From Actinomycetospora sp. TBRC 11914 (GTDB lineage: Bacteria > Actinomycetota > Actinomycetes > Mycobacteriales > Pseudonocardiaceae), in assembly GCF_012933465.1 (NCBI RefSeq), contig NZ_JABBND010000013.1, positions 62,001-126,000 on the forward strand: a stretch of DNA of 64,000 nucleotides, in the 5' to 3' direction. The position numbers and the translations under genes are program-made. Shown one piece after another: positions 1-64,000 of this stretch (the stretch's first letter is position 1; every line of letters starts with the position of its first letter). Below the pieces are notes generated by a model. The model had not been told where the DNA came from and did not search any database. It was given only the letters and a program-made list of their open reading frames with translations.

Positions 1-1
1 C

Positions 2-739
2 GCCGACGGTGATCCACCCCTCGACGAAGCGGCGCTGCAGATCGCCCGGCTCGCGGACCCCGACGCCGACGTCGACGCCGCGCTCGCCGAGCTGGACCGG
101 CTGGCCGAGGGCGTCACCGACCTCGACGGCCTCGTCGTGCGCCTCTACACCGAGGAGGGCTTCGCCGGGAACCGCGAGGAGTACTACGACCCCCGCAACT
201 CCTCGCTCGTCGAGGTCCTCGCCCGGCGCCGCGGCATCCCGATCACCCTCGCCGTCGTCGTCCTCGAGGTGGGGCGCCGCGCCGGGCTCGCCCTGGAGCC
301 CGTCGGCATGCCGGGACACTTCCTGGTCCACCCCCGCGACTCGGGGTGGTACCTGGACCCGTTCACCGGCGACCTGCTCGGGCTCGACGAGTGCGAGGCG
401 CTCTTCCGGGCCTCGACCGGCGTCGGCCGCGACGTGCCGTTCCACCCGGCGCTGCTCGTGCCGGTCTCGGTGCAGTCGGTCCTCGTGCGGATGCTGACCA
501 ACCTCCGCGTGATCCACCGCGCCGCGGGGCGCGTGCCGGAGCTGCGCTGGGTGCTCGAGGCACGGCTGCTGCTCGCGGGTGTCGGGGCGGACGAGGTCGT
601 CGAGCTCGCGACGACGGTGGGCCGCCGGGGGGACTACCTCGCCGCGGCCCGCCTGCTCGACCACTGGACCGAGCGGCTCCCCCGCGACACCGCCCGGCTC
701 GCCCGCCACGCGCGCGCCTGGCGGGCCTACCTCAACTAG
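2..739 (+). CDS. SirB1-type transglutaminase-like protein (5' end missing)
   Basis: The reading frame is open from the window edge, so the N-terminus is missing and 245 codons remain. The sequence matches the SirB1/transglutaminase-like-2 family. Visible landmarks are NSSLVEVLARRRGIPITLA, the GMPGHFLV segment and a C-terminal TPR-like helical part (ARLLLAGVGADEVVELATTV). Family members are often encoded near tetrapyrrole or translation-release genes and their biochemical role is unclear. The catalytic Cys-His-Asp triad of true transglutaminases is not evident in the visible part. The TAG stop is the first three bases of a long palindrome. Confidence 0.75.
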   Translation, partial: ADGDPPLDEAALQIARLADPDADVDAALAELDRLAEGVTDLDGLVVRLYTEEGFAGNREEYYDPRNSSLVEVLARRRGIPITLAVVVLEVGRRAGLALEPVGMPGHFLVHPRDSGWYLDPFTGDLLGLDECEALFRASTGVGRDVPFHPALLVPVSVQSVLVRMLTNLRVIHRAAGRVPELRWVLEARLLLAGVGADEVVELATTVGRRGDYLAAARLLDHWTERLPRDTARLARHARAWRAYLN

Positions 740-812
740 GTGCGCTCCGCGCTCGTGAGCACTAACTGTCGCTATACCGACACTTTCTGCTCACGAGCGC
801 GGAGCGCACCTA
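737..812. terminator. 25-bp perfect inverted repeat supplying both stop codons
   Basis: Arms at 737-761 and 788-812 are exact reverse complements (TAGGTGCGCTCCGC... on both strands), with a 26-bp loop. The outermost TAG of each arm is the stop codon of the flanking convergent gene, one on each strand. The loop holds the smaller dyad TGTCG/CGACA. It is likely a bidirectional terminator and belongs to a repeat family also seen at 20777 and, as a half-site, at 48260. Confidence 0.75.
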
Positions 813-1451
813 CTCGAGGCCCTGCTCGATCGCGTAGCGGGCGAGCTCGACGCGGTTGGTGAGCTGGAGCTTGCGGAGCACGTTCTGCACGTGGTTCTCG
901 ACGGTGCGGTGGGACAGGCCGAGGCGCTCGGCGATGCGACGGGCGGTGAGGCCCTTCGCCACGAGTCGCAGCACCTCGGTCTCGCGCGGGGTGAGGGCGG
1001 CCCCGGCGGCGTCGGCCGGGGCCTCCCGAGCCCGGCGGCGGAACTCCCCGAGCACGAGGCCGGCGAGCTCCGGCCCGAACACCGCCTGCCCGGCGGCCGT
1101 CCGCTCCACCGCGTCGACGAGCTCCGCCACCTGCGCCGACTTCACCAGGTAGCCGGACGCGCCGGCCCGCACCGCGGCGAGCACGTCGCCCTGCTCGGCG
1201 CTCGCCGAGAGCACCAGGACGCGCGTGCCCGGGAGCGCCTCGAGGAGCGCGGCGGTGGCGCCGGCGCCGTCGAGCCGCGGCATCTGCAGGTCCATGAGCA
1301 CGACGTCGGGCCGCGCGGCCGGGGCGATCCGGACGGCGGCGGCCCCGTCGCCCGCCGTCGCCACCACCTCGAGCCCCCGCTCGCCGAGGTCCCGCGCCAC
1401 GCCCTCGCGCCACATCGGGTGGTCGTCGACCACCATGACCCGCACCGTCAC
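810..1451 (-). CDS. LuxR/NarL-family response regulator (MacR-like)
   Basis: This 213-residue regulator has an N-terminal receiver domain (VVDDHP near residue 7, phospho-acceptor Asp about 54 in VVLMDLQMP). A C-terminal LuxR-type helix-turn-helix lies at about 150-195 (LTPRETEVLRLVAKGLT, RTVENHVQNVLRKL). The GTG start overlaps the kinase stop in a GTGA junction, so the two are translationally coupled. The paired kinase resembles the actinobacterial MacS family, whose partner controls cell-envelope functions in Streptomyces. That role is inferred from family only; target genes are not visible. Confidence 0.9.
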   Translation of the reverse strand: MTVRVMVVDDHPMWREGVARDLGERGLEVVATAGDGAAAVRIAPAARPDVVLMDLQMPRLDGAGATAALLEALPGTRVLVLSASAEQGDVLAAVRAGASGYLVKSAQVAELVDAVERTAAGQAVFGPELAGLVLGEFRRRAREAPADAAGAALTPRETEVLRLVAKGLTARRIAERLGLSHRTVENHVQNVLRKLQLTNRVELARYAIEQGLE

Positions 1452-2647
1452 CGGTCCGCCTCCCCCTCCGCGGCGGCGTCCCGCGGCACCCGGATCTCCC
1501 ACTCGACACCCTCCCCGGGCCCGGTCACCAGGGCCGCGCGTCCGCCGAGCTCGGCGACCCGGCCCCGGATCGACGACGCGACCCCGAGGTGGCCCTGCGC
1601 CGCCGCGGCCTCGAGGCGCCCGTCGGGGATGCCGGGGCCGTCGTCGCGCACGCTCACCGTCACCGCGTCCGGGTCGTCCTCGAGCAGCACCCAGAGCCCG
1701 GTGCCGGGCCCGGCGTGGGCGTCGGCGTTGGCCGCGGCCTCCCGGACCACCGCGAGCAGCGGGCGCGCGCGGCCGCCCGCGAGCCACACCGGGTCCGGGG
1801 GCACGGCCAGCACCGCCCGCGCCGGCAGCGCCGCGCCGAGCGCGGCGCCGAGGTCGACCGGCTCGTCGTCGGGTCCGTCGAGACCGACCGGGCCGCGCGT
1901 GATCAACCGCCGCAGCGACGCCTCCTGCTCCGCGGCCGCCCGCGCCAGCTCGGGGTCGCCCAGGGCCGGCCCGCGCCGCGTGACCAGCGCGAGGACCTGC
2001 AGGACGCCGTCGTGGATGTCGCGGGCGAGCCGCTCCCGTTCCGCTGCGGCCGCCTCGGTGGCGATCGCCTCCTGCAGCCGCTGCGCCGAGCGCCGCATCG
2101 CGACCGCGGCGAAGCCGACGGCGACGCCGGCGACCAGCAGCAGCTGCGCGTCGGAGAGCAGCGCCGCGTCGAGGGCCCGCCGCGTGACCCACAGCGCCGC
2201 CACCGACACCGCGACCGCGTTGATCGCGGGGCGGATCCCGTACGCGACGGCGACCGCGAGGACGGCGCCCGCCGACCACACCGTCGTGATCACCGGGCCG
2301 CCCGCGGCGAGGCGGGCCGGGTCGGCCACGAGGAGGGTGCTGGTGGTGGTCAGCACGGTCACCGCGAGGTCGACGACGGCGAGGCGGCGCGCCCCGCGCA
2401 GGTAGGCCACGCTCGTGACCAGCGTCCAGACGGCCATGAACACCACGACCCCGACGCCGAGCGCGGGCCGGGCGTAGCCACCGGCGTCGCGCGCCACGTT
2501 CACCACGGCGTAGACCAGCGCCACCACCCGGAACACGGCCAGCCCCCGCCACAGCGGCACGAGCGCCGCGTCGACGTCGACGGTGGCGCCGCGGCGCACG
2601 GCGCGCGCCGGCGCCGAGGGGCGCGTCCCGGCGTCGGATGCGCTCAT
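1448..2647 (-). CDS. MacS-like sensor histidine kinase
   Basis: This is a 399-residue membrane sensor kinase. About five hydrophobic segments lie between residues 36 and 185, followed by a HisKA_3 dimerisation helix with the phospho-accepting His near 212 (RDIHDGVLQVLA). The HATPase domain shows an N-box (EAAANADAHAG) and G-box (DDGPGIPDG). I chose ATG 2647 because GGAGG sits just upstream; the frame stays open to 2806 but lacks a better ribosome site. It lies directly upstream of its response regulator with a 4-bp overlap. The signal it senses is unknown; MacS-type kinases are linked to the cell envelope. Confidence 0.85.
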   Translation of the reverse strand: MSASDAGTRPSAPARAVRRGATVDVDAALVPLWRGLAVFRVVALVYAVVNVARDAGGYARPALGVGVVVFMAVWTLVTSVAYLRGARRLAVVDLAVTVLTTTSTLLVADPARLAAGGPVITTVWSAGAVLAVAVAYGIRPAINAVAVSVAALWVTRRALDAALLSDAQLLLVAGVAVGFAAVAMRRSAQRLQEAIATEAAAAERERLARDIHDGVLQVLALVTRRGPALGDPELARAAAEQEASLRRLITRGPVGLDGPDDEPVDLGAALGAALPARAVLAVPPDPVWLAGGRARPLLAVVREAAANADAHAGPGTGLWVLLEDDPDAVTVSVRDDGPGIPDGRLEAAAAQGHLGVASSIRGRVAELGGRAALVTGPGEGVEWEIRVPRDAAAEGEADR

Positions 2648-2778
2648 CGGGCCTCCGCCGCCGGACCGCGTCATCGATCGGGGTGCCCGACCGTCCCTGG
2701 GGTGGGTGGGACCGACCCCGCCCGGGAACCGGCCGGCGTCAGCATGCCCTACCGGTGTGACACCGACCATGGAACTCG

Positions 2779-2792
2779 ACCACCCGGGTGGT
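2779..2792. promoter_or_regulatory. 14-bp perfect palindrome between divergent genes
   Basis: ACCACCCGGGTGGT is a perfect palindrome in the 278-bp gap between the divergent kinase gene (start 2647) and the gene starting at 2926. It could be an operator for either gene. Chance occurrence in 70+% GC sequence cannot be excluded. Confidence 0.25.
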
Positions 2793-2925
2793 GGTGCGGT
2801 GGTCACCGGTGGTGGACGGGCGTGACGGTCCCATTACCGTGGATCCGCCGCGGGCCCCGCACCGGGGTGGCGGAGGGCCCACACGGCGCAGGGTACGAGC
2901 GGCAGGGCGAGGCGAGGAGGACCGG

Positions 2926-4728
2926 GTGACGAGCTGGGTGATGGCGGTCGAGGTGACGCCGTCGGAGCTGGTCGCTGTCGACGTCGACCGCGCCGACCGC
3001 GCCGGCAGCGGGTCCCTGACCCCGCGTCGGGTGCCGTGGGACGGCGGGGACGGCGGGGACGGCGCCGCCGGGCAGGACCCGGTCGACGTGCTCGCGGACG
3101 CGTTCGCCCGCGCCGTCGCGGGCGCCGCGCACCCGGACGCCGCGGCGCGCCCGGCACGGGTGGTGGTCGCGACCCCGCCCGACACCGAGCGCCGCCGCTT
3201 CGAGGAGATCGCCGAGGCGACCGCGCTCGTCGGGCTCCCCGCGCCCTCGTGGCTGCCCGGGCCGGTCGCCCTCGTCGGCGACCGCATCGCCGCGGAGGTC
3301 GAGGTCGGCGGGCAGAGCGTGGTGCTCGACGCGCGCGGCGGCGGGCTGACCGCGTGGCCGGTGCGCCGGACCGGCGTCGGCGCGGAGATCGGCACGCGCG
3401 GTCCCATCGCGACTGGCACCCGCCTCGACCAGCTCCTGCTCGGCGTGGTCCGCGCCCAGCTGCGCTCGCTCGACCCCGACGCGTCCGCCGCTTCCGGCGA
3501 CGAACCCCGGCCGGGGTCCCGGTCGCCGGGGGCCGCCCGCGACCTGCGCGGGGAGGCCGCGCGACTGCGGCGGAGCATCCGCCGGGCGCGGGCACGGCTC
3601 GCCGCCGAGGCGGTCGACGAGGCCGCCGTGACGGCCGAGGGCGTCGAGGTGGTGGTCGACCGCGGCGTGTTCGACCAGCTCGTCGAGCACGCGGTGCGGG
3701 AGAGCCTGGCCGAGGTCGCCGACGGTCCCGAGGGGCCGCCCGACCCGGTGGTCCACGTGCTCACCGACCGGCCGAGCCCGCTGGCCCTCCGGCTCGCGGA
3801 GCTCACCGCGGACGGCGAGCGGGCCGAGAACGCGCTCGTGGTACCGGGCGACGCCCAGGACGGCGTGCTGGGCCTGGCGGCGCTGCTGATGCCGGCGCGG
3901 TCCCGGCCCGCCCGTGCGGCCTCGGGGGCCCAGGCCATCCGGGCGGCCCGGGCGGTCGGGAGTGCGCCCACCCCGGTCGGCGTCGGAGCGGGCCCGGGAC
4001 CGTCGGGGCCCGACCTCGCTCCGGACGTCCCTCGGGAGCGCGACGGCGGGCCCGGCGACGGCCTCACCGACCGCTCCGACGACCGCCCCGACGACCACAC
4101 CCCGCCGACGGGCCTGACCCGGTCGGACGGCGACGCCGAGGACGTGCTCGTCCCCGAGGCGCGGCTGCCGTCCTCACCCGTGCAGGCCCAGCACCGCCGC
4201 ACGTCCGCGGAGCCCGACGACCCGGAGCCGGCCGACACCCCGCGCGGCGCGGTCGCCGCCCCGCCGGAGGCGCCCGAGCACGACGAGGGTCCCGACGACG
4301 GCCCCGACCGGCTGCCCGAGCACGCGGCCGCGGGCCGTCCCGACCAGGGCCACCTGGCCCTCGCGGCCGCGGCGCCGCACGAGGTCCGGCCGGCGAGCGA
4401 CGCCCCGCCCGGCGGCCGCTCCCCGGAGAGCGGCCCGCGCCCGGTCGGCGACCTCGGGGACACGGCTCAGGGCGGTCCCGAGGAAGGGCGCCTGCCGCGC
4501 GCCACCGTCCGCGGCCGCCGCGGGCCCGACACCGCGCCCCAGCCCGTCCCCGAGCCCGACGACCGCGCCGGCCGGGCGCCGCGCGGCGTGGTCCCGGTGC
4601 TGGTGGTCCTGGTGGTGCTGGCCGTCCTCGCCGCCGTGGGGGTGCTGCTCGTCGGGCCCGATCAGGTCGACGCGGCGTTCGCGGGGCTCGGCGCGGGCAC
4701 CGTCGGCCTGGCGAGCCTCATTCGGTGA
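2926..4728 (+). CDS. Degenerate Hsp70-like single-pass membrane protein
   Basis: The protein has 600 residues. The N-terminal ~300 residues carry an actin/Hsp70-like pattern: VVVATPPDTERRRFEEIAEA followed by VALVGDRIAAEVEVGGQ and VVLDARGGGLTAWPVRRTG. A long acidic, Pro-rich and probably disordered linker (about 310-555) follows, then one membrane helix near the C-terminus (VVPVLVVLVVLAVLAAVG). Classical phosphate-binding DnaK motifs are not intact. It weakly resembles mycobacterial type VII secretion-associated proteins of the Rv3446c type, but no type VII genes are nearby. GTG 2926 is preferred because GAGGAGG lies 5 nt upstream. Its last 11 bases overlap the convergent hemerythrin gene. Confidence 0.6.
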   Translation: MTSWVMAVEVTPSELVAVDVDRADRAGSGSLTPRRVPWDGGDGGDGAAGQDPVDVLADAFARAVAGAAHPDAAARPARVVVATPPDTERRRFEEIAEATALVGLPAPSWLPGPVALVGDRIAAEVEVGGQSVVLDARGGGLTAWPVRRTGVGAEIGTRGPIATGTRLDQLLLGVVRAQLRSLDPDASAASGDEPRPGSRSPGAARDLRGEAARLRRSIRRARARLAAEAVDEAAVTAEGVEVVVDRGVFDQLVEHAVRESLAEVADGPEGPPDPVVHVLTDRPSPLALRLAELTADGERAENALVVPGDAQDGVLGLAALLMPARSRPARAASGAQAIRAARAVGSAPTPVGVGAGPGPSGPDLAPDVPRERDGGPGDGLTDRSDDRPDDHTPPTGLTRSDGDAEDVLVPEARLPSSPVQAQHRRTSAEPDDPEPADTPRGAVAAPPEAPEHDEGPDDGPDRLPEHAAAGRPDQGHLALAAAAPHEVRPASDAPPGGRSPESGPRPVGDLGDTAQGGPEEGRLPRATVRGRRGPDTAPQPVPEPDDRAGRAPRGVVPVLVVLVVLAVLAAVGVLLVGPDQVDAAFAGLGAGTVGLASLIR

Positions 4729-5236
4729 CGGCCTCCACGTAGGCGTCGGGGTCCTTGTCGGAGAAGTCCAGGCCCCGCGCGCCCGCGTGCTCGGACTTGA
4801 ACTGCTCGAACTTGGCCCCGAGCTCCTGGCGGAAGGCGAGGCTGGTCACCCGGCGGAACGGCGCGAGGTCGTCGCTCTCCTCCTCGGACATGTGGTGGTT
4901 GTTGGCGTGGTCGCACTCGTCGATCGCCGACCACCAGTCCTCGCTGCCGACCTCCTGGTCGAACGCCTTGCGCGCCGCGGCCCGGATGTCGTCGTGGTCC
5001 CCGACGGCGTCCTCGGTCGCCGAGGCCTCCTCGTCGTCCGCGCGGCGGGCCATCGACGGGTAGAAGTGCTCCTCCTCGGCGGAGGCGTGCACCTCGAGGT
5101 GGCGGGCGAGCTCGTCCCAGACCTTGCCGGCCTCGTCGAGCCGGTCGGCGTCGTCACGGAGTTCGGCGAGCAGCAGGAAGCGGCGGCGGAACCAGTCGTG
5201 GTCGTCGAGGATCATCTCGGTGATGTCCGCGGACAT
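4718..5236 (-). CDS. Hemerythrin HHE-domain protein
   Basis: This is a 172-residue soluble four-helix protein. Iron-ligand-type residues occur in order: DDHDWFRRRF, HLEVHASAEEEHFYP, GDHDDI and HANNHHMSEEE. This fits the HHE cation-binding family, which binds a non-haem di-iron centre and serves in O2, NO or oxidative-stress sensing or protection. ATG 5236 follows GGGAGGGCACCGC, a good ribosome site. The gene stands alone, and its 3' end overlaps the convergent membrane protein gene by 11 bp. The physiological ligand cannot be read from the sequence. Confidence 0.85.
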   Translation of the reverse strand: MSADITEMILDDHDWFRRRFLLLAELRDDADRLDEAGKVWDELARHLEVHASAEEEHFYPSMARRADDEEASATEDAVGDHDDIRAAARKAFDQEVGSEDWWSAIDECDHANNHHMSEEESDDLAPFRRVTSLAFRQELGAKFEQFKSEHAGARGLDFSDKDPDAYVEAVTE

Positions 5237-5313
5237 GCGGTGCCCTCCCGGTCGGGCGTGTGGTGGTGCCCGGGAGCTACCCGGCGGCGTGCCCGGGCAA
5301 CCCGCGCCGTCGC

Positions 5314-6819
5314 TCAGGAGAGCTGGACGTCCCCGGAGGGCTCGACGAACCACACCTCCGCGCGCGCGTCCCGCAGCACGTCCGCGCCGTCGTCGGCGAG
5401 GGCCCGGTAGCGCCGGGTGTCGGGGAGGGCGATGACGACCCGGCTGCGCGGGTGGGCCCGGCGTCGCTGCGAGGCCGCCCGGGTCGCGGCGCGGAACCAG
5501 TCCCCGGCCAGCGTGGTCGGGTGGCTGCGCGCACCGTCCGGGGGCCAGCCGGTGACCTCGACGTGGACGTCGTCGCCGTCGAGGGTGGCGACGAGGTCGT
5601 GCGCCGGACCCGCGACCGACGCCGCCCGGATCGTGCCGCCGCGCCGGGCGAGCCACGTGGCCACGGCCGCGGCGACGTTCTGGGTCCGCGACCAGCCCTG
5701 CAGCACGTCGCGGGTCGGGAGGACGACCTCGTCGGTCGGCTCGGGGACCCGCCGCAGAGCCGCGCGCTCGGCCATCCGCTCGCGCAGCGCGGTGCGCGCG
5801 CCGGCGGCCGGGGCGAACGGCAGGAACCGCAGCAGCGGCTCGTCGGGGTCGTCCGGGGCCCAGTCGTCGCGCTCGGAGCGGCGCATGCGGGCCACGTCGT
5901 CGGAGGGCGCCTTCGTCCGCCGGCGGGGTCGGCGCGAGGGTGCGCCGACGAGGGCCGGCTCGGGCTCCTCGAGGGGCACGTCAGGCTCGCCGGGGGCCGG
6001 TGCGGGCTGCGCGGTGTGCCCCTGGGTGGGGGTGGACTCGGGGGCCGGGGGGCTCGGCTCGGCGAGGGGCACGTCAGGCTCGTCGGCGGCCGGTGCGGGC
6101 TGCGTGGTGTGCCCCTGGGTGGGGGTGGACTCGGGGGCCGGGGGGCTCGGCTCGGCGAGGGGAACGTCAGGCTCGCCGGGGGCCGGTGCGGCCTGCGTGG
6201 TGTGCCCCTCGGTGGGGGTGGGCTCGGCAGCCGGGGCGCTCGGCTGGGCGAGGGGCACGTCAGGCTCGTCGGCGGCCGGTGCTGGCTGCGCGGTGTGCCC
6301 CTCGAGGCCCGCCGCGGTCAGGCGCGTCCGGATCGGGACGTCGCGAGACCGGGCGGTGCGCTCGACGAGGCCGGCCTTCGCGAGCTTGCGGCACTGGTAG
6401 TTGAACGCCTTGGGGTCGACGTCGGGGTGCTGCCCGGCGAGCGCCGCGGCCAGCCCGGTGTCGGTGAGCCCGTCGGGGTGCTCGCGCAGGACCCGGACGA
6501 TGCTCGCCTGCACCGGGGACAGCGCCGGCCGCGGCGGTTCCTCCTCGAGGGGCACGTCGGGCGGCGTGGTGTGTTCCTCGACGACCGGCACGTCGTCGAG
6601 CAGCCGCGTCCGCACGGGCCGGGTGCCCACCCGCTCGACCGTCCCGGCCGCGACCAGCCGGCGGCACTGGTGATTGACGGCCTTCGCGGTGAGATCCGGG
6701 TACCGCTCCCCGAGGACCGCGGCGATCTCCGCGTCGGAGAGACCCTCCGGAGTCCCGGCCAGCAACCGGATGATGTCCTCCCGTGGCCCGGCGGCCGACT
6801 CGGGGACCGGGAGCGCCAT
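5314..6819 (-). CDS. Tandem winged-helix / Pro-rich repeat / nuclease-like protein
   Basis: The 501-residue protein has three parts. Residues ~10-75 and ~100-170 are two related helical DNA-binding-like domains (KAVNHQCRRLVAAGTVERV and KAFNYQCRKLAKAGLVERT). Residues ~180-305 are four 31-residue Pro-rich repeats built on EPDVPLAEPSPPAP. The C-terminal ~110 residues resemble a PD-(D/E)xK nuclease-like fold (AHDLVATLDGDDVHVEVTG), but this is inference and the Lys is not obvious. The linker repeats are exact 93-bp DNA units sharing sequence with intergenic palindromes elsewhere here. ATG 6819 is supported by GGAGGAG. I do not recognise a named family. Confidence 0.55.
   Translation of the reverse strand: MALPVPESAAGPREDIIRLLAGTPEGLSDAEIAAVLGERYPDLTAKAVNHQCRRLVAAGTVERVGTRPVRTRLLDDVPVVEEHTTPPDVPLEEEPPRPALSPVQASIVRVLREHPDGLTDTGLAAALAGQHPDVDPKAFNYQCRKLAKAGLVERTARSRDVPIRTRLTAAGLEGHTAQPAPAADEPDVPLAQPSAPAAEPTPTEGHTTQAAPAPGEPDVPLAEPSPPAPESTPTQGHTTQPAPAADEPDVPLAEPSPPAPESTPTQGHTAQPAPAPGEPDVPLEEPEPALVGAPSRRPRRRTKAPSDDVARMRRSERDDWAPDDPDEPLLRFLPFAPAAGARTALRERMAERAALRRVPEPTDEVVLPTRDVLQGWSRTQNVAAAVATWLARRGGTIRAASVAGPAHDLVATLDGDDVHVEVTGWPPDGARSHPTTLAGDWFRAATRAASQRRRAHPRSRVVIALPDTRRYRALADDGADVLRDARAEVWFVEPSGDVQLS
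5971..6342. repeat. Four in-frame 93-bp tandem repeats
   Basis: The marker GAGGGGCACGTCAGG recurs at 5971, 6064, 6157 (one base changed) and 6250, a constant spacing of 93 bp (31 codons). Each unit also carries GGTGTGCCCCT, the near-inverted partner of the marker. A degenerate fifth copy sits at about 6547. On the minus strand the units encode the EPDVPLAEP linker of the host gene. Confidence 0.85.
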
Positions 6820-6909
6820 GGCCGCTCTCCTCCGTGAACGGTGCGCCCGTCCGGGCGACTGCCCGTGTGACGGGATGCGGGATGACGTGCGTGACCTTCC
6901 TGTGATCCG

Positions 6910-6915
6910 TATGGT
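6910..6915 (+). promoter_or_regulatory. Possible -10 box for the HesB-like gene
   Basis: TATGGT fits an actinobacterial TAnnnT -10 element and sits close enough to the ATG at 6924 for a nearly leaderless message. No clear -35 box is visible at the right spacing. Confidence 0.3.
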
Positions 6916-6923
6916 AACGGGGC

Positions 6924-7244
6924 ATGCTGGCACTGACGGAGACGGCTGCCGAGGCCATCTCCAACATCCTCGAGACCAACGAGATGCCCGAGGGCTCCGG
7001 CCTGCGCATCGCCGCGACGCCGAACATGGCCGAGGAAGGCCTCGAGCTGTCGGTCGCGCCGAACCCCGCCGCGGACGACACCGTCCTCGAGGGCGGCGGC
7101 GCCGTCATCTTCCTCGAGCCGATGGCCGCGTCGGCGCTCGACGACAAGGTGCTCGACGTCGAGAAGATTCCGGAGAACGAGACCGACGGCTCCGGCGACG
7201 AGTACCGCTTCGCCATCACGCCGCAGTCCGAGCTCCAGGCCTGA
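6924..7244 (+). CDS. HesB/IscA-like protein without cysteines
   Basis: This is a 106-residue protein with the HesB/IscA/ErpA-type start (LTETAAEAISNILE), a central GLRIA strand and an expected length for A-type Fe-S carriers. A-type carriers normally hold a cluster on three conserved cysteines, but this protein contains no cysteine at all, so cluster transfer by that chemistry is impossible. It may be a structural paralogue of unknown role. ATG 6924 lies 9 nt after a TATGGT hexamer (6910-6915), suggesting a very short leader. It faces valS convergently across a strong hairpin. Confidence 0.7.
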   Translation: MLALTETAAEAISNILETNEMPEGSGLRIAATPNMAEEGLELSVAPNPAADDTVLEGGGAVIFLEPMAASALDDKVLDVEKIPENETDGSGDEYRFAITPQSELQA

Positions 7245-7264
7245 GCTCCGGCCTCACCGCAGCA

Positions 7265-7288
7265 CCGCCGGCCTCCGGGGGCCGGCGG
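7265..7288. terminator. Hairpin between convergent HesB-like gene and valS
   Basis: The arms CCGCCGGCC (7265-7273) and GGCCGGCGG (7280-7288) pair perfectly over 9 bp with a 6-nt loop. The hairpin lies between the two convergent stop codons and can serve both directions. There is no T-tract, as is usual in GC-rich actinobacteria. Confidence 0.6.
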
Positions 7289-7330
7289 CCCCCCGGCGGC
7301 GACCCACGGCCGCCGTCGGGAACCCGTCCC

Positions 7331-9943
7331 TCAGGCCTGCACGGCCTCCACGGGTGAACCGACCCGGGTGACCAGCTCGCCGTCGTCCGACGGCACCAGC
7401 TCCACGTCACGGACACGCCCGGCCGCCTGCACGTCGCCCAGCACGACGCGCAGGGCGTCCAGCCGGTCGGGTGCGCCGGACACCGACGCGCTCTCCACCT
7501 CGGTGCGGATCGAGAGCTTCTGGTCGGACTTGCCCTTGCGGATCCCGGAGATCACCTCCGAGGCGACGTCGAGGACGTCCTCGTCGACCCCGCCGGTGCG
7601 CGGCAGCTCGGCCGTCGTCGGCCAGGCGGCACGGTGCACCGAGCCGCCCTGCCACCACGACCAGACCTCCTCGGCGACGAACGGCAGCACCGGCGCGAAG
7701 AGCCGCTGCAGGACCCGGAGCGCCAGGGCCAGCGCGGTCCGTGCCGAGTCGCGCCCGACGTCGTCGAACTCGCCGTACGCCCGGGACTTGACCAGCTCCA
7801 GGTAGTCGTCGCAGAAGAACCAGAAGAACTGCTCGGTGATCTCGAGCGCGACGGCGTAGTCGAACCGCTCGAGCGCGGCCGTGGCGCGCTCGACCACGCC
7901 CGCCAGCCGCGCCAGCAGCGCCCGGTCGATGGGGGCGGTGACCGCCGCCGCATCGGGCTCGCCGGTCGACACCCCGACCCCGAGGATGAACTTCGAGGCG
8001 TTCAGCAGCTTCATGGCCAGGCGGCGCCCGACCTTCATCTGACCGCGGTCGAACGCGGTGTCGACGCCGGGCCGGCCGTTGGCCGCCCAGTAGCGGACCG
8101 CGTCCGAGCCGAACTCCTCGAGCAGGCCCATCGGCGTGACGACGTTGCCCTTGGACTTCGACATCTTCTTGCGGTCCGGGTCGAGGATCCAGCCCGAGAG
8201 CGCGGCGTGCGCCCACGGCAGCTCGCCGAACTCCAGCGAGCTGCGCACGACCGTCGAGAACAGCCAGGTCCGGATGATGTCGTGCGCCTGCGGGCGCAGG
8301 TCCATCGGGAAGACCCGGGCGAACAGGTCGTCGTCGAGGGTCCACTTCCCGGCGATCTGCGGGGTCAGCGACGACGTGGCCCACGTGTCGAGGACGTCGG
8401 GGTCGCCGGTGAAGCCGCCCGGCCGGTCGCGCTGCTCGGCCGTGTAGCCGGGCGGGACGTCCGTCGTCGGGTCGACCGGCAGCGCGTCGTCGGGCGGGGT
8501 GAGGACCTGCTCGGCGAGGACCTCGCCGTCGGCGTCGAGCGCGTACCAGACCGGGATCGGCACGCCGAAGAACCGCTGCCGGCTGACGAGCCAGTCGCCG
8601 TTGAGGCCGCGGACCCAGTCGGCGTACCGGTGGCGCATGTAGTCCGGGTGCCAGACGAGCTCGTCGCCGCGGCGCAGCATCGCCTCGCGCATCTCGGCGT
8701 CACGCCCGCCGTTGCGGATGTACCACTGCCGGCTGGAGACGATCTCGAGCGGCTTGTCGCCCTTCTCGAAGAACTTCACCGGCCGGGTGACGGGCCGGAC
8801 GTCGCCGATGAGCTCGCCGGTCCCGGCGAGCATCGCGACGATCTTCTCCTTGGCGGTGTGGACCGTCGTGCCCGCGATCTCCTCGTAGCGCTCGCGCCCC
8901 GGGCCCGAGGTGATCCAGTCCGGGGTCTCGCGCAGCAGCCGGCCGTCGCGGGTGATGACGGTGCGGTTGGGCAGGTCGAGCTCGCGCCACCACTGCACGT
9001 CGGTGAGGTCACCGAACGTGCAGCACATCGCGATGCCCGCGCCGCGGTCCATCTCGGCCGCCGGGTGCGCGAGGACCGGGACCTCGACGTCGAACAGCGG
9101 CGACCGCACCGTCGTGCCGAAGAGCGCCTGGTAGCGCTCGTCGTCGGGGTGGGCGATCAGGGCGACGCAGGCCGGGATCAGCTCGGGACGCGTGGTCTCG
9201 ATCGCGACGTCGCCGGCGGCCCCGTGGTAGGCGATCCGGTGCCAGGCGCCGGTGTGCTCGCGGTCCTCCAGCTCGGCCTGCGCGACCGCGGTGCGGAACG
9301 TGACGTCCCACAGCGTCGGCGCCATCGACACGTAGGCCTCGCCGCGGCCGAGGTTGCGCAGGAAGGCGCGCTGGCTGATCGCCCGGGCGTCGCCGTCGAT
9401 CGTCTGGTACGTGTGCGACCAGTCGACCGAGAGCCCGCCGCGCCGCCACAGCGCCTCGAAGGCCTTCTCGTCCTCGGCGGTCAGCGTCTCGCACAGCTCG
9501 ACGAAGTTCCGCCGCGAGATGGCGATCTGTTGCTTGCCCGGCTTCTCCGGCGGGGTGAACTCCGGGTCGTACGGCAGGCTCGGCTCGCACCGCACGCCGT
9601 AGTAGTTCTGGACGCGCCGCTCGGTGGGCAGGCCGTTGTCGTCCCACCCCATGGGGTAGAAGACCTGCTTGCCGCGCATCCGCTGGAAGCGGGCGACCAC
9701 ATCGGTGTGCGTGTAGCTGAAGACGTGCCCGACGTGCAGGGACCCCGAGACCGTCGGCGGCGGCGTGTCGATCGAGAAGACCTCGTCGCGCTGCGCCGAC
9801 CGGTCGAACCGGTAGGTGCCCTCCTCCTCCCATACCGCCGTCCAGCGCTCCTCGAGGCCGTCGAGCGTCGGCTTCTCGGGCAGCTGCGGCGACGACGGTG
9901 CCGGCCGCGCCGATGCAGCCTGGGAGGAGGGGGACTGCGTCAT
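7331..9943 (-). CDS. valS: Valyl-tRNA synthetase
   Basis: This 870-residue class I aminoacyl-tRNA synthetase charges tRNA-Val with valine in the cytosol. The HIGH-type signature is HVGH at residues 70-73 (after PPPTVSGSL), and the KMSKS loop is KKMSKSKGNV. The editing (CP1) domain lies between them (ETTRPELIPACVALI). The C-terminal anticodon-binding helices are present. The extreme N-terminus is a Ser/Ala/Pro-rich extension of ~25 residues. No T-box-like leader is visible upstream. Neighbouring genes are unrelated, so it is probably transcribed alone. Confidence 0.97.
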   Translation of the reverse strand: MTQSPSSQAASARPAPSSPQLPEKPTLDGLEERWTAVWEEEGTYRFDRSAQRDEVFSIDTPPPTVSGSLHVGHVFSYTHTDVVARFQRMRGKQVFYPMGWDDNGLPTERRVQNYYGVRCEPSLPYDPEFTPPEKPGKQQIAISRRNFVELCETLTAEDEKAFEALWRRGGLSVDWSHTYQTIDGDARAISQRAFLRNLGRGEAYVSMAPTLWDVTFRTAVAQAELEDREHTGAWHRIAYHGAAGDVAIETTRPELIPACVALIAHPDDERYQALFGTTVRSPLFDVEVPVLAHPAAEMDRGAGIAMCCTFGDLTDVQWWRELDLPNRTVITRDGRLLRETPDWITSGPGRERYEEIAGTTVHTAKEKIVAMLAGTGELIGDVRPVTRPVKFFEKGDKPLEIVSSRQWYIRNGGRDAEMREAMLRRGDELVWHPDYMRHRYADWVRGLNGDWLVSRQRFFGVPIPVWYALDADGEVLAEQVLTPPDDALPVDPTTDVPPGYTAEQRDRPGGFTGDPDVLDTWATSSLTPQIAGKWTLDDDLFARVFPMDLRPQAHDIIRTWLFSTVVRSSLEFGELPWAHAALSGWILDPDRKKMSKSKGNVVTPMGLLEEFGSDAVRYWAANGRPGVDTAFDRGQMKVGRRLAMKLLNASKFILGVGVSTGEPDAAAVTAPIDRALLARLAGVVERATAALERFDYAVALEITEQFFWFFCDDYLELVKSRAYGEFDDVGRDSARTALALALRVLQRLFAPVLPFVAEEVWSWWQGGSVHRAAWPTTAELPRTGGVDEDVLDVASEVISGIRKGKSDQKLSIRTEVESASVSGAPDRLDALRVVLGDVQAAGRVRDVELVPSDDGELVTRVGSPVEAVQA

Positions 9944-10115
9944 GTGACCAGTTTACCGAGGGGGTCCGACACGGTTCCGGCCTGGACACCGACCGGATCG
10001 GGCACACCTGCTGGGCCGTGCGGGTGGATCTCGTAACGCCGGGCGCCGGAACGGGGACACAGTGGTCACCACCGCGCAGTCGGCGGTGCTCATACGTCTG
10101 TTCGGGGGAGCGCGC

Positions 10116-11141
10116 ATGACCACGTCCACGTCGTCCCCGGCGCCGGGGTCCGGGAGCCGGGAGCCGCGCCACCGGGCCGAGGGTCGCGGGGACACCGCCG
10201 GCACGGCGGCCGGCCCGGTCGGGGTGCCCGCCCCACGCCGGACGGGCGGACGGCACCGGGCGCCCGACGCGCCGCCCTCGAGCGGGTTCACGATCGTGCC
10301 CGGCCCGCGCGACGGCGGACCCGGGGAGGGGACGCGCCCGGAGGCCGGCCCGGCGTCCGGGTTCCGCCCGCTCCCGCCGCCCCCGCCCGGGGCTCCCGCG
10401 TCGCGCCCCACCTCGTCCGTCGGCGTCCCGCTCGGCGCCGTGCCCACCCAGCGCGGGGCGGACGCGCGGGACGCGGCGGTGCCCCGCCGTCGCCCCGCGC
10501 CCGCGCCGCCGGAGGTGCTCGACGACGAGGCGGTGACGGTCCCGGTCCGCCGGGAGGCCCTCGACCGCGCGGCCGGCCGCTCCGTCGCGGAGGACCCCGG
10601 CCCTCGTGACCACGCCCCCGACGACGGGCCGGTCCACGCTCCCGCCCTCCGGCCGCTCACCGCCCACCGGCCCGCCTCACCGTCGCCGAGGGCCCGCCCC
10701 CGACGCGGCGCGACCCGCCCCGACCAGACCCGCTCGGACGGGGCGCACGCCGACCGGGCCCGCTCGGGGCGCCCACCCCACGGTGCGCCGTCCCGCCCGG
10801 CGGTCGCCCGACCGGTAGGACCGAGCGGCCGGGTCGCGCCCTGGGAGACGCCGCCCGACCGCGCGTCCACCCGCGCCGGCCTCGTCGCGGTCGCCGTCGG
10901 GGCCCTCGGCGCCCTGCTGGGGCTCGCGCCCTGGTCGGGGCTGCTGCCGCGGGTGCTCCCGGCGTCGGCGCTCGGCGCGACGCCGGTGTTCAACCTCGCG
11001 GGGGCGCTCCTCGGGGTCGTCGCCCTCGGGCTCGGCGCCGTCGCGATGTTCCGGGCGACCGGGACGACCCGGGGGCTCCTGGTCGGGGTGATCGGTGCCT
11101 GCGTGGGCGCGGCGGCGATCGTCGTGGGCCTCGTCGTCTGA
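10116..11141 (+). CDS. Pro/Arg-rich protein with C-terminal membrane helices
   Basis: The protein has 341 residues. About 250 N-terminal residues are low-complexity, rich in Pro, Arg, Ala and Gly, and likely disordered. They are followed by three hydrophobic segments (GLVAVAVGALGALLGLAPW, PVFNLAGALLGVVALGLG, GLLVGVIGACVGAAAIVVG). It looks like an actinobacterial membrane protein with a cytoplasmic disordered tail. No domain is recognised. ATG 10116 is chosen because GGGGGAG lies 5 nt upstream; earlier in-frame starts from 10062 lack that. It diverges from valS. Confidence 0.6.
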   Translation: MTTSTSSPAPGSGSREPRHRAEGRGDTAGTAAGPVGVPAPRRTGGRHRAPDAPPSSGFTIVPGPRDGGPGEGTRPEAGPASGFRPLPPPPPGAPASRPTSSVGVPLGAVPTQRGADARDAAVPRRRPAPAPPEVLDDEAVTVPVRREALDRAAGRSVAEDPGPRDHAPDDGPVHAPALRPLTAHRPASPSPRARPRRGATRPDQTRSDGAHADRARSGRPPHGAPSRPAVARPVGPSGRVAPWETPPDRASTRAGLVAVAVGALGALLGLAPWSGLLPRVLPASALGATPVFNLAGALLGVVALGLGAVAMFRATGTTRGLLVGVIGACVGAAAIVVGLVV

Positions 11142-11168
11142 CCCGCCCGGCCGGTGATCGACGCCGGT

Positions 11169-11191
11169 TTCCGGACGTCCAGTGTCCGGAA
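11169..11191. terminator. Hairpin between convergent genes
   Basis: TTCCGGAC (11169-11176) and GTCCGGAA (11184-11191) form a perfect 8-bp stem with a 7-nt loop, between the stop codons of the membrane protein gene and the MDMPI-domain gene. Confidence 0.55.
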
Positions 11192-11235
11192 CGCCACGTT
11201 CCTGACACCCGACCCCGACCCAGACCCCCCCGGCC

Positions 11236-12024
11236 CTACGCCATCGCCGACACCCGGAACCAGTCCTCGGCGAGCGCAGGGTCGCCGAACACCTCGACGC
11301 CCTCCAGCCCCGCCCGGCCGGTGACCACGGCCAGGAGGTCCGCGGCGCGCCCGCGCACCGCGACGTCGGCCTTCGCGTGCTCGCGCGTGATGGCGACCCC
11401 GTCGGGTCCCCGCCGGATCAGCCACTCGCCGTCGTCGGCGTCCGTGCAGTGCAGGTGCACCGTCCCGCCCTCACCGCGCAGACGCCGCGAGCCGGCCCGG
11501 AACCAGGTGATGAGGTCGTACCACTCGGCGACGCCGTCGGCCGCGAGCCCGGGGGCGACGTCCGGGAGGGGCGGGAGCCCGACGGCGAGCTCGGCGTCCA
11601 ACCGGTGCACCAGCGTCTCGTGGAGCTGACGCCGCCGCCAGAACGCGACGGTGACCGGCCCGACGAAGCCGCCGACCTCGCGGGCCGGGTCGGCGCCCTC
11701 CAGCGTCGCCACGAGCCGCGAGGCGCCCTGGAGCAGCCACGTGGCGACCTCGTCGCGGCCCTGTGGCGGCTCCCCGTCGGGCACCTCGGCATCCCGGTCG
11801 ACCATGCGCTCCGCCCCGGTCTCGATCGTCGCGGCGACCCGCCGGTGCACCCGGCCGAGGTGGCGCGCGAGGTCGTGCACGGTCCATCCGGGGCACGTGG
11901 CGACCGGCGCGGACAGGTCGTCCCCGGCGGCCGGCGCGCTCACGGCGTCGGCGAAGGCGGTGGCCTGCAGCAGGAGGTCGTCGGAGACGGAGCGCAGGGG
12001 AGCTCGACCATCAGCATCGGACAC
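11236..12024 (-). CDS. Mycothiol-dependent maleylpyruvate isomerase-like protein
   Basis: This 262-residue protein is of the TIGR03083 / MDMPI type. The N-terminal DinB-like helical bundle has CPGWTVHDLARHLGRVHR and RRQLHETLVHRLDAELA, whose histidines are the family's metal ligands. A smaller C-terminal sterol-carrier-like domain follows (ADVAVRGRAADLLAVVTGR). These actinobacterial enzymes use mycothiol as thiol cofactor; the substrate here is unknown. The GTG start at 12024 lies 22 bp after the nirD stop on the same strand, so it may be read with the nitrite reductase operon. Confidence 0.75.
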   Translation of the reverse strand: MSDADGRAPLRSVSDDLLLQATAFADAVSAPAAGDDLSAPVATCPGWTVHDLARHLGRVHRRVAATIETGAERMVDRDAEVPDGEPPQGRDEVATWLLQGASRLVATLEGADPAREVGGFVGPVTVAFWRRRQLHETLVHRLDAELAVGLPPLPDVAPGLAADGVAEWYDLITWFRAGSRRLRGEGGTVHLHCTDADDGEWLIRRGPDGVAITREHAKADVAVRGRAADLLAVVTGRAGLEGVEVFGDPALAEDWFRVSAMA

Positions 12025-12046
12025 GACGAGGAGCCTGCCGCAGGCC

Positions 12047-12403
12047 TCAGCCCGACGGCGAGCGGAGGCTGACGACGAGCTCCCCGTCCTCCTCCGTCGC
12101 GGTGTAGGCATCGACGTCGGCGACCCCGCCGCCGGAGACGCACTCCCCGGAGGCCAGCCGGAACTGGTGGTTGTGCAGCGGGCACATCACCACCTCGGCG
12201 TCGACCAGCCCGTCGGCGAGCGGCCCGCCCCGGTGCGGGCAGATCGCCCGCAGCGCGTACAGGCCGCCGGAGCGCGGCCGGAACACGGCCACCGGCTCGT
12301 CGCCGACCAGGAAGGCGCGGCCCTCCCCGACCGGGATCTGCTCGACCGGCCCCAGGCGGGCCGACACCACCCCGTCCGACACCACCCCGTCCGACGCGGT
12401 CAC
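12047..12403 (-). CDS. nirD: Nitrite reductase small subunit (Rieske)
   Basis: This is a 118-residue single Rieske domain. It shows CPHRGG and, 17 residues later, CPLHNHQF: the CxH...CxxH ligands of a [2Fe-2S] cluster. NirD partners NirB in the cytosolic NAD(P)H-dependent reduction of nitrite to ammonia. The GTG start overlaps the nirB stop in GTGA (12403-12400). The first residues (TASDGVVSDGVVS) contain a 15-bp tandem duplication, a small local slip. Operon position directly after nirB supports the assignment. Confidence 0.92.
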   Translation of the reverse strand: MTASDGVVSDGVVSARLGPVEQIPVGEGRAFLVGDEPVAVFRPRSGGLYALRAICPHRGGPLADGLVDAEVVMCPLHNHQFRLASGECVSGGGVADVDAYTATEEDGELVVSLRSPSG

Positions 12404-15009
12404 GCCGGGCTGCCCGACGACGACCGCACCGGCACCTGCGGCAGCGGGATGATCGGGAGCGCGTCGTGGAACTGGCCCGGCGTGCGCTCCCGCTGGTCGG
12501 TGGCCCACGGGTCGGCGTACGCGTCGACCGCCTCCTGCATCCGGGCGTCGAGCCCGTCGGCGAGGCCCTCGGCGTCGTCCACCACCACGGCCTTCAGGTA
12601 CTCGAGGCCCATACGGGGCACGAAGTCGTAGGTGCGCTCGAGCCAGTTGGCGTGCTCCCGGTAGTACTGCAGGAAGCGCCCGACGAGGCGCAGGGCCTCG
12701 TCGTGGGAGTCGACGGTGGCGAGGACCTCGCCCTGGCGCACCGTCGCGCCCGCCGCACCGCCGACGTAGATCTGCCATCGGGGACCCTCGATCGCCACGA
12801 GGCCCACGTCCTTGACCATCGACTCCGCGCAGTTGCGCGGGCAGCCGGAGACGCCGAGCTTCATCTTCGCCGGCCCCTCGATGCCCTTGTAGCGCTCCTC
12901 GAGGTCGATCCCGAGCTGCGTGGAGTCGCCCAGCCCGAAGCGGCAGAAGTCGGTGCCGACGCACGTCTTCACCGTCCGGAAGCTCTTGCCGTAGGCCCAC
13001 CCCGACGGCATGTCGAGGTCGGCCCACACCTCCTGCAGCTTCTCCTTCGGCACCCCGAGCAGGTCGATCCGCTGCCCGCCGGTCAGCTTGACCATCGGGA
13101 TGTCGTGCTTCTCGGCGACGTCGGCGATGCGGCGCAGCTGGGCCGGCGTCGTCACCCCGCCCGACATCCGCGGGACCACCGAGAAGGTGCCGTCGCGCTG
13201 GATGTTGCCGTGCACGCGGTCGTTGATGAACCGGCCGTCGCGCTCGTCGACGACGTCGTCCGGCCACATCATCCGCAGCAGGGCGGTGAGGCCCATCTTC
13301 GAGCCGACGTGGTCCTTCCCGTCGGGTGCCAGCGCCTCGAACACCGCCGACACGCTGGTCAGCCCGCGCGAGCGGATCTCCGCCATCAGCGTCGGCTTGT
13401 CCATCGGGATGGCCGGCACGTAGTAGGAGTCGGCCGGGTCGGCCGCGCCCTCGCCGCCCAGCGCCGCCTCGACGACCTCCGTGACGAGCCCCTTGCACGA
13501 CCCGCAGCCCTTCCCGGCCCGCGTCGCCGCCATGCACGCCGACACCGACTCGGCGCCGCCCTCGACGCACGCGACGAGGTCGCCCTTCGACACGCCGTTG
13601 CAGTTGCAGATCTGGGTGTCGTCGGGCAGGTCGGCCGCGGAGGTGCCGTCGTCGGCGGACCCCAGGTCGAACAGCAGCCTGATGCGCTCCTCGGGCAGCG
13701 CCGAGCGGCTGTCGAAGGCCTGGGTGAGCGCCGCGGCCTTGGAGATGTCGCCGACGAGCGTCGCCCCGATGAGCGTGCCGTCCCGGATGACGACGGTCTG
13801 GTACACCCCGCGGCCGGTCTCGGAGAACTGCACGAACTCGTCGCTCTCGCGCTCCGGGGACTTCACGCCCATCTGCGCGACGTCGACGCCCGCGACCTTG
13901 AGCTTCGTCGCCAGCCGCGACCCGTGGTACTCGGCGCCGGGGTCCGCGCCGGTGACGACGTCGGCGAGCACGGCCGCCTGCTCCCACAGCGGCCCGACGA
14001 CGCCGTAGACCTCGCCGCGGTGCTGGGCGCACTCGCCGACGACGAAGATGTCGTCGTCGTCGACCGATCGCATGCGGTCGTCGACGACGATGGCCCGCTG
14101 GGTCTCCAGCCCGGAGACCACCGCGAGCCCGATGTTGGGGCGGATGCCCGCGGTCACCACGACGGTGTCGCACCCCAGCGTCGAGCCGTCGGTGAACCGG
14201 ACGCCGGACACGGCGCCGTCGTCGCCGAGGAGGATCTCGGACGTCTTCACCCCGAGGTGCATGTGCATGCCCATGTCCTCGAGCTTCGAGCGCAGCACCG
14301 CCGACGCCTGCGCCTCGAGCTGCTGGTTCATCAGCACCTCGGTCGGGTGCACGACGTGCACCGCCAGCCCGTGGGCCTGCAGCCCGGCCGCCGCCTCGAG
14401 CCCGAGCAGGCCGCCGCCGATGACGACGGCCGACCGCTTGCCGTCCTCCCGGGTCGAGCTCCGCATCGCTGCGTCTCCCGCGACGTGGCGGAGCATCCCG
14501 GTCGCGTCGTCGAGGCTGCGGAACCCGAACACCCCGGGGGTGAGCTCGGTGTCGCTGGCCCACATCCCGTCCATGGGCGGGAAGAACGAGCGGCTGCCGG
14601 TGGCCAGGACGAGCGTGTCGTAGGGCGTCACCGACCCGTCGTCGCCGTAGACGACCTTGGCGTGCCGGTCGATGCGCACCACCCGGACGCCGGCGTGCAG
14701 CGTGATCCCGTTGTCGTCGTACCAGGCGCGGGGGTTGAGGAAGAGCTCGTCCTCGTCGTCACCGTCGACGTCGTCGTTGTCCACCACCTGGCCGGCGGCG
14801 TTCGCGAGGACCTCGGAGAGCAGGATCCGGTTGTAGTTGCCGTAGGGCTCGTCGCCGAAGACGGTGATCGCGAACATCTCGTCGCCACCGCGGGCGAGGA
14901 TCTCCTCCAGGGCCCGCGCCCCGGACATCCCGTTCCCGACGACGACGAGCTCCGCGCGCGTGTCCCGGTCGGTGGCGGTCCGGTGGGTGGGCTCCTCCAG
15001 CGCCGTCAC
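12400..15009 (-). CDS. nirB: Assimilatory nitrite reductase large subunit
   Basis: This 869-residue protein reduces nitrite to ammonium with NAD(P)H. Domain order: FAD/NAD-binding pyridine-nucleotide oxidoreductase (VVVGNGMSGARALEEI; VVIGGGLLGLEAA), BFD-like [2Fe-2S] domain (ICNCNGVSKGDL, GCGSCKGLV), then sulfite/nitrite reductase halves. The 4Fe-4S/sirohaem cysteines appear in TCVGTDFCRFGLGDS and LGVSGCPRNCAES. The GTG start directly follows the stop of the preceding small gene. A 35-bp stretch encoding AMRSSTR (14448-14482) is shared with nasA and may be an inserted mini-repeat. Confidence 0.97.
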   Translation of the reverse strand: MTALEEPTHRTATDRDTRAELVVVGNGMSGARALEEILARGGDEMFAITVFGDEPYGNYNRILLSEVLANAAGQVVDNDDVDGDDEDELFLNPRAWYDDNGITLHAGVRVVRIDRHAKVVYGDDGSVTPYDTLVLATGSRSFFPPMDGMWASDTELTPGVFGFRSLDDATGMLRHVAGDAAMRSSTREDGKRSAVVIGGGLLGLEAAAGLQAHGLAVHVVHPTEVLMNQQLEAQASAVLRSKLEDMGMHMHLGVKTSEILLGDDGAVSGVRFTDGSTLGCDTVVVTAGIRPNIGLAVVSGLETQRAIVVDDRMRSVDDDDIFVVGECAQHRGEVYGVVGPLWEQAAVLADVVTGADPGAEYHGSRLATKLKVAGVDVAQMGVKSPERESDEFVQFSETGRGVYQTVVIRDGTLIGATLVGDISKAAALTQAFDSRSALPEERIRLLFDLGSADDGTSAADLPDDTQICNCNGVSKGDLVACVEGGAESVSACMAATRAGKGCGSCKGLVTEVVEAALGGEGAADPADSYYVPAIPMDKPTLMAEIRSRGLTSVSAVFEALAPDGKDHVGSKMGLTALLRMMWPDDVVDERDGRFINDRVHGNIQRDGTFSVVPRMSGGVTTPAQLRRIADVAEKHDIPMVKLTGGQRIDLLGVPKEKLQEVWADLDMPSGWAYGKSFRTVKTCVGTDFCRFGLGDSTQLGIDLEERYKGIEGPAKMKLGVSGCPRNCAESMVKDVGLVAIEGPRWQIYVGGAAGATVRQGEVLATVDSHDEALRLVGRFLQYYREHANWLERTYDFVPRMGLEYLKAVVVDDAEGLADGLDARMQEAVDAYADPWATDQRERTPGQFHDALPIIPLPQVPVRSSSGSPA
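14448..14482. repeat. 35-bp intragenic repeat copy in nirB
   Basis: This stretch matches 15809-15843 in nasA at 31 of 35 positions, including the shared core GGGTCGAGCTCCGC. In both genes it is read in the same frame and gives Arg-Ser-Ser-Thr-Arg. Confidence 0.6.
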
Positions 15010-15357
15010 TCAGACCTCCACCAGGCCGCAGTCGACGACGAGGGTGCCGGCGGTCCCGGTGGGCGCCGCGAAGTGCACCTCGACGGTGCTGCCGGCCAGG
15101 AGGTCCTCGACCACCCGCAGCGACACGTGCATGTCGGCCTTCGCGCCGACCGGGAGCCACCGGGCGGGCGCCCCGTCGAAGACGAGCACGACCACGGCCA
15201 GCTCGTCCGACGAGTTCCCGGCCCGCACGTAGAGCACCTGGCCGGTGACGCCCTCGGGGACGGTGTAGGTCAGCGACGGGTGCAGCGGTGCGGGCTTCTC
15301 CAGCCCCTGCCCCTCGAAGGCGAAGGCGCCCTGCAGGAACCGTGGCGTGGTCATCAT
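15010..15357 (-). CDS. Small protein of the nitrate/nitrite reductase operon
   Basis: This 115-residue soluble protein has no family I can name. It lacks cysteines suited to a redox centre apart from one near the C-terminus (VVDCGLVEV). The pattern of alternating hydrophobic strands (TGQVLYVRAG, ELAVVVLVFD, STVEVHFAAP) suggests a beta-sandwich. It overlaps the nasA stop by ATGA and ends one base before the nirB GTG, so it is locked between the two reductases. A role in their assembly, cofactor handling or electron flow is inference from position only. A second ATG at 15354 is an alternative start. Confidence 0.7.
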   Translation of the reverse strand: MMTTPRFLQGAFAFEGQGLEKPAPLHPSLTYTVPEGVTGQVLYVRAGNSSDELAVVVLVFDGAPARWLPVGAKADMHVSLRVVEDLLAGSTVEVHFAAPTGTAGTLVVDCGLVEV

Positions 15358-17495
15358 GCGGTGGTGTCCTCTCCTGCGGGCGCGGCGGTGATGTCCACCG
15401 CGCAGACCTTGAACTCGGGCATCCGCGACGCCGGGTCGAGCGCCGGGTTGGTCAGGGCGTTGATCGTCTGCTCGCCGGCCCAGTGGAACGGCGCGAACAC
15501 GGTGTCGGCGCGGATGGTCGAGGCGAGCCGGGCGCGCATCCGGGCGCGGCCGCGGCGGCTGCGCAGCAGCACGTCGGCGCCGTCGGCGACCCCGAGCCGG
15601 GCGGCGAGGTCGGGATGGATCTCGACGACGGGTTCGGGCTCGGCGTCGAGCAGCGCCTTGGTGCGCCGGGTCTGGGTGCCCGACTGGTAGTGCGCCCGGG
15701 ACCGGCCGGTGGTGAGCCGGTAGGGGTACTCGCCGTCGGGGGTCTCGGCGGGCTCCCGGTGGTGCACGACGTGGAAGCGGGCCCGGCCGTCGGGCGTGGC
15801 GAAGTATCCCCGGGTCGAGCTCCGCTCCGCTCCCTCTCCCGCGCCGCGGAACATGCGCGGGGTGCCGGGATGGTCCTCGTCGGGGCACGGCCAGAACACG
15901 CCGCGCTCGGCCTCGATCCGGGCCCAGGAGATGCCGGCGTAGTCGGCCTTCCCGCCCGCGGAGGCCCGGCGCAGCTCGTCGAAGACCGTCTGCGGGTCGG
16001 CGGAGAAGTACTGCCCGCGGCCGAGCCGCCCGGCGAGGTCGGCGAGCACGTCGAGATCCGAGCGCACCCCGTCGGGCGCCTCGACCGCGCGGCGCCGCCG
16101 CAGCACCCGCCCCTCGACGTTGGTCATCGTCCCCTCCTCCTCCGCCCACTGGGTGCAGGGCAGGACGACGTCGGCCAGCGCGGCCGTCTCGGAGAGGAAG
16201 AGGTCGGAGACGACGAGGAGGTCCAGGGCGCCGAGGCGCTCGCGGACGTGGTCGGCCCGCGGGGCGGACACGACGACGTTGGACGCCATGACCATCAGCG
16301 CCCGCACCCCGCCGTCGGTGCCGAGACGGTCGAGCATCTCGTAGGCGGACACGCCGGGGCGCGGCAGTTCGTCGGGATCGACGCCCCAGACGGCGGCGAC
16401 GTGCGCGCGGGCCGCCGGGTCGGCCAGCATGCGGTAGCCGGGCAGCTGGTCGGCCTTCTGGCCGTGCTCGCGCCCGCCCTGCCCGTTGCCCTGGCCGGTC
16501 ATCGTCGCCCAGCCCGAGTACGGCCGGCCGGGCAGCCCGAGGGCGAGCGCGAGGTTGATCCACGCCAGCGCGGTGTCCGAGCCGTGCGCGTGCTGCTCGG
16601 CGCCGCGACCGGAGAGGATCATGGTGGCGCGGGACTCGGCCAGCAGCCGGACCGCGCGCTCCATGACGCGGACCGGCACGCCGGTGATCCGCTCCACCCG
16701 GTCCGGCCAGTACTGGCGCATCGCCCGTCGCACGGCGTCCCACCCGGTGGTCCGCTCGGCGACGTACGCGGTGTCGACGAGGCGGTGCTTGATCGCGAGG
16801 TGCAGCAGGCCGTTGGCCAGCGCCAGGTCGGTGCCCGGGACCGGCTGGAGGTGGACGTCGGCCGCCGCGGCGCTGGCGGTGTAGCGGGGGTCGACGACGA
16901 GGTGGGTCGCCCCCCGCTCCCGGCCCGCGGCGAACCAGCGCATCGCCGGGGGCATGGTGTCGCCCGGGTTCGACCCCACGAGCAGCACCGTGTCGGCCCG
17001 GGCGATGTCGGCGAGCGGGAACGGCATCCCGCGGTCCACGCCGAAGGCCTTCGTCGCCGCGGCGGCGGCCGAGGACATGCAGAAGCGGCCGTTGTAGTCG
17101 ATCGAGGCGCTGCGCAGCGCGACGCGGACGAACTTCCCGGCCTGGTAGGCCTTCTCGTTGGTCATCCCGCCGCCGCCGAAGAGGCCGGCCGCGTCGGCTC
17201 CGTACCGCTGCTGGGTGTCCCGCAGCGCCGTCGCGACCCGGTCCAGGGCCTCGTCCCACGTGGCCTCGCGGAACGGCTCGCGCCGGGAGTCGCGGACCAG
17301 CGGCGTCGTCAGCCGGTCGGGGTGGGCGAGCAGCTCGGCGGAGCTGCGGCCCTTCTCGCAGAGCCCGCCGCGGTTGGTCGGGAAGTTGGCGCCCTCGACC
17401 TCCCAGCCCCCGCCGTCGTCCTCGGCGCGTGCCGCCACCGTCATCCCGCACTGCAGCGAGCAGTACGGACAGTGCGTGAGCACGGGGAGGGACAC
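15354..17495 (-). CDS. nasA: Assimilatory nitrate reductase catalytic subunit
   Basis: This ~713-residue molybdopterin (bis-MGD) oxidoreductase of the NasA/NarB type reduces nitrate to nitrite in the cytosol. The N-terminal 4Fe-4S motif is CPYCSLQCG...CEKGR. Further landmarks are [34 protein letters not shown] and the C-terminal MopB-binding domain ([19 protein letters not shown]). GTG 17495 is a reasonable start, with GTG 17504 as alternative; neither has a strong ribosome site. It heads a tightly overlapping operon with the small gene, nirB and nirD. Residues near AERSSTRG carry the 35-bp repeat shared with nirB. Confidence 0.93.
15809..15843. repeat. 35-bp intragenic repeat copy in nasA
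   Basis: Partner of the copy at 14448-14482; 31 of 35 bases agree. It encodes ERSSTR on the minus strand, in the same frame as the nirB copy. Confidence 0.6.
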
Positions 17496-17828
17496 TCCGA
17501 CCACGGTGCGGCGGACCCGTGACGCGGCGGTTACACGGGCGCTACGCCTGGGCGAGCCCGTGTGGGGTCCTCGCGCCCGCCCCGGGCAGGTGTGACGTGA
17601 CCCACGTCGGGGAAACCAAGGGCGCCGTCGTGCGGCGCGCGTCACCTCGATCGTTCAGCCTGGACAGAAGAGGCGTGGGTCACACTCCGGGGAGGCGGCG
17701 CGGTCTAGCCTCCGCCGGACGGCCGCCGGAGGGACCCGGCGATCGCAGGAGACCTCGGCCGGAACGGCCGGACGCGCCCCAGGCGCGCCCGGCCGGTGCG
17801 GGCGGGGCCGGACGAGGAGGGCGCGACG
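17496..17828. promoter_or_regulatory. Divergent control region of nasA and pntA
   Basis: This 333-bp gap separates the divergent nitrate operon and transhydrogenase operon, so it must carry both promoters. GTTAC-N6-GCTAC at 17530-17545 is 26-35 bp before the nasA start and loosely resembles a GlnR half-site pair (GTnAC-N6-GAAAC), which would fit nitrogen control. The match is imperfect. GAGGAGG at 17814-17820 is the pntA ribosome site. No other ORF or repeat is evident. Confidence 0.4.
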
Positions 17829-19379
17829 GTGCGCATCGGTGTCCCCCGGGAGACCCGGGACCGCGAGACGCGGGTGGCCGCCACCCCGACCACGGTGGCG
17901 GGGCTGGAGAAGCTCGGCTGGACGGTGGTCGTCGAGCCGGGGGCGGGGGAGCGCTCCTCGTTCCCCGACGACGCCTACGCCGAGGCGGGGGCCGAGCTCG
18001 GCGACCCGTGGGGCGCGGAGGTGGTGTTCGCGATCAACACCCCCCGGCCCGAGGACCTGGCCAAGCTGCAGGAGGGCGCGACGCTGATCTGTCGCGTCGC
18101 CCCCGCGCAGAACGAGGAGCTCGTCGCCGACCTGGCCTCGCGCGGCATCACGGTGCTCGCCACCGACGCGGTGCCGCGCATCTCGCGGGCCCAGTCGCTG
18201 GACGTGCTCAGCTCGATGGCCAACATCGCCGGCTACCGCGCGGTCGTCGAGGCGGCGAATTACTTCGGCCGGTTCTTCACCGGGCAGGTCACGGCGGCGG
18301 GCAAGGTGCCGCCGGCGAAGGTGCTGGTGGCGGGCGCCGGTGTGGCGGGCCTCGCCGCGATCGGGGCCGCCTCGTCGCTCGGGGCCGTCGTCCGGGCCAC
18401 CGACCCGCGGCCCGAGGTCGCCGACCAGGTGGGGTCCCTCGGCGGGGAGTACCTCGAGGTCGTCGTCGAGGGCGAGGAGGCCGAGAAGTCCTCCGACGGG
18501 TACGCGAAGGCCACCTCCGAGGCCTACGACCGGCGGGCCGCCGAGATCTACTCGGAGCAGGCCGCGGACGTCGACATCATCATCACCACGGCCCTGATCC
18601 CCGGGAAACAGGCGCCGCGCCTGATCACCGCCGACGACGTCGCGGCGATGAAGCCGGGCAGCGTCATCGTGGACATGGCCGCGGGCAGCGGCGGCAACGT
18701 CGAGGGCTCGGAGCCCGACGAGGTCGTCGTCACCGACAACCAGGTCACGATCCTCGGCGACACCGACCTCGCGACGAAGCTGCCCACCCAGGCGAGCCAG
18801 CTCTACGGCCAGAACCTGGTCAACCTCATGAAGCTGCTGACCCCGGAGAAGGACGGTCAGCTCGTCCTCGACCTCGAGGACACCGTGCAGCGCGGCATGA
18901 CGGTGGCCCACGACGGCGAGGTCATGTGGCCGCCGCCCCCGGTCCAGGTGTCGGCGGCGCCGGCCGCCACCGAGGCGAAGGAGCCGGAACCCGAGCCGGA
19001 GCCGGAGGAGCCCTGGTCGCCGGCGTGGCGCTACGGGGCCATCGCGGTCGGCCTCGCGCTGCTGTTCGTGGCGACGGCGTTCGCACCCGCCGAGCTCGCC
19101 GTGAACCTGACGGTGTTCGTGCTCGCCGTGGTGATCGGCTACTACGTGATCGGCAAGGTGCACCACGCGCTGCACACCCCGCTGATGTCGGTCACCAACG
19201 CCATCTCCGGCGTGGTGATCGTCGGCGCGCTGGTGCAGTTCGGGAAGCACAGCCTCGTCGTCTCGATCCTCGCGGGGATCGCGATCGTGCTGGCCAGCAT
19301 CAACATCGTCGGCGGCTTCGCGGTGACCCGCCGCATGCTCTCGATGTTCACCACGGACCCGAAGGCGGCCGCGCGATGA
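17829..19379 (+). CDS. pntA: NAD(P) transhydrogenase alpha subunit (fused)
   Basis: This 516-residue subunit of the proton-translocating transhydrogenase couples hydride transfer between NADH and NADP+ to proton movement. Residues ~1-375 form the NAD(H)-binding domain I ([36 protein letters not shown]). After a Glu/Pro-rich linker ([11 protein letters not shown]) there are four membrane helices (domain IIa), so this is the fused PntA form rather than split PntAA/PntAB. GTG 17829 has GAGGAGG 8 nt upstream; the frame is open to 17796 without another ribosome site. The stop overlaps pntB by ATGA. Confidence 0.95.
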
Positions 19380-20779
19380 ACCCCCAGACCGCGGCGACCG
19401 CCGCCTACATCGTCGCCGCGCTGCTCGTCGTCATGAGCCTCGCGGGCCTGTCCAAGCACGAGACGGCCCGGGCCGGCGTCGTCTACGGCATCGCCGGGAT
19501 CGCCATCGCGCTGGTGGCCACCGTCGTGCTGGTCGCGCAGTCGATCACCGCCGGGGCGATCGGCCTGCTGGTCGGCGGCTTCGTCATCGGCGGGGCGATC
19601 GGGCTGTGGCGGGCCCGCGTCGTCGAGATGACGGGCATGCCGGAGCTGATCGCGCTGCTGCACAGCTTCGTCGGTCTCGCGGCGGTGCTCGTCGGCTGGA
19701 ACGGCTACCTCGAGGTCGAGGCGGTGGGGCCGGCGCAGACCGAGGTGCCCCCGGAGATGCTCGGCATCCACTCGGTGGAGGTCGGTGTCGGGGTGTTCAT
19801 CGGCGCGGTGACCTTCACCGGCTCGATCGTCGCCTTCGGCAAGCTGTCCGGGCGGATGAAGTCGCGGCCGCTGTCGCTGCCGGGCAAGAACGTCCTGAAC
19901 CTCGGCGCCCTCGTCGCCTTCGCCGGGCTGACGGTGGCGTTCACGATCTCGCCGTCGATCGGCGTGATCATCGCGCTCACCGCGGTGGCGCTGGCCCTCG
20001 GGTGGCACCTGGTCGCCTCGATCGGCGGCGGCGACATGCCGGTCGTGGTGTCGATGCTCAACAGCTACTCGGGCTGGGCGGCGGCCGCGTCGGGCTTCCT
20101 GCTCGACAACACGCTGCTGATCGTCACCGGCGCCCTCGTCGGCTCCTCCGGTGCGTACCTGTCCTACATCATGTGCCAGGCGATGAACCGCTCGTTCATC
20201 GCCGTGATCGCCGGCGGGTTCGGCGTCGAGTCGGGGACCACGTCCGACGTCGAGGGCGAGCACCACGAGGTGCAGGCCGACGAGGTCGCCGAGCTCCTCC
20301 GGCAGGCGTCGTCGGTGATCATCACGCCCGGCTACGGGATGGCCGTGGCGCAGGCGCAGTACCCGGTCGCCGACCTGACCAGCAAGCTGCGGGACAAGGG
20401 CGTCGAGGTCCGCTTCGGCATCCACCCCGTCGCCGGCCGCCTGCCCGGGCACATGAACGTGCTGCTCGCCGAGGCCAAGGTGCCCTACGACATCGTCCTG
20501 GAGATGGACGAGATCAACGACGACTTCCCCGAGACCTCGGTGGTCCTCGTCATCGGCGCCAACGACACCGTCAACCCGGCCGCCGAGGAGGACCCGTCGA
20601 GCCCCATCGCCGGCATGCCGGTGCTGCGGGTGTGGGAGGCCGAGAACGTCGTGGTGTTCAAGCGCTCCATGGCCGTGGGCTACGCCGGTGTGCAGAACCC
20701 GCTGTTCTTCAAGGACGCGACCTCGATGATCTTCGGGGACGCGAAGCAGCGGGTGGAGGACATCATCGCGGCGCTGTAG
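19376..20779 (+). CDS. pntB: NAD(P) transhydrogenase beta subunit
   Basis: This 467-residue subunit has about eight or nine membrane helices in the first ~265 residues (domain IIb) and a C-terminal NADP(H)-binding domain III. That domain shows [36 protein letters not shown] and [10 protein letters not shown]. With PntA it forms the membrane enzyme that makes NADPH from NADH at the expense of the proton gradient. Start ATG overlaps the pntA stop. The stop TAG at 20777 is the first triplet of a TAGGTGC palindromic element. NADPH supply could support the adjacent nitrate/nitrite reductases; this is inference. Confidence 0.96.
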
Positions 20780-20852
20780 GTGCGCTGCGCGCACGTGAGC
20801 ACTTTCGGTCGCTATGACGACGGAAAGTGCTCACGAGCCGTAGGCACCTACG
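20777..20852. terminator. Imperfect TAGGTGC palindrome at pntB stop
   Basis: The left arm begins with the pntB TAG (TAGGTGC, then GTGAGCACTTTC about 10 nt on), and the right arm carries GAAAGTGCTCAC and GCACCTA in inverse order. It is the same family as the 737-812 element. The right arm lies inside the last codons of the convergent LLM gene, whose TGA stop comes from GCTCGTGA. Confidence 0.65.
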
Positions 20853-21847
20853 GCCTCGGCGACCAGGCGCACCGACTGCCGGCGCTCCTCGGCGTCGTGG
20901 ACCGCCGTGGTGACCATGAGCTCGTCGGCGTCGGCCTCCTTGGCCTTGCGCAGGAGGTCCTCGGCGACCTGCTCGGGGGTGCCGACCGACACCTTGTCGG
21001 CCATGCTCCGGGCCACGTGCTCCTCGGCGGCGCTCCAGTCGTGGGCCAGCGCCTCCTCGGGGGTGGGCAGCGGACCGGGCGTGCCGGTGCGCAGGCGTGC
21101 CATCGAGAGGGCGTTCGCCCGGCCGAGGGCGTACGCCCGCTCGGGGTCGGGGTGGGCGATCGCGGCGGCGCCGAGGATGACGTGCGGCGGCTGCGCCCCG
21201 GCGCCCTCGCTCGGGCGGTAGTTGTGCCGGTAGATGCGGGTCGCCTCGCCGGCGTCGGCGCCGCCGAAGTGCCCCGCGTAGGCGAACCCGGTGCCGAAGG
21301 CCGCGGCGGCCTGCGCGCCGTAGTAGCTGGACCCGAGGATCCACACCGGCGGCAGCGGCACGTCGTCCGGGTTCGCGACGATGCCGCGGAACGGGTGGTC
21401 GGCGTCGAACCCGTCGACGTAGCCCCGCAGCTCGGTGAACTGGTCGGGGAAGTCGTCGGCGGTCAGCGCCTGGTGCGAGCGGCGCAGGGCGATCGCGGTG
21501 CGCGGGTCGGTGCCGGGGGCGCGACCGATGCCGAGGTCCACGCGGCCCGGGAAGAGCCCCGCCAGCGCGCGGAACGTCTCGGCCACCTTGAGCGGGCTGT
21601 GGTTGGGCAGCATGATCCCGCCCGAGCCGACCCGGATCGTGCTCGTCGCGGACGCGACCGCGGAGATCATCACCTCGGGGCTCGAGCTGGCCACGCTCGC
21701 GATGTTGTGGTGCTCGGCCAGCCAGAACCGGCGGTACCCGGCGGCCTCCGCGGTGCGGGCGAGCTCGACGGTGTCGTGCAGGGCCTGCGAGGCGGACGCG
21801 CCGGACGGGATCGGCGAGAGGTCGAGGACCGAGATGGGGAAGCCCAT
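20831..21847 (-). CDS. LLM-class flavin-dependent oxidoreductase (MsnO8-type)
   Basis: This 338-residue protein is of the bacterial luciferase-like superfamily, a TIM barrel using reduced FMN or F420. Typical landmarks are the N-terminal PISVLDLSPI, RFWLAEHHN, GSGGIMLPNHSPLKVAE and RVDLGIGRAPGTD. The substrate is not deducible. ATG 21847 has no strong ribosome site. It lies 58 bp downstream of the selenocysteine-like CMD gene on the same strand, so the two may be one transcript. The last residues (GAYGS) are encoded within the palindrome shared with pntB's terminator. Confidence 0.85.
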   Translation of the reverse strand: MGFPISVLDLSPIPSGASASQALHDTVELARTAEAAGYRRFWLAEHHNIASVASSSPEVMISAVASATSTIRVGSGGIMLPNHSPLKVAETFRALAGLFPGRVDLGIGRAPGTDPRTAIALRRSHQALTADDFPDQFTELRGYVDGFDADHPFRGIVANPDDVPLPPVWILGSSYYGAQAAAAFGTGFAYAGHFGGADAGEATRIYRHNYRPSEGAGAQPPHVILGAAAIAHPDPERAYALGRANALSMARLRTGTPGPLPTPEEALAHDWSAAEEHVARSMADKVSVGTPEQVAEDLLRKAKEADADELMVTTAVHDAEERRQSVRLVAEAVGAYGS

Positions 21848-21905
21848 ACGAGGTGCAACGCCGTCCCGGGGGACGCTGATTCCACGTCTCCCGGGACGAC
21901 GCCGC

Positions 21906-22505
21906 TCAGGCCTCCGGCATGCCCGGGATCCGCACCGCGCAGGCGTTCGTCGCCTCGGCGGTGACGCCGTCGAGGTCCGTCCGCACGGCGGCGTGGAACC
22001 GGCTGATCATCTGGTCCAGCCCCACGGTGAAGGAGATCTCCATGATCTGCTGCGTGGAGAAGTGCTCCGCCAGGTTCTTGTACATCTCATCGGTGATCGG
22101 CTGCATCCAGGTGGACGCGCGCGCGAACACGATGATCGCCTCCTCGGCGGGCGCGAACATGCCCTCCGGGAGCGGGTCGTCGAGGAGGTGCGACATCTCC
22201 TCGTCGGTCAACCCCGATGCTCGACCGAGCACCACGTGGGTCGGCGTTCAATAGAAGCAGTTGTTCGCGACCGCACTGGTCAGGTACGGCAGCTCCCGCA
22301 TGCGCGGCGTGGGCAGCGAGTTCTGGAAGTACACGGTCTCCAGGAACGCGAAGAGCTGCTCCATCGCCTTCGGGTGGTTCGCGAGGGCGCGGTGGACGTT
22401 GAGGACGCCCACCTCGGGCTGGGCGTCGGCGACCGACTCCAGCAGCGCCTTGGCGTGGGGGTCGACCTCGGGGTCGTCGGGGTTCCAGAGCGGGACGCGC
22501 GCCAC
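21906..22505 (-). CDS. CMD/AhpD-like protein with in-frame UGA in the CxxC site
   Basis: This frame of 200 codons starts at GTG 22505, which has GGAAGG about 6 nt upstream, and has a single TGA at 22250-22248. The surrounding protein is a normal carboxymuconolactone decarboxylase/AhpD-family sequence: ...SAVANNCFY-[TGA]-TPTHVVLGRASG... The family's redox motif is CxxC...H (NCFYCTPTH type), so TGA replaces exactly the second cysteine. Translated with selenocysteine it is a 199-residue CxxU protein, a plausible peroxidase or thiol-disulfide enzyme. A GGUC-loop hairpin follows (see 22215-22234). Otherwise it is a gene broken by a TGC/TGT to TGA change. Both halves keep normal coding character. 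Confidence 0.75.
22215..22234 (-). promoter_or_regulatory. SECIS-like stem-loop after the in-frame UGA
   Basis: On the minus strand UGGUGCUC (22234-22227) pairs with GAGCAUCG (22222-22215) over 8 bp, two of them G-U pairs, closing a GGUC tetraloop (22226-22223). The loop begins 21 nt after the UGA. Bacterial SECIS elements recognised by SelB sit inside the coding region about this far from the UGA and carry G and U in the apical loop (E. coli fdhF has GGUC). The match is by eye, not by a folding program. Confidence 0.55.
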
Positions 22506-22580
22506 GGGGCACCTTCCGTCGGGGATGGGCTGACCCCCGCGATGCTCCGGACGGCGTGTTACGACGAGGTTGTGCGCAAT

Positions 22581-22973
22581 TCACATCGGCGGTGACAGGA
22601 CGGTGAGCAGGTCCTCGCGCCCGAACATCCGGGCGGTGTCGACGGCGGTCGGGTGCCCGGCGAGCGGGTCGGCGCCGCCGTCGACGAGCACGCGCACCAC
22701 GTCGTCCTCGCCCTTGAACACCGCCCCGGCCACGGGCGACTGGCCGCGGTCGTTGAGCCGGTTCACGTCGGCGCCGCGGGCGACGAGCGCGCGGACCGCG
22801 TCGGCGTGCCCGTGGTAGGCCGCGAGCATGACCAGCGTGTCGCCGGCGTCGTTCGTCAGGTTCACCGGGACGCCGGCGTCGACGTAGGCGGCCAGGCCCG
22901 CGGCGTCGCCGTCACGGGCCAGGTCGAACACGCGGCCGGCGAGCTCCGCGACCTCGGTGGGGACGTCGCTCAT
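22581..22973 (-). CDS. Ankyrin-repeat protein
   Basis: This small 130-residue soluble protein has about three ankyrin repeats: DGDAAGLAAYVDAGVPVNLTN, GDTLVMLAAYHGHADAVRAL (with VARGADVNRLND) and GQSPVAGAVFKGEDDVVRVL. Ankyrin repeats mediate protein-protein contacts. Small proteins of this kind accompany catalases or peroxidases in some bacteria. It lies 75 bp upstream of the CMD gene on the same strand, so a link to peroxide metabolism is possible but inferred. Confidence 0.85.
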   Translation of the reverse strand: MSDVPTEVAELAGRVFDLARDGDAAGLAAYVDAGVPVNLTNDAGDTLVMLAAYHGHADAVRALVARGADVNRLNDRGQSPVAGAVFKGEDDVVRVLVDGGADPLAGHPTAVDTARMFGREDLLTVLSPPM

Positions 22974-22994
22974 GCCGCCAGGGTAGGGGTCCGC

Positions 22995-23558
22995 TCAGCG
23001 GGAGAGCGGGGCCGCGACGTCGGGGTCGGGGGTGGGCTCCGGCGCGTCCTCGTCGTCGTCGCCGTGGCCCCACCCGCAGTACGGGCACCACGGCTCGATG
23101 CGCCGGTGCACGACCGTGAGCGCCATCGTCCCCAGCGGCAGCACCAGGACGAGATCGCCCCAGCCGGGCCGGATGAGCAGCCCCGCGGCCACCCCGACGG
23201 CCGCGACGACGACGAGCACGGCCACACCCGCCGTCGTCGTCGCCGAGTGGAACAGCCGCAGCCAGCGGCGCCGGGTCTCCACCGCGCGCGCCGGGTCGGC
23301 GGGGCTCTCGGCGATGCAGCGCAGGCAGAGCCGGTCGTCGTGGGCGAGGGTGAAGAGCTGCACGACGATGAACACGACGACGGCGCCCAGCGAGACGACG
23401 CTGCTCTCCTTCGCGTCGGCGAACCCCGCGGCGATCGCCACCGCGATCAGCGGCCCGCCCAGCAGCAGGGGGTGATGGGCGATGGCCGAGCGGAGGCGGA
23501 CGAGGCGGGAGGGGCCCTCGTCGTCGGGCGCGGGCGCCCGGTGGTCGTGCCGGCTCAA
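22995..23558 (-). CDS. Multi-pass membrane protein with two CxxC pairs
   Basis: The protein has 187 residues with about four hydrophobic segments (GPLIAVAIAAGFA, LGAVVVFIVVQLFTLA, AGVAVLVVVAAVGVAAGLL, LVLVLPLGTMALTVV). Two CxxC pairs occur, CLRC after helix 2 and CPYC near the C-terminus (WCPYCGWGHG), which could bind a metal or form disulfides. The C-terminal tail is acidic. The TTG start at 23558 is favoured by GAGGAGGGGG 6 nt upstream. No family is recognised. It ends 21 bp before the ankyrin gene start and is probably co-transcribed. Confidence 0.65.
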   Translation of the reverse strand: MSRHDHRAPAPDDEGPSRLVRLRSAIAHHPLLLGGPLIAVAIAAGFADAKESSVVSLGAVVVFIVVQLFTLAHDDRLCLRCIAESPADPARAVETRRRWLRLFHSATTTAGVAVLVVVAAVGVAAGLLIRPGWGDLVLVLPLGTMALTVVHRRIEPWCPYCGWGHGDDDEDAPEPTPDPDVAAPLSR

Positions 23559-23670
23559 TGCACACCCCCTCCTCGCGGCGCGCCGCGAGACGTCGTGAAG
23601 GAAGCGTATGGCGCGTTCCGGTCGGATGCGACCGGCCGGGCCGGATCCGCTCCGTCGGCGCAGCGAGCGG

Positions 23671-24885
23671 TCAGCCCCGCACCACCAGCAGCGGCACGAG
23701 CTGCTCGGCGGGCGTGAGCGACCCGTGGTGCCCGACGAGGGCGGTCTCCCGCGGCTCGATGCGGGAGCGGACCAGCGTCCACTGGCCCCGCGCGGCGGCC
23801 ACGACCTCCCCGATCCGCCCGCGGGCCACCTCGGACACCGCCGGCCCGAACCAGCCGGCGTCGATCGCCTCGTCCCGGGCCATGACCCACGCCCGGTCGC
23901 CGAGCTCGCCGCGCCAGGTGTCCAGGACGTCGTCGAGGGCCCCCGGCGCCGCGTGGACGTGCCGCACCCGGGTCTCCCCGGCGAGCCGGCGCACCCCGGA
24001 CAGCAGCGCGGGGCTGGTGTCGAGGTCGATGTGCCAGCCGCGGTCGGTCGCGACCATCCCGTGGTCGGCGACCACGAGCAGCACCGCGCCGGGCCGCAGG
24101 CACTCCGCGATCGCCGCGACGAGCCGGTCGACGATCTGCAGCTGCATCCGCCAGGGCAGGCTGCCCGGTCCGTGCTGGTGGCCGATCATGTCGAGGTCGC
24201 CGTGGTAGGCGTAGCAGAGCGCGCGTTCCTCGGGCTCGACGGCGAGCCCGTGCAGGAGCTCGGCCGCGAGGTCGCCGAGCGCGGAGACCCCGAGGAAGCG
24301 GCCGCCGCGCAGGGCCGCGCGGGTCAGCCCGGAGCGGCGCTGGACCTCCGGGGCCACCCGGGTCACCGCGACCCCGGCGTGCAGGGCGCGCTGCAGCACG
24401 GTCGGCTGCGGCTGCACCTGCTCGGGCGGGAGGTCGGCGAGCAGGTCGACCGGGTCGGCGGCGCCGTGCGCGCACCAGCGCAGGGTGTTGAGCACGACGT
24501 CGGCCTCGGCCGTCGGGTCGTCCGGCGGCGGCACCGCCATCGAGTAGCCCTCGATGCCGTGCCCACCGGGGGTGAGGCCGGTGCCCAGCGAGGTGATGCT
24601 CACCGCGGTCGTCGCCGGGAAGCACGAGGTCAGCCGCCGGGAGTCCGGGGAGGTGGCGAGCTCGGTGAGCGCGGGGGCGTCGTGCGGGTGCGCCGCGAGC
24701 AGCTCGGCGCCCAGCCCGTCGACGAGCAGCACCCCCGCGGCCGTGACGTCCCCGCGGTGGCGGGCGACACCGAGCGTGTCGACGAACCCGTCGACGTCGA
24801 GCGCGGCCGCGGTGGACGGCATCACCTCGGCGAGGGTGCCGTGCCCGTAGGCCGGGAGGAACGGTTCACTCCCGAGCGCGGTCAT
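23671..24885 (-). CDS. Alkaline phosphatase-superfamily phosphodiesterase
   Basis: This 404-residue protein is of the nucleotide pyrophosphatase/phosphodiesterase type (PF01663). Metal and nucleophile motifs are visible: VDGLGAELL, CFPATTAVSITSLGTG (catalytic Thr region), GDLDMIGHQHGP and VVADHGM. There is no clear signal peptide, so it may act in the cytosol. The substrate is unknown. ATG 24885 has no Shine-Dalgarno sequence and may be read from a leaderless transcript. Confidence 0.85.
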   Translation of the reverse strand: MTALGSEPFLPAYGHGTLAEVMPSTAAALDVDGFVDTLGVARHRGDVTAAGVLLVDGLGAELLAAHPHDAPALTELATSPDSRRLTSCFPATTAVSITSLGTGLTPGGHGIEGYSMAVPPPDDPTAEADVVLNTLRWCAHGAADPVDLLADLPPEQVQPQPTVLQRALHAGVAVTRVAPEVQRRSGLTRAALRGGRFLGVSALGDLAAELLHGLAVEPEERALCYAYHGDLDMIGHQHGPGSLPWRMQLQIVDRLVAAIAECLRPGAVLLVVADHGMVATDRGWHIDLDTSPALLSGVRRLAGETRVRHVHAAPGALDDVLDTWRGELGDRAWVMARDEAIDAGWFGPAVSEVARGRIGEVVAAARGQWTLVRSRIEPRETALVGHHGSLTPAEQLVPLLVVRG

Positions 24886-24949
24886 GGCGGGTGATCGTAG
24901 GGCGCGCGGTGATCGGGCGGTCCGCGTGCTCCGTGTGTCCCCGACGGCG

Positions 24950-25001
24950 AGGGGCACGTCAGGCAGGTTCGGAGGCCCGGTGCCCTGCCTGGCGTGCCCC
25001 T
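24950..25001. terminator. GAGGGGCACGT-family hairpin after the permease gene
   Basis: AGGGGCACGTCAGGCAGG (24950-24967) pairs with the segment 24984-25001 at 17 of 18 positions. It lies just downstream of the permease stop (25018, minus strand). It is the same family as the array at 36065 and the in-gene units at 5971. Confidence 0.6.
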
Positions 25002-25017
25002 GATCAGCGGCCTGGGG

Positions 25018-26682
25018 TCAGACCGAGGACACGGCCTCCGGCGCCGTCGACTCCGGGACCGTCGTGGCGTGGTAGTCGTCGCCGCGGGTGTGGTCGACGC
25101 CCTCCGGGGTGCGCCCGGCCCGCAGCAGCAGCGTCACGACCGCCGCGACGACGAGGTTCCCGATGAGGGCCACCACGCCGACGTAGATCTGGACCGTCGA
25201 GCCGCCGAAGGGGTGCCAGCCGAACAGCGACAGCTTGCCCAGGGCGAGGGCCGAGCCGCCGAAGTGCGACTTGCCGGCGACGGCGGGGTTCGGGATGCCG
25301 TAGAGGATGATCATCCCCCAGATCAGGCCCACGGCCCAGCCGGCGAGCAGGGCCCAGCGGTGGAACCACCGGGTGTAGAGCGCGATCGCCACCGCGGGCA
25401 GCGTCTGCAGCACGATCACGCCGCCGATGAGCTGCAGGTCCACCGAGAACTGCGGGTCGATGCCCACGATGAACAGCACCGCGCCGATCTTCACGACCAG
25501 CGACGCGAGCTTGGCCTGGCGGGCCTCGTCGCGCGGTGTGGCGTCGCGGCGGATGAACTCCTTGTAGATGTTGCGGGTCCACAGGTTCGCCGCCGCGATC
25601 GACATGATCGCGGCCGGGACGAGCGCGCCGATCCCGATCGCGGCGAACGCGACGCCGGCGAACCACGAGGGGAACTGGCCCGCGAACAGGGCCGGGACGA
25701 TCGTGTTCGAGTCGGCCTTCCCGGTGGAGCCGTTGACGATCGGCTTGGTGTTCGCCGCGATCGCGACGTAGCCCAGCAGCGCGAGCAGGGCCAGCAGGAA
25801 CGAGTACGCCGGCAGCGCCGTCATGTTCCGCCGGATCGTGGCGCGGCTCGAGCTGGAGAGCACGCCGGTGACCGAGTGCGGGTAGAGGAACAGCGCCAGC
25901 GCCGACCCCAGCGCGAGGGTGGCGTACTGCAGCTGGTTGTTGGCCGAGAGCAGCGTCGAGCCGGTGGGCTGGCCGGTGGTCGGGGACGGCTTGGCGAGCT
26001 TCGCCGCGCCCGCGTCGAAGATCGGGCCCCAGCCGCCGAGCTTGAGCGGCAGGTAGATGATCGCGACGAGGATGACGACGTAGATCAGGACGTCCTTGAC
26101 CACCGCGATGAGCGCGGGGGCCCGCAGCCCGGACTGGTAGGTGTAGGCGGCGAGCACGATGAACGCCACGAACAGCGGCGCGTGCCCCCAGAACCCGGAG
26201 CCGTTGAGCCCGATCGTGCGCAGCACCGCCTCGAGGCCCGCGAGCTGCAGGGCGATGTAGGGCATCGTCGCGACGATGCCGGTCAGCGCGATCGCGAGGG
26301 CGAGCAGTGGGGAGTCGTAGCGGCCGCGGACGAAGTCGGCGGGGGTCACGTAGCCGTGCACCCGCGAGACCGACCAGAGCCGCAGCAGGGGCAGCAGCAC
26401 CAGCGGGAACGCGATGATCGTGTAGGGCACCGCGTAGAAGCCCAGCGCGCCCGAGGAGAACAGCAGCGCGGGGATCGCGACGAACGTGTAGGCGGTGTAG
26501 AGGTCCCCGCCCAGCAGGAACCACGTGACCCAGGAGCCGAAGCTCCGCCCGCCGAGGCCCCACTCGTCGAGGTGGTCGGGGTCCCCGGCGCGGCGCCAGC
26601 GGCTGGCCGTGAAGCCCAGGACGGCGACCGCCACGAACAGCACCAGGAAGACCACCAGCTGCACGACCTGCGCGCCGGTCAT
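25018..26682 (-). CDS. mctP: Monocarboxylate permease, sodium:solute symporter family (MctP-like)
   Basis: This 554-residue integral membrane protein has about 13 hydrophobic segments of the SSS family, starting with VVQLVVFLVLFVAVAVLGF. GGRSFGSWVTWFLLGGDLYT and AAIMSIAAANLWTRNIYKEF are typical. Homologous MctP proteins take up pyruvate, lactate, acetate and related acids. ATG 26682 overlaps the stop of the DUF3311 gene in ATGA and follows GGAGGG, so the pair is co-translated. This DUF3311-permease pair is a common actinobacterial arrangement. The exact substrate is inferred. Confidence 0.85.
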   Translation of the reverse strand: MTGAQVVQLVVFLVLFVAVAVLGFTASRWRRAGDPDHLDEWGLGGRSFGSWVTWFLLGGDLYTAYTFVAIPALLFSSGALGFYAVPYTIIAFPLVLLPLLRLWSVSRVHGYVTPADFVRGRYDSPLLALAIALTGIVATMPYIALQLAGLEAVLRTIGLNGSGFWGHAPLFVAFIVLAAYTYQSGLRAPALIAVVKDVLIYVVILVAIIYLPLKLGGWGPIFDAGAAKLAKPSPTTGQPTGSTLLSANNQLQYATLALGSALALFLYPHSVTGVLSSSSRATIRRNMTALPAYSFLLALLALLGYVAIAANTKPIVNGSTGKADSNTIVPALFAGQFPSWFAGVAFAAIGIGALVPAAIMSIAAANLWTRNIYKEFIRRDATPRDEARQAKLASLVVKIGAVLFIVGIDPQFSVDLQLIGGVIVLQTLPAVAIALYTRWFHRWALLAGWAVGLIWGMIILYGIPNPAVAGKSHFGGSALALGKLSLFGWHPFGGSTVQIYVGVVALIGNLVVAAVVTLLLRAGRTPEGVDHTRGDDYHATTVPESTAPEAVSSV

Positions 26683-26963
26683 CGGGTGCCCTCCTCGTCG
26701 GCGCGGCGGGTGATCAGGTGGACCGCGAGGGTGCACAGGATCCCGAGGGGGATGACCGCCATCTGGAACCAGTAGAAGAACGGGATGCCGGCGAGGCGGG
26801 GCTCGGTCATGTTGAACAGCGGCGTGATCAGGCTGATCAGCGGGACGAGCAGCAGCAGGTTCCAGGCCCGGAACCGGAACGCCGGCGCGGCGGCCTCGGG
26901 CTCGGTGGCCGCGACGCTCGTCGCGGTCGGGTCGGGTGGGGGAGCAGGACTCGGGGACGACAT
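26679..26963 (-). CDS. DUF3311 small membrane protein
   Basis: This 94-residue protein has two membrane helices (AWNLLLLVPLISLITPLF and FFYWFQMAVIPLGILCTLAV) joined by a short loop containing PRLAGIPFFYW. This is the DUF3311 pattern. Such genes precede MctP-like symporters and probably encode an accessory subunit. The stop overlaps the permease start by ATGA. The N-terminal 30 residues are Ser/Pro/Ala-rich. Confidence 0.85.
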   Translation of the reverse strand: MSSPSPAPPPDPTATSVAATEPEAAAPAFRFRAWNLLLLVPLISLITPLFNMTEPRLAGIPFFYWFQMAVIPLGILCTLAVHLITRRADEEGTR

Positions 26964-27034
26964 CGGCGCGGTCCTTGTCTGGTCGGGGGACGCGCGGATG
27001 TTAAGTCTCCGGACTGGTGTGCACCAGATCCCTT

Positions 27035-27697
27035 TTACCGGCCGGTAGCGTCCTCGCTCGGCGCGGGCTCCGGCTGGGGGTCGGTGGTGCGCCGATCGCG
27101 CCGGCGGCGCCGTACTTCCCGGACGGCGACGACGGCGGCGACCAGGACGACGACGGGGATCGGTCCCCACGCGAGGTACTGCGCGACCCGGTGCAGGCTG
27201 GCCGCGAAGACGTACCCGAGCGTCACGCAGGCCCCGCCCCAGAGGATGCCGCCGATGGCGTTCCAGGGCAGGAAGGTGCGCAGGTAGGGCATGCGGGCCA
27301 TCCCCGCGAGCCCGGGGACGAGCGCGCGGAGCAGGGCGGTGCCCCGGCCGAGCAGCACCGCCTTGCCGCCGTGGCGGTGCAGGAACTCCTCGCCGGCCTG
27401 CCAGCGGTGCGGGCCGACGAAGCGCCCGAGCCGGGACTGCTGCAGTCGCGGCCCGATGGCCCGCCCGACCTCGTAGCCCACGGAGTCGCCGGCGATCGCG
27501 CACACGATCGCGATGATCACCATCGGGACGAACGAGATGACGCCCTCGTGCGCGGCGAACCCGGCGACGAGCAGCGCCGTCTCGCCGGGCAGCACGACGC
27601 CGACCATGACCGCCGCCTCGGCGAACGCCAACCCACCGGCGATGACGTACAGCCAGGCGCCGACGCTCTCGCCGATCCCGCGCAGGAAGTCGAGCAC
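27035..27697 (-). CDS. DedA-family membrane protein
   Basis: This 220-residue DedA/SNARE-associated (VTT-domain) protein shows GVVLPGETALLVAGF and GRGTALLRALVPGLAGMARMP, with the conserved Arg/Pro segment, plus four or five hydrophobic stretches. DedA proteins are phospholipid flippases or transporters implicated in membrane lipid carrier recycling and proton-motive-force upkeep. GTG 27697 is the likely start; the ribosome site is weak. The basic C-terminal tail ends with TAA, unusual in this GC-rich window. Confidence 0.85.
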   Translation of the reverse strand: MLDFLRGIGESVGAWLYVIAGGLAFAEAAVMVGVVLPGETALLVAGFAAHEGVISFVPMVIIAIVCAIAGDSVGYEVGRAIGPRLQQSRLGRFVGPHRWQAGEEFLHRHGGKAVLLGRGTALLRALVPGLAGMARMPYLRTFLPWNAIGGILWGGACVTLGYVFAASLHRVAQYLAWGPIPVVVLVAAVVAVREVRRRRRDRRTTDPQPEPAPSEDATGR

Positions 27698-27834
27698 GGG
27701 TCCATCGTGCCCGACCGACCATGTGAGAGGGCCGGACACCGGACGATTCGCCCGCCGTCGAGCGAAGGGCACCGTCGCTCGGACCCACCGGCCGGGGGCG
27801 CCCCTCGCCGGGACGGGGCCGGTCACCCCGGAAC

Positions 27835-27885
27835 GAGCGAAGGGCACCTCCGGTCGAGTAGATCGACCGACGGTGCCCTTCGCTC
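27835..27885. terminator. GAGCGAAGGGC-family hairpin downstream of pckG
   Basis: GAGCGAAGGGCAC (27835-27847) pairs with GTGCCCTTCGCTC (27873-27885), and the inner CGGTCGA pairs with TCGACCG around GTAGA. It lies just after the pckG stop at 27896 (minus strand). A near-copy of the first arm occurs at about 27759 and a full sister element at 54096. Confidence 0.65.
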
Positions 27886-27895
27886 CGTATCGGGT

Positions 27896-29725
<1,830 letters not shown>

Positions 29726-29947
29726 GCGTCGTGTCACTCCTCGATCGTCTCGCCGGTCTCCGAGCGACGACCGTGAGGTCGCCTGGTGACGGGGGCCACG
29801 CCGCGTCCGCGGACCGGACACGGGTGACGAGTTTCTGCACCACGCCGTGAGGCCCCGTCGGGAGTACTCCGACGTTAACGACAGATGTTGCCGACGGAAC
29901 CGCTCGACGGTGTCGAGAGCACCACTTCCACGATCAAGCTGAACGAT

Positions 29948-30865
29948 TCAGGCTCTCAGGGCCCTGACCAGGGTCGGAAGGGCCTCACCCAGGGGCAACG
30001 TCAGCCGAAGGACCGCGAGGTCGTCGCCCCTGCTCGGCCCGGCGGTGATGATCGCCACCGGGGTGTCGGCACGGTGGGCGGCGCGAGCGAACCGCAGCCC
30101 GGACATCACCGCCAGCGACGACCCGAGGACGAGTAGCGCATGGGCGGCCGCGACGCGTTCGAAGCACGTCGCGACCCGCGGGCGGGGCACCGACTCGCCG
30201 AAGAAGACGACGTCGGGCTTCAGCGGGCCCTGTCCGCAGGCCGGACAGTCGATCATGGTGAACCGCTCGACGAGCGCGGGCGGGAGCTCCGCGTCGCCGT
30301 CGGGGTTGACCTGCGTGGAGCGCAGGGCGGCCACGTCCGCGTCGAACGAGCGGTTGACCGCCGCCAGCCGCTCCTGGACCGCCGCGCGGTCGTGCGTCGC
30401 CGCGCAGCCCAGGCACACCACCCGCGCGAGGGCGCCGTGCAGTTCGACGACGTCGCGGGCGCCTCCGGCCTGGTGCAGCCCGTCGACGTTCTGCGTGATC
30501 ACGTCGGTGACGAGACCGGTGCGCTGCAGCGCGGCCACGGCCTCGTGGGCCTCGTTGGGGCGGGCGCGCTCGATCTGCGGCCAGCCGACGTGGCTGCGGG
30601 CCCAGTAGCGGTGCCGCGCCACGGGGTCGGAGACGAACGCGTCGTAGGTCATGGGTGCGTGACGGCGGGCCGCGCTCGACGGTCCCCGGTAGTCCGGGAT
30701 GCCCGAGTCGGTGGAGATGCCGGCGCCGGAGAGCACGCACACCCCGCCGGAGCCGACGAGCGCGGCGAGGTCGGCGAGGTCGCCCCGACTGGGGACCTCG
30801 GCCTCCCAGGGGGCCTGGGTGACGGTCCCGGGCGCGCCGGGGTAGCGCATCACCACTCGTCCCAT
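29948..30865 (-). CDS. Sir2-family NAD-dependent deacylase
   Basis: This 305-residue sirtuin is probably class II-like. The NAD-binding motif is LSGAGISTDSGIPDYRG and the catalytic His region is TQNVDGLHQAGG...VELHG. A Zn site is formed by CLGC and CPACG, with GSSLAVMSG further on. It removes acyl groups from lysines using NAD+, typically regulating metabolic enzymes such as acyl-CoA synthetases. A propionyl-CoA synthetase gene lies 13 kb away, but no direct link is shown. It is divergent from the FAD-Rieske gene across 66 bp. Confidence 0.92.
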   Translation of the reverse strand: MGRVVMRYPGAPGTVTQAPWEAEVPSRGDLADLAALVGSGGVCVLSGAGISTDSGIPDYRGPSSAARRHAPMTYDAFVSDPVARHRYWARSHVGWPQIERARPNEAHEAVAALQRTGLVTDVITQNVDGLHQAGGARDVVELHGALARVVCLGCAATHDRAAVQERLAAVNRSFDADVAALRSTQVNPDGDAELPPALVERFTMIDCPACGQGPLKPDVVFFGESVPRPRVATCFERVAAAHALLVLGSSLAVMSGLRFARAAHRADTPVAIITAGPSRGDDLAVLRLTLPLGEALPTLVRALRA

Positions 30866-30931
30866 GCCTCCATGGTGCCTCCTGCGGCGGAGCGGCCGTT
30901 TCCTCTGCTCGACCCGGTGGCACACCGTGCC

Positions 30932-32497
30932 ATGGCCACCAGCACCCCGGACCTGCCGGCCCGCCACCGCTCCGCCTGGCTGGACCGCGACGAGCCCGCC
31001 GTCCACCCGGAGCTGATCGGCGAGACCCGGGTCGACGTGGCCGTGGTCGGCGCCGGGATCACGGGCCTGACGACGGCCGTGGCGCTGCACCGCGCCGGGC
31101 TCTCGGTCGCGGTCCTCGAGGCGCGCCGCCTCGGCGCGGTCGCCACCGGCAACACCACCGCCAAGATCTCCCTGCTGCAGGGGACGCGAACCGCGACCCT
31201 GGCGCGCCGTCACCCGGCGGAGACCGTCGAGGCCTACGTCGCGGGACACCGCGCGGGCTTCGACTGGATCGCCGAGCGCGCTGCCGGGGTGGACTGCGGC
31301 TACGATCGCGCCCCCGCCTCGACGTTCTCGACGGCGGGTCGCTCCGGCCCGGGGGCGGCGATGGTGCGCGAGGAGGCCGAGGCGCTGCGCGCGGCCGGCG
31401 TGCCGGCCACGCTCGACGCCGACCTCGACCTGCCGTTCGCCGTCTCCGAGGCGGTCACCCTCGCCGACCAGGCGCAGTTCGACCCGGTGCCCTACCTGCA
31501 CGACCTCGCCCGCGAGCTCGTCGACGGCGGGCAGTCGGTGCACGAGCGCACCCGGGTGCTGGGGGTCTCGCTGTCGGCCTCGCTCGGCGCCCCGCCGCAG
31601 CTGCGCACCTCGCGGGGCACCGTCCACGCCGACCGGGTGGTCCTCGCGACGGGCCTGCCCCTGCTCGACCGCGGCCTCTACTTCGCGCGGGTCGAGCCCG
31701 CCCGCTCCTACGCCCAGGCCGTCCGCGTGCGCGACGAGGACACCCTGCCGCGGGGCATGTACCTCTCGGCGGACTCCCCGACGGTCTCGATCCGCACCGC
31801 GGTGCTCGACGGCGAGCGGCGCCTGCTCACCGGCGGCTTCGGGCACCGGGTCGGCACCAGTGCCCCGATGTCGCACCACGAGCGGGAGCTCGCCGCGTGG
31901 TCCGCGGGCCGCTGGCCGGTCGCGGAGATCACCCACCGCTGGTCGGCGCAGGACTACGAGCCCGAGGACGGGCTGCCCTTCGTCGGGCCGATGCCGCTGC
32001 AGCCCCGGGTGCTCGTGGCCACCGGCTTCGCCAAGTGGGGCATGACCGGCGGCACCGCCGCGGGTCTCGCCCTCGCCGACCACGTGCTCGGCCGCGACAA
32101 CCCGTGGGCGGCGACGTGGGCGGCCGACCGGGTGCCGCGGCTGAACTCGGTGCCGTCGCTCGCGAGCTTCAACGGCCAGGTCGCCCGCTACCTGGCGACC
32201 GGCTGGGCGAGCCCGGACCTGCCGTCGAGCCGTCCGCTCGCCGAGGGCGAGGGCCGGGTGGAGACGACGGCGCGCGGCAAGATCGGGCGCTGCCGCGTCG
32301 GCGGGGTCGAGCACGAGGTCGGGGCCGTCTGCCCGCACCTGGGCGGGATCCTCGAGTGGAACGACGCGGCCGCGAGCTGGGACTGCCCGCTGCACGGGTC
32401 CCGGTTCGCCCCCGACGGCGAGGTGCTCGAGGGACCGGTCAGCGCGGGACTCGGGAGCCCGCCCGGCCTGACCCGCGTCGTCTCGCCGCGCGGCTGA
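30932..32497 (+). CDS. FAD-dependent oxidoreductase with C-terminal Rieske domain
   Basis: The protein has 521 residues. The N-terminal DAO-type flavoprotein has the dinucleotide fold VAVVGAGITGLTTAVAL and the late FAD motif ATGFAKWGMTGGTAAG. The last ~90 residues form a Rieske domain with CPHLGG and CPLHGSRF ligands for [2Fe-2S]. This fusion is common in actinobacteria, but the substrate is not known. ATG 30932 is the likely start; an ATG at 30872 gives 20 more residues but lacks a ribosome site. Confidence 0.85.
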   Translation: MATSTPDLPARHRSAWLDRDEPAVHPELIGETRVDVAVVGAGITGLTTAVALHRAGLSVAVLEARRLGAVATGNTTAKISLLQGTRTATLARRHPAETVEAYVAGHRAGFDWIAERAAGVDCGYDRAPASTFSTAGRSGPGAAMVREEAEALRAAGVPATLDADLDLPFAVSEAVTLADQAQFDPVPYLHDLARELVDGGQSVHERTRVLGVSLSASLGAPPQLRTSRGTVHADRVVLATGLPLLDRGLYFARVEPARSYAQAVRVRDEDTLPRGMYLSADSPTVSIRTAVLDGERRLLTGGFGHRVGTSAPMSHHERELAAWSAGRWPVAEITHRWSAQDYEPEDGLPFVGPMPLQPRVLVATGFAKWGMTGGTAAGLALADHVLGRDNPWAATWAADRVPRLNSVPSLASFNGQVARYLATGWASPDLPSSRPLAEGEGRVETTARGKIGRCRVGGVEHEVGAVCPHLGGILEWNDAAASWDCPLHGSRFAPDGEVLEGPVSAGLGSPPGLTRVVSPRG

Positions 32498-32522
32498 GCG
32501 CCACCCGCCGCGTCGGGGACGC

Positions 32523-32556
32523 TCCACCGGCCACGCCCGCATCACGTGTCGGTGGA
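32523..32556. terminator. Weak hairpin between convergent genes
   Basis: TCCACCG (32523-32529) and CGGTGGA (32550-32556) can pair over 7 bp with a 20-nt loop, between the FAD-Rieske stop and the TldE stop. Confidence 0.3.
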
Positions 32557-32571
32557 GAACGCCGTGACCGC

Positions 32572-34014
32572 TCAGCTCGCCTGCGACACCGAGGACATGT
32601 TGAAGTCTGGGATCCGCAGCGGCGGCATGGCGGCGAGGGTGAACCAGTCCTTCCACTCCCGCGGCAGGGTCCGCTCCGTCCGCCCCGCCTCGGTCGCGCG
32701 GCGCACGAGGTCCAGCGGGGACTCGTTGAAGCGGAAGTTGTTCACCTCGGCGGTCACCTCGCCGTCCTCGACGAGGTAGACGCCGTCACGGGTCAGCCCG
32801 GTGAGCAGCATCGTCTCCGGGTCGACCTCGCGCATGTACCAGAGGCAGGTGAGCAGCAGCCCGCGGCGCGTCGAGGCGACCATGTCCCCGAGCGTGGCGT
32901 CCGACCCGCCGGTGAGCAGCAGGTTCTCCGACGGCGGGGCGAAGCGGGCACCGTCGTCGGCGAACTCCGCGGCGGCGGCCCGCGGGTAGGCCAGCTCGCC
33001 GACCCGGCCCTCGCGCAGCCACTCCACACGCCGGGTGGCGGCGCCGTTGTCGAAGACGGACACCTCGTCCCCGGAGCTCGTCGTCGCGAGCACCGGCTCG
33101 TGGACCAGCCCGGGGAAGCCGGGAGCGTCCGGGTCGCCCGCGAGCGTGAGCGGCAGCGTCGTCAGCTGCTCGCCGACCCGGGTGCCGCCCGCCCGGGACA
33201 GGGCGCTGCGCCCCTCCTGCGCGGGCCGGCCGCCCATGGACCAGGCGAGGTAGATCATGAAGTCGCTGACCGCCGAGGGCGGCAGGATCGTCTCGTAGCG
33301 GCCCGGGACGAGCGCGACCCGCCGCCGGCCCCAGGCGAGGCGCCCGCGCAGGTCGCCCAGCAGCCCGGGCAGGTCCAGGTCGGTGAAGTCGCGGGTGCTC
33401 TGCCCGCCCCACACCGACGAACCGGTCGACGGGTCCTTGAGGTTGATCTCCACCGCGCCGCCGGGGCTGACCCAGCGCCGCCGCACGCCCGCCGTCGTCC
33501 CCAGCCAGGTGGTGGTGACGTGGTGGTCGGCGAACCCGGCGGAGCGGTCGGTGGCGAAGGAGTCGCCCAGCGCGGCGGCGAGCCCCGTGAAGACGCCCGC
33601 CGAGGTCTCGCCGGCCCCCGCGTCGAAGTCCGCGTCGGCGGGACGGGTGGGCGGCGGGAGCTCGGCCGCGTCGCGGGCCGGCCCGGAGCGCTCCGCGGCG
33701 ACGACGGCCTCGCGCACCGCCTGCTCCAGCGCGGCGTCGGCGGCGGCGTGGTCGTCGGACGGGCCCAGCAGCCGGTCGGGCGCGGAGAGGCGCACGACGC
33801 CGGCCCCCGTGCCGCCGGTGGGCAGCGGGACGAGCAGGACGATCCCGACGGTGCGGTCGGTGGTCGCCCCGTTGGTGGTCATCGTGGAGTTGGCCCAGCG
33901 CAGCACCGCCTCGGACGTCTCGCGCACGAGCACGGCGGCGCCGGCGTCGGGGCGGACGCGGCCGGCGATGGCGAGGGTCCGCTCCACCAGGGCGGCCGGG
34001 CCGGTCGTCGTCAC
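32572..34014 (-). CDS. tldE: TldE/PmbA-like metalloprotease partner
   Basis: This 480-residue member of the TldD/PmbA (U62) family lacks the HExxxH motif, as expected for the TldE half of the heterodimer. Landmarks are GGAVEINLKDPSTGSSVWGG, FDNGAATRRVEWLREG and PSENLLLTGGSDATLGDM. TldD/TldE unfold and cleave small peptides, and mature ribosomally made peptides such as microcins. The GTG start overlaps the tldD stop in GTGA (34014-34011). No peptide precursor gene is evident next door. Confidence 0.9.
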   Translation of the reverse strand: MTTTGPAALVERTLAIAGRVRPDAGAAVLVRETSEAVLRWANSTMTTNGATTDRTVGIVLLVPLPTGGTGAGVVRLSAPDRLLGPSDDHAAADAALEQAVREAVVAAERSGPARDAAELPPPTRPADADFDAGAGETSAGVFTGLAAALGDSFATDRSAGFADHHVTTTWLGTTAGVRRRWVSPGGAVEINLKDPSTGSSVWGGQSTRDFTDLDLPGLLGDLRGRLAWGRRRVALVPGRYETILPPSAVSDFMIYLAWSMGGRPAQEGRSALSRAGGTRVGEQLTTLPLTLAGDPDAPGFPGLVHEPVLATTSSGDEVSVFDNGAATRRVEWLREGRVGELAYPRAAAAEFADDGARFAPPSENLLLTGGSDATLGDMVASTRRGLLLTCLWYMREVDPETMLLTGLTRDGVYLVEDGEVTAEVNNFRFNESPLDLVRRATEAGRTERTLPREWKDWFTLAAMPPLRIPDFNMSSVSQAS

Positions 34015-35558
34015 CGGCCCCCCTCGCTCGCGGTGTTCAGCACGCCGATGCCCCGGAAGAGCGCGCTCGGGCAGCCGTGGCTCACCGGCGCCACCTGCCC
34101 GGGCTGCGCCTTCCCGCAGGTGAACGCCCCGCCGAGCCGCCACGTCGAGGGGCCGCCGACCGCCTCGAGCGCGCCCCAGAAGTCAGTGGTCGTGGCCTGG
34201 TAGGCGACGTCGCGGACCTGTCCGGCGAGCTCACCGCCCGCGATCCGGTAGAACCGCTGGCCGGTGAACTGGAAGTTGTAGCGCTGCATGTCGATCGACC
34301 AGGAGCGGTCGCCCACCACGTAGATGCCGTCCTCCACCCGCGAGATCAGCTCGGCGGTGGAGGTGTCGGCCGCCGGGTCGGGGGACAGGGACACGTTGGC
34401 CATCCGCTGCAGCGGCACGTGGCCCGCGGAGTCGGCGTAGGCGCAGCCGTTGGAACGGGGCAGCCCCAGCCGCGGCGCGAAGGACCGGTCCACCTGGTAG
34501 CCGACGAGCACGCCGTCGCGGATGAGGTCGAAGGGGCCGGTCTCGGCGGTGGCCACGCCGTCGTCGTCGTACCCGATGCTGGCCAGCCCATGGGGCTCGG
34601 TGCGGTCGCCCGTGACGTGCAGGACGTCGCTGCCGTAGCGCAGGGTGCCGAGCAGGTCGGGGGTCGCGAAACTGGTGCCGGCGTAGTTGGCCTCGTAGCC
34701 GATCGCGCGGTCGTACTCCGTGGCGTGACCGATCGACTCGTGGATGACCAGCCACAGGTTCGTCGGGTCGATCACCAGGTCGGTGGGGCCGGCCGTGACG
34801 GTGGGCGCCGCGAGCTTCTCCGCGAGCAGCGCCGGCAGCTCCGCGAGCTCGGCGTCCCAGTCCCAGCCCGTGCCGGTGAGGTACTCCCAGCCGCGCCCGG
34901 CCGGCGGGGCGACCGAGCGGAGCGACTCGAAGCCGCCGCCCTCCCGGTCGACCGCCGTGATGCCGATCCCCGGGTCGACGCGGACCCGCTGCTGGGTGGT
35001 GACGGTGCCGGCGAGGTCGGCGTAGAAGGTCTGCTCCTTGACCTGCAGGCAGCCCGCCTCCACGTGGTCGACCCCCGGGGCGGCCAGCAGCGCGGCCGAC
35101 CGGTCGGTGAGCAGCCCGATCCGCTCGCCCGGGTCGACCTCGAAGGGATCGAGCGCGTAGGGCGAGACCCAGGTGGCGTCGGCGTGGACCGGCTCCGGGG
35201 CGAGGGTGACGGTCTCGCGGGCGACGGGCGCGAGGGTGGCGGCGACGTCGAGGGCCCGGCGCGCGGTGGCGGCGGCGGTGGCCGGGGTGAGGTCGACGTG
35301 CGCGGCGAACCCCCAGACGCCGTGGCGGAGGACCCGCACGGCGAGCCCGGCCTCGTCGGTCTCCGAGGAGGTCACGACGCGGGCGTCGCGCAGCTCGAGC
35401 GCGGCGCTGCGGATGCGGTGCACCCGGACGTCGGCGTGCTCGGCACCGCCGGCCCGCGCGGCCTCGAGCGCCGCGGCCGCGACCTCGCGCAGCGGCAGGG
35501 CGAGGAAGTCCGCGTCCACCTCACGGGTGCCTGGCCGCCCGGGTGGCGCGCTCTCCAT
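34011..35558 (-). CDS. tldD: TldD-like zinc metalloprotease
   Basis: This 515-residue catalytic subunit has the zinc-binding motif HESIGH at residues 273-278 (HExxxH), followed by a region rich in Gly and Ser (CAYADSAGHVPLQRMANVSL). The C-terminal half matches TldD. With TldE it forms the hollow heterodimeric protease. ATG 35558 is assumed; an in-frame GTG at 35564 is an equal alternative. A Cys-containing segment near the C-terminus (FTCGKAQPGQVAPVSHGCP) is typical for actinobacterial members. Confidence 0.9.
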   Translation of the reverse strand: MESAPPGRPGTREVDADFLALPLREVAAAALEAARAGGAEHADVRVHRIRSAALELRDARVVTSSETDEAGLAVRVLRHGVWGFAAHVDLTPATAAATARRALDVAATLAPVARETVTLAPEPVHADATWVSPYALDPFEVDPGERIGLLTDRSAALLAAPGVDHVEAGCLQVKEQTFYADLAGTVTTQQRVRVDPGIGITAVDREGGGFESLRSVAPPAGRGWEYLTGTGWDWDAELAELPALLAEKLAAPTVTAGPTDLVIDPTNLWLVIHESIGHATEYDRAIGYEANYAGTSFATPDLLGTLRYGSDVLHVTGDRTEPHGLASIGYDDDGVATAETGPFDLIRDGVLVGYQVDRSFAPRLGLPRSNGCAYADSAGHVPLQRMANVSLSPDPAADTSTAELISRVEDGIYVVGDRSWSIDMQRYNFQFTGQRFYRIAGGELAGQVRDVAYQATTTDFWGALEAVGGPSTWRLGGAFTCGKAQPGQVAPVSHGCPSALFRGIGVLNTASEGGR

Positions 35559-35614
35559 CGACACGGCCGGACCGTACCCGAGCGCCCCGACACCGCCCGG
35601 CAGGCGAACCGGCG

Positions 35615-36001
35615 TCAGCCGCGGATCCACTCCCCGGTGCGCGGGTCGACCCACGCCGGCGGCAGCGGCAGCGCGTCCCACGGGTGCTCCCGGGGCTCCG
35701 CGTCCCCGGTATGGGCGGTGACGACGGCGTCCGGCCCGATGCGGGTGACCGCGTCGGCCTGCCCGTCGTGGTCGAGGTCGGTGGCGAGGACGAGCTCGTC
35801 GGAGACCTCGGCGACCGTGGTGTCGGTGACGCCGTCGGCGTCGGAGTCGACGGTCGGCCCGCCGAGGACCGGGGCGCCGGGCACCAGCTCGCCGGTCAGC
35901 ATCGCGGCGGTCCAGGGGTGGCCGGCCGGCGGGCCCGGGTCGGGCACGGTGACGTCCGGGTGGTCGGGTACGGGCAGGTCCGGGACGGCGAACTCGGGCA
36001 C
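35615..36001 (-). CDS. DxDxDG-repeat protein (possible Ca-binding)
   Basis: This is a small protein of ~128 residues. A Pro/Val-rich N-terminus (VPDLPVPDHPDVTVPDPG) precedes two calcium-loop-like motifs, DSDADGVTD and DLDHDGQAD, and a C-terminal PPAWVDPRTGEWI. It may match a Pseudonocardiales-restricted family. The start is uncertain: GTG 36001 has no good ribosome site, while the open frame continues upstream into the 83-bp repeat array at 36065-36163, where translation is unlikely. Confidence 0.5.
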   Translation of the reverse strand: MPEFAVPDLPVPDHPDVTVPDPGPPAGHPWTAAMLTGELVPGAPVLGGPTVDSDADGVTDTTVAEVSDELVLATDLDHDGQADAVTRIGPDAVVTAHTGDAEPREHPWDALPLPPAWVDPRTGEWIRG

Positions 36002-36064
36002 GTCCGGGACGCTAGGCGCCCCGTCGTCGTCGTGGGGGCGGTTCCGGACAACCCGGGACCGTCG

Positions 36065-36292
36065 CCTCGCCGAGGGGCACGTGAGGCAGGTCGCGGTGCC
36101 CTCGGACCTGCCTGGTGTGCCCGTCGCCCGCGGGCCCACGTGCCGTGCCTCGCCGAGGGGCACGTGGGGCAGGCCCCGGGGCCTCCGGACCTGCGTGGTG
36201 TGCCCGTCGCCCGCGGGCCCACGTGCCGTGCCTCGCCGAGGGGCACGTGGGGCAGGTCCCGGGGCCTCCGCACCTGCCCCCAGTACCCCTCA
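36065..36292. repeat. Three 83-bp tandem units of the GAGGGGCACGT hairpin family
   Basis: CCTCGCCGAGGGGCACGT starts at 36065, 36148 and 36231, an exact 83-bp period; the third copy ends at the stop codon of the downstream-ending gene (36290). Each unit can fold, as GAGGGGCACGTGAGGCAGG pairs with CCTGCCTGGTGTGCCC. It sits downstream of the dynamin-like pair and may terminate that operon. Confidence 0.8.
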
Positions 36293-37897
36293 CGTCCGGT
36301 CCCGGGCCGCCGCCAGCCGGGCCAGGACGGCGTCGGCCCGCACGACGGCCCGCCGCGCCCGTTCGGCCCGGGCCGCCTCCCGCGCCCGGGCGTCGGCGTC
36401 CCGGCGGACCTGTTCGCCGAGCGCGCGCAGCGCCGCGTCCACCTCCTGGGACCGCTGGTCGAGGGCCCGGTCGAGCGCCAGGGTGATCTCCCGGTCGGCC
36501 GCGATGAGCGCCTCGGAGAGCACCCGCTCGAGGTCCGCCCGGGCCTGCGCGAGGGCCTCGGCCAGCCAGGCGCGGGCGTGCGCGCGGTCGGCCGCGCGGC
36601 GCCGCGAGCGGGCCAGCCACCCGGCCGCCCCGAGCCCGATGCCGACCGACACCGGCACCAGCGCCGCGCCGACCACCGGGGCGACGGGCACCGCCAGCAG
36701 CGGCAGCAGGGCCAGGCGGGAGAGGCCGAGCCCGCCCGAGGCCCCCGCGACGACGAGCAGCCGGTCGGGCCGGCGCGGGGTCGGCACGGGCAGGTCCGGG
36801 CGCGCCTCCGGGGGCGGGATGCGCAGCGCGGCGAGCTCCTCGGGCGGCAGCAGCGTCGCGAGGGTGCCGACGACGAGGGCCCGGAGCCGCTCCCCGAGGT
36901 CGGCGACCACCGCCCGGGCCTCCTCGGCGACCTCGACGGCGACGGCGTCGGCCAGCGCGGCGAGGTCGGCTGTGGTCGCGGTGTCGAGAGCGTCCCGGTG
37001 ACGGGTGCCGAGGGCGCGCAGCCGGCGGGCGAGGTCGTCGAGGACGGCGAGGCGGGCGGCGGCGAGCTCGGCGCGCCACCGCACGTGGTGCTCGCGCCGC
37101 CACGAGAGGCGGGCGGTCTCCAGGGCGGCGCGGCGGGCGCGGAGCGCGTCGGTCGACACCACCACCGGCGCCGGCAGCGCGGCGAGGGCGCTCGCGCCGG
37201 CCCGCAGCGCGTTGGCCTCGTCGAGCATCCGGCGCCGGCGCACGAGGAGGGCCTGCAGGTGACGCTGCAGCGGTGCGGTCCCGGCGTGGCGGCGCAGCGG
37301 CTCGCCGTCGGCGCCGGTGCCCCGGGCGCGGGCGGCGAGCACCGGGGAGACCGGGAACCACGGCGCCCCCGCCCACCGCGGGACGCGCTCGGCGACGAGC
37401 TCGCGGTCGGCCTCGAGCACGGTGCGCCACCCGCGGTGGGCCTCGGTGCCGACCAGCGCGAACACCGCGGTCTCGACCGTCGCGGCCGCTGTCGTGAGGG
37501 CATCCAGCTCGGCCGCGTCCAGCGGCGCCCCGGCGCCGACCACCACGAGCAGCGCCGACGCCTCGGGACCCACGCCCCACCCGCCGTCGGGAGCCCGGGC
37601 GGGCAGGTCCAGCACGAGCTCGTCGAGCAGCGGCACGGCCACGGCCAGCACCCCGGGACCGGCCGCGGCGGCGAGCCGCGCCACCGACGGCCCGACGGCG
37701 TCCGGCGGCAGGTCGACCAGCGCCGCGGCGAGGGCCCGCCTGCCGCGGCCGGGGGCGCCGACGAGGGCGGCGGACGGCGGGCCCGCGCCGGGGCCGGCGG
37801 GCGGCACCGGGGCGCCGGCCTCCGCGAGCGCCCGTTCGACCTCCCGGCGCGCCGCCGTCACCTCGGTGGGCAGTGCCGCGACCCCGGCGGCGCTCAC
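36290..37897 (-). CDS. Second dynamin-like protein with degenerate P-loop
   Basis: The protein has 535 residues. The expected GTPase N-terminus has AALVGAPGRGRRALAAAL instead of a GxxxxGKS P-loop, so nucleotide binding is doubtful. The rest is long Ala/Arg-rich helices typical of dynamin-like stalks, with a hydrophobic hairpin (LALLPLLAVPVAPVVGAALV...VGIGLGAAGWL) that could enter the membrane. The start GTG overlaps the stop of the first GTPase gene (GTGA, 37897-37894). Bacterial dynamin-like proteins often work as unequal pairs in membrane remodelling or stress repair; that role here is inferred. Confidence 0.7.
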   Translation of the reverse strand: MSAAGVAALPTEVTAARREVERALAEAGAPVPPAGPGAGPPSAALVGAPGRGRRALAAALVDLPPDAVGPSVARLAAAAGPGVLAVAVPLLDELVLDLPARAPDGGWGVGPEASALLVVVGAGAPLDAAELDALTTAAATVETAVFALVGTEAHRGWRTVLEADRELVAERVPRWAGAPWFPVSPVLAARARGTGADGEPLRRHAGTAPLQRHLQALLVRRRRMLDEANALRAGASALAALPAPVVVSTDALRARRAALETARLSWRREHHVRWRAELAAARLAVLDDLARRLRALGTRHRDALDTATTADLAALADAVAVEVAEEARAVVADLGERLRALVVGTLATLLPPEELAALRIPPPEARPDLPVPTPRRPDRLLVVAGASGGLGLSRLALLPLLAVPVAPVVGAALVPVSVGIGLGAAGWLARSRRRAADRAHARAWLAEALAQARADLERVLSEALIAADREITLALDRALDQRSQEVDAALRALGEQVRRDADARAREAARAERARRAVVRADAVLARLAAARDRT

Positions 37898-39381
37898 GCG
37901 GTGAGCTCCCCCCACACCCGGGCCCAGCCCCGGTGCACGGCCTCGGCGACGTCGGCGCGCCCGGGCGGGCTGCCCCACGTCGCGTAGGAGCGCCAGAGCG
38001 CGGCGCGGCGGGCGGCGTGCCCGGCGAGCTCGCCCGCGGCGTCGTCGAGACCGGCGCGCGTCGCGAGCGTGGCGAGCCGGGACCGGTCCGGGGCCGCGAG
38101 CCCGGCCCCGGCGAGGAGGTCGAGGTCCCCGGTGAGGTCGGCGGGCAGCTCGACCGCGCCGCTGCGTGCCCGGGCCGCGGCCTCGGCGACCGCGAGCTCG
38201 AGGTGCACCGGCCGCGCCCGCAGGTCCTCGAGCAGGTCGGTCAGCCGGGCGAGGTCGCGGGCTCCGGCGGGCGAGGCGCGGCCGGCCCGGCGGTCGTCGC
38301 GCACCGCGGCCTGCTCGGCGGCCAGCAGCTCGGCCACGCGGCGCTCGCCGGCGCGGGCCGCCAGCAGGTCCGCCCGGTCGCGGACCCCGGCGCGGAGCCG
38401 CCCGACGACGACGCCGAGGCCGGACGCGGCGAGCAGGGCCGCGCAGACGTCGCCGACGCCCGCGTCGGGGCGTTCGCGCAGCAGCCCGACCGCGAGCGCG
38501 ATCCCCCGCCGGTCGAGCAGGTCCAGGAGGCGGGCGCGGGCCGGCGCGGCCACGGGGAGGTCGGCGTGGGTGAAGAGGTCGGGGTCGGCCAGCGCGGCGT
38601 CGACGGCCGCCGGGTCGGCGCCGGCCAGCGCGGCCAGGGCGTGCCGGTCCTCCGCGCGCAGCGCGCCCGTCGTCGCCGTCTCGGCCAGCAGCCCGACGAC
38701 CGGGGTCACCTCACCCAGCCGGTCACCGAGGCGGCGGCCCAGCGTCGCGGCGACGGTCTCGGCGTCCTCCGGGGCCCCGACGGTGTCCGCCCGGCCCAGC
38801 ACCGCGAGGACGCCCGCCGGGCCGTGGCGCGCCGGGGCGGCGAGCCGCTCCACCTCGTCGGGGCGCGCCGAGGAGGGGAGCACCGCCAGGGCGGCGACGG
38901 CGTCGTCGGCCGGGCCGCGCCCGCCCGCGCCGGGCCGTCGGCGGGCGGATCCGGTGCCGGGGGTGTCCACGACGGTGAGCCCGTCGAGGGCGTCGCTGGT
39001 CAGCGTGACGAGCAGGTGGTCGACGTCGGCGGGGTCGACCCCGAGACGGTCCCCGACGGCCGCCGGGACGCGCCCGCCGTCGGCGAGGGGCAACGGGCGC
39101 CGGCTGCCGTCGGCGAGCACGACGTCGAGGCGGTCGACCGGACCCCGCACGTAGCGCGCCACCAGGCGGGTGCACTCGCCGGCGCCGGTGGGCGCGACGC
39201 GGCGCCCGACGAGGGCGTTGACCAGCGTCGACTTCCCGGACGACACCGGGCCGGTGACGACGAGCGCCGGGGTGGCCTCGGCGCGGGCCGCGGCCGCGTC
39301 GAGCGCGTCGGCGGTCGGCAGCGCGACGCCCGGCGCGGCGGCGCGGCACGCCCATGCGGTGTCCTGCGCCCACCGGCCCAC
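37894..39381 (-). CDS. Dynamin-family GTPase
   Basis: This 495-residue protein has an N-terminal GTPase domain with P-loop GPVSSGKS at about residues 44-51, switch-type Thr (GECTRLVARY), DTPGTG (G3) and a G4-like GRAD. A long helical region follows. There is no obvious transmembrane segment, unlike its partner. GTG 39381 has GGAGGTG 7 nt upstream, a clear start. It heads a two-gene operon with the degenerate paralogue. Related actinobacterial pairs (IniA/IniC type, DynA/DynB) act at the membrane in cell-envelope stress or sporulation septation. Confidence 0.8.
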   Translation of the reverse strand: MGRWAQDTAWACRAAAPGVALPTADALDAAAARAEATPALVVTGPVSSGKSTLVNALVGRRVAPTGAGECTRLVARYVRGPVDRLDVVLADGSRRPLPLADGGRVPAAVGDRLGVDPADVDHLLVTLTSDALDGLTVVDTPGTGSARRRPGAGGRGPADDAVAALAVLPSSARPDEVERLAAPARHGPAGVLAVLGRADTVGAPEDAETVAATLGRRLGDRLGEVTPVVGLLAETATTGALRAEDRHALAALAGADPAAVDAALADPDLFTHADLPVAAPARARLLDLLDRRGIALAVGLLRERPDAGVGDVCAALLAASGLGVVVGRLRAGVRDRADLLAARAGERRVAELLAAEQAAVRDDRRAGRASPAGARDLARLTDLLEDLRARPVHLELAVAEAAARARSGAVELPADLTGDLDLLAGAGLAAPDRSRLATLATRAGLDDAAGELAGHAARRAALWRSYATWGSPPGRADVAEAVHRGWARVWGELTA

Positions 39382-39584
39382 CCGCTCACCTCCGCCGTCC
39401 CGCGCCGCAGCGTAGGGAGCACGGCGGCGGCGCGGGGCCCGTTCCGGTGAACCCGTACCGGCCCCATCCGTCGCAGTGGTCACCGGCGTCACGACGGTCA
39501 CGGGGTTTCGCCCGATCACCGATCCGGGGATGCTGGACATCGCCGGGACGCCTCCCGGACTCAGACGGCAGGAGGGGCCGAGAG

Positions 39585-40019
39585 GTGACGACGCCGGATA
39601 CGGGCACGTACCTGCTCATCGTGGTGATCGGACTGATCGTCACGGTGATCGTCGGCCAGATCCTGATGCGCACGGGTCTCGGCTTCCTGCGCGACGTCTT
39701 CGGGGACCACGAGGTCGCGCAGTCGATCACCCGGTTGCTCGGGGTGGGGTTCCACCTGGTGGCGCTGGGGTTCATGGCGCTGATCTCGACGTGGCAGCCG
39801 ATCGCGGTCGACGGGACGGCCCAGCTCATCGTGACCCGGGTGGGCGGGATCCTGCTGTTCCTGGGGATCCTGCACGTGATCGTGCTGATCGCCCTGGCGC
39901 GCATCCGGAACAACGCCCGCGCGCGGCAGGTGGCCGCCTCGCTGCGCAGCGGCGGTCGGCGCCCGCCGCCGCAGGACGGGCGCGACCAGACGAAGGTCAT
40001 CGAGTCGGGTCCCGCCTGA
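39585..40019 (+). CDS. Small membrane protein
   Basis: This 144-residue protein has three hydrophobic helices (YLLIVVIGLIVTVIVGQIL, GFHLVALGFMALISTW, GGILLFLGILHVIVLIALA) and a basic cytoplasmic tail. No named family is recognised. GTG 39585 is favoured by GGAGGGG upstream. It is divergent from the dynamin-like operon and followed 45 bp later by trmB. Confidence 0.65.
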   Translation: MTTPDTGTYLLIVVIGLIVTVIVGQILMRTGLGFLRDVFGDHEVAQSITRLLGVGFHLVALGFMALISTWQPIAVDGTAQLIVTRVGGILLFLGILHVIVLIALARIRNNARARQVAASLRSGGRRPPPQDGRDQTKVIESGPA

Positions 40020-40064
40020 CCTCCGGTCACCACCCCGTCGGCCCGGCCGTGTGAGGATCGCCGG

Positions 40065-40850
40065 GTGGGCCAGGAGCACGCCGTGACCGACGGCGCCGTC
40101 GACGTCGAGGAGCGCGCGACGGCCGCGCGCCGGGGCATCGTCAGCTTCGCCGACCGCGGCGGGCGGATGACGCCGGGCCAGCAGCGCGCCTGGGACCGGT
40201 CCTGGGAGCGCCTCGGGGCCGACCTCGCGGACCTCGCACCGGGCGGGCGCCGCGCCGACCTGCTCGACGACGGGGGCCGGCTCGCCCCGGGAGCGTGGTT
40301 CGGGCGCGACGCGGACCTGCGCCTGGAGATCGGGTCGGGCATGGGGGAGACGACGGCGGCCCTGGCGGCCGCCGAGCCGGAGGCCGACCACGTCGCCGTC
40401 GAGGTCTACCCGCCCGGGCTCGGGCAGCTCCTGATGCGCATCGAGGCGGCGGAGCTCACGAACCTGCGGCTGCTGCGCGGCGACGCCGTCGTCGTCCTGC
40501 GCGACCGCGTCGCCCCGGACTCGCTCGCCGGCCTGCGCGTCTTCTACCCCGACCCGTGGCCGAAGCGCCGTCACCACAAGCGCCGCCTCGTCCAGCCCGA
40601 GACGGTGGCGCTCATGGCCTCCCGCCTGCGCCCCGGAGCGACGCTGCACCTCGCGACCGACGTCGCCGACTACGCCGACCGGATGCGCGAGGTCACCGAC
40701 GCCGAGCCGCGGCTGGAGAACCCGCACGGCGGCTTCGCGCCCCGGCCCGCGTGGCGCCCGCGGACGAAGTTCGAGACGCGGGCCGAGGCCGAGGGCCGCC
40801 CGAGCCGCGACCTCCTGCTGGTCCGCCGGGCCGGGAACGGGGGCTCGTGA
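40065..40850 (+). CDS. trmB: tRNA (guanine-N7-)-methyltransferase
   Basis: This 261-residue SAM-dependent enzyme forms m7G46 in tRNA. Motif I is LEIGSGMGETTAALA, the acidic partner is VAVEVYPPGLGQLLMRI, and the TrmB hallmark is FYPDPWPKRRHHKRRL. The C-terminus TKFETRAEAEGRPSRDLLL closes the fold. GTG 40065 follows GAGGATCGCCGG. The stop overlaps a possible GTG of the NYN gene. Confidence 0.93.
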   Translation: MGQEHAVTDGAVDVEERATAARRGIVSFADRGGRMTPGQQRAWDRSWERLGADLADLAPGGRRADLLDDGGRLAPGAWFGRDADLRLEIGSGMGETTAALAAAEPEADHVAVEVYPPGLGQLLMRIEAAELTNLRLLRGDAVVVLRDRVAPDSLAGLRVFYPDPWPKRRHHKRRLVQPETVALMASRLRPGATLHLATDVADYADRMREVTDAEPRLENPHGGFAPRPAWRPRTKFETRAEAEGRPSRDLLLVRRAGNGGS

Positions 40851-40881
40851 TCGCGAGGCGCACCCGTCACCGCCGGGCGGT

Positions 40882-40887
40882 TAGAGT
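40882..40887 (+). promoter_or_regulatory. -10 box for a leaderless NYN transcript
   Basis: TAGAGT fits TAnnnT and ends 7 bp before GTG 40895. That is the spacing of a -10 to a transcript that starts on its own start codon. This supports GTG 40895 over the coupled GTG at 40847. Confidence 0.45.
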
Positions 40888-40894
40888 CGGCCCC

Positions 40895-41605
40895 GTGGCG
40901 CCCTCCCCCTCGCCGTCCCCGGCCGATCTCGCGCACGCCGCGACGCCGCCGGACGCGCTGGCCGGGGGCTCGACCGACGTCGTCGACGCCCCGGCCGCGG
41001 AACTCGCGGGCCCGCCGCGGACGCTGCTGGTCTGGGACGCGCCGAACATGGACATGAGCCTCGGCTCGCTGCTCGGCGCCCGCCCGACGTCGGCGTTCCG
41101 ACCCCGGTTCGACGCCGTCGGCCGGTGGCTGCTGGGGCTGGCCGGGCCGGAGGGCGTCGCCGAGGCGACGGTGTTCACCAACGTGGTGCCGGGCTCGACC
41201 GAGATCGTGCGCCCGTGGGTCGAGGCGCTGCGCAACGTCGGTTTCGCCGTCTTCGCCAAGCCGAAGACGACCGACGACTCCGACGTCGACGAGGACATGC
41301 TCGCCCACATCGAGGCGCGGCGGGCCGAGGGCACCCTCACCCACGTGGTCGTCGCCTCCGGGGACGGACGCGCGTTCCGCGAGCCGCTCGAGGAGCTCGT
41401 CGAGGCGGGCGTACGGGTCACGGTGATCGGCTTCCGGGAGTACGCCGCGTTCGCCGTGGCGTCCGACGTCGTCGCGTTCCTCGACCTCGAGGAGATCGAG
41501 GGCGTCTTCCGCGAGCCGCTGCCCCGCGTCAGCCTCGACACCCTGCCCCCCGGCGGTGCGTGGCTCCAGCCGCTCCGGTCGCTGCGCTCGCTGCTCGAGA
41601 GGTAG
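40895..41605 (+). CDS. NYN-domain (PIN-like) protein
   Basis: The protein has 236 residues. After a ~40-residue Pro/Ala-rich lead comes a NYN/LabA-type nuclease fold: LLVWDAPNMDMSLGSLLG (first acidic site), KTTDDSDVDEDMLAH (second), VVVASGDGRAF (third). The acidic residues suggest metal-dependent RNA cleavage, as in other NYN proteins. The C-terminal part ends with helices after AFLDLEEIEGVF. A GTG at 40847 overlapping the trmB stop is an alternative start. It has trmB as upstream neighbour, consistent with an RNA-related role. Confidence 0.8.
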   Translation: MAPSPSPSPADLAHAATPPDALAGGSTDVVDAPAAELAGPPRTLLVWDAPNMDMSLGSLLGARPTSAFRPRFDAVGRWLLGLAGPEGVAEATVFTNVVPGSTEIVRPWVEALRNVGFAVFAKPKTTDDSDVDEDMLAHIEARRAEGTLTHVVVASGDGRAFREPLEELVEAGVRVTVIGFREYAAFAVASDVVAFLDLEEIEGVFREPLPRVSLDTLPPGGAWLQPLRSLRSLLER

Positions 41606-41641
41606 GGGCGCCCCGCGCCGGAACGCCGCACACTCCTCGAC

Positions 41642-42181
41642 GTGGACGCGCCCGCGCACTGGGGGACCTCCTCGCTGGAGCGCGCCCGCCGCACCCCGGC
41701 CGACGACCTCGTCCCCGACCCGGCCGCCCGCTGGACCCGGGCCACGACGACGGGCGCACCCCCGGAGCGGCTCTGGCGCCGGCTCTGCCAGCTCACCGTC
41801 GCGCCCTACAGCTACGACCTCCTCGACAACCTCGGTCGTCCGAGCCCCCGCGACCTGACCCCGGGCGCCGACGAGCTCGCCGTCGGGCAGGACCTGCTGG
41901 TCCTGTTCGTGATCGACTCGTTCGCCGCCGGTGAGCACCTGACGATCCGCCGGCGCCGCCCCGGCCGGGGCGCCGTCGCCGAGTTCGCGATCACCTACGC
42001 GGTCCGGCCCGACGGCGAGGGCCGCACGCGCCTCGCCGCGACCGTCGTGCTCGACGGGACCCGCGGCACCGTCGGGACCCTGCTCCGGTATGCCCTCGCG
42101 TGGGGCGACCTGGTGATGATGCGGCGACAGTTGACCCGTCTGGCCGCGCTCGCCGAACACTCACCAGACTGGGACCCATGA
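41642..42181 (+). CDS. SRPBCC-like protein
   Basis: The protein has 179 residues with a START/SRPBCC-like layout: an early APPERLWRRLCQL helix, YSYDLLDNLGR, then strands (GQDLLVLFVIDSFAAGEHLTI, AEFAITYAV, TRLAATVVL) and a long C-terminal helix. It probably has a hydrophobic ligand-binding cavity; the ligand is unknown. GTG 41642 is assumed. The stop overlaps the amidohydrolase start (ATGA), so the two are coupled. Confidence 0.65.
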   Translation: MDAPAHWGTSSLERARRTPADDLVPDPAARWTRATTTGAPPERLWRRLCQLTVAPYSYDLLDNLGRPSPRDLTPGADELAVGQDLLVLFVIDSFAAGEHLTIRRRRPGRGAVAEFAITYAVRPDGEGRTRLAATVVLDGTRGTVGTLLRYALAWGDLVMMRRQLTRLAALAEHSPDWDP

Positions 42182-43497
42182 CCGCCCGGCGACTCCGCGC
42201 CCCGATCGTCCTCACCTGTGACGGCCCCGCCGTGGGCATCCTCCGCGACGCCGTCGTGGACGTCGACCACGCCGGACGGATCACCCACGTCGGCCCGGTC
42301 GCCACCGCCCCGGCGAGCGACCTCCCGGCGACGACGGTGTCCGGCCTGCTCATGCCCGGGCTCGTCAACACCCACGCCCACACCCCGCTCGCGCTGCTGC
42401 GCGGGATGGGCGGCGACCTGCCGCTGATGCGCTGGCTCACCGAGGTCGTGTGGCCGGCCGAGGCGCGGCTCGAGGCCCCGGACGTGCGCACCGGGATGCT
42501 CGCGGGCGGGCTGGAGATGCTGCGCCACGGCGTCACCACCTCGACCGAGATGTACTTCTGGGCCGACACCGTGGTGGACGCGGTGCTCGAGCTGGGCTCC
42601 CGCGTCGTCATGACCCCGGGGATCATCACGGCGCCCGGGATGGACCGCCTCGGCACGTGGGAGCAGATGCGCGACGCGATCTCGGCCTGGATCGACGCCG
42701 ACGGGCTGCGGTTCGGGCCCGGCGAGCGGGTGGAGCTCGGCTACGGCGCCCACTCGGCCTACACGCTCACCCCGGACGCGGTGGCGACGACGGCGGCCGC
42801 GGCCCGAGAGCGCGACGCGCTGCTGCACATCCACGTGGCCGAGGCCGCCGGCGAGGACGACGAGGTCCGGAGCGTCTACGGCTCGGTGCCGGCGATGATG
42901 GAGACCACCGGCAGCCTCGACGGGCGCGTGCTCGCCGCGCACGCGATCCAGCTGTCGGACTCCGACCTCGAGATCTTCGCCCGGCACGACGTCGCCGTCG
43001 CGCACTGCCCGGGGTCGAACGCGAAGCTCGCGGCCGGCGTCGCGCGGGTCGCCGAGATGCTGACCGCCGGGCTGCGGGTCGGCCTCGGCACGGACTCGCC
43101 GGCCTCGAACGACGACCTCGACCTGTGGGAGGAGCAGCGGCTCGCGTCGCTCTTCGCCCGCCAGCGCGGGGCGGACGCGACGGCGCTGACCGCCGCCGAC
43201 GTGCTGCACCTGGCCACCGCGGGCGGCGCCGAGGCGCTCGGCCGCGACGACCTGGGGCGGCTGCGGCCGGGGGCGTGGGCCGACGTCGTCCACGTGGGCC
43301 TCGACGACCCGGCCTTCGTCGACCCCGACGACGACGCCCAGCTGGTCTCCAACCTCGTGTGGTCGGCGGGCGCGCGGGCGGTGCGCGACGTGTGGGTGGC
43401 CGGCGAACCGGTCCTCGCCGACCGCGCCCCGACCCGGGTGGACCCCGGGGAGATCCTGACGGCCGCCCGGGCGTCGGGCCGGCGGATCAAGGGCTGA
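42178..43497 (+). CDS. Amidohydrolase, MTA/SAH deaminase-like
   Basis: This 439-residue metal-dependent hydrolase is of the TrzA/AtzA/MtaD group. The metal site residues are HAHTPLALLRGMGG, HIHVAEAAGEDDEV, HAIQLSD, HCPGSNAKLAAG and GTDSPASNDDLDLWEE. Such enzymes deaminate S-adenosylhomocysteine, methylthioadenosine, guanine or related bases; which one cannot be decided here. ATG 42178 overlaps the SRPBCC gene stop. Confidence 0.85.
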   Translation: MTARRLRAPIVLTCDGPAVGILRDAVVDVDHAGRITHVGPVATAPASDLPATTVSGLLMPGLVNTHAHTPLALLRGMGGDLPLMRWLTEVVWPAEARLEAPDVRTGMLAGGLEMLRHGVTTSTEMYFWADTVVDAVLELGSRVVMTPGIITAPGMDRLGTWEQMRDAISAWIDADGLRFGPGERVELGYGAHSAYTLTPDAVATTAAAARERDALLHIHVAEAAGEDDEVRSVYGSVPAMMETTGSLDGRVLAAHAIQLSDSDLEIFARHDVAVAHCPGSNAKLAAGVARVAEMLTAGLRVGLGTDSPASNDDLDLWEEQRLASLFARQRGADATALTAADVLHLATAGGAEALGRDDLGRLRPGAWADVVHVGLDDPAFVDPDDDAQLVSNLVWSAGARAVRDVWVAGEPVLADRAPTRVDPGEILTAARASGRRIKG

Positions 43498-43559
43498 GGC
43501 CGTCTCCACGCCCGTCCGGACGGGTGCGCCAGGTCACCTCGCGTGGCAATCTCGCGCGC

Positions 43560-45452
43560 ATGAGCGGTGAGTACCAGCAGGCGTACCAGCGGAGCATGAC
43601 GGACCCCGACGGCTTCTGGCGCGAGGCCGCCGGTCTGATCGACTGGTACACCGAACCCGAGACGATCATGGACTCGTCGGCGCTGCCCTTCTCCCGCTGG
43701 TTCGGCGGCGGCGAGCTCAACACCTGCCACAACTGCCTCGACCGGCACGTCGACGCCGGCCGCGGCGACCAGGTGGCGCTCATCCACGACTCGCCGGTGA
43801 CCGACAGCCGCCAGCGCTACACCTACGCCGAGCTGCGCGACCTCGTCGCCCGCTTCGCCGGGGTGCTGCGCTCGGTCGGCGTCGGCAAGGGCGACCGCGT
43901 GATCATCTACATGCCGATGGTCCCCGAGGCCGCGATCGCGATGCTCGCCTGCGCGCGGCTCGGCGCGGTCCACAGCGTGGTCTTCGGCGGGTTCGCGGCG
44001 CGCGAGCTCGCGGTGCGCATCGACGACGCGAAGCCCTCGGCGATCGTGTCCGCGTCGTGCGGCATCGAGGGCAAGCGGGTCGTGGAGTACAAGCCGCTGC
44101 TGGACAAGGCGATCGAGCTCGCCGAGCACGACCCGGGCCGCTCGATCGTCCTGCAGCGCCCGCAGGCGCAGGCCGCGATGACCGACCGCGACGTCGACTG
44201 GGTCGAGGCGATGGCGGATGCGCGCCCGACGGAGTGCGTCCCCGTCGCCGCGACCGACCCGCTCTACGTGCTCTACACCTCGGGCACCACCGGCAAGCCC
44301 AAGGGCGTCCAGCGCGACAACGGCGGGCACGCGGTGGCGCTGCGCTGGTCGATGGAGGCCATCTACGACGTCGGGCCGGGCGAGGTCATGTTCACCGCGT
44401 CCGACGTCGGGTGGGTCGTCGGCCACTCCTACATCGTCTACGCGCCGCTGCTCACCGGGGCGACGACGGTGCTCTACGAGGGCAAGCCGGTGGGGACACC
44501 CGACGCCGGGGCCTTCTGGCGGGTCATCGCCGAGCACGGCGTGAAGGCGCTCTTCACCGCGCCGACCGCCTTCCGCGGCATCAAGAAGGAGGACCCCGAC
44601 GCGGTCCTGCTCGCCGACCACGACATCTCCTCGCTGCAGACCCTGTTCCTCGCCGGCGAGCGGCTCGACCCCGAGACGTGGACGTGGGCGTCGGAGAAGC
44701 TCGGCGTGCCGGTCGTCGACCACTGGTGGCAGACCGAGACCGGCTGGCCGATCGCGGCGAACCTGCGGGGTCTCGAGCCGATGGAGCTCAAGGCCGGCTC
44801 GCCGTCGGTGCCGGTGCCGGGCTACCAGGTGGACGTCCTCGACGTCGACGGCTCGGTCCTCCCCGCCGGCGACGAGGGCGCGATCGTCATCAAGCTCCCC
44901 ATGCCGCCGGGCTGCCTGCAGACGCTGTGGAACGACGACGAGCGCTTCCGCGAGTCCTACATGTCGCGCTACGAGGGCTACTACCTCACCGGCGACGGCG
45001 GCTACCTCGACGAGGACGGCTACGTCTTCGTCATGGGCCGCACCGACGACGTCATCAACGTCGCCGGCCACCGCCTCTCGACGGGCTCCATGGAGGAGGT
45101 GCTCGCCGGGCACCCCGACGTGGCCGAGTGCGCCGTCGTCGGCGTGCACGACGCGATGAAGGGCCAGGTCCCGCGTGGCTTCGTGGTCCTCAAGGCGGGC
45201 GTGACCCGCGGGGAGGACGAGATCGCGCCGGAGCTCGTCGCGCTGGTGCGCAACGAGGTCGGCGCGGTGGCCTCGTTCAAGGACGTGGCCGTGGTGCCGG
45301 CGCTGCCCAAGACCCGCTCCGGGAAGGTGCTGCGCAAGACGATGCGCCAGATCGCCGACGGGCAGGACGCGATGGTGCCCTCGACGATCGACGACGCGTC
45401 GGTGCTCGACACCCTGCGCCCCGTTCTCCAGAAGGGCCCGCAGGGTTCCTGA
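43560..45452 (+). CDS. prpE: Propionyl/acetyl-CoA synthetase-type enzyme
   Basis: This 630-residue AMP-forming acyl-CoA synthetase activates a short carboxylate with ATP and CoA. The N-terminal ACAS domain (WYTEPETIMDSSALPFSRWF) fits PrpE. Core motifs are YTSGTTGKPKGVQRDNGGHA, HWWQTETGWPIAAN, YYLTGDGGYLDEDGYVFVMG and the C-terminal acetylation-target loop PKTRSGKVLRKTMRQI. Its Lys is a classical target of Sir2-type deacylation, and a Sir2 gene is in the same window. ATG 43560 has no strong ribosome site. Confidence 0.88.
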   Translation: MSGEYQQAYQRSMTDPDGFWREAAGLIDWYTEPETIMDSSALPFSRWFGGGELNTCHNCLDRHVDAGRGDQVALIHDSPVTDSRQRYTYAELRDLVARFAGVLRSVGVGKGDRVIIYMPMVPEAAIAMLACARLGAVHSVVFGGFAARELAVRIDDAKPSAIVSASCGIEGKRVVEYKPLLDKAIELAEHDPGRSIVLQRPQAQAAMTDRDVDWVEAMADARPTECVPVAATDPLYVLYTSGTTGKPKGVQRDNGGHAVALRWSMEAIYDVGPGEVMFTASDVGWVVGHSYIVYAPLLTGATTVLYEGKPVGTPDAGAFWRVIAEHGVKALFTAPTAFRGIKKEDPDAVLLADHDISSLQTLFLAGERLDPETWTWASEKLGVPVVDHWWQTETGWPIAANLRGLEPMELKAGSPSVPVPGYQVDVLDVDGSVLPAGDEGAIVIKLPMPPGCLQTLWNDDERFRESYMSRYEGYYLTGDGGYLDEDGYVFVMGRTDDVINVAGHRLSTGSMEEVLAGHPDVAECAVVGVHDAMKGQVPRGFVVLKAGVTRGEDEIAPELVALVRNEVGAVASFKDVAVVPALPKTRSGKVLRKTMRQIADGQDAMVPSTIDDASVLDTLRPVLQKGPQGS

Positions 45453-45475
45453 CGGTGCCCGGCCGCCGTCTCCCG

Positions 45476-45589
45476 CGCGAGGGGAACCCTCAACACCTTC
45501 TAGCGACGGATCCCTCCCCTCGCGTCCGGCGGCATCGGGCGCGAGGGGAGGATTCGTTCGCTCCAGCCGCACGAGGGGTCCCCTCGTGC
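45476..45589. repeat. Cluster of CGAGGGG hairpins
   Basis: CGCGAGGGGA (45476-45485) pairs with TCCCCTCGCG (45515-45524). A further GCGAGGGGAGG follows at 45541, then the perfect 21-base palindrome GCACGAGGGG-T-CCCCTCGTGC at 45569-45589. The cluster lies between the convergent acyl-CoA synthetase and transglycosylase genes and can terminate both. Confidence 0.6.
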
Positions 45590-45609
45590 AGGGCTGCCGT
45601 CCCCCGGGT

Positions 45610-46509
45610 CTACGAGGCCCGACCGAGCCCGTCGTCGGGGAGCTTCGCGCCGCCGTAGCCGACGTAGCCGCCCGAGGAGTTCGTGAGCCCGCCGTCCTCC
45701 ACGGCGCCGATCCCGTGGTTGGCGATCATGGTGCGCACGCCCGCGGTGATGTTCGCGACCGGGTCGAAGATGCCCTTGTCGGCCAGCGACGGCAGCACGG
45801 CGTTGCGGAACGTCGTGTCGATGAGCTGCATGAGCCCCTTCGACGGCGTCCCGGCCGCGGCGTTCGAGTCCCAGCCGTTGACGGCGTCGGCGTTGCCCGT
45901 CGACTCGCGCATGATGATCTGCTTGACGCCGGGCGCGAGCTTCTGCGGCAGGCCCATCAGCCCGAGCGCCTTCGCGATCTGCCCGTTCAGCGTGCTGTCG
46001 TTGCCGGCGACGTAGGGGCGGCCGAACTCCAGGGGGCCGTTCTCCCGCGCGACCGACATCGCCTTGCTGAGGTCGTCGACGCCGGACGACGCGGGCTTCG
46101 CGGCCGCGGCGAGCTGGTCCGACGACATCACCACGGTGGAGACGTCGCTGATGGCGTGCTGCGCACTCGCCGCCCCGGGCGCCCCGTGCTGCGCCGCGAG
46201 CGACATCTGCGCGGCGGAGAGCTGCGTCGTCGCGGTGGACTCGGCGTCGGCGCTGTGGGAGGTGTCCAGCGTCTGCACGGCGGGGACGACGGCGCCGGCC
46301 GCGACGGCGGCCACGAGGATCTTGCCGGAGGTGGCCGCGGTGAGGGAGCGGGGCGCGGGACGGGGCGGGGCCGGACGGGGGTCGTAGACCCGCGCGCGCG
46401 AGGGCATCGGCCGGACGGGAGCGGGTGCGGCGAACGCCGGGGTGTAGCCGAACGCCGGGCGGGTAGCCCCGTACCCGGGAGAGCCTGCCGGTGTGCCGTG
46501 TCGCGCCAC
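45610..46509 (-). CDS. Lytic transglycosylase-like (SLT domain) protein
   Basis: The protein has 299 residues. A Pro/Arg-rich cytoplasmic N-terminus precedes one hydrophobic segment (residues ~61-79, KILVAAVAAGAVVPAVQ) that anchors or exports it. The C-terminal SLT domain has the catalytic Glu near residue 202 in IIMRESTGNADAVN and GLMQLIDTTF. Such enzymes cleave peptidoglycan glycan strands at the cell wall. GTG 46509 is chosen, with GAAGGG upstream. The open frame extends to 46722 without a plausible start. Confidence 0.8.
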   Translation of the reverse strand: MARHGTPAGSPGYGATRPAFGYTPAFAAPAPVRPMPSRARVYDPRPAPPRPAPRSLTAATSGKILVAAVAAGAVVPAVQTLDTSHSADAESTATTQLSAAQMSLAAQHGAPGAASAQHAISDVSTVVMSSDQLAAAAKPASSGVDDLSKAMSVARENGPLEFGRPYVAGNDSTLNGQIAKALGLMGLPQKLAPGVKQIIMRESTGNADAVNGWDSNAAAGTPSKGLMQLIDTTFRNAVLPSLADKGIFDPVANITAGVRTMIANHGIGAVEDGGLTNSSGGYVGYGGAKLPDDGLGRAS

Positions 46510-46924
46510 GTCGTCGCCCTTCGCCGCAGGGGATCGAAGCGACGAGGCCGCTGGGGAGCGTGACAACCGGCGGGAAGTCGTGACCTCGTCGTGATCTGGA
46601 CCGCCGGAACATAGCGGGGTCCTGCTCGGCCCCGGCGGCGCGGGGTGGCGCTGCCCGTGCTTCCCGACGAGGCAGCGGGTCGCCCCGTGTGCCGGGCGTG
46701 AGATCGAGCGGCGGCGGGGCACCGCCCGGCGCAGGAACCGGCCGCGACGTGCCCGGATCGGCGCGGCGAACGGTCAGGGCTCCTGTCCCTCCGGCCGCCG
46801 GACGGTCGCACGGCGGATAGATGGCGCCGGGAGACCTCTCGGCGCCCCGGGCGGGCGACTCGTCGTGGCCGGCGCGTCCGGGCGTGTCACGCTCGGCATC
46901 CGGGCGACCCGCCTCAGCAACGGC
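46510..46924. other. 415-bp gap upstream of the transglycosylase gene
   Basis: This is non-coding by my reading. It holds the transglycosylase promoter (minus strand) and the end of the esterase gene's transcript. I looked for a ydaO-type c-di-AMP riboswitch, common before actinobacterial cell-wall hydrolases, and did not find its conserved blocks. No strong repeat or ORF is evident. Confidence 0.4.
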
Positions 46925-47884
46925 TCAGGTCAGCTCGTCGCCGCGAGGAGCTGGGCCAGGGGCCGCGAGGAGCTCGGCCAGGGCCTCGAGCGCCCGGTCG
47001 CCCTCCGCCCGCGCGGCGGCCGACACCGTGCCGAGCCCGAAGTACCCGTGCACGAGGCCCTCCCCGTGCAGCACCCGCACCGGCACGCCCGCGGCGCCCA
47101 TCGCCTCGGCGTACGCCAGGCCCTCGTCGCGCAGCGGGTCGAACCGGGCCGTGGCGACGACGGCGGGCGCCAGCCCGGCGAGCTCCGCGAGCCGCGCGGC
47201 CTCCCCGAGGTTCACCGACGGGTCGAGGCGTGCCTCCGCGGGGACGTAGCGCTCCCAGAACCAGCGCATGTCGGCGGCGGTGAGGAAGGGCCCGTCGGCG
47301 TTCTCGGTGATGCTCGGGTGCGACATCGTCGGGTCGAGCCCCGGGTAGAGGAGGAGCTGCGCGTCGAGCTGCGGCCCCCAGTCCCGCGCGAGCAGCGCCG
47401 CCCCGGCCGCGATCCCGGCACCGGCGCTGTCTCCCCCGACCACCAGGCGCCCGCCGAAGCGGCCCGACGCCCACCGCAGGGCGGCGTGGGCGTCCATCAG
47501 CGGCGCGGGGTGGGGGTGCTCGGGCGCGAGGCGGTAGTCCACCGACACGACGGTGGCCCCGAGCGTGCGCGAGACGCGGCGCGCGGCCGCGTCGGCGGTG
47601 TCGAGGTCGCCGACCACCCAGCCCCCACCGTGCAGCCAGACGACGGTGACCTTCCGCGCCTGTTCGGGGGTGTACACGCGGACGACGACGTCGGCGTCGG
47701 GCCCCGTCACGACGTCGTCGTGCACCGCGGCCACCGGCACCTCGTCCGTGCCGCGGCGGACGAGCGCGAGGTCGCGGTAGTTGCGCCGGGCCTCGGCGAC
47801 CTCGGGGCGGGTGATCGGCAGCCACCCGTCCGCGGCGAGGCGCTCCATCGCGGCGGCGAGCTCGGGGTCCAGGGCACTGGTCAC
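46925..47884 (-). CDS. Alpha/beta hydrolase, HSL-family esterase
   Basis: This 319-residue hydrolase has the oxyanion-hole motif LHGGGW, nucleophile GDSAGAG, catalytic Asp in RFDPLRDEG and His in VHGYFG. That is the hormone-sensitive-lipase (family IV) pattern. It hydrolyses short-chain carboxylic esters. GTG 47884 is the likely start. It is divergent from the small acidic gene at 47987. Confidence 0.9.
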   Translation of the reverse strand: MTSALDPELAAAMERLAADGWLPITRPEVAEARRNYRDLALVRRGTDEVPVAAVHDDVVTGPDADVVVRVYTPEQARKVTVVWLHGGGWVVGDLDTADAAARRVSRTLGATVVSVDYRLAPEHPHPAPLMDAHAALRWASGRFGGRLVVGGDSAGAGIAAGAALLARDWGPQLDAQLLLYPGLDPTMSHPSITENADGPFLTAADMRWFWERYVPAEARLDPSVNLGEAARLAELAGLAPAVVATARFDPLRDEGLAYAEAMGAAGVPVRVLHGEGLVHGYFGLGTVSAAARAEGDRALEALAELLAAPGPAPRGDELT

Positions 47885-47986
47885 CAGCGGAGCCTGCCAC
47901 CGTGGGTCCCCTCCCGCCGCCCTGGTCGATCTCGGGGGCGGGCGGGCACCCTGCGGGTGGGCGGGGACGAGGTCGGGAGGACACGG

Positions 47987-48262
47987 ATGGCCGACGAGGA
48001 CACGGGCGACACGGGCGCCGACGCGGGCGACGCCGGCGGCGCCGACGGCACCGGGCCGCCGGCGGGCGAGGCCGAGCTCGGCGCCGCCGTCGACGACGCG
48101 ATGGCCGACGAGGTCAAGCGGGCGCGGGCGCGGTTCGTCCAGCAGATCCTCGGCGTCGACCGCGCCGAGGGGGTCGGCCGCGGCGAGGAGCACTGGAACG
48201 AGAGCCTGCGCCGCGACGCGCACCGCGACCTGGGTCAGGAGCCGCCCGACGACGCCGTGTAG
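47987..48262 (+). CDS. Small acidic hypothetical protein
   Basis: The protein has 91 residues, rich in Asp, Gly, Ala and Glu in the first half (low complexity). A helical, more conserved-looking tail follows (ADEVKRARARFVQQILGVDRAE, EHWNESLRRDAHRDLGQ). ATG 47987 follows GGGAGG by ~6 nt. The TAG stop is the first triplet of TAGGTGCGCTTCGC, a half-copy of the stop-supplying palindrome. The family is unknown. Confidence 0.6.
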   Translation: MADEDTGDTGADAGDAGGADGTGPPAGEAELGAAVDDAMADEVKRARARFVQQILGVDRAEGVGRGEEHWNESLRRDAHRDLGQEPPDDAV

Positions 48263-48273
48263 GTGCGCTTCGC
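48260..48273. repeat. Half-copy of the TAGGTGCGCT element
   Basis: TAGGTGCGCTTCGC matches 13 of 14 bases of the arm at 737-750, and its TAG is again the gene's stop codon. No inverted partner is visible in the next 100 bp. Confidence 0.5.
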
Positions 48274-48421
48274 ATCTGCGCCCGATACGTGACGTGGTCA
48301 CTTCCCTGGGTCAAGCGTCCGAAAAGACCAGCTACTGATCTCGGAGACGGTCCTACCGTCACTCCTGGTGGCCGGATCCGGCGACAAGCCGCCGGGTCGG
48401 CGCGAGGAGAGGTGACGGGCC

Positions 48422-49858
48422 ATGACGGTGACGGCGATCAAGCCCGACGGTTCCCGGGAGCTGCTCGGGGAGGACGCCCTGCAGGAGCTGCGGGAGCACC
48501 TCCGGGGTGCGGTGGTGGCTCCCGAGGGCGTGGACACCGCCACGGAGCCGCGTGTCGCCTGGAACGCCATGCACCCCGAGCGGCCCTCGATCTCCACCCG
48601 GTGCACCGGGACCGCCGACGTCGTGGACGCGGTCGGCTTCGCCCGCGAGCACGGCCTGCTGGTCGGTGTCCGCGGCGGCGGGCACTCGGTCGCGGGCCTG
48701 TCGTCGGTGGGCGAGGGCATGCTCATCGACCTGTCGCTGATGCGCGGCGTGCAGGTGGACCCCGAGCGCCGGCTGGCCCACGTCCAGGGCGGCGCCCTGC
48801 TCGGGGACGTCGACCGCGAGACGCAGGCCTTCGGGCTCGCCACGCCGCTCGGCCGGGTCTCCGAGACCGGCGTCGCGGGGCTCACGCTCGGCGGCGGGTA
48901 CGGCAACCTCAACGCGATGTACGGCCTGGCCTGCGACAACCTCGTCGAGGCCCAGGTGGTCACGGCCGACGGGCGGGTGGTGACGGCCTCGGCCGACCAG
49001 CACCCCGACCTGCTGTGGGCGCTCCGGGGCGGCGGCGGGAACTTCGGCGTCGTCACCTCCTTCACCTTCCGGCTGCACCCCGTCGGGCCGACGGTCGCCT
49101 TCGTCGGAACCCTCTACCCCCTCGAGGAGATGGCTCGGATCGAGCGGGCGTGGCGCGACTACGCCCTGGACGCGCCCCGAGAGGTCACCTCCTTCATCGT
49201 GTCGATGACCTTCCCGGCCGCTCCGGGGATGCCCGAGGTGATCCACGACCGGCCCGTCGCCATCGTCGGTGCGGTCCACTGCGGGGACGTCGACGAGGGC
49301 ATGGCGACGCTGCAGCCGCTGCGGGAGCTGGGCTCACCGCTCTTCGACATGTCCCAGCCCATGCCCTACACCGCGGTGCAGTCCGCCTTCGACCCCTTCT
49401 TCCCCCGCCAGACGCTGCGCGCCTACTGGAAGTCCCAGTACCTCGACGAGCTGCCCGACGAGGCGATCGACGCGCTCGCGGCCCGCGCCGCGGACCGGCC
49501 GGGACCGATGAGCCTGGTGAACACGTTCCACCTGGGCGGCGCGGTGCACGACGTCGGCCCGGAGGATGCGGCGTTCGCCGAGCGCTCGTCGCCGTGGATG
49601 GTGTCCTTCGACAGCATGTGGGGCGACGCGTCCGACGACGCCGCCGCGATCGCCTGGACCCGGTCGGCGTGGCAGGAGATGACGCGCTGGGGCAACGGCA
49701 CGCCGTTCCTCAACTTCACGGGCCGGTCGGAGGAGCCGCTCGAGGCCGGCGTGGACTCCGCCTTCGGGCGCAACCTGCGACGGTTGGCGGGAATCAAGGC
49801 CGTCTACGACCCGGACAACTTCTTCCGGCTCAACAACAACGTGCTGCCCCGTCCCTGA
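48422..49858 (+). CDS. BBE-type FAD-linked oxidase
   Basis: This 478-residue flavoprotein has an FAD-binding PP-loop region VRGGGHSVAGLSS, whose His is the usual site of 8-alpha covalent FAD attachment. Others are SETGVAGLTLGGGYGNL, ALRGGGGNFGVVTSF and the C-terminal BBE segment YDPDNFFRLNNNV. Homologues oxidise sugars, alcohols or alkaloid-like substrates with O2. There is no signal peptide. ATG 48422 follows GAGAGGTGACGGGCC. The substrate is unknown. Confidence 0.88.
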   Translation: MTVTAIKPDGSRELLGEDALQELREHLRGAVVAPEGVDTATEPRVAWNAMHPERPSISTRCTGTADVVDAVGFAREHGLLVGVRGGGHSVAGLSSVGEGMLIDLSLMRGVQVDPERRLAHVQGGALLGDVDRETQAFGLATPLGRVSETGVAGLTLGGGYGNLNAMYGLACDNLVEAQVVTADGRVVTASADQHPDLLWALRGGGGNFGVVTSFTFRLHPVGPTVAFVGTLYPLEEMARIERAWRDYALDAPREVTSFIVSMTFPAAPGMPEVIHDRPVAIVGAVHCGDVDEGMATLQPLRELGSPLFDMSQPMPYTAVQSAFDPFFPRQTLRAYWKSQYLDELPDEAIDALAARAADRPGPMSLVNTFHLGGAVHDVGPEDAAFAERSSPWMVSFDSMWGDASDDAAAIAWTRSAWQEMTRWGNGTPFLNFTGRSEEPLEAGVDSAFGRNLRRLAGIKAVYDPDNFFRLNNNVLPRP

Positions 49859-49876
49859 GCGGGGTCGCCAACGACG

Positions 49877-49911
49877 ACGGCCCGCCTCCGGATGACCGGA
49901 CGGCGGGCCGT
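49877..49911. terminator. Strong hairpin after the FAD oxidase gene
   Basis: ACGGCCCGCC (49877-49886) pairs perfectly with GGCGGGCCGT (49902-49911); the inner TCCGG/CCGGA extends the stem. It lies between the oxidase stop and the tRNA on the other strand, so it can end both transcripts. Confidence 0.75.
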
Positions 49912-49930
49912 TGAGCTGGGAGGACGTGCC

Positions 49931-50004
49931 TGGAGCGAGTGACGGGAATCGAACCCGCGTTCTCAGCTTGGGAAGCTGATGTTCTACCATTGAACTACAC
50001 TCGC
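49931..50004 (-). tRNA. tRNA-Gly (anticodon CCC)
   Basis: The minus strand gives a 74-nt cloverleaf: acceptor GCGAGTG/CACTCGC, D-arm with TTCAATGGTAGAA, anticodon arm TCAGC-TTCCCAA-GCTGA with CCC at 34-36, T-arm CGGGT-TCGATTC-CCG, discriminator T and an encoded CCA end (49931-49933). It reads GGG codons. Confidence 0.95.
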
Positions 50005-50158
50005 CTGCTGCGCGTTCACGATACACGGACCCGCCGGGCGCCCTCGCCACCCCCTGCGCGTCCTCGCGGGCGGACCGCGCATCGCAATGACATCGGTGTA
50101 ACTCACTCGGATCACGCCATGGTCTCGCCGGGATCGCGGTAGCAGCGGTGACGCTGCG

Positions 50159-50187
50159 TTCAACCGATTGCGCCCAAGCGGTAATCC
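50159..50187 (+). promoter_or_regulatory. Possible promoter for the gene at 50273
   Basis: TTCAAC (50159) and TAATCC (50182) are separated by 17 bp, a sigma-70-like layout in the 268-bp gap between the tRNA and the next gene. The match is moderate. Nothing else is seen in this gap. Confidence 0.3.
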
Positions 50188-50272
50188 TGGAGCAATCGCC
50201 TGTCCCGCGGAGACGATCTGGTGTGTGCTGGTCCCGTGGGAGGACGAGGACAAGCGCCGAGGTAGGTGAATC

Positions 50273-50920
50273 ATGACCCTGCGTGAGCACGCGGTCGGGG
50301 GAACTGTCGACGGGACGTCGGCGGTCGTGCCCGATCTCCTGGTGGTCGTCGCCACCGCCGAGGACGCCGCGGCGCTCGCGCCGCTCGGGCGACCCACGCA
50401 CGTCGGCGGCGAGGAGGAGACGGACGGGCCGGCCCAGCCGGTCCTCGTCGCCACCGGACCGGACCCCCTCGCGGTGGACGAGGCGCTCGACGACCTCGGC
50501 GCCCCCGCCGGCCGGCTCCTGCTGCTCGACGGTCCGTGCGACACCTGGGCGGAGGAGGCCGCGCGCATGGTCGTGCGCCTGGATGCCCTCCTGGCCGAGG
50601 AGCCCCCGGGCGGCGTCGTCGTCCGCGGCGGCACCGAGGCGGCGCTCGCCGCGGCCCGCAGCGCGGTGCGGCTCCGCGTCCCGCTGGTCCACCTGACGGC
50701 CGAGCAGGAGAGCTCGGAGCGCGCCGCCACCCAGGCCGCGGTCGCCGAGCTGGCCGCGTGGCAGACCTCGCCGTCGGGAGGCGTGCCCTACCCGACCGAG
50801 ATCGACCTGCTGGTGCACCGCCGCCTCGCGCCCCCGCAGCCCAGCCGCCACCGGGCGGCCGATCCCACGGTCGTCCGGATGCCGTCGGGGCGGGGACCGC
50901 GCTCGTCGATGACGGCCTGA
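50273..50920 (+). CDS. WecB-like half-domain protein
   Basis: The protein has 215 residues. The segment PPGGVVVRGGTEAALAAARS followed by RVPLVHLTAEQES mirrors the central UDP-GlcNAc 2-epimerase (WecB) motif VHGDTTSALAA...PVAHVEAG, but the second half and catalytic residues of an epimerase are missing. It may be a degenerate or repurposed nucleotide-sugar-binding domain; this is inference. ATG 50273 follows AGGTAGGTG. The tail is basic and Pro-rich. No partner gene is evident. Confidence 0.45.
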   Translation: MTLREHAVGGTVDGTSAVVPDLLVVVATAEDAAALAPLGRPTHVGGEEETDGPAQPVLVATGPDPLAVDEALDDLGAPAGRLLLLDGPCDTWAEEAARMVVRLDALLAEEPPGGVVVRGGTEAALAAARSAVRLRVPLVHLTAEQESSERAATQAAVAELAAWQTSPSGGVPYPTEIDLLVHRRLAPPQPSRHRAADPTVVRMPSGRGPRSSMTA

Positions 50921-50933
50921 TCGTCAGCCTTTT

Positions 50934-50951
50934 GTAGGCCGTTCGGCCTAC
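50934..50951. terminator. Short hairpin downstream of the WecB-like gene
   Basis: GTAGGCC (50934-50940) and GGCCTAC (50945-50951) pair around GTTC, 14 bp after the stop codon. Confidence 0.5.
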
Positions 50952-51131
50952 TGCTCACCCCTCACGAGTGCCGTTCGGGCAGAACGGTCTCAGCTCGCGC
51001 ACAAAGAACCTGTGCCCTGTTCCCCGAAACGGCTAACGTCATGCCACCGAGTGGTGATGTGCAGGGGGAGGGTTCCGGACATCCGTCCGGAACGGCGGGT
51101 GGGGTTTCGACCCTCGGAGGGGCGTGGGCGG

Positions 51132-52892
51132 GTGAGACGGGCACCGAGGTTGATCACCGAGGTCCAGCGTCTCGGGGTGACCATCTCCGTCGCGGCCCTG
51201 GTCATCGTCCTGCTCGTCGTCTTCCGGGTGCTCTGGAGCGCGGCGGTCACCCAGCCCGCGGACGACCGGCTGCAGGCCGGCCTGCTCGCCGTCGAGGACT
51301 CCCACCAGGCGATGCTCGAGATGGATTCCTCGCTGCGCGGCTTCCTCGCGACGGGGGACCGCTTCTTCGCCGACGAGGCCACGAAGACCAGCCCCGCGCT
51401 GGCCCAGGCCGACACGCAGATGGTGAACCTCCTCGAGGAGCCGGCCCTGCGCCAGAGCGTGCTGCAGCTGCTCCTGGCCCAGCAGCGGTGGCGCACGGAG
51501 TGGGCCGACTCCGCGCGCCAGGTCCCGCCACCGGGCGGCACGGAGGCCTTCCTGCTGCAGGGCAAGGCGCTGTTCGACAGCTACCAGGGCCGCAAGGAGG
51601 ACACCCGCGCCGCGACGCTCGCGGCCATCGACGCCAACCAGCGCTCGTCCACGATCGCGCAGTGGGGCGTCGGGGTGCTCCTCGTGCTCGTCGGGCTCGT
51701 GACCCTCGGTGTCGCTCTGCGTGGCCGGCGGCGTCTGGAACGACACGTCGTGGCCCCCGTCGACGGCCTCCTCGCGTCGGTGCGGGGGATCTCCGAGGGG
51801 CGGCTGCACCCACCCGAACCCGTGGCGGGCTCGGCCGAGCTCGTCGCCCTGCGTGACGGCCTGGCCGACATGACGGTGGCCCTGCGCCACCAGCACGAGG
51901 AGACCACCGCCCAGGCCGAGCGGCTCCAGGCCCAGACCGACCGCCTGCGCACCATCCTGATCATGACCCGCGAGATCGCGGGATCGCTCAACACCCGCTA
52001 CGTGGTCGACTCGACGGTGCAGGCGGCCGTGGCGGTCACCGACGGCCGGGTGCTGCTCTGGCTGCTCGACGAGGACGGCGGCGGTCTCGAGCTGGCCTAC
52101 GACTCCGAGCGGGGCGCCGTGCCGCCGCTGGAGTCGCACTGCAACCTCGGGGTCGGCGTCGTCGGGCGGTCCGCGCGCTACGGCCAGATCTCCCGCGGCG
52201 ACCCCGACACCGACGACGAGCCCGCGGTCGCCGTCCCGCTCGTCGTCGGTGCCCGCGTCATCGGGGTCCTCGAGTGCTTCGACGGGGTCGAGGGCGAGGT
52301 CGACGGCCAGGCCCTGTCCGCCGTCGAGATGCTGGCGACGCTCGCCGGGTCGGCCATCGAGGCGAGCCGGCTGCACGCGGCGACCGAACGGCTCTCCCAG
52401 TTCGACCCGCTCACCCAGCTCGCGAACCGCCGCCGGCTCGGGGCCGACCTCGACACCGCCGTCGCCAACGCCAAGCGCCACGGTCACCCGATGTCGGTGA
52501 TCATGCTCGACCTCGACCACTTCAAGGAGCTGAACGACCGCTACGGCCACCAGCAGGGCGACGTCGTCCTCCAGGAGGTCGCGAGCACGCTGCGCGCGTC
52601 GATGCGCGACGGCGAGACGGCCTACCGCTACGGTGGCGAGGAGTTCGCCATCCTCATCACCGAGGGCGGTCCCGACGACGCCGCCGCGCTCGCCGAGCGC
52701 CTCCGGGAGCGGGTCGAGGCCGACTTCAAGCGCGGCGGGCGCCAGCTGGTGACCGCGTCCTTCGGCATCGCGACGCTGCCCGAGCACGCCGGCGACGGCG
52801 AGGCGCTCGTCTCCGAGGCCGACCGCGCGCTGTACTCCGCGAAGAACTCGGGCCGCAACCGCGTCCACCGCGCGGGTCAGCTGGTCGGCTGA
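51132..52892 (+). CDS. Membrane diguanylate cyclase (CHASE3-HAMP-GAF-GGDEF)
   Basis: The protein has 586 residues. Membrane helix 1 is at ~15-37, followed by an extracytoplasmic CHASE3-like bundle (SHQAMLEMDSSLRGFLATGD). Helix 2 (VGVLLVLVGLVTLGVAL), HAMP, GAF (~310-440) and a C-terminal GGDEF domain follow. The active loop is RYGGEEF, intact for c-di-GMP synthesis. The inhibitory I-site position reads RDGE rather than RxxD, so product inhibition may be weak. GTG 51132 has GGAGGGG upstream. The signal is unknown. Confidence 0.88.
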   Translation: MRRAPRLITEVQRLGVTISVAALVIVLLVVFRVLWSAAVTQPADDRLQAGLLAVEDSHQAMLEMDSSLRGFLATGDRFFADEATKTSPALAQADTQMVNLLEEPALRQSVLQLLLAQQRWRTEWADSARQVPPPGGTEAFLLQGKALFDSYQGRKEDTRAATLAAIDANQRSSTIAQWGVGVLLVLVGLVTLGVALRGRRRLERHVVAPVDGLLASVRGISEGRLHPPEPVAGSAELVALRDGLADMTVALRHQHEETTAQAERLQAQTDRLRTILIMTREIAGSLNTRYVVDSTVQAAVAVTDGRVLLWLLDEDGGGLELAYDSERGAVPPLESHCNLGVGVVGRSARYGQISRGDPDTDDEPAVAVPLVVGARVIGVLECFDGVEGEVDGQALSAVEMLATLAGSAIEASRLHAATERLSQFDPLTQLANRRRLGADLDTAVANAKRHGHPMSVIMLDLDHFKELNDRYGHQQGDVVLQEVASTLRASMRDGETAYRYGGEEFAILITEGGPDDAAALAERLRERVEADFKRGGRQLVTASFGIATLPEHAGDGEALVSEADRALYSAKNSGRNRVHRAGQLVG

Positions 52893-52923
52893 CCGTTCCC
52901 GCCGTCCCGACGAGGGAGGATCG

Positions 52924-53274
52924 TTGGCGTCGATCGACGAGCTCATGCACGCGAACCTGCTCGAGGTCTTCGGCGAGCGGGACCCGGTGGCGCGGAAGGC
53001 GGCGATCGCGCGGACCTACGCGCCGGACGTCGTCTTCTCCGACCCCGAGGAGACGGTCACCGGGCACGACGCGCTCGACGCGAAGGCCCAGGGGCTGCTC
53101 GACTCGTCGCCGGACTTCGTGTTCACGCCCGGCGGGTCGGTGCACGTCGTGGACGACCTCGGTCACCTGGCCTGGGAGTTCGGCCCGGCGGGGAAGCCGC
53201 CCGTCGCCCGCGGCGCCGACATCGCGCTGGTCCGCGACGGGCTGATCGTCCGGCTCTACACGCTGCTGCTCTAG
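52924..53274 (+). CDS. NTF2/SnoaL-like protein
   Basis: This 116-residue alpha+beta barrel protein of the SnoaL/NTF2 superfamily shows YAPDVVFSDPEETVTGHDAL, GGSVHVVDDLGHLAWEFGP and DIALVRDGLIVRLYT. Members bind or transform small hydrophobic molecules. The TTG start is favoured by GAGGGAGG 6 nt upstream. It lies 31 bp after the GGDEF gene and is probably on the same transcript. It ends 3 bp from the convergent dcd. Confidence 0.8.
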   Translation: MASIDELMHANLLEVFGERDPVARKAAIARTYAPDVVFSDPEETVTGHDALDAKAQGLLDSSPDFVFTPGGSVHVVDDLGHLAWEFGPAGKPPVARGADIALVRDGLIVRLYTLLL

Positions 53275-53277
53275 CGG

Positions 53278-53850
53278 CTACAGGCCCCGCCGGAAGTTGA
53301 CGTACGACCGCGACGGCGTCGGGCCCCGCTGGTCCTGGTAGCGCGACCCGTACACCGGCGAGCCGTAGGGGTGCTCGGACGGCGACGACAACCGGAACAG
53401 GCACAGCTGCCCGACCTTCATCCCCGGCCACAACCGGATCGGCAGGTTCGCGACGTTCGAGAGCTCGAGCGTCACGTGGCCGGAGAACCCGGGGTCGATG
53501 AACCCGGCCGTGGAGTGGGTCAGCAGGCCCAGCCGGCCGAGACTGCTCTTTCCCTCGAGGCGCCCGGCGACGTCGTCCGGCAGCGTGATGACCTCGTAGG
53601 TCGACCCGAGGACGAACTCGCCCGGGTGCAGGACGAACGCCTCGTCCTCCGGCGGCTCGACCATCCGAGTCAGATCGTCCTGCTGCAGCGCCGGGTCGAT
53701 GTGCGTGTAGGCGTGGTTGTTGAACGTGCGGAAGTGCCGGTCCAGCCGCAGGTCCACGCTCGAGGGCTGCAGCAGCGTCTCGTCGTACGGGTCGAGCGCG
53801 ACGCGTCCGGCGGCGATCTCGGCGCGGATGTCGCGGTCGGAGAGCAGCAC
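53278..53850 (-). CDS. dcd: dCTP deaminase, probably the dUMP-forming type
   Basis: This 190-residue enzyme has [47 protein letters not shown] and [11 protein letters not shown]. The [11 protein letters not shown] loop is the catalytic site with its Glu in VTLEL. Actinobacterial homologues (as in M. tuberculosis) are bifunctional and make dUMP directly from dCTP; that activity is inferred. The GTG start at 53850 lies 6 nt after TAGGGT (a -10-like hexamer on the minus strand), suggesting a leaderless message. Confidence 0.95.
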
Positions 53851-53880
53851 CCTGGGACCCTATCGGCGCAACGCGACACG

Positions 53881-54075
53881 CCGGGGGCCGGGCATCTGGG
53901 TCGGGTCGGCGTCGACGGAGCGCTGCTGCCGCGGGTGAGGGGCACAGGGCGCAGGGCGCCGGGGGCCGGGCATCTGGGTCGGGTCGGCGCCGGCTGAGCG
54001 CTGCTGCCGCGGGTGAGGGGCACAGGGCACAGGGCGCCGGGCCTCGGAATCTGCCTGACGTACCCCTCGCTCATT
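53881..54075. repeat. 78-bp direct repeats (about 2.5 copies)
   Basis: CCGGGGGCCGGGCATCTGGG begins at 53881 and 53959, and a diverged third copy starts at 54037: a constant 78-bp period. Units contain GTGAGGGGCACAGGGC. The array fills the gap between dcd and the Fe-S oxidoreductase terminator. Confidence 0.8.
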
Positions 54076-54095
54076 CCGCGTTCCGGTGCCCGAAC

Positions 54096-54146
54096 GAGCG
54101 AAGGGCCCCTCCGGTCGACTAGATCGACCGAAGGGGCCCTTCGCTC
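54096..54146. terminator. GAGCGAAGGGC-family hairpin after the Fe-S oxidoreductase
   Basis: The two 23-nt arms (54096-54118 and 54124-54146) pair at 22 positions around CTAGA. It is a sister of the hairpin at 27835-27885, and both lie within 16 bp of a minus-strand stop codon. Confidence 0.7.
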
Positions 54147-54161
54147 AGGACCGGCCCGGGA

Positions 54162-56816
54162 CTACTCGCCCGGGTTCTTCACGTTCGCCGACGTCGCGGT
54201 GGTCGACGGGTCGGAGTCACCGGGCCCGTCGGTCTCCGCCTCCGGCGCGACCGCCTCGGTGTCGGCGTCGACCGACGAGACCGCGGTGGTCTCGGCGTCG
54301 ACGGACGAGACCGCGGTCGTCTCGGCGTCCACGGAGGACACCGCGGTGGTCTCGGCGTCGACCGACGACACCGCCACCGTCTCGGCCTCCACCCCGGCGG
54401 CCGGCGCGGACGACGAGCCCCGCTTCACCGCGGCCAGCAGCATCTGCGAGACGTCCATGACCTCGGTCCCGACGGCCTTGGACTCGCTCTGCCGCTCGGT
54501 CAGCCCGTCGGTGAGCATGACGCGGCAGAAGGGGCAGCCAGTCGCGATCGTGTCCGGCTCGGTGGAGAGGGCCTCGTCGACGCGCTCCATGTTGATGCGC
54601 TTGCCGATGTTCTCCTCCATCCACATCCGCGCACCACCGGCGCCGCAGCACAGCGCCCGGTCCGCGTGACGTGGCATCTCCTTGAGCACCGCACCGGCGG
54701 CCTCCACCAGCTCGCGCGGCGGGGTGTAGACCTCGTTGTGGCGGCCGAGGTAGCACGGGTCGTGGTAGGTCACCGTCTTGACGGCGGACCCGCCGTGCCC
54801 GTTCGAGGACCCGTTCGACGAGGCCCCGTCCTTCTCCGCCAGGGCGACGGCGGCCGGCGCGGCCTGGTCCTCCGGGTGCGTCCCGGTGCTGTGGCCGTTG
54901 GCCTTGACCAGCCCGCGCTCGGTGCCGTCGTTCTGCGGCCCGTGGTACTGCAGGTTGGTCGCCGGGTTGATGTCCAGCTTCGCGGTGGGCACCGGCGAGG
55001 ACTCCGGCGCGACCGGCACGAGCTTCTTCTCGCGGACCAGCTGGTTGAGCAGCTGGGTGTGGTGGACGACCTCGTAGTGGCCGTCGAGCTGCGGGTACTC
55101 GCGGCCGAGGGTGTTCATGCAGTGCGGGCAGGTGGTGACGATCTTGCGCGTCCCGGGCTCGCGGCCCTCGAAGACGCCGTCGAGCATCTCCTTGGTCTGC
55201 ATGGCCATCATCTGGAAGAGGAACTCGTTTCCCGAGCGCCGCGCCGGGTCACCGGTGCAGCTCTCCTCCTTGCCGAGCACGACGTAGTCGACGCCCGCGA
55301 TGTGCAGCAGCTCGGCCGTGGCGCGCACCGTCTTCTTCGCGTTGTCGTCGAACGCGCCGGCGCAGCCGACGAAGAAGAGGTACTCGGTCTCGGGACGCAG
55401 CTCGCCGTCGAACTCGGGCACCTCGAAGGGCAGGTCCTTCGCCCAGTCCATGCGCGAGGAGTTGTTCTGGCCCCAGGGGTTGCCCTTGTTCTCCAGGTTG
55501 CGGAAGAGGACCCCGAGCTCACCCGGGAACTCCGACTCGATCATGACCTGGTTGCGGCGCATGTCGACGATGTGGTCGACGTGCTCGATGTCGACGGGGC
55601 ACTGCTCGACGCAGGCACCGCAGGTGGTGCAGGACCACAGCACGTCGGGGTCGATGACGCCGAGCTGCTGGGCGGTGCCCACGAGCGGGCGCGCCGCCTG
55701 GATGTCGTCGGTGCCGGTGTGGCGCTCGTAGCCCGACTCGGGGACGCCGTGCCCGCCGTGCTCGTTCTTCGCGAGGCCCGCGTCCCAGTCGATGGCCCCG
55801 GCGTCGGGCATGTCCCTGCCGCCGATCATGTACGGCGCCTTCGCGAGCATGTGGTCGCGCAGGTCCATGATCAGCAGCTTCGGCGAGAGCGGCTTCCCGG
55901 TGTTCCACGCGGGGCACTGCGACTGGCAGCGACCGCACTCGGTGCACGTCTCGAAGTCGAGCATGCCCTTCCACGTGAAGTCCTCGATCTTGCCGCGCCC
56001 GAACGAGGCCTCCTCGGGCGGGTCCTCGAAGTCGATCGGCTTGCCGTCGTACTCGAGGGGCTGCAGCGGGCCGAGGGCCTTGGGCAGGCGCTTGGCGGCG
56101 ACGTTGATCGGCGCGATGAAGATGTGCAGGTGCTTCGAGTAGAGCACCTGGACGAGGAACACTAGCGCGACGCCGATGTGCAGCAGCACCATGATCGTCT
56201 CGAGGACGAACAGCGTCGAGGGGGAGAGCCCGGTGAACAGCTGGCCGACCGCGATGGAGACCCAGGCGCCCGAGGTGTAGGGCAGGTTGCCGGCCGCCGA
56301 CTCGATGCCGCGGAAGACGAACAGCGTCCAGACGACGTTGAAGATGAGGAAGAGCACGATCCACGCGCCGCTGGTGTGCGAGCCGTAGAAGCGCGAGGAC
56401 CGCTGCTTGCGCTCCGGATCCTGGCGGACGCGCATGATCGCGAAGGTGATGATCGAGAGCAGGACCATCACCGCGATGAAGTCCTGCAGGAAGCCCAGGA
56501 TCGGGGAGTGCCCGAAGCCGGGGATCGCGAAGTCGTCCACGAACAGCGCGCCGTAGGCCTCGATGTAGACCGTCAGCAGGATGATGAAGCCCCACATCGT
56601 GAAGAGGTGGGCGAGCCCCGGGACGGACCAGCGCAGCAGCTTGCGCTGCCCGAAGACCTCGACGAACTGGGCACGCACGCGGGCTCCGAGGCCCTCCGCG
56701 CGCTTCGCGTCGGGCTGCCCCGAGCGGATGAGGGTGAAGAGCCACCACGCCCGCCGGGCGGCGACAGCCCCCACGGCGACCGTGAGCGCGAGGCCCAGGA
56801 TCAATCGGACGAGCAC
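54162..56816 (-). CDS. Membrane-bound Fe-S oxidoreductase (FadF/Rv0338c-like)
   Basis: The protein has 884 residues. Six or so membrane helices in the first ~270 residues resemble a NarI-type cytochrome b domain. Then come two 4Fe-4S motifs (CTECGRCQSQCP and CTTCGACVEQCP) and two CCG/heterodisulfide-reductase-like domains (CTGDPARRSGN...CPHC; LCCGAGGARMW...GCPFC). It probably passes electrons between an acyl-CoA dehydrogenase or similar donor and the quinone pool. The C-terminus has four 10-residue repeats of AETTAVSSVD. GTG 56816 follows GGGAGG. Confidence 0.88.
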   Translation of the reverse strand: MLVRLILGLALTVAVGAVAARRAWWLFTLIRSGQPDAKRAEGLGARVRAQFVEVFGQRKLLRWSVPGLAHLFTMWGFIILLTVYIEAYGALFVDDFAIPGFGHSPILGFLQDFIAVMVLLSIITFAIMRVRQDPERKQRSSRFYGSHTSGAWIVLFLIFNVVWTLFVFRGIESAAGNLPYTSGAWVSIAVGQLFTGLSPSTLFVLETIMVLLHIGVALVFLVQVLYSKHLHIFIAPINVAAKRLPKALGPLQPLEYDGKPIDFEDPPEEASFGRGKIEDFTWKGMLDFETCTECGRCQSQCPAWNTGKPLSPKLLIMDLRDHMLAKAPYMIGGRDMPDAGAIDWDAGLAKNEHGGHGVPESGYERHTGTDDIQAARPLVGTAQQLGVIDPDVLWSCTTCGACVEQCPVDIEHVDHIVDMRRNQVMIESEFPGELGVLFRNLENKGNPWGQNNSSRMDWAKDLPFEVPEFDGELRPETEYLFFVGCAGAFDDNAKKTVRATAELLHIAGVDYVVLGKEESCTGDPARRSGNEFLFQMMAMQTKEMLDGVFEGREPGTRKIVTTCPHCMNTLGREYPQLDGHYEVVHHTQLLNQLVREKKLVPVAPESSPVPTAKLDINPATNLQYHGPQNDGTERGLVKANGHSTGTHPEDQAAPAAVALAEKDGASSNGSSNGHGGSAVKTVTYHDPCYLGRHNEVYTPPRELVEAAGAVLKEMPRHADRALCCGAGGARMWMEENIGKRINMERVDEALSTEPDTIATGCPFCRVMLTDGLTERQSESKAVGTEVMDVSQMLLAAVKRGSSSAPAAGVEAETVAVSSVDAETTAVSSVDAETTAVSSVDAETTAVSSVDADTEAVAPEAETDGPGDSDPSTTATSANVKNPGE
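54259..54390. repeat. 30-bp in-frame minisatellite
   Basis: About four copies of a 30-bp unit (core GTCTCGGCGTCGACC) encode the acidic C-terminal AETTAVSSVD repeats of the Fe-S oxidoreductase. Copy number is likely to vary between strains. Confidence 0.8.
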
Positions 56817-57247
56817 AGTTCGACCTCCCAGTGGACCCCTGCCCGGGCGGCACGGGTCGACAACCGTCGTTCGGCGCACTGTAACGGCTGGTCCTGACCG
56901 CGTCCCGACGAGAGCCGTGAGAATCTACTCACCAGTAACCCGGGCCGGGGAGATCGACCGCCCACGACCCCCGGTAGCCACACGCGCTCACTCTGTGGTG
57001 ATCGCGGGACGACGTCGGGGGGAGCGTCCGGGCGCGCGTCCCCCCACACGGCCCGGGTTCGGGCCACGATGAGGCGCGGTCGCCGGGGATCACGTCCGCC
57101 CCCCGGTCACACGGTGACCCACCGTGTGGCGTCCGGTCGCACCCCGCGACGACGGGGGGTGGTCAGGTCCGGCGACCGACGTGTTTACTCGACCGGTCGA
57201 GACCGGCCGAGGACAGTGCCATCGAACGTCCGGGGAGGACCACCGCC
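56817..57247. promoter_or_regulatory. 431-bp control region of the secretion-like operon
   Basis: This gap lies between the divergent Fe-S oxidoreductase gene and the operon starting at 57248. It holds two clear dyads: CACACGGTG-ACC-CACCGTGTG at 57108-57128 (perfect 9-bp arms) and the 14-bp palindrome CTCGACCGGTCGAG at 57188-57201, 47 bp before the first ATG. Both are operator candidates. No ORF is convincing here. Confidence 0.45.
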
Positions 57248-57562
57248 ATGACCGTCACGACCCTCGGTGCGCAGGTGGTCGGCGCGGGCGTCCCCCTCAC
57301 CGACCTGCACGCGCTCGGCTCGGCCGTGGTGGCACAGGGGCTCGGGACCAACGGTCTGCAGGGCTGGATCCGCGACAACATCGTCCCGCTGATCCTGCTC
57401 GGCATCGCCGTCATCATGCTGTGGATCGGCGGGCGCGGTGACAACGCCGGCGTCGCCCGCCGCGGTGTCGGACTCCTGGTCGGCCTGGTCGCCCTCGGCA
57501 TCGCCGTCTCGGGGCAGGGCCCGGCGGTCGGCCAGTTCCTGGCCCAGTTGATCACGGGGTGA
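57248..57562 (+). CDS. Pilin-like (VirB2-type) small membrane protein
   Basis: The protein has 104 residues with two hydrophobic helices (NIVPLILLGIAVIMLWIGG and GVGLLVGLVALGIAVSG) separated by a short basic loop (RGDNAGVARR). This is the topology of VirB2/TrbC-type pilins and small subunits of type IV secretion systems. The assignment rests on topology and on its place directly before VirB3- and VirB4-like genes. ATG 57248 follows GGGGAGGACC. Confidence 0.6.
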   Translation: MTVTTLGAQVVGAGVPLTDLHALGSAVVAQGLGTNGLQGWIRDNIVPLILLGIAVIMLWIGGRGDNAGVARRGVGLLVGLVALGIAVSGQGPAVGQFLAQLITG

Positions 57563-57566
57563 CGCG

Positions 57567-58307
57567 GTGCAGATCCGCACCGACGACGACGTGTACCGGG
57601 TCGACGCCGTCTGGCTCGGCCCGCCCCGCGCGACGTTCCCCTGGCGGGCCCGCTACTCCAGCTACGGCGTCGGGCTGATCGTCATGGTCGTCGTGATGTT
57701 CTTCCAGCGGCGGCTCGGCATCCCGATCGGCTTCTTCTCGGTGGCCTGGGCGCTGCTCATCACGGTGGTCGTGGTCCGCTTCGTCGCCAAGCGCATCGAC
57801 GAGGACCGCCCGTTGCTCGAGTGGCTCACCCTGTTCGTCCACGAGCTGCGCGGACCGCGCCGGCGCACCCGGGGCGAGGGCAGCCGCGTCGGGACCGGGC
57901 ACGTGGCGATCGAGGCCGCCCGTCCCCGCCGTGCCCTGCCGGCCGGGCACCCCGACCCCCACAGCGCCCTGGCGGTGCCCGGGCCCCGCGGCCGCACCAC
58001 CACCACGGACGCCCCGGAGACGCCGCGCCCCCGGCGCCGGAACCGCCGCTCGTGGACCACCCGCGGCGGCGGGCCGTCCCCTGCCCCGCCGCCGCGCACG
58101 GCCGCCGCCGCACCCCCGCCCGACGACGACGGCGGCGTCCTGCACGTGCCCGCGCGTCGCGCGGACCGCCCGGGGACCGCCCGGACCCGTCCGCCCCGCT
58201 CCCGCCCCGCCTCCGGTCCCCGCCGCTACGGCCCGAGCGCGACGACGGCCGACGCGCCCCAGCGACGCGACGAGGAGGGCGACGGTGCTGCGCCGGCGCG
58301 GTCCTGA
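57567..58307 (+). CDS. PrgI/VirB3-like membrane protein with basic Pro-rich tail
   Basis: The protein has 246 residues. The first ~95 include two helices (YGVGLIVMVVVMFFQ and GFFSVAWALLITVVVVRFV) and a following RPLLEWLTLFVHELRGP, a layout typical of PrgI/VirB3-type proteins. The remaining ~150 residues are Arg/Pro/Thr-rich and likely disordered. Starting at GTG 57567, 4 bp after the pilin-like gene, it overlaps the ATPase gene by 23 bp, which supports one operon. Confidence 0.6.
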   Translation: MQIRTDDDVYRVDAVWLGPPRATFPWRARYSSYGVGLIVMVVVMFFQRRLGIPIGFFSVAWALLITVVVVRFVAKRIDEDRPLLEWLTLFVHELRGPRRRTRGEGSRVGTGHVAIEAARPRRALPAGHPDPHSALAVPGPRGRTTTTDAPETPRPRRRNRRSWTTRGGGPSPAPPPRTAAAAPPPDDDGGVLHVPARRADRPGTARTRPPRSRPASGPRRYGPSATTADAPQRRDEEGDGAAPARS

Positions 58308-61300
58308 GACCGGCGACCCCGGCAGCGGCCGGCGGCGCTCGTCCCGGTCCACGCCCTGGCCCGAGGCGCCCGACGCCGAGGCCGAGCGGCCCGGCGCGGA
58401 GCCCGGCTGGGGGTCGTACCCGGGATGGGGTGCGTCCCGGCCGGCCGACATCGTCCCCGTCGACCGCCCGGAGCCCGACGACGTGCCCGGGGCCGACGAC
58501 GACCTGCTGGACGCCTTCGGCGACGCCGCGGAACCATCGCGACCCGACGACCGGGACGCGGGCGAGGACGACGACCCGCGGCCCGGAGGCCTGCGCACCG
58601 GCCCGGGACGGCGTCGCCGGGGCAGGGCGCTCGCCGGCGGCTCGGCCGCCCCGTCCTACCGCTCGTCCATCGCCCTGCGCTCGATCGACGGCAACATCGC
58701 CCGCACCGGGTCGACGGTCACCGCCTGGTACCGCCTGGCCCCGCAGCCGTGGAGCTTCCGGTCGGACTCGCAGCGCGAGGCGCTGATCCGCCGTATCGCC
58801 AACCAGCTCGGTGAGCTGCAGGGCCGCTGGTGCCACCTGCGCGTCACCACGCGGCCGTTCCCGGTCGCCCGCTGGGCCGAGGCGTTCGACCGCAACTCCC
58901 CGGGACGCCTGCCCGACGTCGGGGGCGCACTCGGCTGGGAGGACTTCCTCACCGGCGAGCAGCACCACCTCATGGGCCTGTCGATGGCCGACAAGGAGGT
59001 CTTCCTCGGTGTCGAGGTGTCCGGCCGGTCGGTGGTCGACCGCTGGCTGGAGTCCGCCTCCCCGCTGCTGCACCGGGTCCTGCCCTCCGCCGCGAACGCC
59101 GAGCTCACCGCGCTCGAGACCGAGATCGCGCACGTCGACGCGCTCGTCGCCGGGCCCGGGCTCGACGGGGTGCCGTGCACCGCCGAGGACATGGCCTGGC
59201 TGATGCACCGCTCCTGCGCGCTCGGACTCCCGGCGCCGCGCTCGGTGCACGCCGAGGCCGGCGTCGCGTGGGAGAGCGAGGACCTCGCCGCGTTCACCGA
59301 CGGCGTCGCGATGTACCAGGAGCCCTACGCGCCCACGGTCACCGTCCAGGGCCGGCACGGCCTGCAGCCGGTGTCGCGGCACGTCGCGGTGCTCTCGGTC
59401 GGGCTGATGGACTCGCTGCGCATCCCCGAGGCCGACGACCCGTGGATGCAGCGCAGCGACCGCCTCCCGTTCCCCGTCGAGTGGTCGGCGCGCATCTACG
59501 TGCGCCGCCCCGAGGAGGTCACCGGGGAGCTGCAGCGCCAGATGGGCAAGGTCCGCAGCCAGATCCGGCACTACACCCACGACCACGACCTCGACCCGCC
59601 GATGTCGCTCGAGCGGCAGGCCGACCGCGTGCTGCAGATCGAGGACGAGCTCTCCGGCGGCCTGACCCACCTCAACACCCGCGTCTACGGCTGGTGGCGG
59701 GTCGCGGTGTCCGGCCGCGACGAGTCCGAGGCGCTCACCCGGGCCCAGCAGGTGCTCGACCTCTACCGCCCGCGGGTGGCCCTGGAGCACCCGGAGGCCC
59801 AGTACGCCTACGCGCGGGAGTTCATCCCGGGCGAGCCGCTGGCCTCGACGGCCTACCGGCGCCGGGGGTCGGTGACCTGGGTGGCCGCCGGGGTGCCCGC
59901 CGCGTCGGCGAGCGTCGGCGACCGCCGCGGGGTGCTGCTCGGCGAGACCTGCACCGCGACCCGCCGCCCGGTCGCCTGGGACCCGTGGATGGCGCAGGAG
60001 GTCCGGCGGGCGTCGGGGCTCACCGCGGTGGTCGGCGGGCTGGGCTCCGGGAAGTCCTTCCTCACCGGCCTGATGGTCTACAAGACGCTGCGGGCCGGGG
60101 CGCGCTGGACGGTCCTCGACCCCTCCGGCCCGCTCGCCGAGCTCACCCGCCTCCCCGAGCTCGCGCCGTTCTCGCGCCACATCCACCTGCTCGGCGCCGA
60201 CCCCGGCATCCTCAACCCGTACCGGGTGGTCGCCGAGCCGCGGCGCGACCACTTCCTCGACGAGCCCGACCCGGAGAAGGCCTGGCGCCGCGAGCGCTCG
60301 CTCGCCGCCGCGACCCGCCGTCGTCTCGTCCTCGACGTGCTCACCGGGCTGCTGCCCTACGACGTGGCGCGCCTGCCCCACACCCGGATCGTGCTGCTCC
60401 GTGCGGTCCGCGAGGTCGGCGGCGCCCAGCACCGCGACCCGGGCCAGGTGATCGCGACGCTACGCCGGCACGCCCGCGAGGGCGAGGAGCACGCCGACGT
60501 CGTCGCCGACTTCCTCGAGGAGCGCCGCGAGCTGCCCCAGGCCGCGCTGCTCTTCCCCGAGCACACGCCCGACCCGGCCGACCCGCGGGGGCCGGACGAC
60601 AGCCCGGTCGGCGACCCGTCGATCCTCGACGAGGAGGACTACCGGCTCACGGTCCTGACGATGCAGGGGATGTCGCTGCCCCGGCCCGGCAGCCCGCGCG
60701 AGGAGTGGACCGACGGCGAGTCGCTGGCCGTCGAGCTGCTCAACCTCGCGTCCTGGCTGACCCAGCGGACCGTCTACACCGCCGACCGGGACCTGCGGAA
60801 GGGCGTCGCGCTCGACGAGACCCACTTCCTGTCCCAGATCCCCACCGGCAAGGTGCTGATCGACCGGCTCGCCCGCGACTCCCGGAAGTTCAACGTCCGG
60901 GCCCTGTTCGCCTCCCAGCTCGCCGGCGACCTGCTGCGGGTGCCGGGCTTCGCCTCCCTGGTCGACGCGGTCTTCGTCGGGCGCACCGACGACGCCGAGG
61001 CCCAGGCCGAGGCGCTGCGGCTGCTGCGGGTGCCCACCGACGTCGGCTACGAGGAGATGCTCGGGACGCTGTCCCCGCGCCCGACCGCCTCCCGCTCGGC
61101 GGGCGAGCACGACGACAGCCCCGACGACACCCCGCGCCAGTTCGTCTTCTCCGACGGCCACGGCGGCGTCGAGAAGATCCGGGTCGACCTCGAGGGCCCG
61201 CACCTGGAGCACCTCCGCCAGGCGCTGGACACCAACCCCGACGCCCGGCGCGCCCACCTGGCGACCACGGTGCCGCGCACCGCGCCGGCGGCCCGCGAGC

Positions 61301-61425
61301 CCGACGACGACGCGCGCCCGGCGCCGGTGCGGGAGCAGGGCGTCGTCGGGGACACCGAGCAGGGGCCCGGCGACGACGGCGTCGCGGTCGGCCGCGGCCC
61401 GGGACGGGGCGGAGGCGACGGGTGA
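58285..61425 (+). CDS. VirB4/TraC-like secretion ATPase
   Basis: The protein has 1046 residues. After a ~120-residue acidic N-terminus comes the VirB4-like N-terminal domain (AWYRLAPQPWSFRSDSQREA). The ATPase core has Walker A GGLGSGKS at about 584-591 and Walker B VALDETHFL at about 841-849, followed by ALFASQLAGDLL (a conserved VirB4-type segment). VirB4 ATPases energise assembly of type IV secretion or conjugation channels at the inner membrane. GTG 58285 has GAGGAGGG 5 nt upstream. The stop overlaps the next start by GTGA. Confidence 0.85.
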   Translation: MLRRRGPETGDPGSGRRRSSRSTPWPEAPDAEAERPGAEPGWGSYPGWGASRPADIVPVDRPEPDDVPGADDDLLDAFGDAAEPSRPDDRDAGEDDDPRPGGLRTGPGRRRRGRALAGGSAAPSYRSSIALRSIDGNIARTGSTVTAWYRLAPQPWSFRSDSQREALIRRIANQLGELQGRWCHLRVTTRPFPVARWAEAFDRNSPGRLPDVGGALGWEDFLTGEQHHLMGLSMADKEVFLGVEVSGRSVVDRWLESASPLLHRVLPSAANAELTALETEIAHVDALVAGPGLDGVPCTAEDMAWLMHRSCALGLPAPRSVHAEAGVAWESEDLAAFTDGVAMYQEPYAPTVTVQGRHGLQPVSRHVAVLSVGLMDSLRIPEADDPWMQRSDRLPFPVEWSARIYVRRPEEVTGELQRQMGKVRSQIRHYTHDHDLDPPMSLERQADRVLQIEDELSGGLTHLNTRVYGWWRVAVSGRDESEALTRAQQVLDLYRPRVALEHPEAQYAYAREFIPGEPLASTAYRRRGSVTWVAAGVPAASASVGDRRGVLLGETCTATRRPVAWDPWMAQEVRRASGLTAVVGGLGSGKSFLTGLMVYKTLRAGARWTVLDPSGPLAELTRLPELAPFSRHIHLLGADPGILNPYRVVAEPRRDHFLDEPDPEKAWRRERSLAAATRRRLVLDVLTGLLPYDVARLPHTRIVLLRAVREVGGAQHRDPGQVIATLRRHAREGEEHADVVADFLEERRELPQAALLFPEHTPDPADPRGPDDSPVGDPSILDEEDYRLTVLTMQGMSLPRPGSPREEWTDGESLAVELLNLASWLTQRTVYTADRDLRKGVALDETHFLSQIPTGKVLIDRLARDSRKFNVRALFASQLAGDLLRVPGFASLVDAVFVGRTDDAEAQAEALRLLRVPTDVGYEEMLGTLSPRPTASRSAGEHDDSPDDTPRQFVFSDGHGGVEKIRVDLEGPHLEHLRQALDTNPDARRAHLATTVPRTAPAAREPDDDARPAPVREQGVVGDTEQGPGDDGVAVGRGPGRGGGDG

Positions 61426-63461
61426 TCGTCGTCGTCGCCATCCTGGGCGCGGCGCTGGTGATCGGCTGGCGGCGGGGGTCGCGGAGCCCGGCGGCCCGTC
61501 CCGCCGACCGGGTCCCCCACGGCAGCAATGGCGCATTCCTCGCGTCGGGTGACAGGACGGCGCCGTTCGCCCGTTTCCTGTGGTCGGTCCTGCGTGGCGG
61601 CAATGGCACATTCCTGGCGTCCGGTGCGAGGACGGCGCCGCTCGCGCATCGGCCCCGTCGGCTCCACCTGCCCCGCACCCGCCGGGCCCGGGCGCTGCTC
61701 GTGGTCGGCTCGCTGGTGGCGGGGCTCGTCCTCGTCGGGGGGACCGCGTCGGCGCAGGCGTTCGACTGCAAGGCCCCGCCCGACCCCGACCGGCCCGGCA
61801 CCGGGCTGGTCGGCTCGCTCGACCCCTCGCCGATCGGCGTCGGCACCCCGGGCAGCGTCTACGACCAGGTCGGCTACGCCGGGCAGGTCTGGTGGACCTA
61901 CGACCTGGGCTGCGGGCCCGGCGGCGCCCGCGACCCCGCCGCGGCCACCGACACGTGGCTGGGCAACCAGGTCTTCGACGTCGCCAAGCTGATCGTCGGC
62001 GGCGTGAACTGGGCGCACTACCTCATCGCGCGCGGCTCCAGCCTCCTCACCCCGCTCGACGGCGTCATCCAGACCGGCACGCGGGCGATGTACCAGGCGG
62101 TGTTCACGACGTGGGTCGGGGTCGCGCTGGCGGCGCTCGCCGTGATCATGCTCGTGCTCGCGATGCGCGGCGACCTCTCCCAGCAGGCCCGCCGCGGGCT
62201 CGTCGCGGTCCTCGCGCTGGGCCTCGCCGCCGCGGCGTACGCGGCGCCGATCCAGTGGTCGCGCGCCCTCGACGGCGTCCTGCTCGACGGCGTCACCGCG
62301 ATGCAGCAGGGCTTCCTGCGCCAGGTCGGCGTCGGCGACCAGAACACCCTGCCCACGGTGCTCACCGACCAGATCGTGTACTCGAACTGGCTGCGCGGGG
62401 AGTTCGGGTCGGCCGACGTGCCGCAGGCCCGCGACCTCGGGCGGCCGCTGCTCGAGGCCCAGACGTTCACGAAGGTCGAGGTCGCGACGGGCCAGGACGG
62501 CCAGGCCCAGGCCGACGCCAAGAAGCAGCAGTTCACCGACATCGCGAACAAGGTCGGCGACCGCTACTCCTACTTCCAGGGCCGGTCGGGCTCGCGGGTC
62601 GGCGCCGGGGCGCTCGCCCTGGTCCAGGCCGCCTGCATCGCGCTGTTCCAGCTGATGAGCAAGCTCCTCGTGCTGGTGTCGATGCTGATGATCCGGCTGC
62701 TCGTCATGGTGGCGCCCGCGCTCGCGGTGGTGGCGCTGCTCAAGCCCGAGGTGCTCCCGGCCATGCTGCGCATCGGCGGCGCGGCGCTGGTCAACACCCT
62801 GCTCGTGGGCGCCCTGGCCGGGCTGCACTCGCTGCTGGTGATCTCGCTCTTCCGGCCCGGCTCCGGCGTCGACACCTGGCTCGGGCTGCTCGTCACCGGC
62901 GTCGTCACGGTGATCCTCTGGGCGGTGTCGCGGCCCTTCCGCCGGCTCGCCTCGATGGTCACGCTCACGCGCGAGCAGGTCGGCGGCATCTTCCCGGCCG
63001 CCGGGACCGGCGCGCTGGGCCGGGCGTTCGGGCGGCTGCGCGGCGCCGGCGACTCCCACGAGGACTCCTGGTGGGGCGAGCGCGTGGACCGGCGCCGCGG
63101 CGGCACCGTGCTGCGGCCCGAGGAGTCGGGGGTCGACGAGGCTGCGCGGTCCGCCCGGACCGGGCGCACCGTCCACGTCGAGTCGGAGGTGGTGCGGGGC
63201 TCGTCGGGGTCGTCGGGCAGCGGCGTGCCCCGCCGCGAGATCGACGCCTCCCGCCCCGCCCTGCCCCGGGCCGCGCCGCGGGTCCCGGAGGTGGACGGGG
63301 CCCCGTCGCAACGCATCTACCGGCCGTCGCGCCGCGTCGAGGACGGCGGCCGCGTCGTCGAGGGGCGGGTGCTGCAGAGCCGGGTCGAGCGGTCCGGGCC
63401 CGACGCGTCCGGCCCGGCCGTGACCCCGACGCCGGGAGCGACGCGTGCCGATCCGGACTAG
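61422..63461 (+). CDS. VirB6/TrbL-like polytopic membrane protein
   Basis: The protein has 679 residues. The first ~20 residues are a hydrophobic stretch (VIVVVAILGAALVIGW). A repeat-derived segment of ~50 residues then precedes a second signal-like helix ending in GGTASAQAFDC. Five or more membrane helices follow (FTTWVGVALAALAVIMLVLA, LVAVLALGLAAAAYAA, LLVLVSMLMIRLLVMVAPAL and others), then a charged cytoplasmic tail. This is the TrbL/VirB6 layout for the channel core. GTG 61422 overlaps the ATPase stop. Two 54-bp units 75 bp apart, read in frame, look inserted near the N-terminus. Confidence 0.75.
   Translation: MIVVVAILGAALVIGWRRGSRSPAARPADRVPHGSNGAFLASGDRTAPFARFLWSVLRGGNGTFLASGARTAPLAHRPRRLHLPRTRRARALLVVGSLVAGLVLVGGTASAQAFDCKAPPDPDRPGTGLVGSLDPSPIGVGTPGSVYDQVGYAGQVWWTYDLGCGPGGARDPAAATDTWLGNQVFDVAKLIVGGVNWAHYLIARGSSLLTPLDGVIQTGTRAMYQAVFTTWVGVALAALAVIMLVLAMRGDLSQQARRGLVAVLALGLAAAAYAAPIQWSRALDGVLLDGVTAMQQGFLRQVGVGDQNTLPTVLTDQIVYSNWLRGEFGSADVPQARDLGRPLLEAQTFTKVEVATGQDGQAQADAKKQQFTDIANKVGDRYSYFQGRSGSRVGAGALALVQAACIALFQLMSKLLVLVSMLMIRLLVMVAPALAVVALLKPEVLPAMLRIGGAALVNTLLVGALAGLHSLLVISLFRPGSGVDTWLGLLVTGVVTVILWAVSRPFRRLASMVTLTREQVGGIFPAAGTGALGRAFGRLRGAGDSHEDSWWGERVDRRRGGTVLRPEESGVDEAARSARTGRTVHVESEVVRGSSGSSGSGVPRREIDASRPALPRAAPRVPEVDGAPSQRIYRPSRRVEDGGRVVEGRVLQSRVERSGPDASGPAVTPTPGATRADPD
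61521..61649. repeat. In-frame 75-bp-period direct repeat in the VirB6-like gene
   Basis: Units at 61521-61574 and 61596-61649 share most bases (e.g. CAATGGC-CATTCCT and GGACGGCGCCG) and encode NGAFLASGDRTAPFA and NGTFLASGARTAPLA. The period is 25 codons. It splits the N-terminal hydrophobic helix from the signal-like helix. Confidence 0.75.
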
Positions 63462-64000
63462 GCGCGGACGCTCGGGCGCCTACCGCGGGCTGTGGGAGTG
63501 GCCGCTGCACTCCCCGGTCCGCTTCGTCGTCGTGCTGGTGCTCCTCGCCGGCGTGGTGGCCGGGGTCGCCTATGTGGGGACCTGGGCGTCGTCGCGCTCC
63601 GGGCACACCTCGGGCGCCCTCGCGCCCGTCCCCGACGTCCCGACGGTGACCGCGGTCCCCAGCGCGGCCGCGTCACCGCCGCCGGAGCTCACGCCGGCGA
63701 ACCTGCCGCTGTCCGCGGCGCCGCAGGCGGCGCTCGGCGTCGCGCAGCGCTGGGCCACCGCCTGGGCCGACCACCCGGCCGGCGTCACCGGCGCCCAGTG
63801 GAGCCAGCGGCTCGCGCCGTACACCACCGACGAGTACCTGCCGGTGCTCGCGTCGGTGGACCCCGCGAACGTGCCGTCGTCGCGGGTCACCGGGCCGCCG
63901 CGGGCCGTGGAGGTGCACCCGGACTCGCTGCGCGTCGACGTGCCCACCGACGCGGTGACCCTCCAGCTGCTCGTCGTGCAGGTCGGCGCCGGGGACTGGC
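63445..64000 (+). CDS. TcpC-like conjugation protein (3' end missing)
   Basis: GTG 63445 starts within the end of the VirB6-like gene (17-bp overlap) and follows CGGGAG. The frame is open to the window edge (185 codons). A basic N-terminus (RTRRGRSGAYRGLWEW) is followed by one membrane helix (FVVVLVLLAGVVAGVAYVG). The extracytoplasmic part contains GVAQRWATAWADHPAGVTGAQW and QRLAPYTTDEYL, like the NTF2-type domains of TcpC/VirB8 analogues. It probably bridges the membrane complex and the cell wall. Confidence 0.7.
   Translation, partial: MPIRTRRGRSGAYRGLWEWPLHSPVRFVVVLVLLAGVVAGVAYVGTWASSRSGHTSGALAPVPDVPTVTAVPSAAASPPPELTPANLPLSAAPQAALGVAQRWATAWADHPAGVTGAQWSQRLAPYTTDEYLPVLASVDPANVPSSRVTGPPRAVEVHPDSLRVDVPTDAVTLQLLVVQVGAGDW

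Follow-up and report, generated by a model that had tools for sequence, protein, structure and literature searches.

The window considered here, a stretch of 64,000 nucleotides from Actinomycetospora sp. TBRC 11914 (host genome G000, 6.52 Mb), contains an AhpD-like frame with a TGA in its middle. Does translation end at this codon, or is it read as selenocysteine (Sec)? On the basis of sequence comparison, the gene almost certainly encodes a selenoprotein with an AhpD/CMD fold: SelB with Sec-tRNA(Sec), anticodon UCA, would insert Sec at UGA 22250-22248, and the product would most likely be a reductase of peroxide or another oxidant.

The interrupted frame and its predicted product

The gene and its signals are located as follows.

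21906..22505, minus strand: gene for a predicted AhpD/CMD-fold selenoprotein, 199 residues, Sec at residue 86
22505, minus strand: GTG start of the AhpD-like gene, with its final TGA at 21908-21906
22512..22517, minus strand: Shine-Dalgarno-like GGAAGG, 6 nt 5' of the GTG start, recognized from sequence
22248..22250, minus strand: predicted UGA Sec codon (CxxU), replacing the second cysteine of the active site; stop kept in 26 of 26 orthologous genes

A preliminary description of this DNA had put forward one frame of 200 codons, opened by a GTG with a ribosome site, interrupted only by the TGA at 22250-22248 and of normal coding character beyond it. The same frame is read on checking. From 22505 to 21906 on the minus strand it comprises 199 residues and the final stop, with the TGA of codon 86 as the sole internal stop (context NCFY*TPTH); GGAAGG (22517-22512) is found 6 nt upstream of the GTG, and the G+C content at third codon positions is 0.965 3' of the TGA versus 0.976 5' of it.

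When the TGA is read as a residue, the protein belongs to PF02627 (CMD), with 38.9 bits against a cut-off of 23. Taken separately, the N-terminal part scores 18.8 bits, under the cut-off, and the C-terminal part gives nothing at E 0.01. No NCBIfam model reaches its cut-off: the best is TIGR01926 (peroxidase-related enzyme; 40.9 bits, cut-off 81.8), followed by NF041238 (AhpD_rel_CFYUT; 38.8 bits, cut-off 175), and the protein is a member of neither. With NF041238, an alkylhydroperoxidase-related (seleno)protein, it shares the CFYUT motif in a match over residues 26-187, but that profile has 357 positions as opposed to the 199 residues of the window's protein.

E71, C83, Y85, position 86 and H90 are invariant across 25 aligned members. 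They make up the AhpD-type site Glu-x11-Cys-x-(His/Tyr)-Cys-x3-His, with Sec predicted to replace Cys at 86, and their spacing is that of the proton-relay sets described in the consulted part of PMC3141380 for PA0269 (Glu36, Cys48, Tyr50, Cys51, His55) and for M. tuberculosis AhpD (Glu118, Cys130, His132, Cys133, His137). The preliminary placing of the TGA at the second active-site cysteine is thereby borne out, by the AhpD/CMD match and by the set E71/C83/Y85/U86/H90. A structure predicted from the 25-row alignment, with Cys substituted for Sec, has a mean pLDDT of 89 and superimposes on the AhpD structures 2prr, 6k40 and 6e8l with TM scores of 0.71-0.78. The predicted fold is shared with PA0269 (2o4d, 2ijc) and with peroxidase-related AhpD (2prr, 6k40), at 18-24% identity in the fold alignments; PA0269 also has the Glu-Cys-Tyr-Cys-His spacing, but Cys where the window's protein would have Sec. 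The best solved relative by sequence is 2ouw_A (E 1.9e-10), a poorer match by fold, and the debrominase Bmp8 (6ohj_A) ranks third among the fold matches (E 6.7e-6).

The comparison shows the conservation of the codon and its match to the tRNA, the hairpin, the predicted fold and the catalytic residues; Sec insertion, SelB binding, substrate and reductant are inferred. In the proposed catalytic cycle, Sec would take the role of the second AhpD-motif thiol (E71 ... C83-F-Y-U86-TPT-H90), and its selenolate at U86 would attack peroxide or a similar oxidant. A Cys83-Sec86 selenylsulfide would then be formed and re-reduced by a cellular thiol system. Peroxidase activity is the most likely one, as judged solely from fold and residues, and the Bmp8 debrominase has the same fold. 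A true selenoprotein with another activity, for instance reductive dehalogenation by a selenol, or thiol transfer to a peroxiredoxin in the way AhpD serves AhpC, is therefore an alternative to be weighed, and we consider it unlikely though far from negligible. The high rank of Bmp8 is in its favour, but peroxidase-related AhpD structures match equally well or better.

The genomic neighbourhood bears on the same question. The window's copy is flanked by two genes.

22973-22581, minus strand: ankyrin-repeat gene (PF12796, 46.7 bits), before the AhpD-like gene
21847-20831: luciferase-like monooxygenase of the MsnO8 family, after the AhpD-like gene

Six Actinomycetospora genomes have the AhpD-like gene, and in all four loci compared a frame homologous to the MsnO8-family-type monooxygenase is found just downstream, which also favours a non-peroxidase role. 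Outside the genus, however, annotated neighbours vary by locus: an amidase gene 3' of the AhpD-like gene in G237 and G122, inositol-phosphatase-family and PAPS-reductase-family genes in G1010, metal-transport-family genes in G334 and G212, and a DNA polymerase III subunit gene next to a second copy in G212. Across the 17 loci compared, with 20 selected neighbour frames annotated, conserved neighbours provide no general substrate clue. As a separate observation, frames homologous to the ankyrin-repeat gene occur at the other three Actinomycetospora loci compared, although not always adjacent. The peroxide or oxidant reductase continues to be the preferred reading.

The stop codon among orthologues

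Orthologues were sought in genome sets that overlap and in which larger groups are sampled. The family of the host yielded 10 genes in 9 of 249 genomes (single-sequence query, E 1e-15, own genome counted). With profile A1 at E 1e-20, the gene is found in 2 of 394 genomes of the class and 5 of 396 of the phylum (query genome counted where it belongs), and in 9 of 112 genomes of the family of Geodermatophilus G998. One further orthologue was supplied by an Acidimicrobiia MAG (L015); L027 was dropped because it duplicates the gene of the window. Once duplicates are removed, the set comprises 26 genes from 24 actinobacterial genomes, the window's gene included. They are well delimited by score: orthologues reach at least 145 bits, the next relatives at most 70. 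In the 25-row alignment, the 24 other members are 38-90% identical to the window's protein; alignment A5 and the gene tree omit L033, an incomplete second copy from G709. The gene is optional, since 10 of the 16 Actinomycetospora genomes searched (E 1e-15) lack it and all ten have a tRNA-Sec.

Codon 86 is a stop in all 26 orthologous genes: 17 have TGA and nine have TAG, the latter all from the family of Geodermatophilus, and Cys occurs at this codon in none of the 26. With regard to TGA versus TGC or TGT in close homologues, sister species that have the gene have a stop and not Cys; an example from the same genus is the orthologue at 1,269,534 of Actinomycetospora endophytica NZ_JAJNDB010000001.1 (G219). 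Among 29 rows of more distant relatives (the retained loci L092-L117, together with L017 and a second frame of L032), the aligned position is Cys in 13 rows and Glu in 12, with Ser in one and a stop in three. The orthologues thus have their stop at a position that is usually Cys or Glu in the wider family.

Could the stop simply end translation, by programmed termination, with the downstream frame being separate or untranslated? A downstream GTG start at 22235 would suit two polypeptides, and read-through is predicted from comparison. However, the conserved catalytic set E71-C83-Y85-[86]-H90 straddles the stop and the position usually holds a residue in the distant relatives. In addition, TAG is used exactly where tRNA-Sec has CUA (see below), a match for which termination would have no need. 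Programmed termination is accordingly very improbable. Less probable still is a dead or misread AhpD-like gene, produced by a nonsense point mutation in the strain or by an error of sequencing. A single stop in an otherwise open frame is the expected outcome of either, but coding character persists past the TGA, residues 3' of the stop are conserved and nine genes have TAG in a genome whose tRNA-Sec carries CUA. As all 26 orthologous genes share the stop, mutation, frameshift and sequencing error are practically excluded.

Three frames beyond the orthologue set deserve mention in their own right. In G798, L032 contains a second CMD-superfamily frame (QAEY*GPHH) immediately before the orthologue, with an in-frame TGA at the same aligned position and without the first Cys, possibly giving tandem selenoproteins. 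Two more distantly related CMD-superfamily frames, L093 (ECNY*QSHG) and L108 (GCPW*LDFG), come from other actinobacterial genomes and also have TGA at this position, each followed 3' by an apparent short inverted repeat; they are perhaps further Sec branches.

The hairpin and the decoding machinery

Downstream of the UGA, the following elements can be recognized.

22209..22243, minus strand: bacterial SECIS-like hairpin, from the fold of the window sequence, with upper stem and loop aligned over 24 elements
22234-22227 with 22222-22215, minus strand: upper stem of the hairpin, 8 bp
22226-22223, minus strand: hairpin loop GGUC
22243-22238 with 22214-22209, minus strand: lower stem, from the window sequence alone

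The 44-nt hairpin stretch of the window has a folding energy of -19.5 kcal/mol (z = -2.15), and 2 of 200 shuffles are as stable. A single-sequence fold of this kind is modest to weak evidence for the predicted hairpin; it is the comparison among relatives that lifts it beyond chance. In 24 distinct elements (identical ones merged: the window's is L018, and L025 is L024) the GGUC loop starts 21 nt 3' of the codon, at offset 24 from its U. The 8-bp stem has 188 standard pairs out of 192 over these elements, compared to a mean of 122 and a maximum of 139 under a synonymous-codon null (2000 draws, usage of eight window genes). Furthermore, the Gly codon of the loop is GGT in all 24 elements, versus 3.8% of 318 Gly codons in the eight window genes. 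The lowest-energy fold keeps at least 6 of the 8 upper-stem pairs in 18 of the 24; in L022, L023, L026, L033, L063 and L069 the upper stem is missing or partial.

Covariation differs between loop lengths. Alignment A2, of all 24 hairpins, mixed 4-nt and 5-nt loops and is superseded by A3 and A4; each row was given the better-pairing of the two lengths, and the null was given the same choice. A3 holds 11 of the 13 four-nt-loop rows, L020 and L021 being omitted for a 40-nt stretch identical to L018 and L019. In the 5-nt-loop set (11 rows), both-side changes are seen at four of the eight pairs, which none of 500 shuffles matches. The 4-nt-loop set, to which the window's element belongs, has such changes at one pair, equalled by 493 of 500 shuffles, while only one of 500 attains its percentage paired and its covariation score. 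Of the SECIS-like hairpin described earlier, then, the 8-bp stem, the GGUC loop and the 21-nt distance are retained and are conserved among relatives, with covariation that is strong in the 5-nt set and weak in the 4-nt set. Rfam assigns no family at E 1 to the hairpin on its strand; a match of the region to a miRNA family (E 0.94) is on the other strand only and was rejected. GGTC also occurs in the stretch 3' of the UGA of the formate dehydrogenase gene in the host genome, and the GGUC loop resembles the loop of E. coli fdhF that is bound by SelB. SelB with Sec-tRNA(Sec) would bind this hairpin just downstream of the UGA.

All four of selA, selB, selC and selD, the genes to be sought according to the preliminary description, are present in the host genome. 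SelA is encoded at C1:12974-13987, directly followed by SelB; tRNA-Sec (selC) lies at C1:5930-6021 (70.3 bits, anticodon UCA) and SelD at C12:91566-92477 (385 bits). SelA alone proves little, as it is carried by 232 of the 396 genomes searched in the phylum, and its presence was dropped as a stand-alone proof of Sec. For a related species, Actinomycetospora chiangmaiensis, the part of PMC7176365 consulted describes selenium-dependent formate use and detection of SelA, SelB and SelD by proteomics. Some side observations concern the same machinery. Just after selC on contig C1 lies a formate dehydrogenase alpha frame (L010:6084-9317) whose sole internal stop is a TGA (L010:6651-6653, residue 190), a second likely selenoprotein. 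SelD of G699, G709, G798 and G1001 has one in-frame TGA each, suggesting a Sec-containing SelD, and in G837, an assembly of about 350 contigs, no SelD scores above cut-off.

In the window's genome, selA, selC and selD are on contigs other than that of the AhpD-like gene, and no tRNA occurs within 1.5 kb of this copy. In 6 of the 24 genomes, selC adjoins the AhpD-like gene. In G998, selC is followed by 77 nt, the AhpD-like gene, some 1.3 kb to which no family is assigned, selA and selB, and selD flanks selC on the opposite side; the order selD-selC-gene recurs in G999 and G1000. The gene lies between selD and selC, then selA, in G1092, and begins 41 nt past the Rfam end of selC in G122 and G237. 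Between the AhpD-like gene and selA of G998, a 201-codon frame (L079:7051-7656, plus strand) is observed, without NCBIfam match at 1e-8.

Codon and tRNA agree throughout. A tRNA-Sec above the Rfam cut-off is present in every gene-bearing genome (18 of 18 among 29 genomes, then 6 of 6), and codon 86 agrees with its anticodon in all 24: TGA with UCA in 15 and TAG with CUA in nine. That Geodermatophilus and its family use TAG together with a tRNA-Sec of anticodon CUA, which the preliminary description did not foresee, is the strongest evidence for predicted Sec. Read-through with Trp, Pyl or a near-cognate residue instead of Sec has hardly any probability left. In the nine genomes with TAG, ARAGORN does label the CUA tRNA as tRNA-Pyl, a label that probably follows from the CTA anticodon alone, but Rfam scores the same nine as tRNA-Sec (64.2-69.5 bits, cut-off 47). 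Moreover, they sit among selD and selA in G998 and G1092, the codon is at the redox Cys position with the GGUC hairpin downstream, and UAG-encoded Sec in Geodermatophilaceae is already published, according to the text consulted of PMC5330540. With the stop in 26 of 26 genes, the tRNA match in 24 of 24 genomes, the sel genes and the hairpin, the initial proposal that UGA specifies Sec stands.

Codon history and relation to known selenoproteins

In a gene tree computed without the column of codon 86, TAG genes appear in three places and a single TAG clade is rejected (p-AU 1.7e-5). The tree needs three codon changes, two of which are forced by well-supported branches alone. The Sec codon has therefore switched at least twice, always in agreement with the tRNA of the host. 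Either genes moved between hosts and were then re-spelled, or old copies were re-spelled upon the change of tRNA; both routes point to selection for decoding codon 86 as Sec. The absence of Cys from all members found suggests that the enzyme may perform chemistry beyond the reach of a thiol. We lean slightly towards the idea of a Sec-only subfamily, sometimes located inside a sel cluster, re-spelled between UGA and UAG more than once to match the tRNA-Sec of its host, which may carry out non-thiol chemistry, possibly a Bmp8-like reductive dehalogenation, rather than peroxide reduction. If this is true, the subfamily would document, in nature, how selenoprotein genes were transferred, or ancient paralogues kept, across a change of the genetic code.

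UAG-encoded Sec in Geodermatophilaceae was reportedly described by Mukai et al. 2016. The UAG selenoproteins of this family presented in the consulted text of PMC5330540 (FDH, UGSC and AhpC) combine a CUA tRNA-Sec with TAG genes, as here, but the list given there includes no AhpD/CMD protein. AhpD-like or CMD-domain CxxU selenoproteins appear in the sections consulted of the reports on Sargasso Sea and GOS data (PMC1088965, PMC2398784), and AhpD-like selenoproteins are also listed in a 2026 review (PMC13188914), again as consulted in part. As described there, the marine proteins share with the window's protein Sec in CxxU, an AhpD/CMD domain and a UGA with a downstream bacterial SECIS. They are set apart, by description, by their Cys homologues (902 in GOS for AhpD-like 1, which corresponds to COG2128, and 207 for AhpD-like 2), whereas the window's subfamily has no Cys in 26 genes. 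Its members found are, in addition, all actinobacterial and some use UAG, a difference that is likewise one of descriptions only.

In the parts consulted of the openly licensed literature, neither an actinobacterial AhpD-like subfamily nor a UAG-encoded AhpD protein was found. The preliminary claim of novelty has to be narrowed: the Sec-only AhpD-like subfamily, for which NCBIfam has no model, is new, but AhpD-like CxxU selenoproteins (PMC1088965, PMC2398784, PMC13188914) and UAG-encoded Sec are each already in print.

Since no NCBIfam model scores above its cut-off, gene finders that take UGA and UAG as stops probably truncate the AhpD-like gene or overlook it. A well-supported Sec-only subfamily is added to the selenoproteome of actinobacteria, and the match between codon and tRNA-Sec over 24 genomes argues for decoding from comparison alone. 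One enzyme in naturally occurring UGA and UAG forms is at hand for the study of stop-codon reassignment and of selenoprotein genes between codes.
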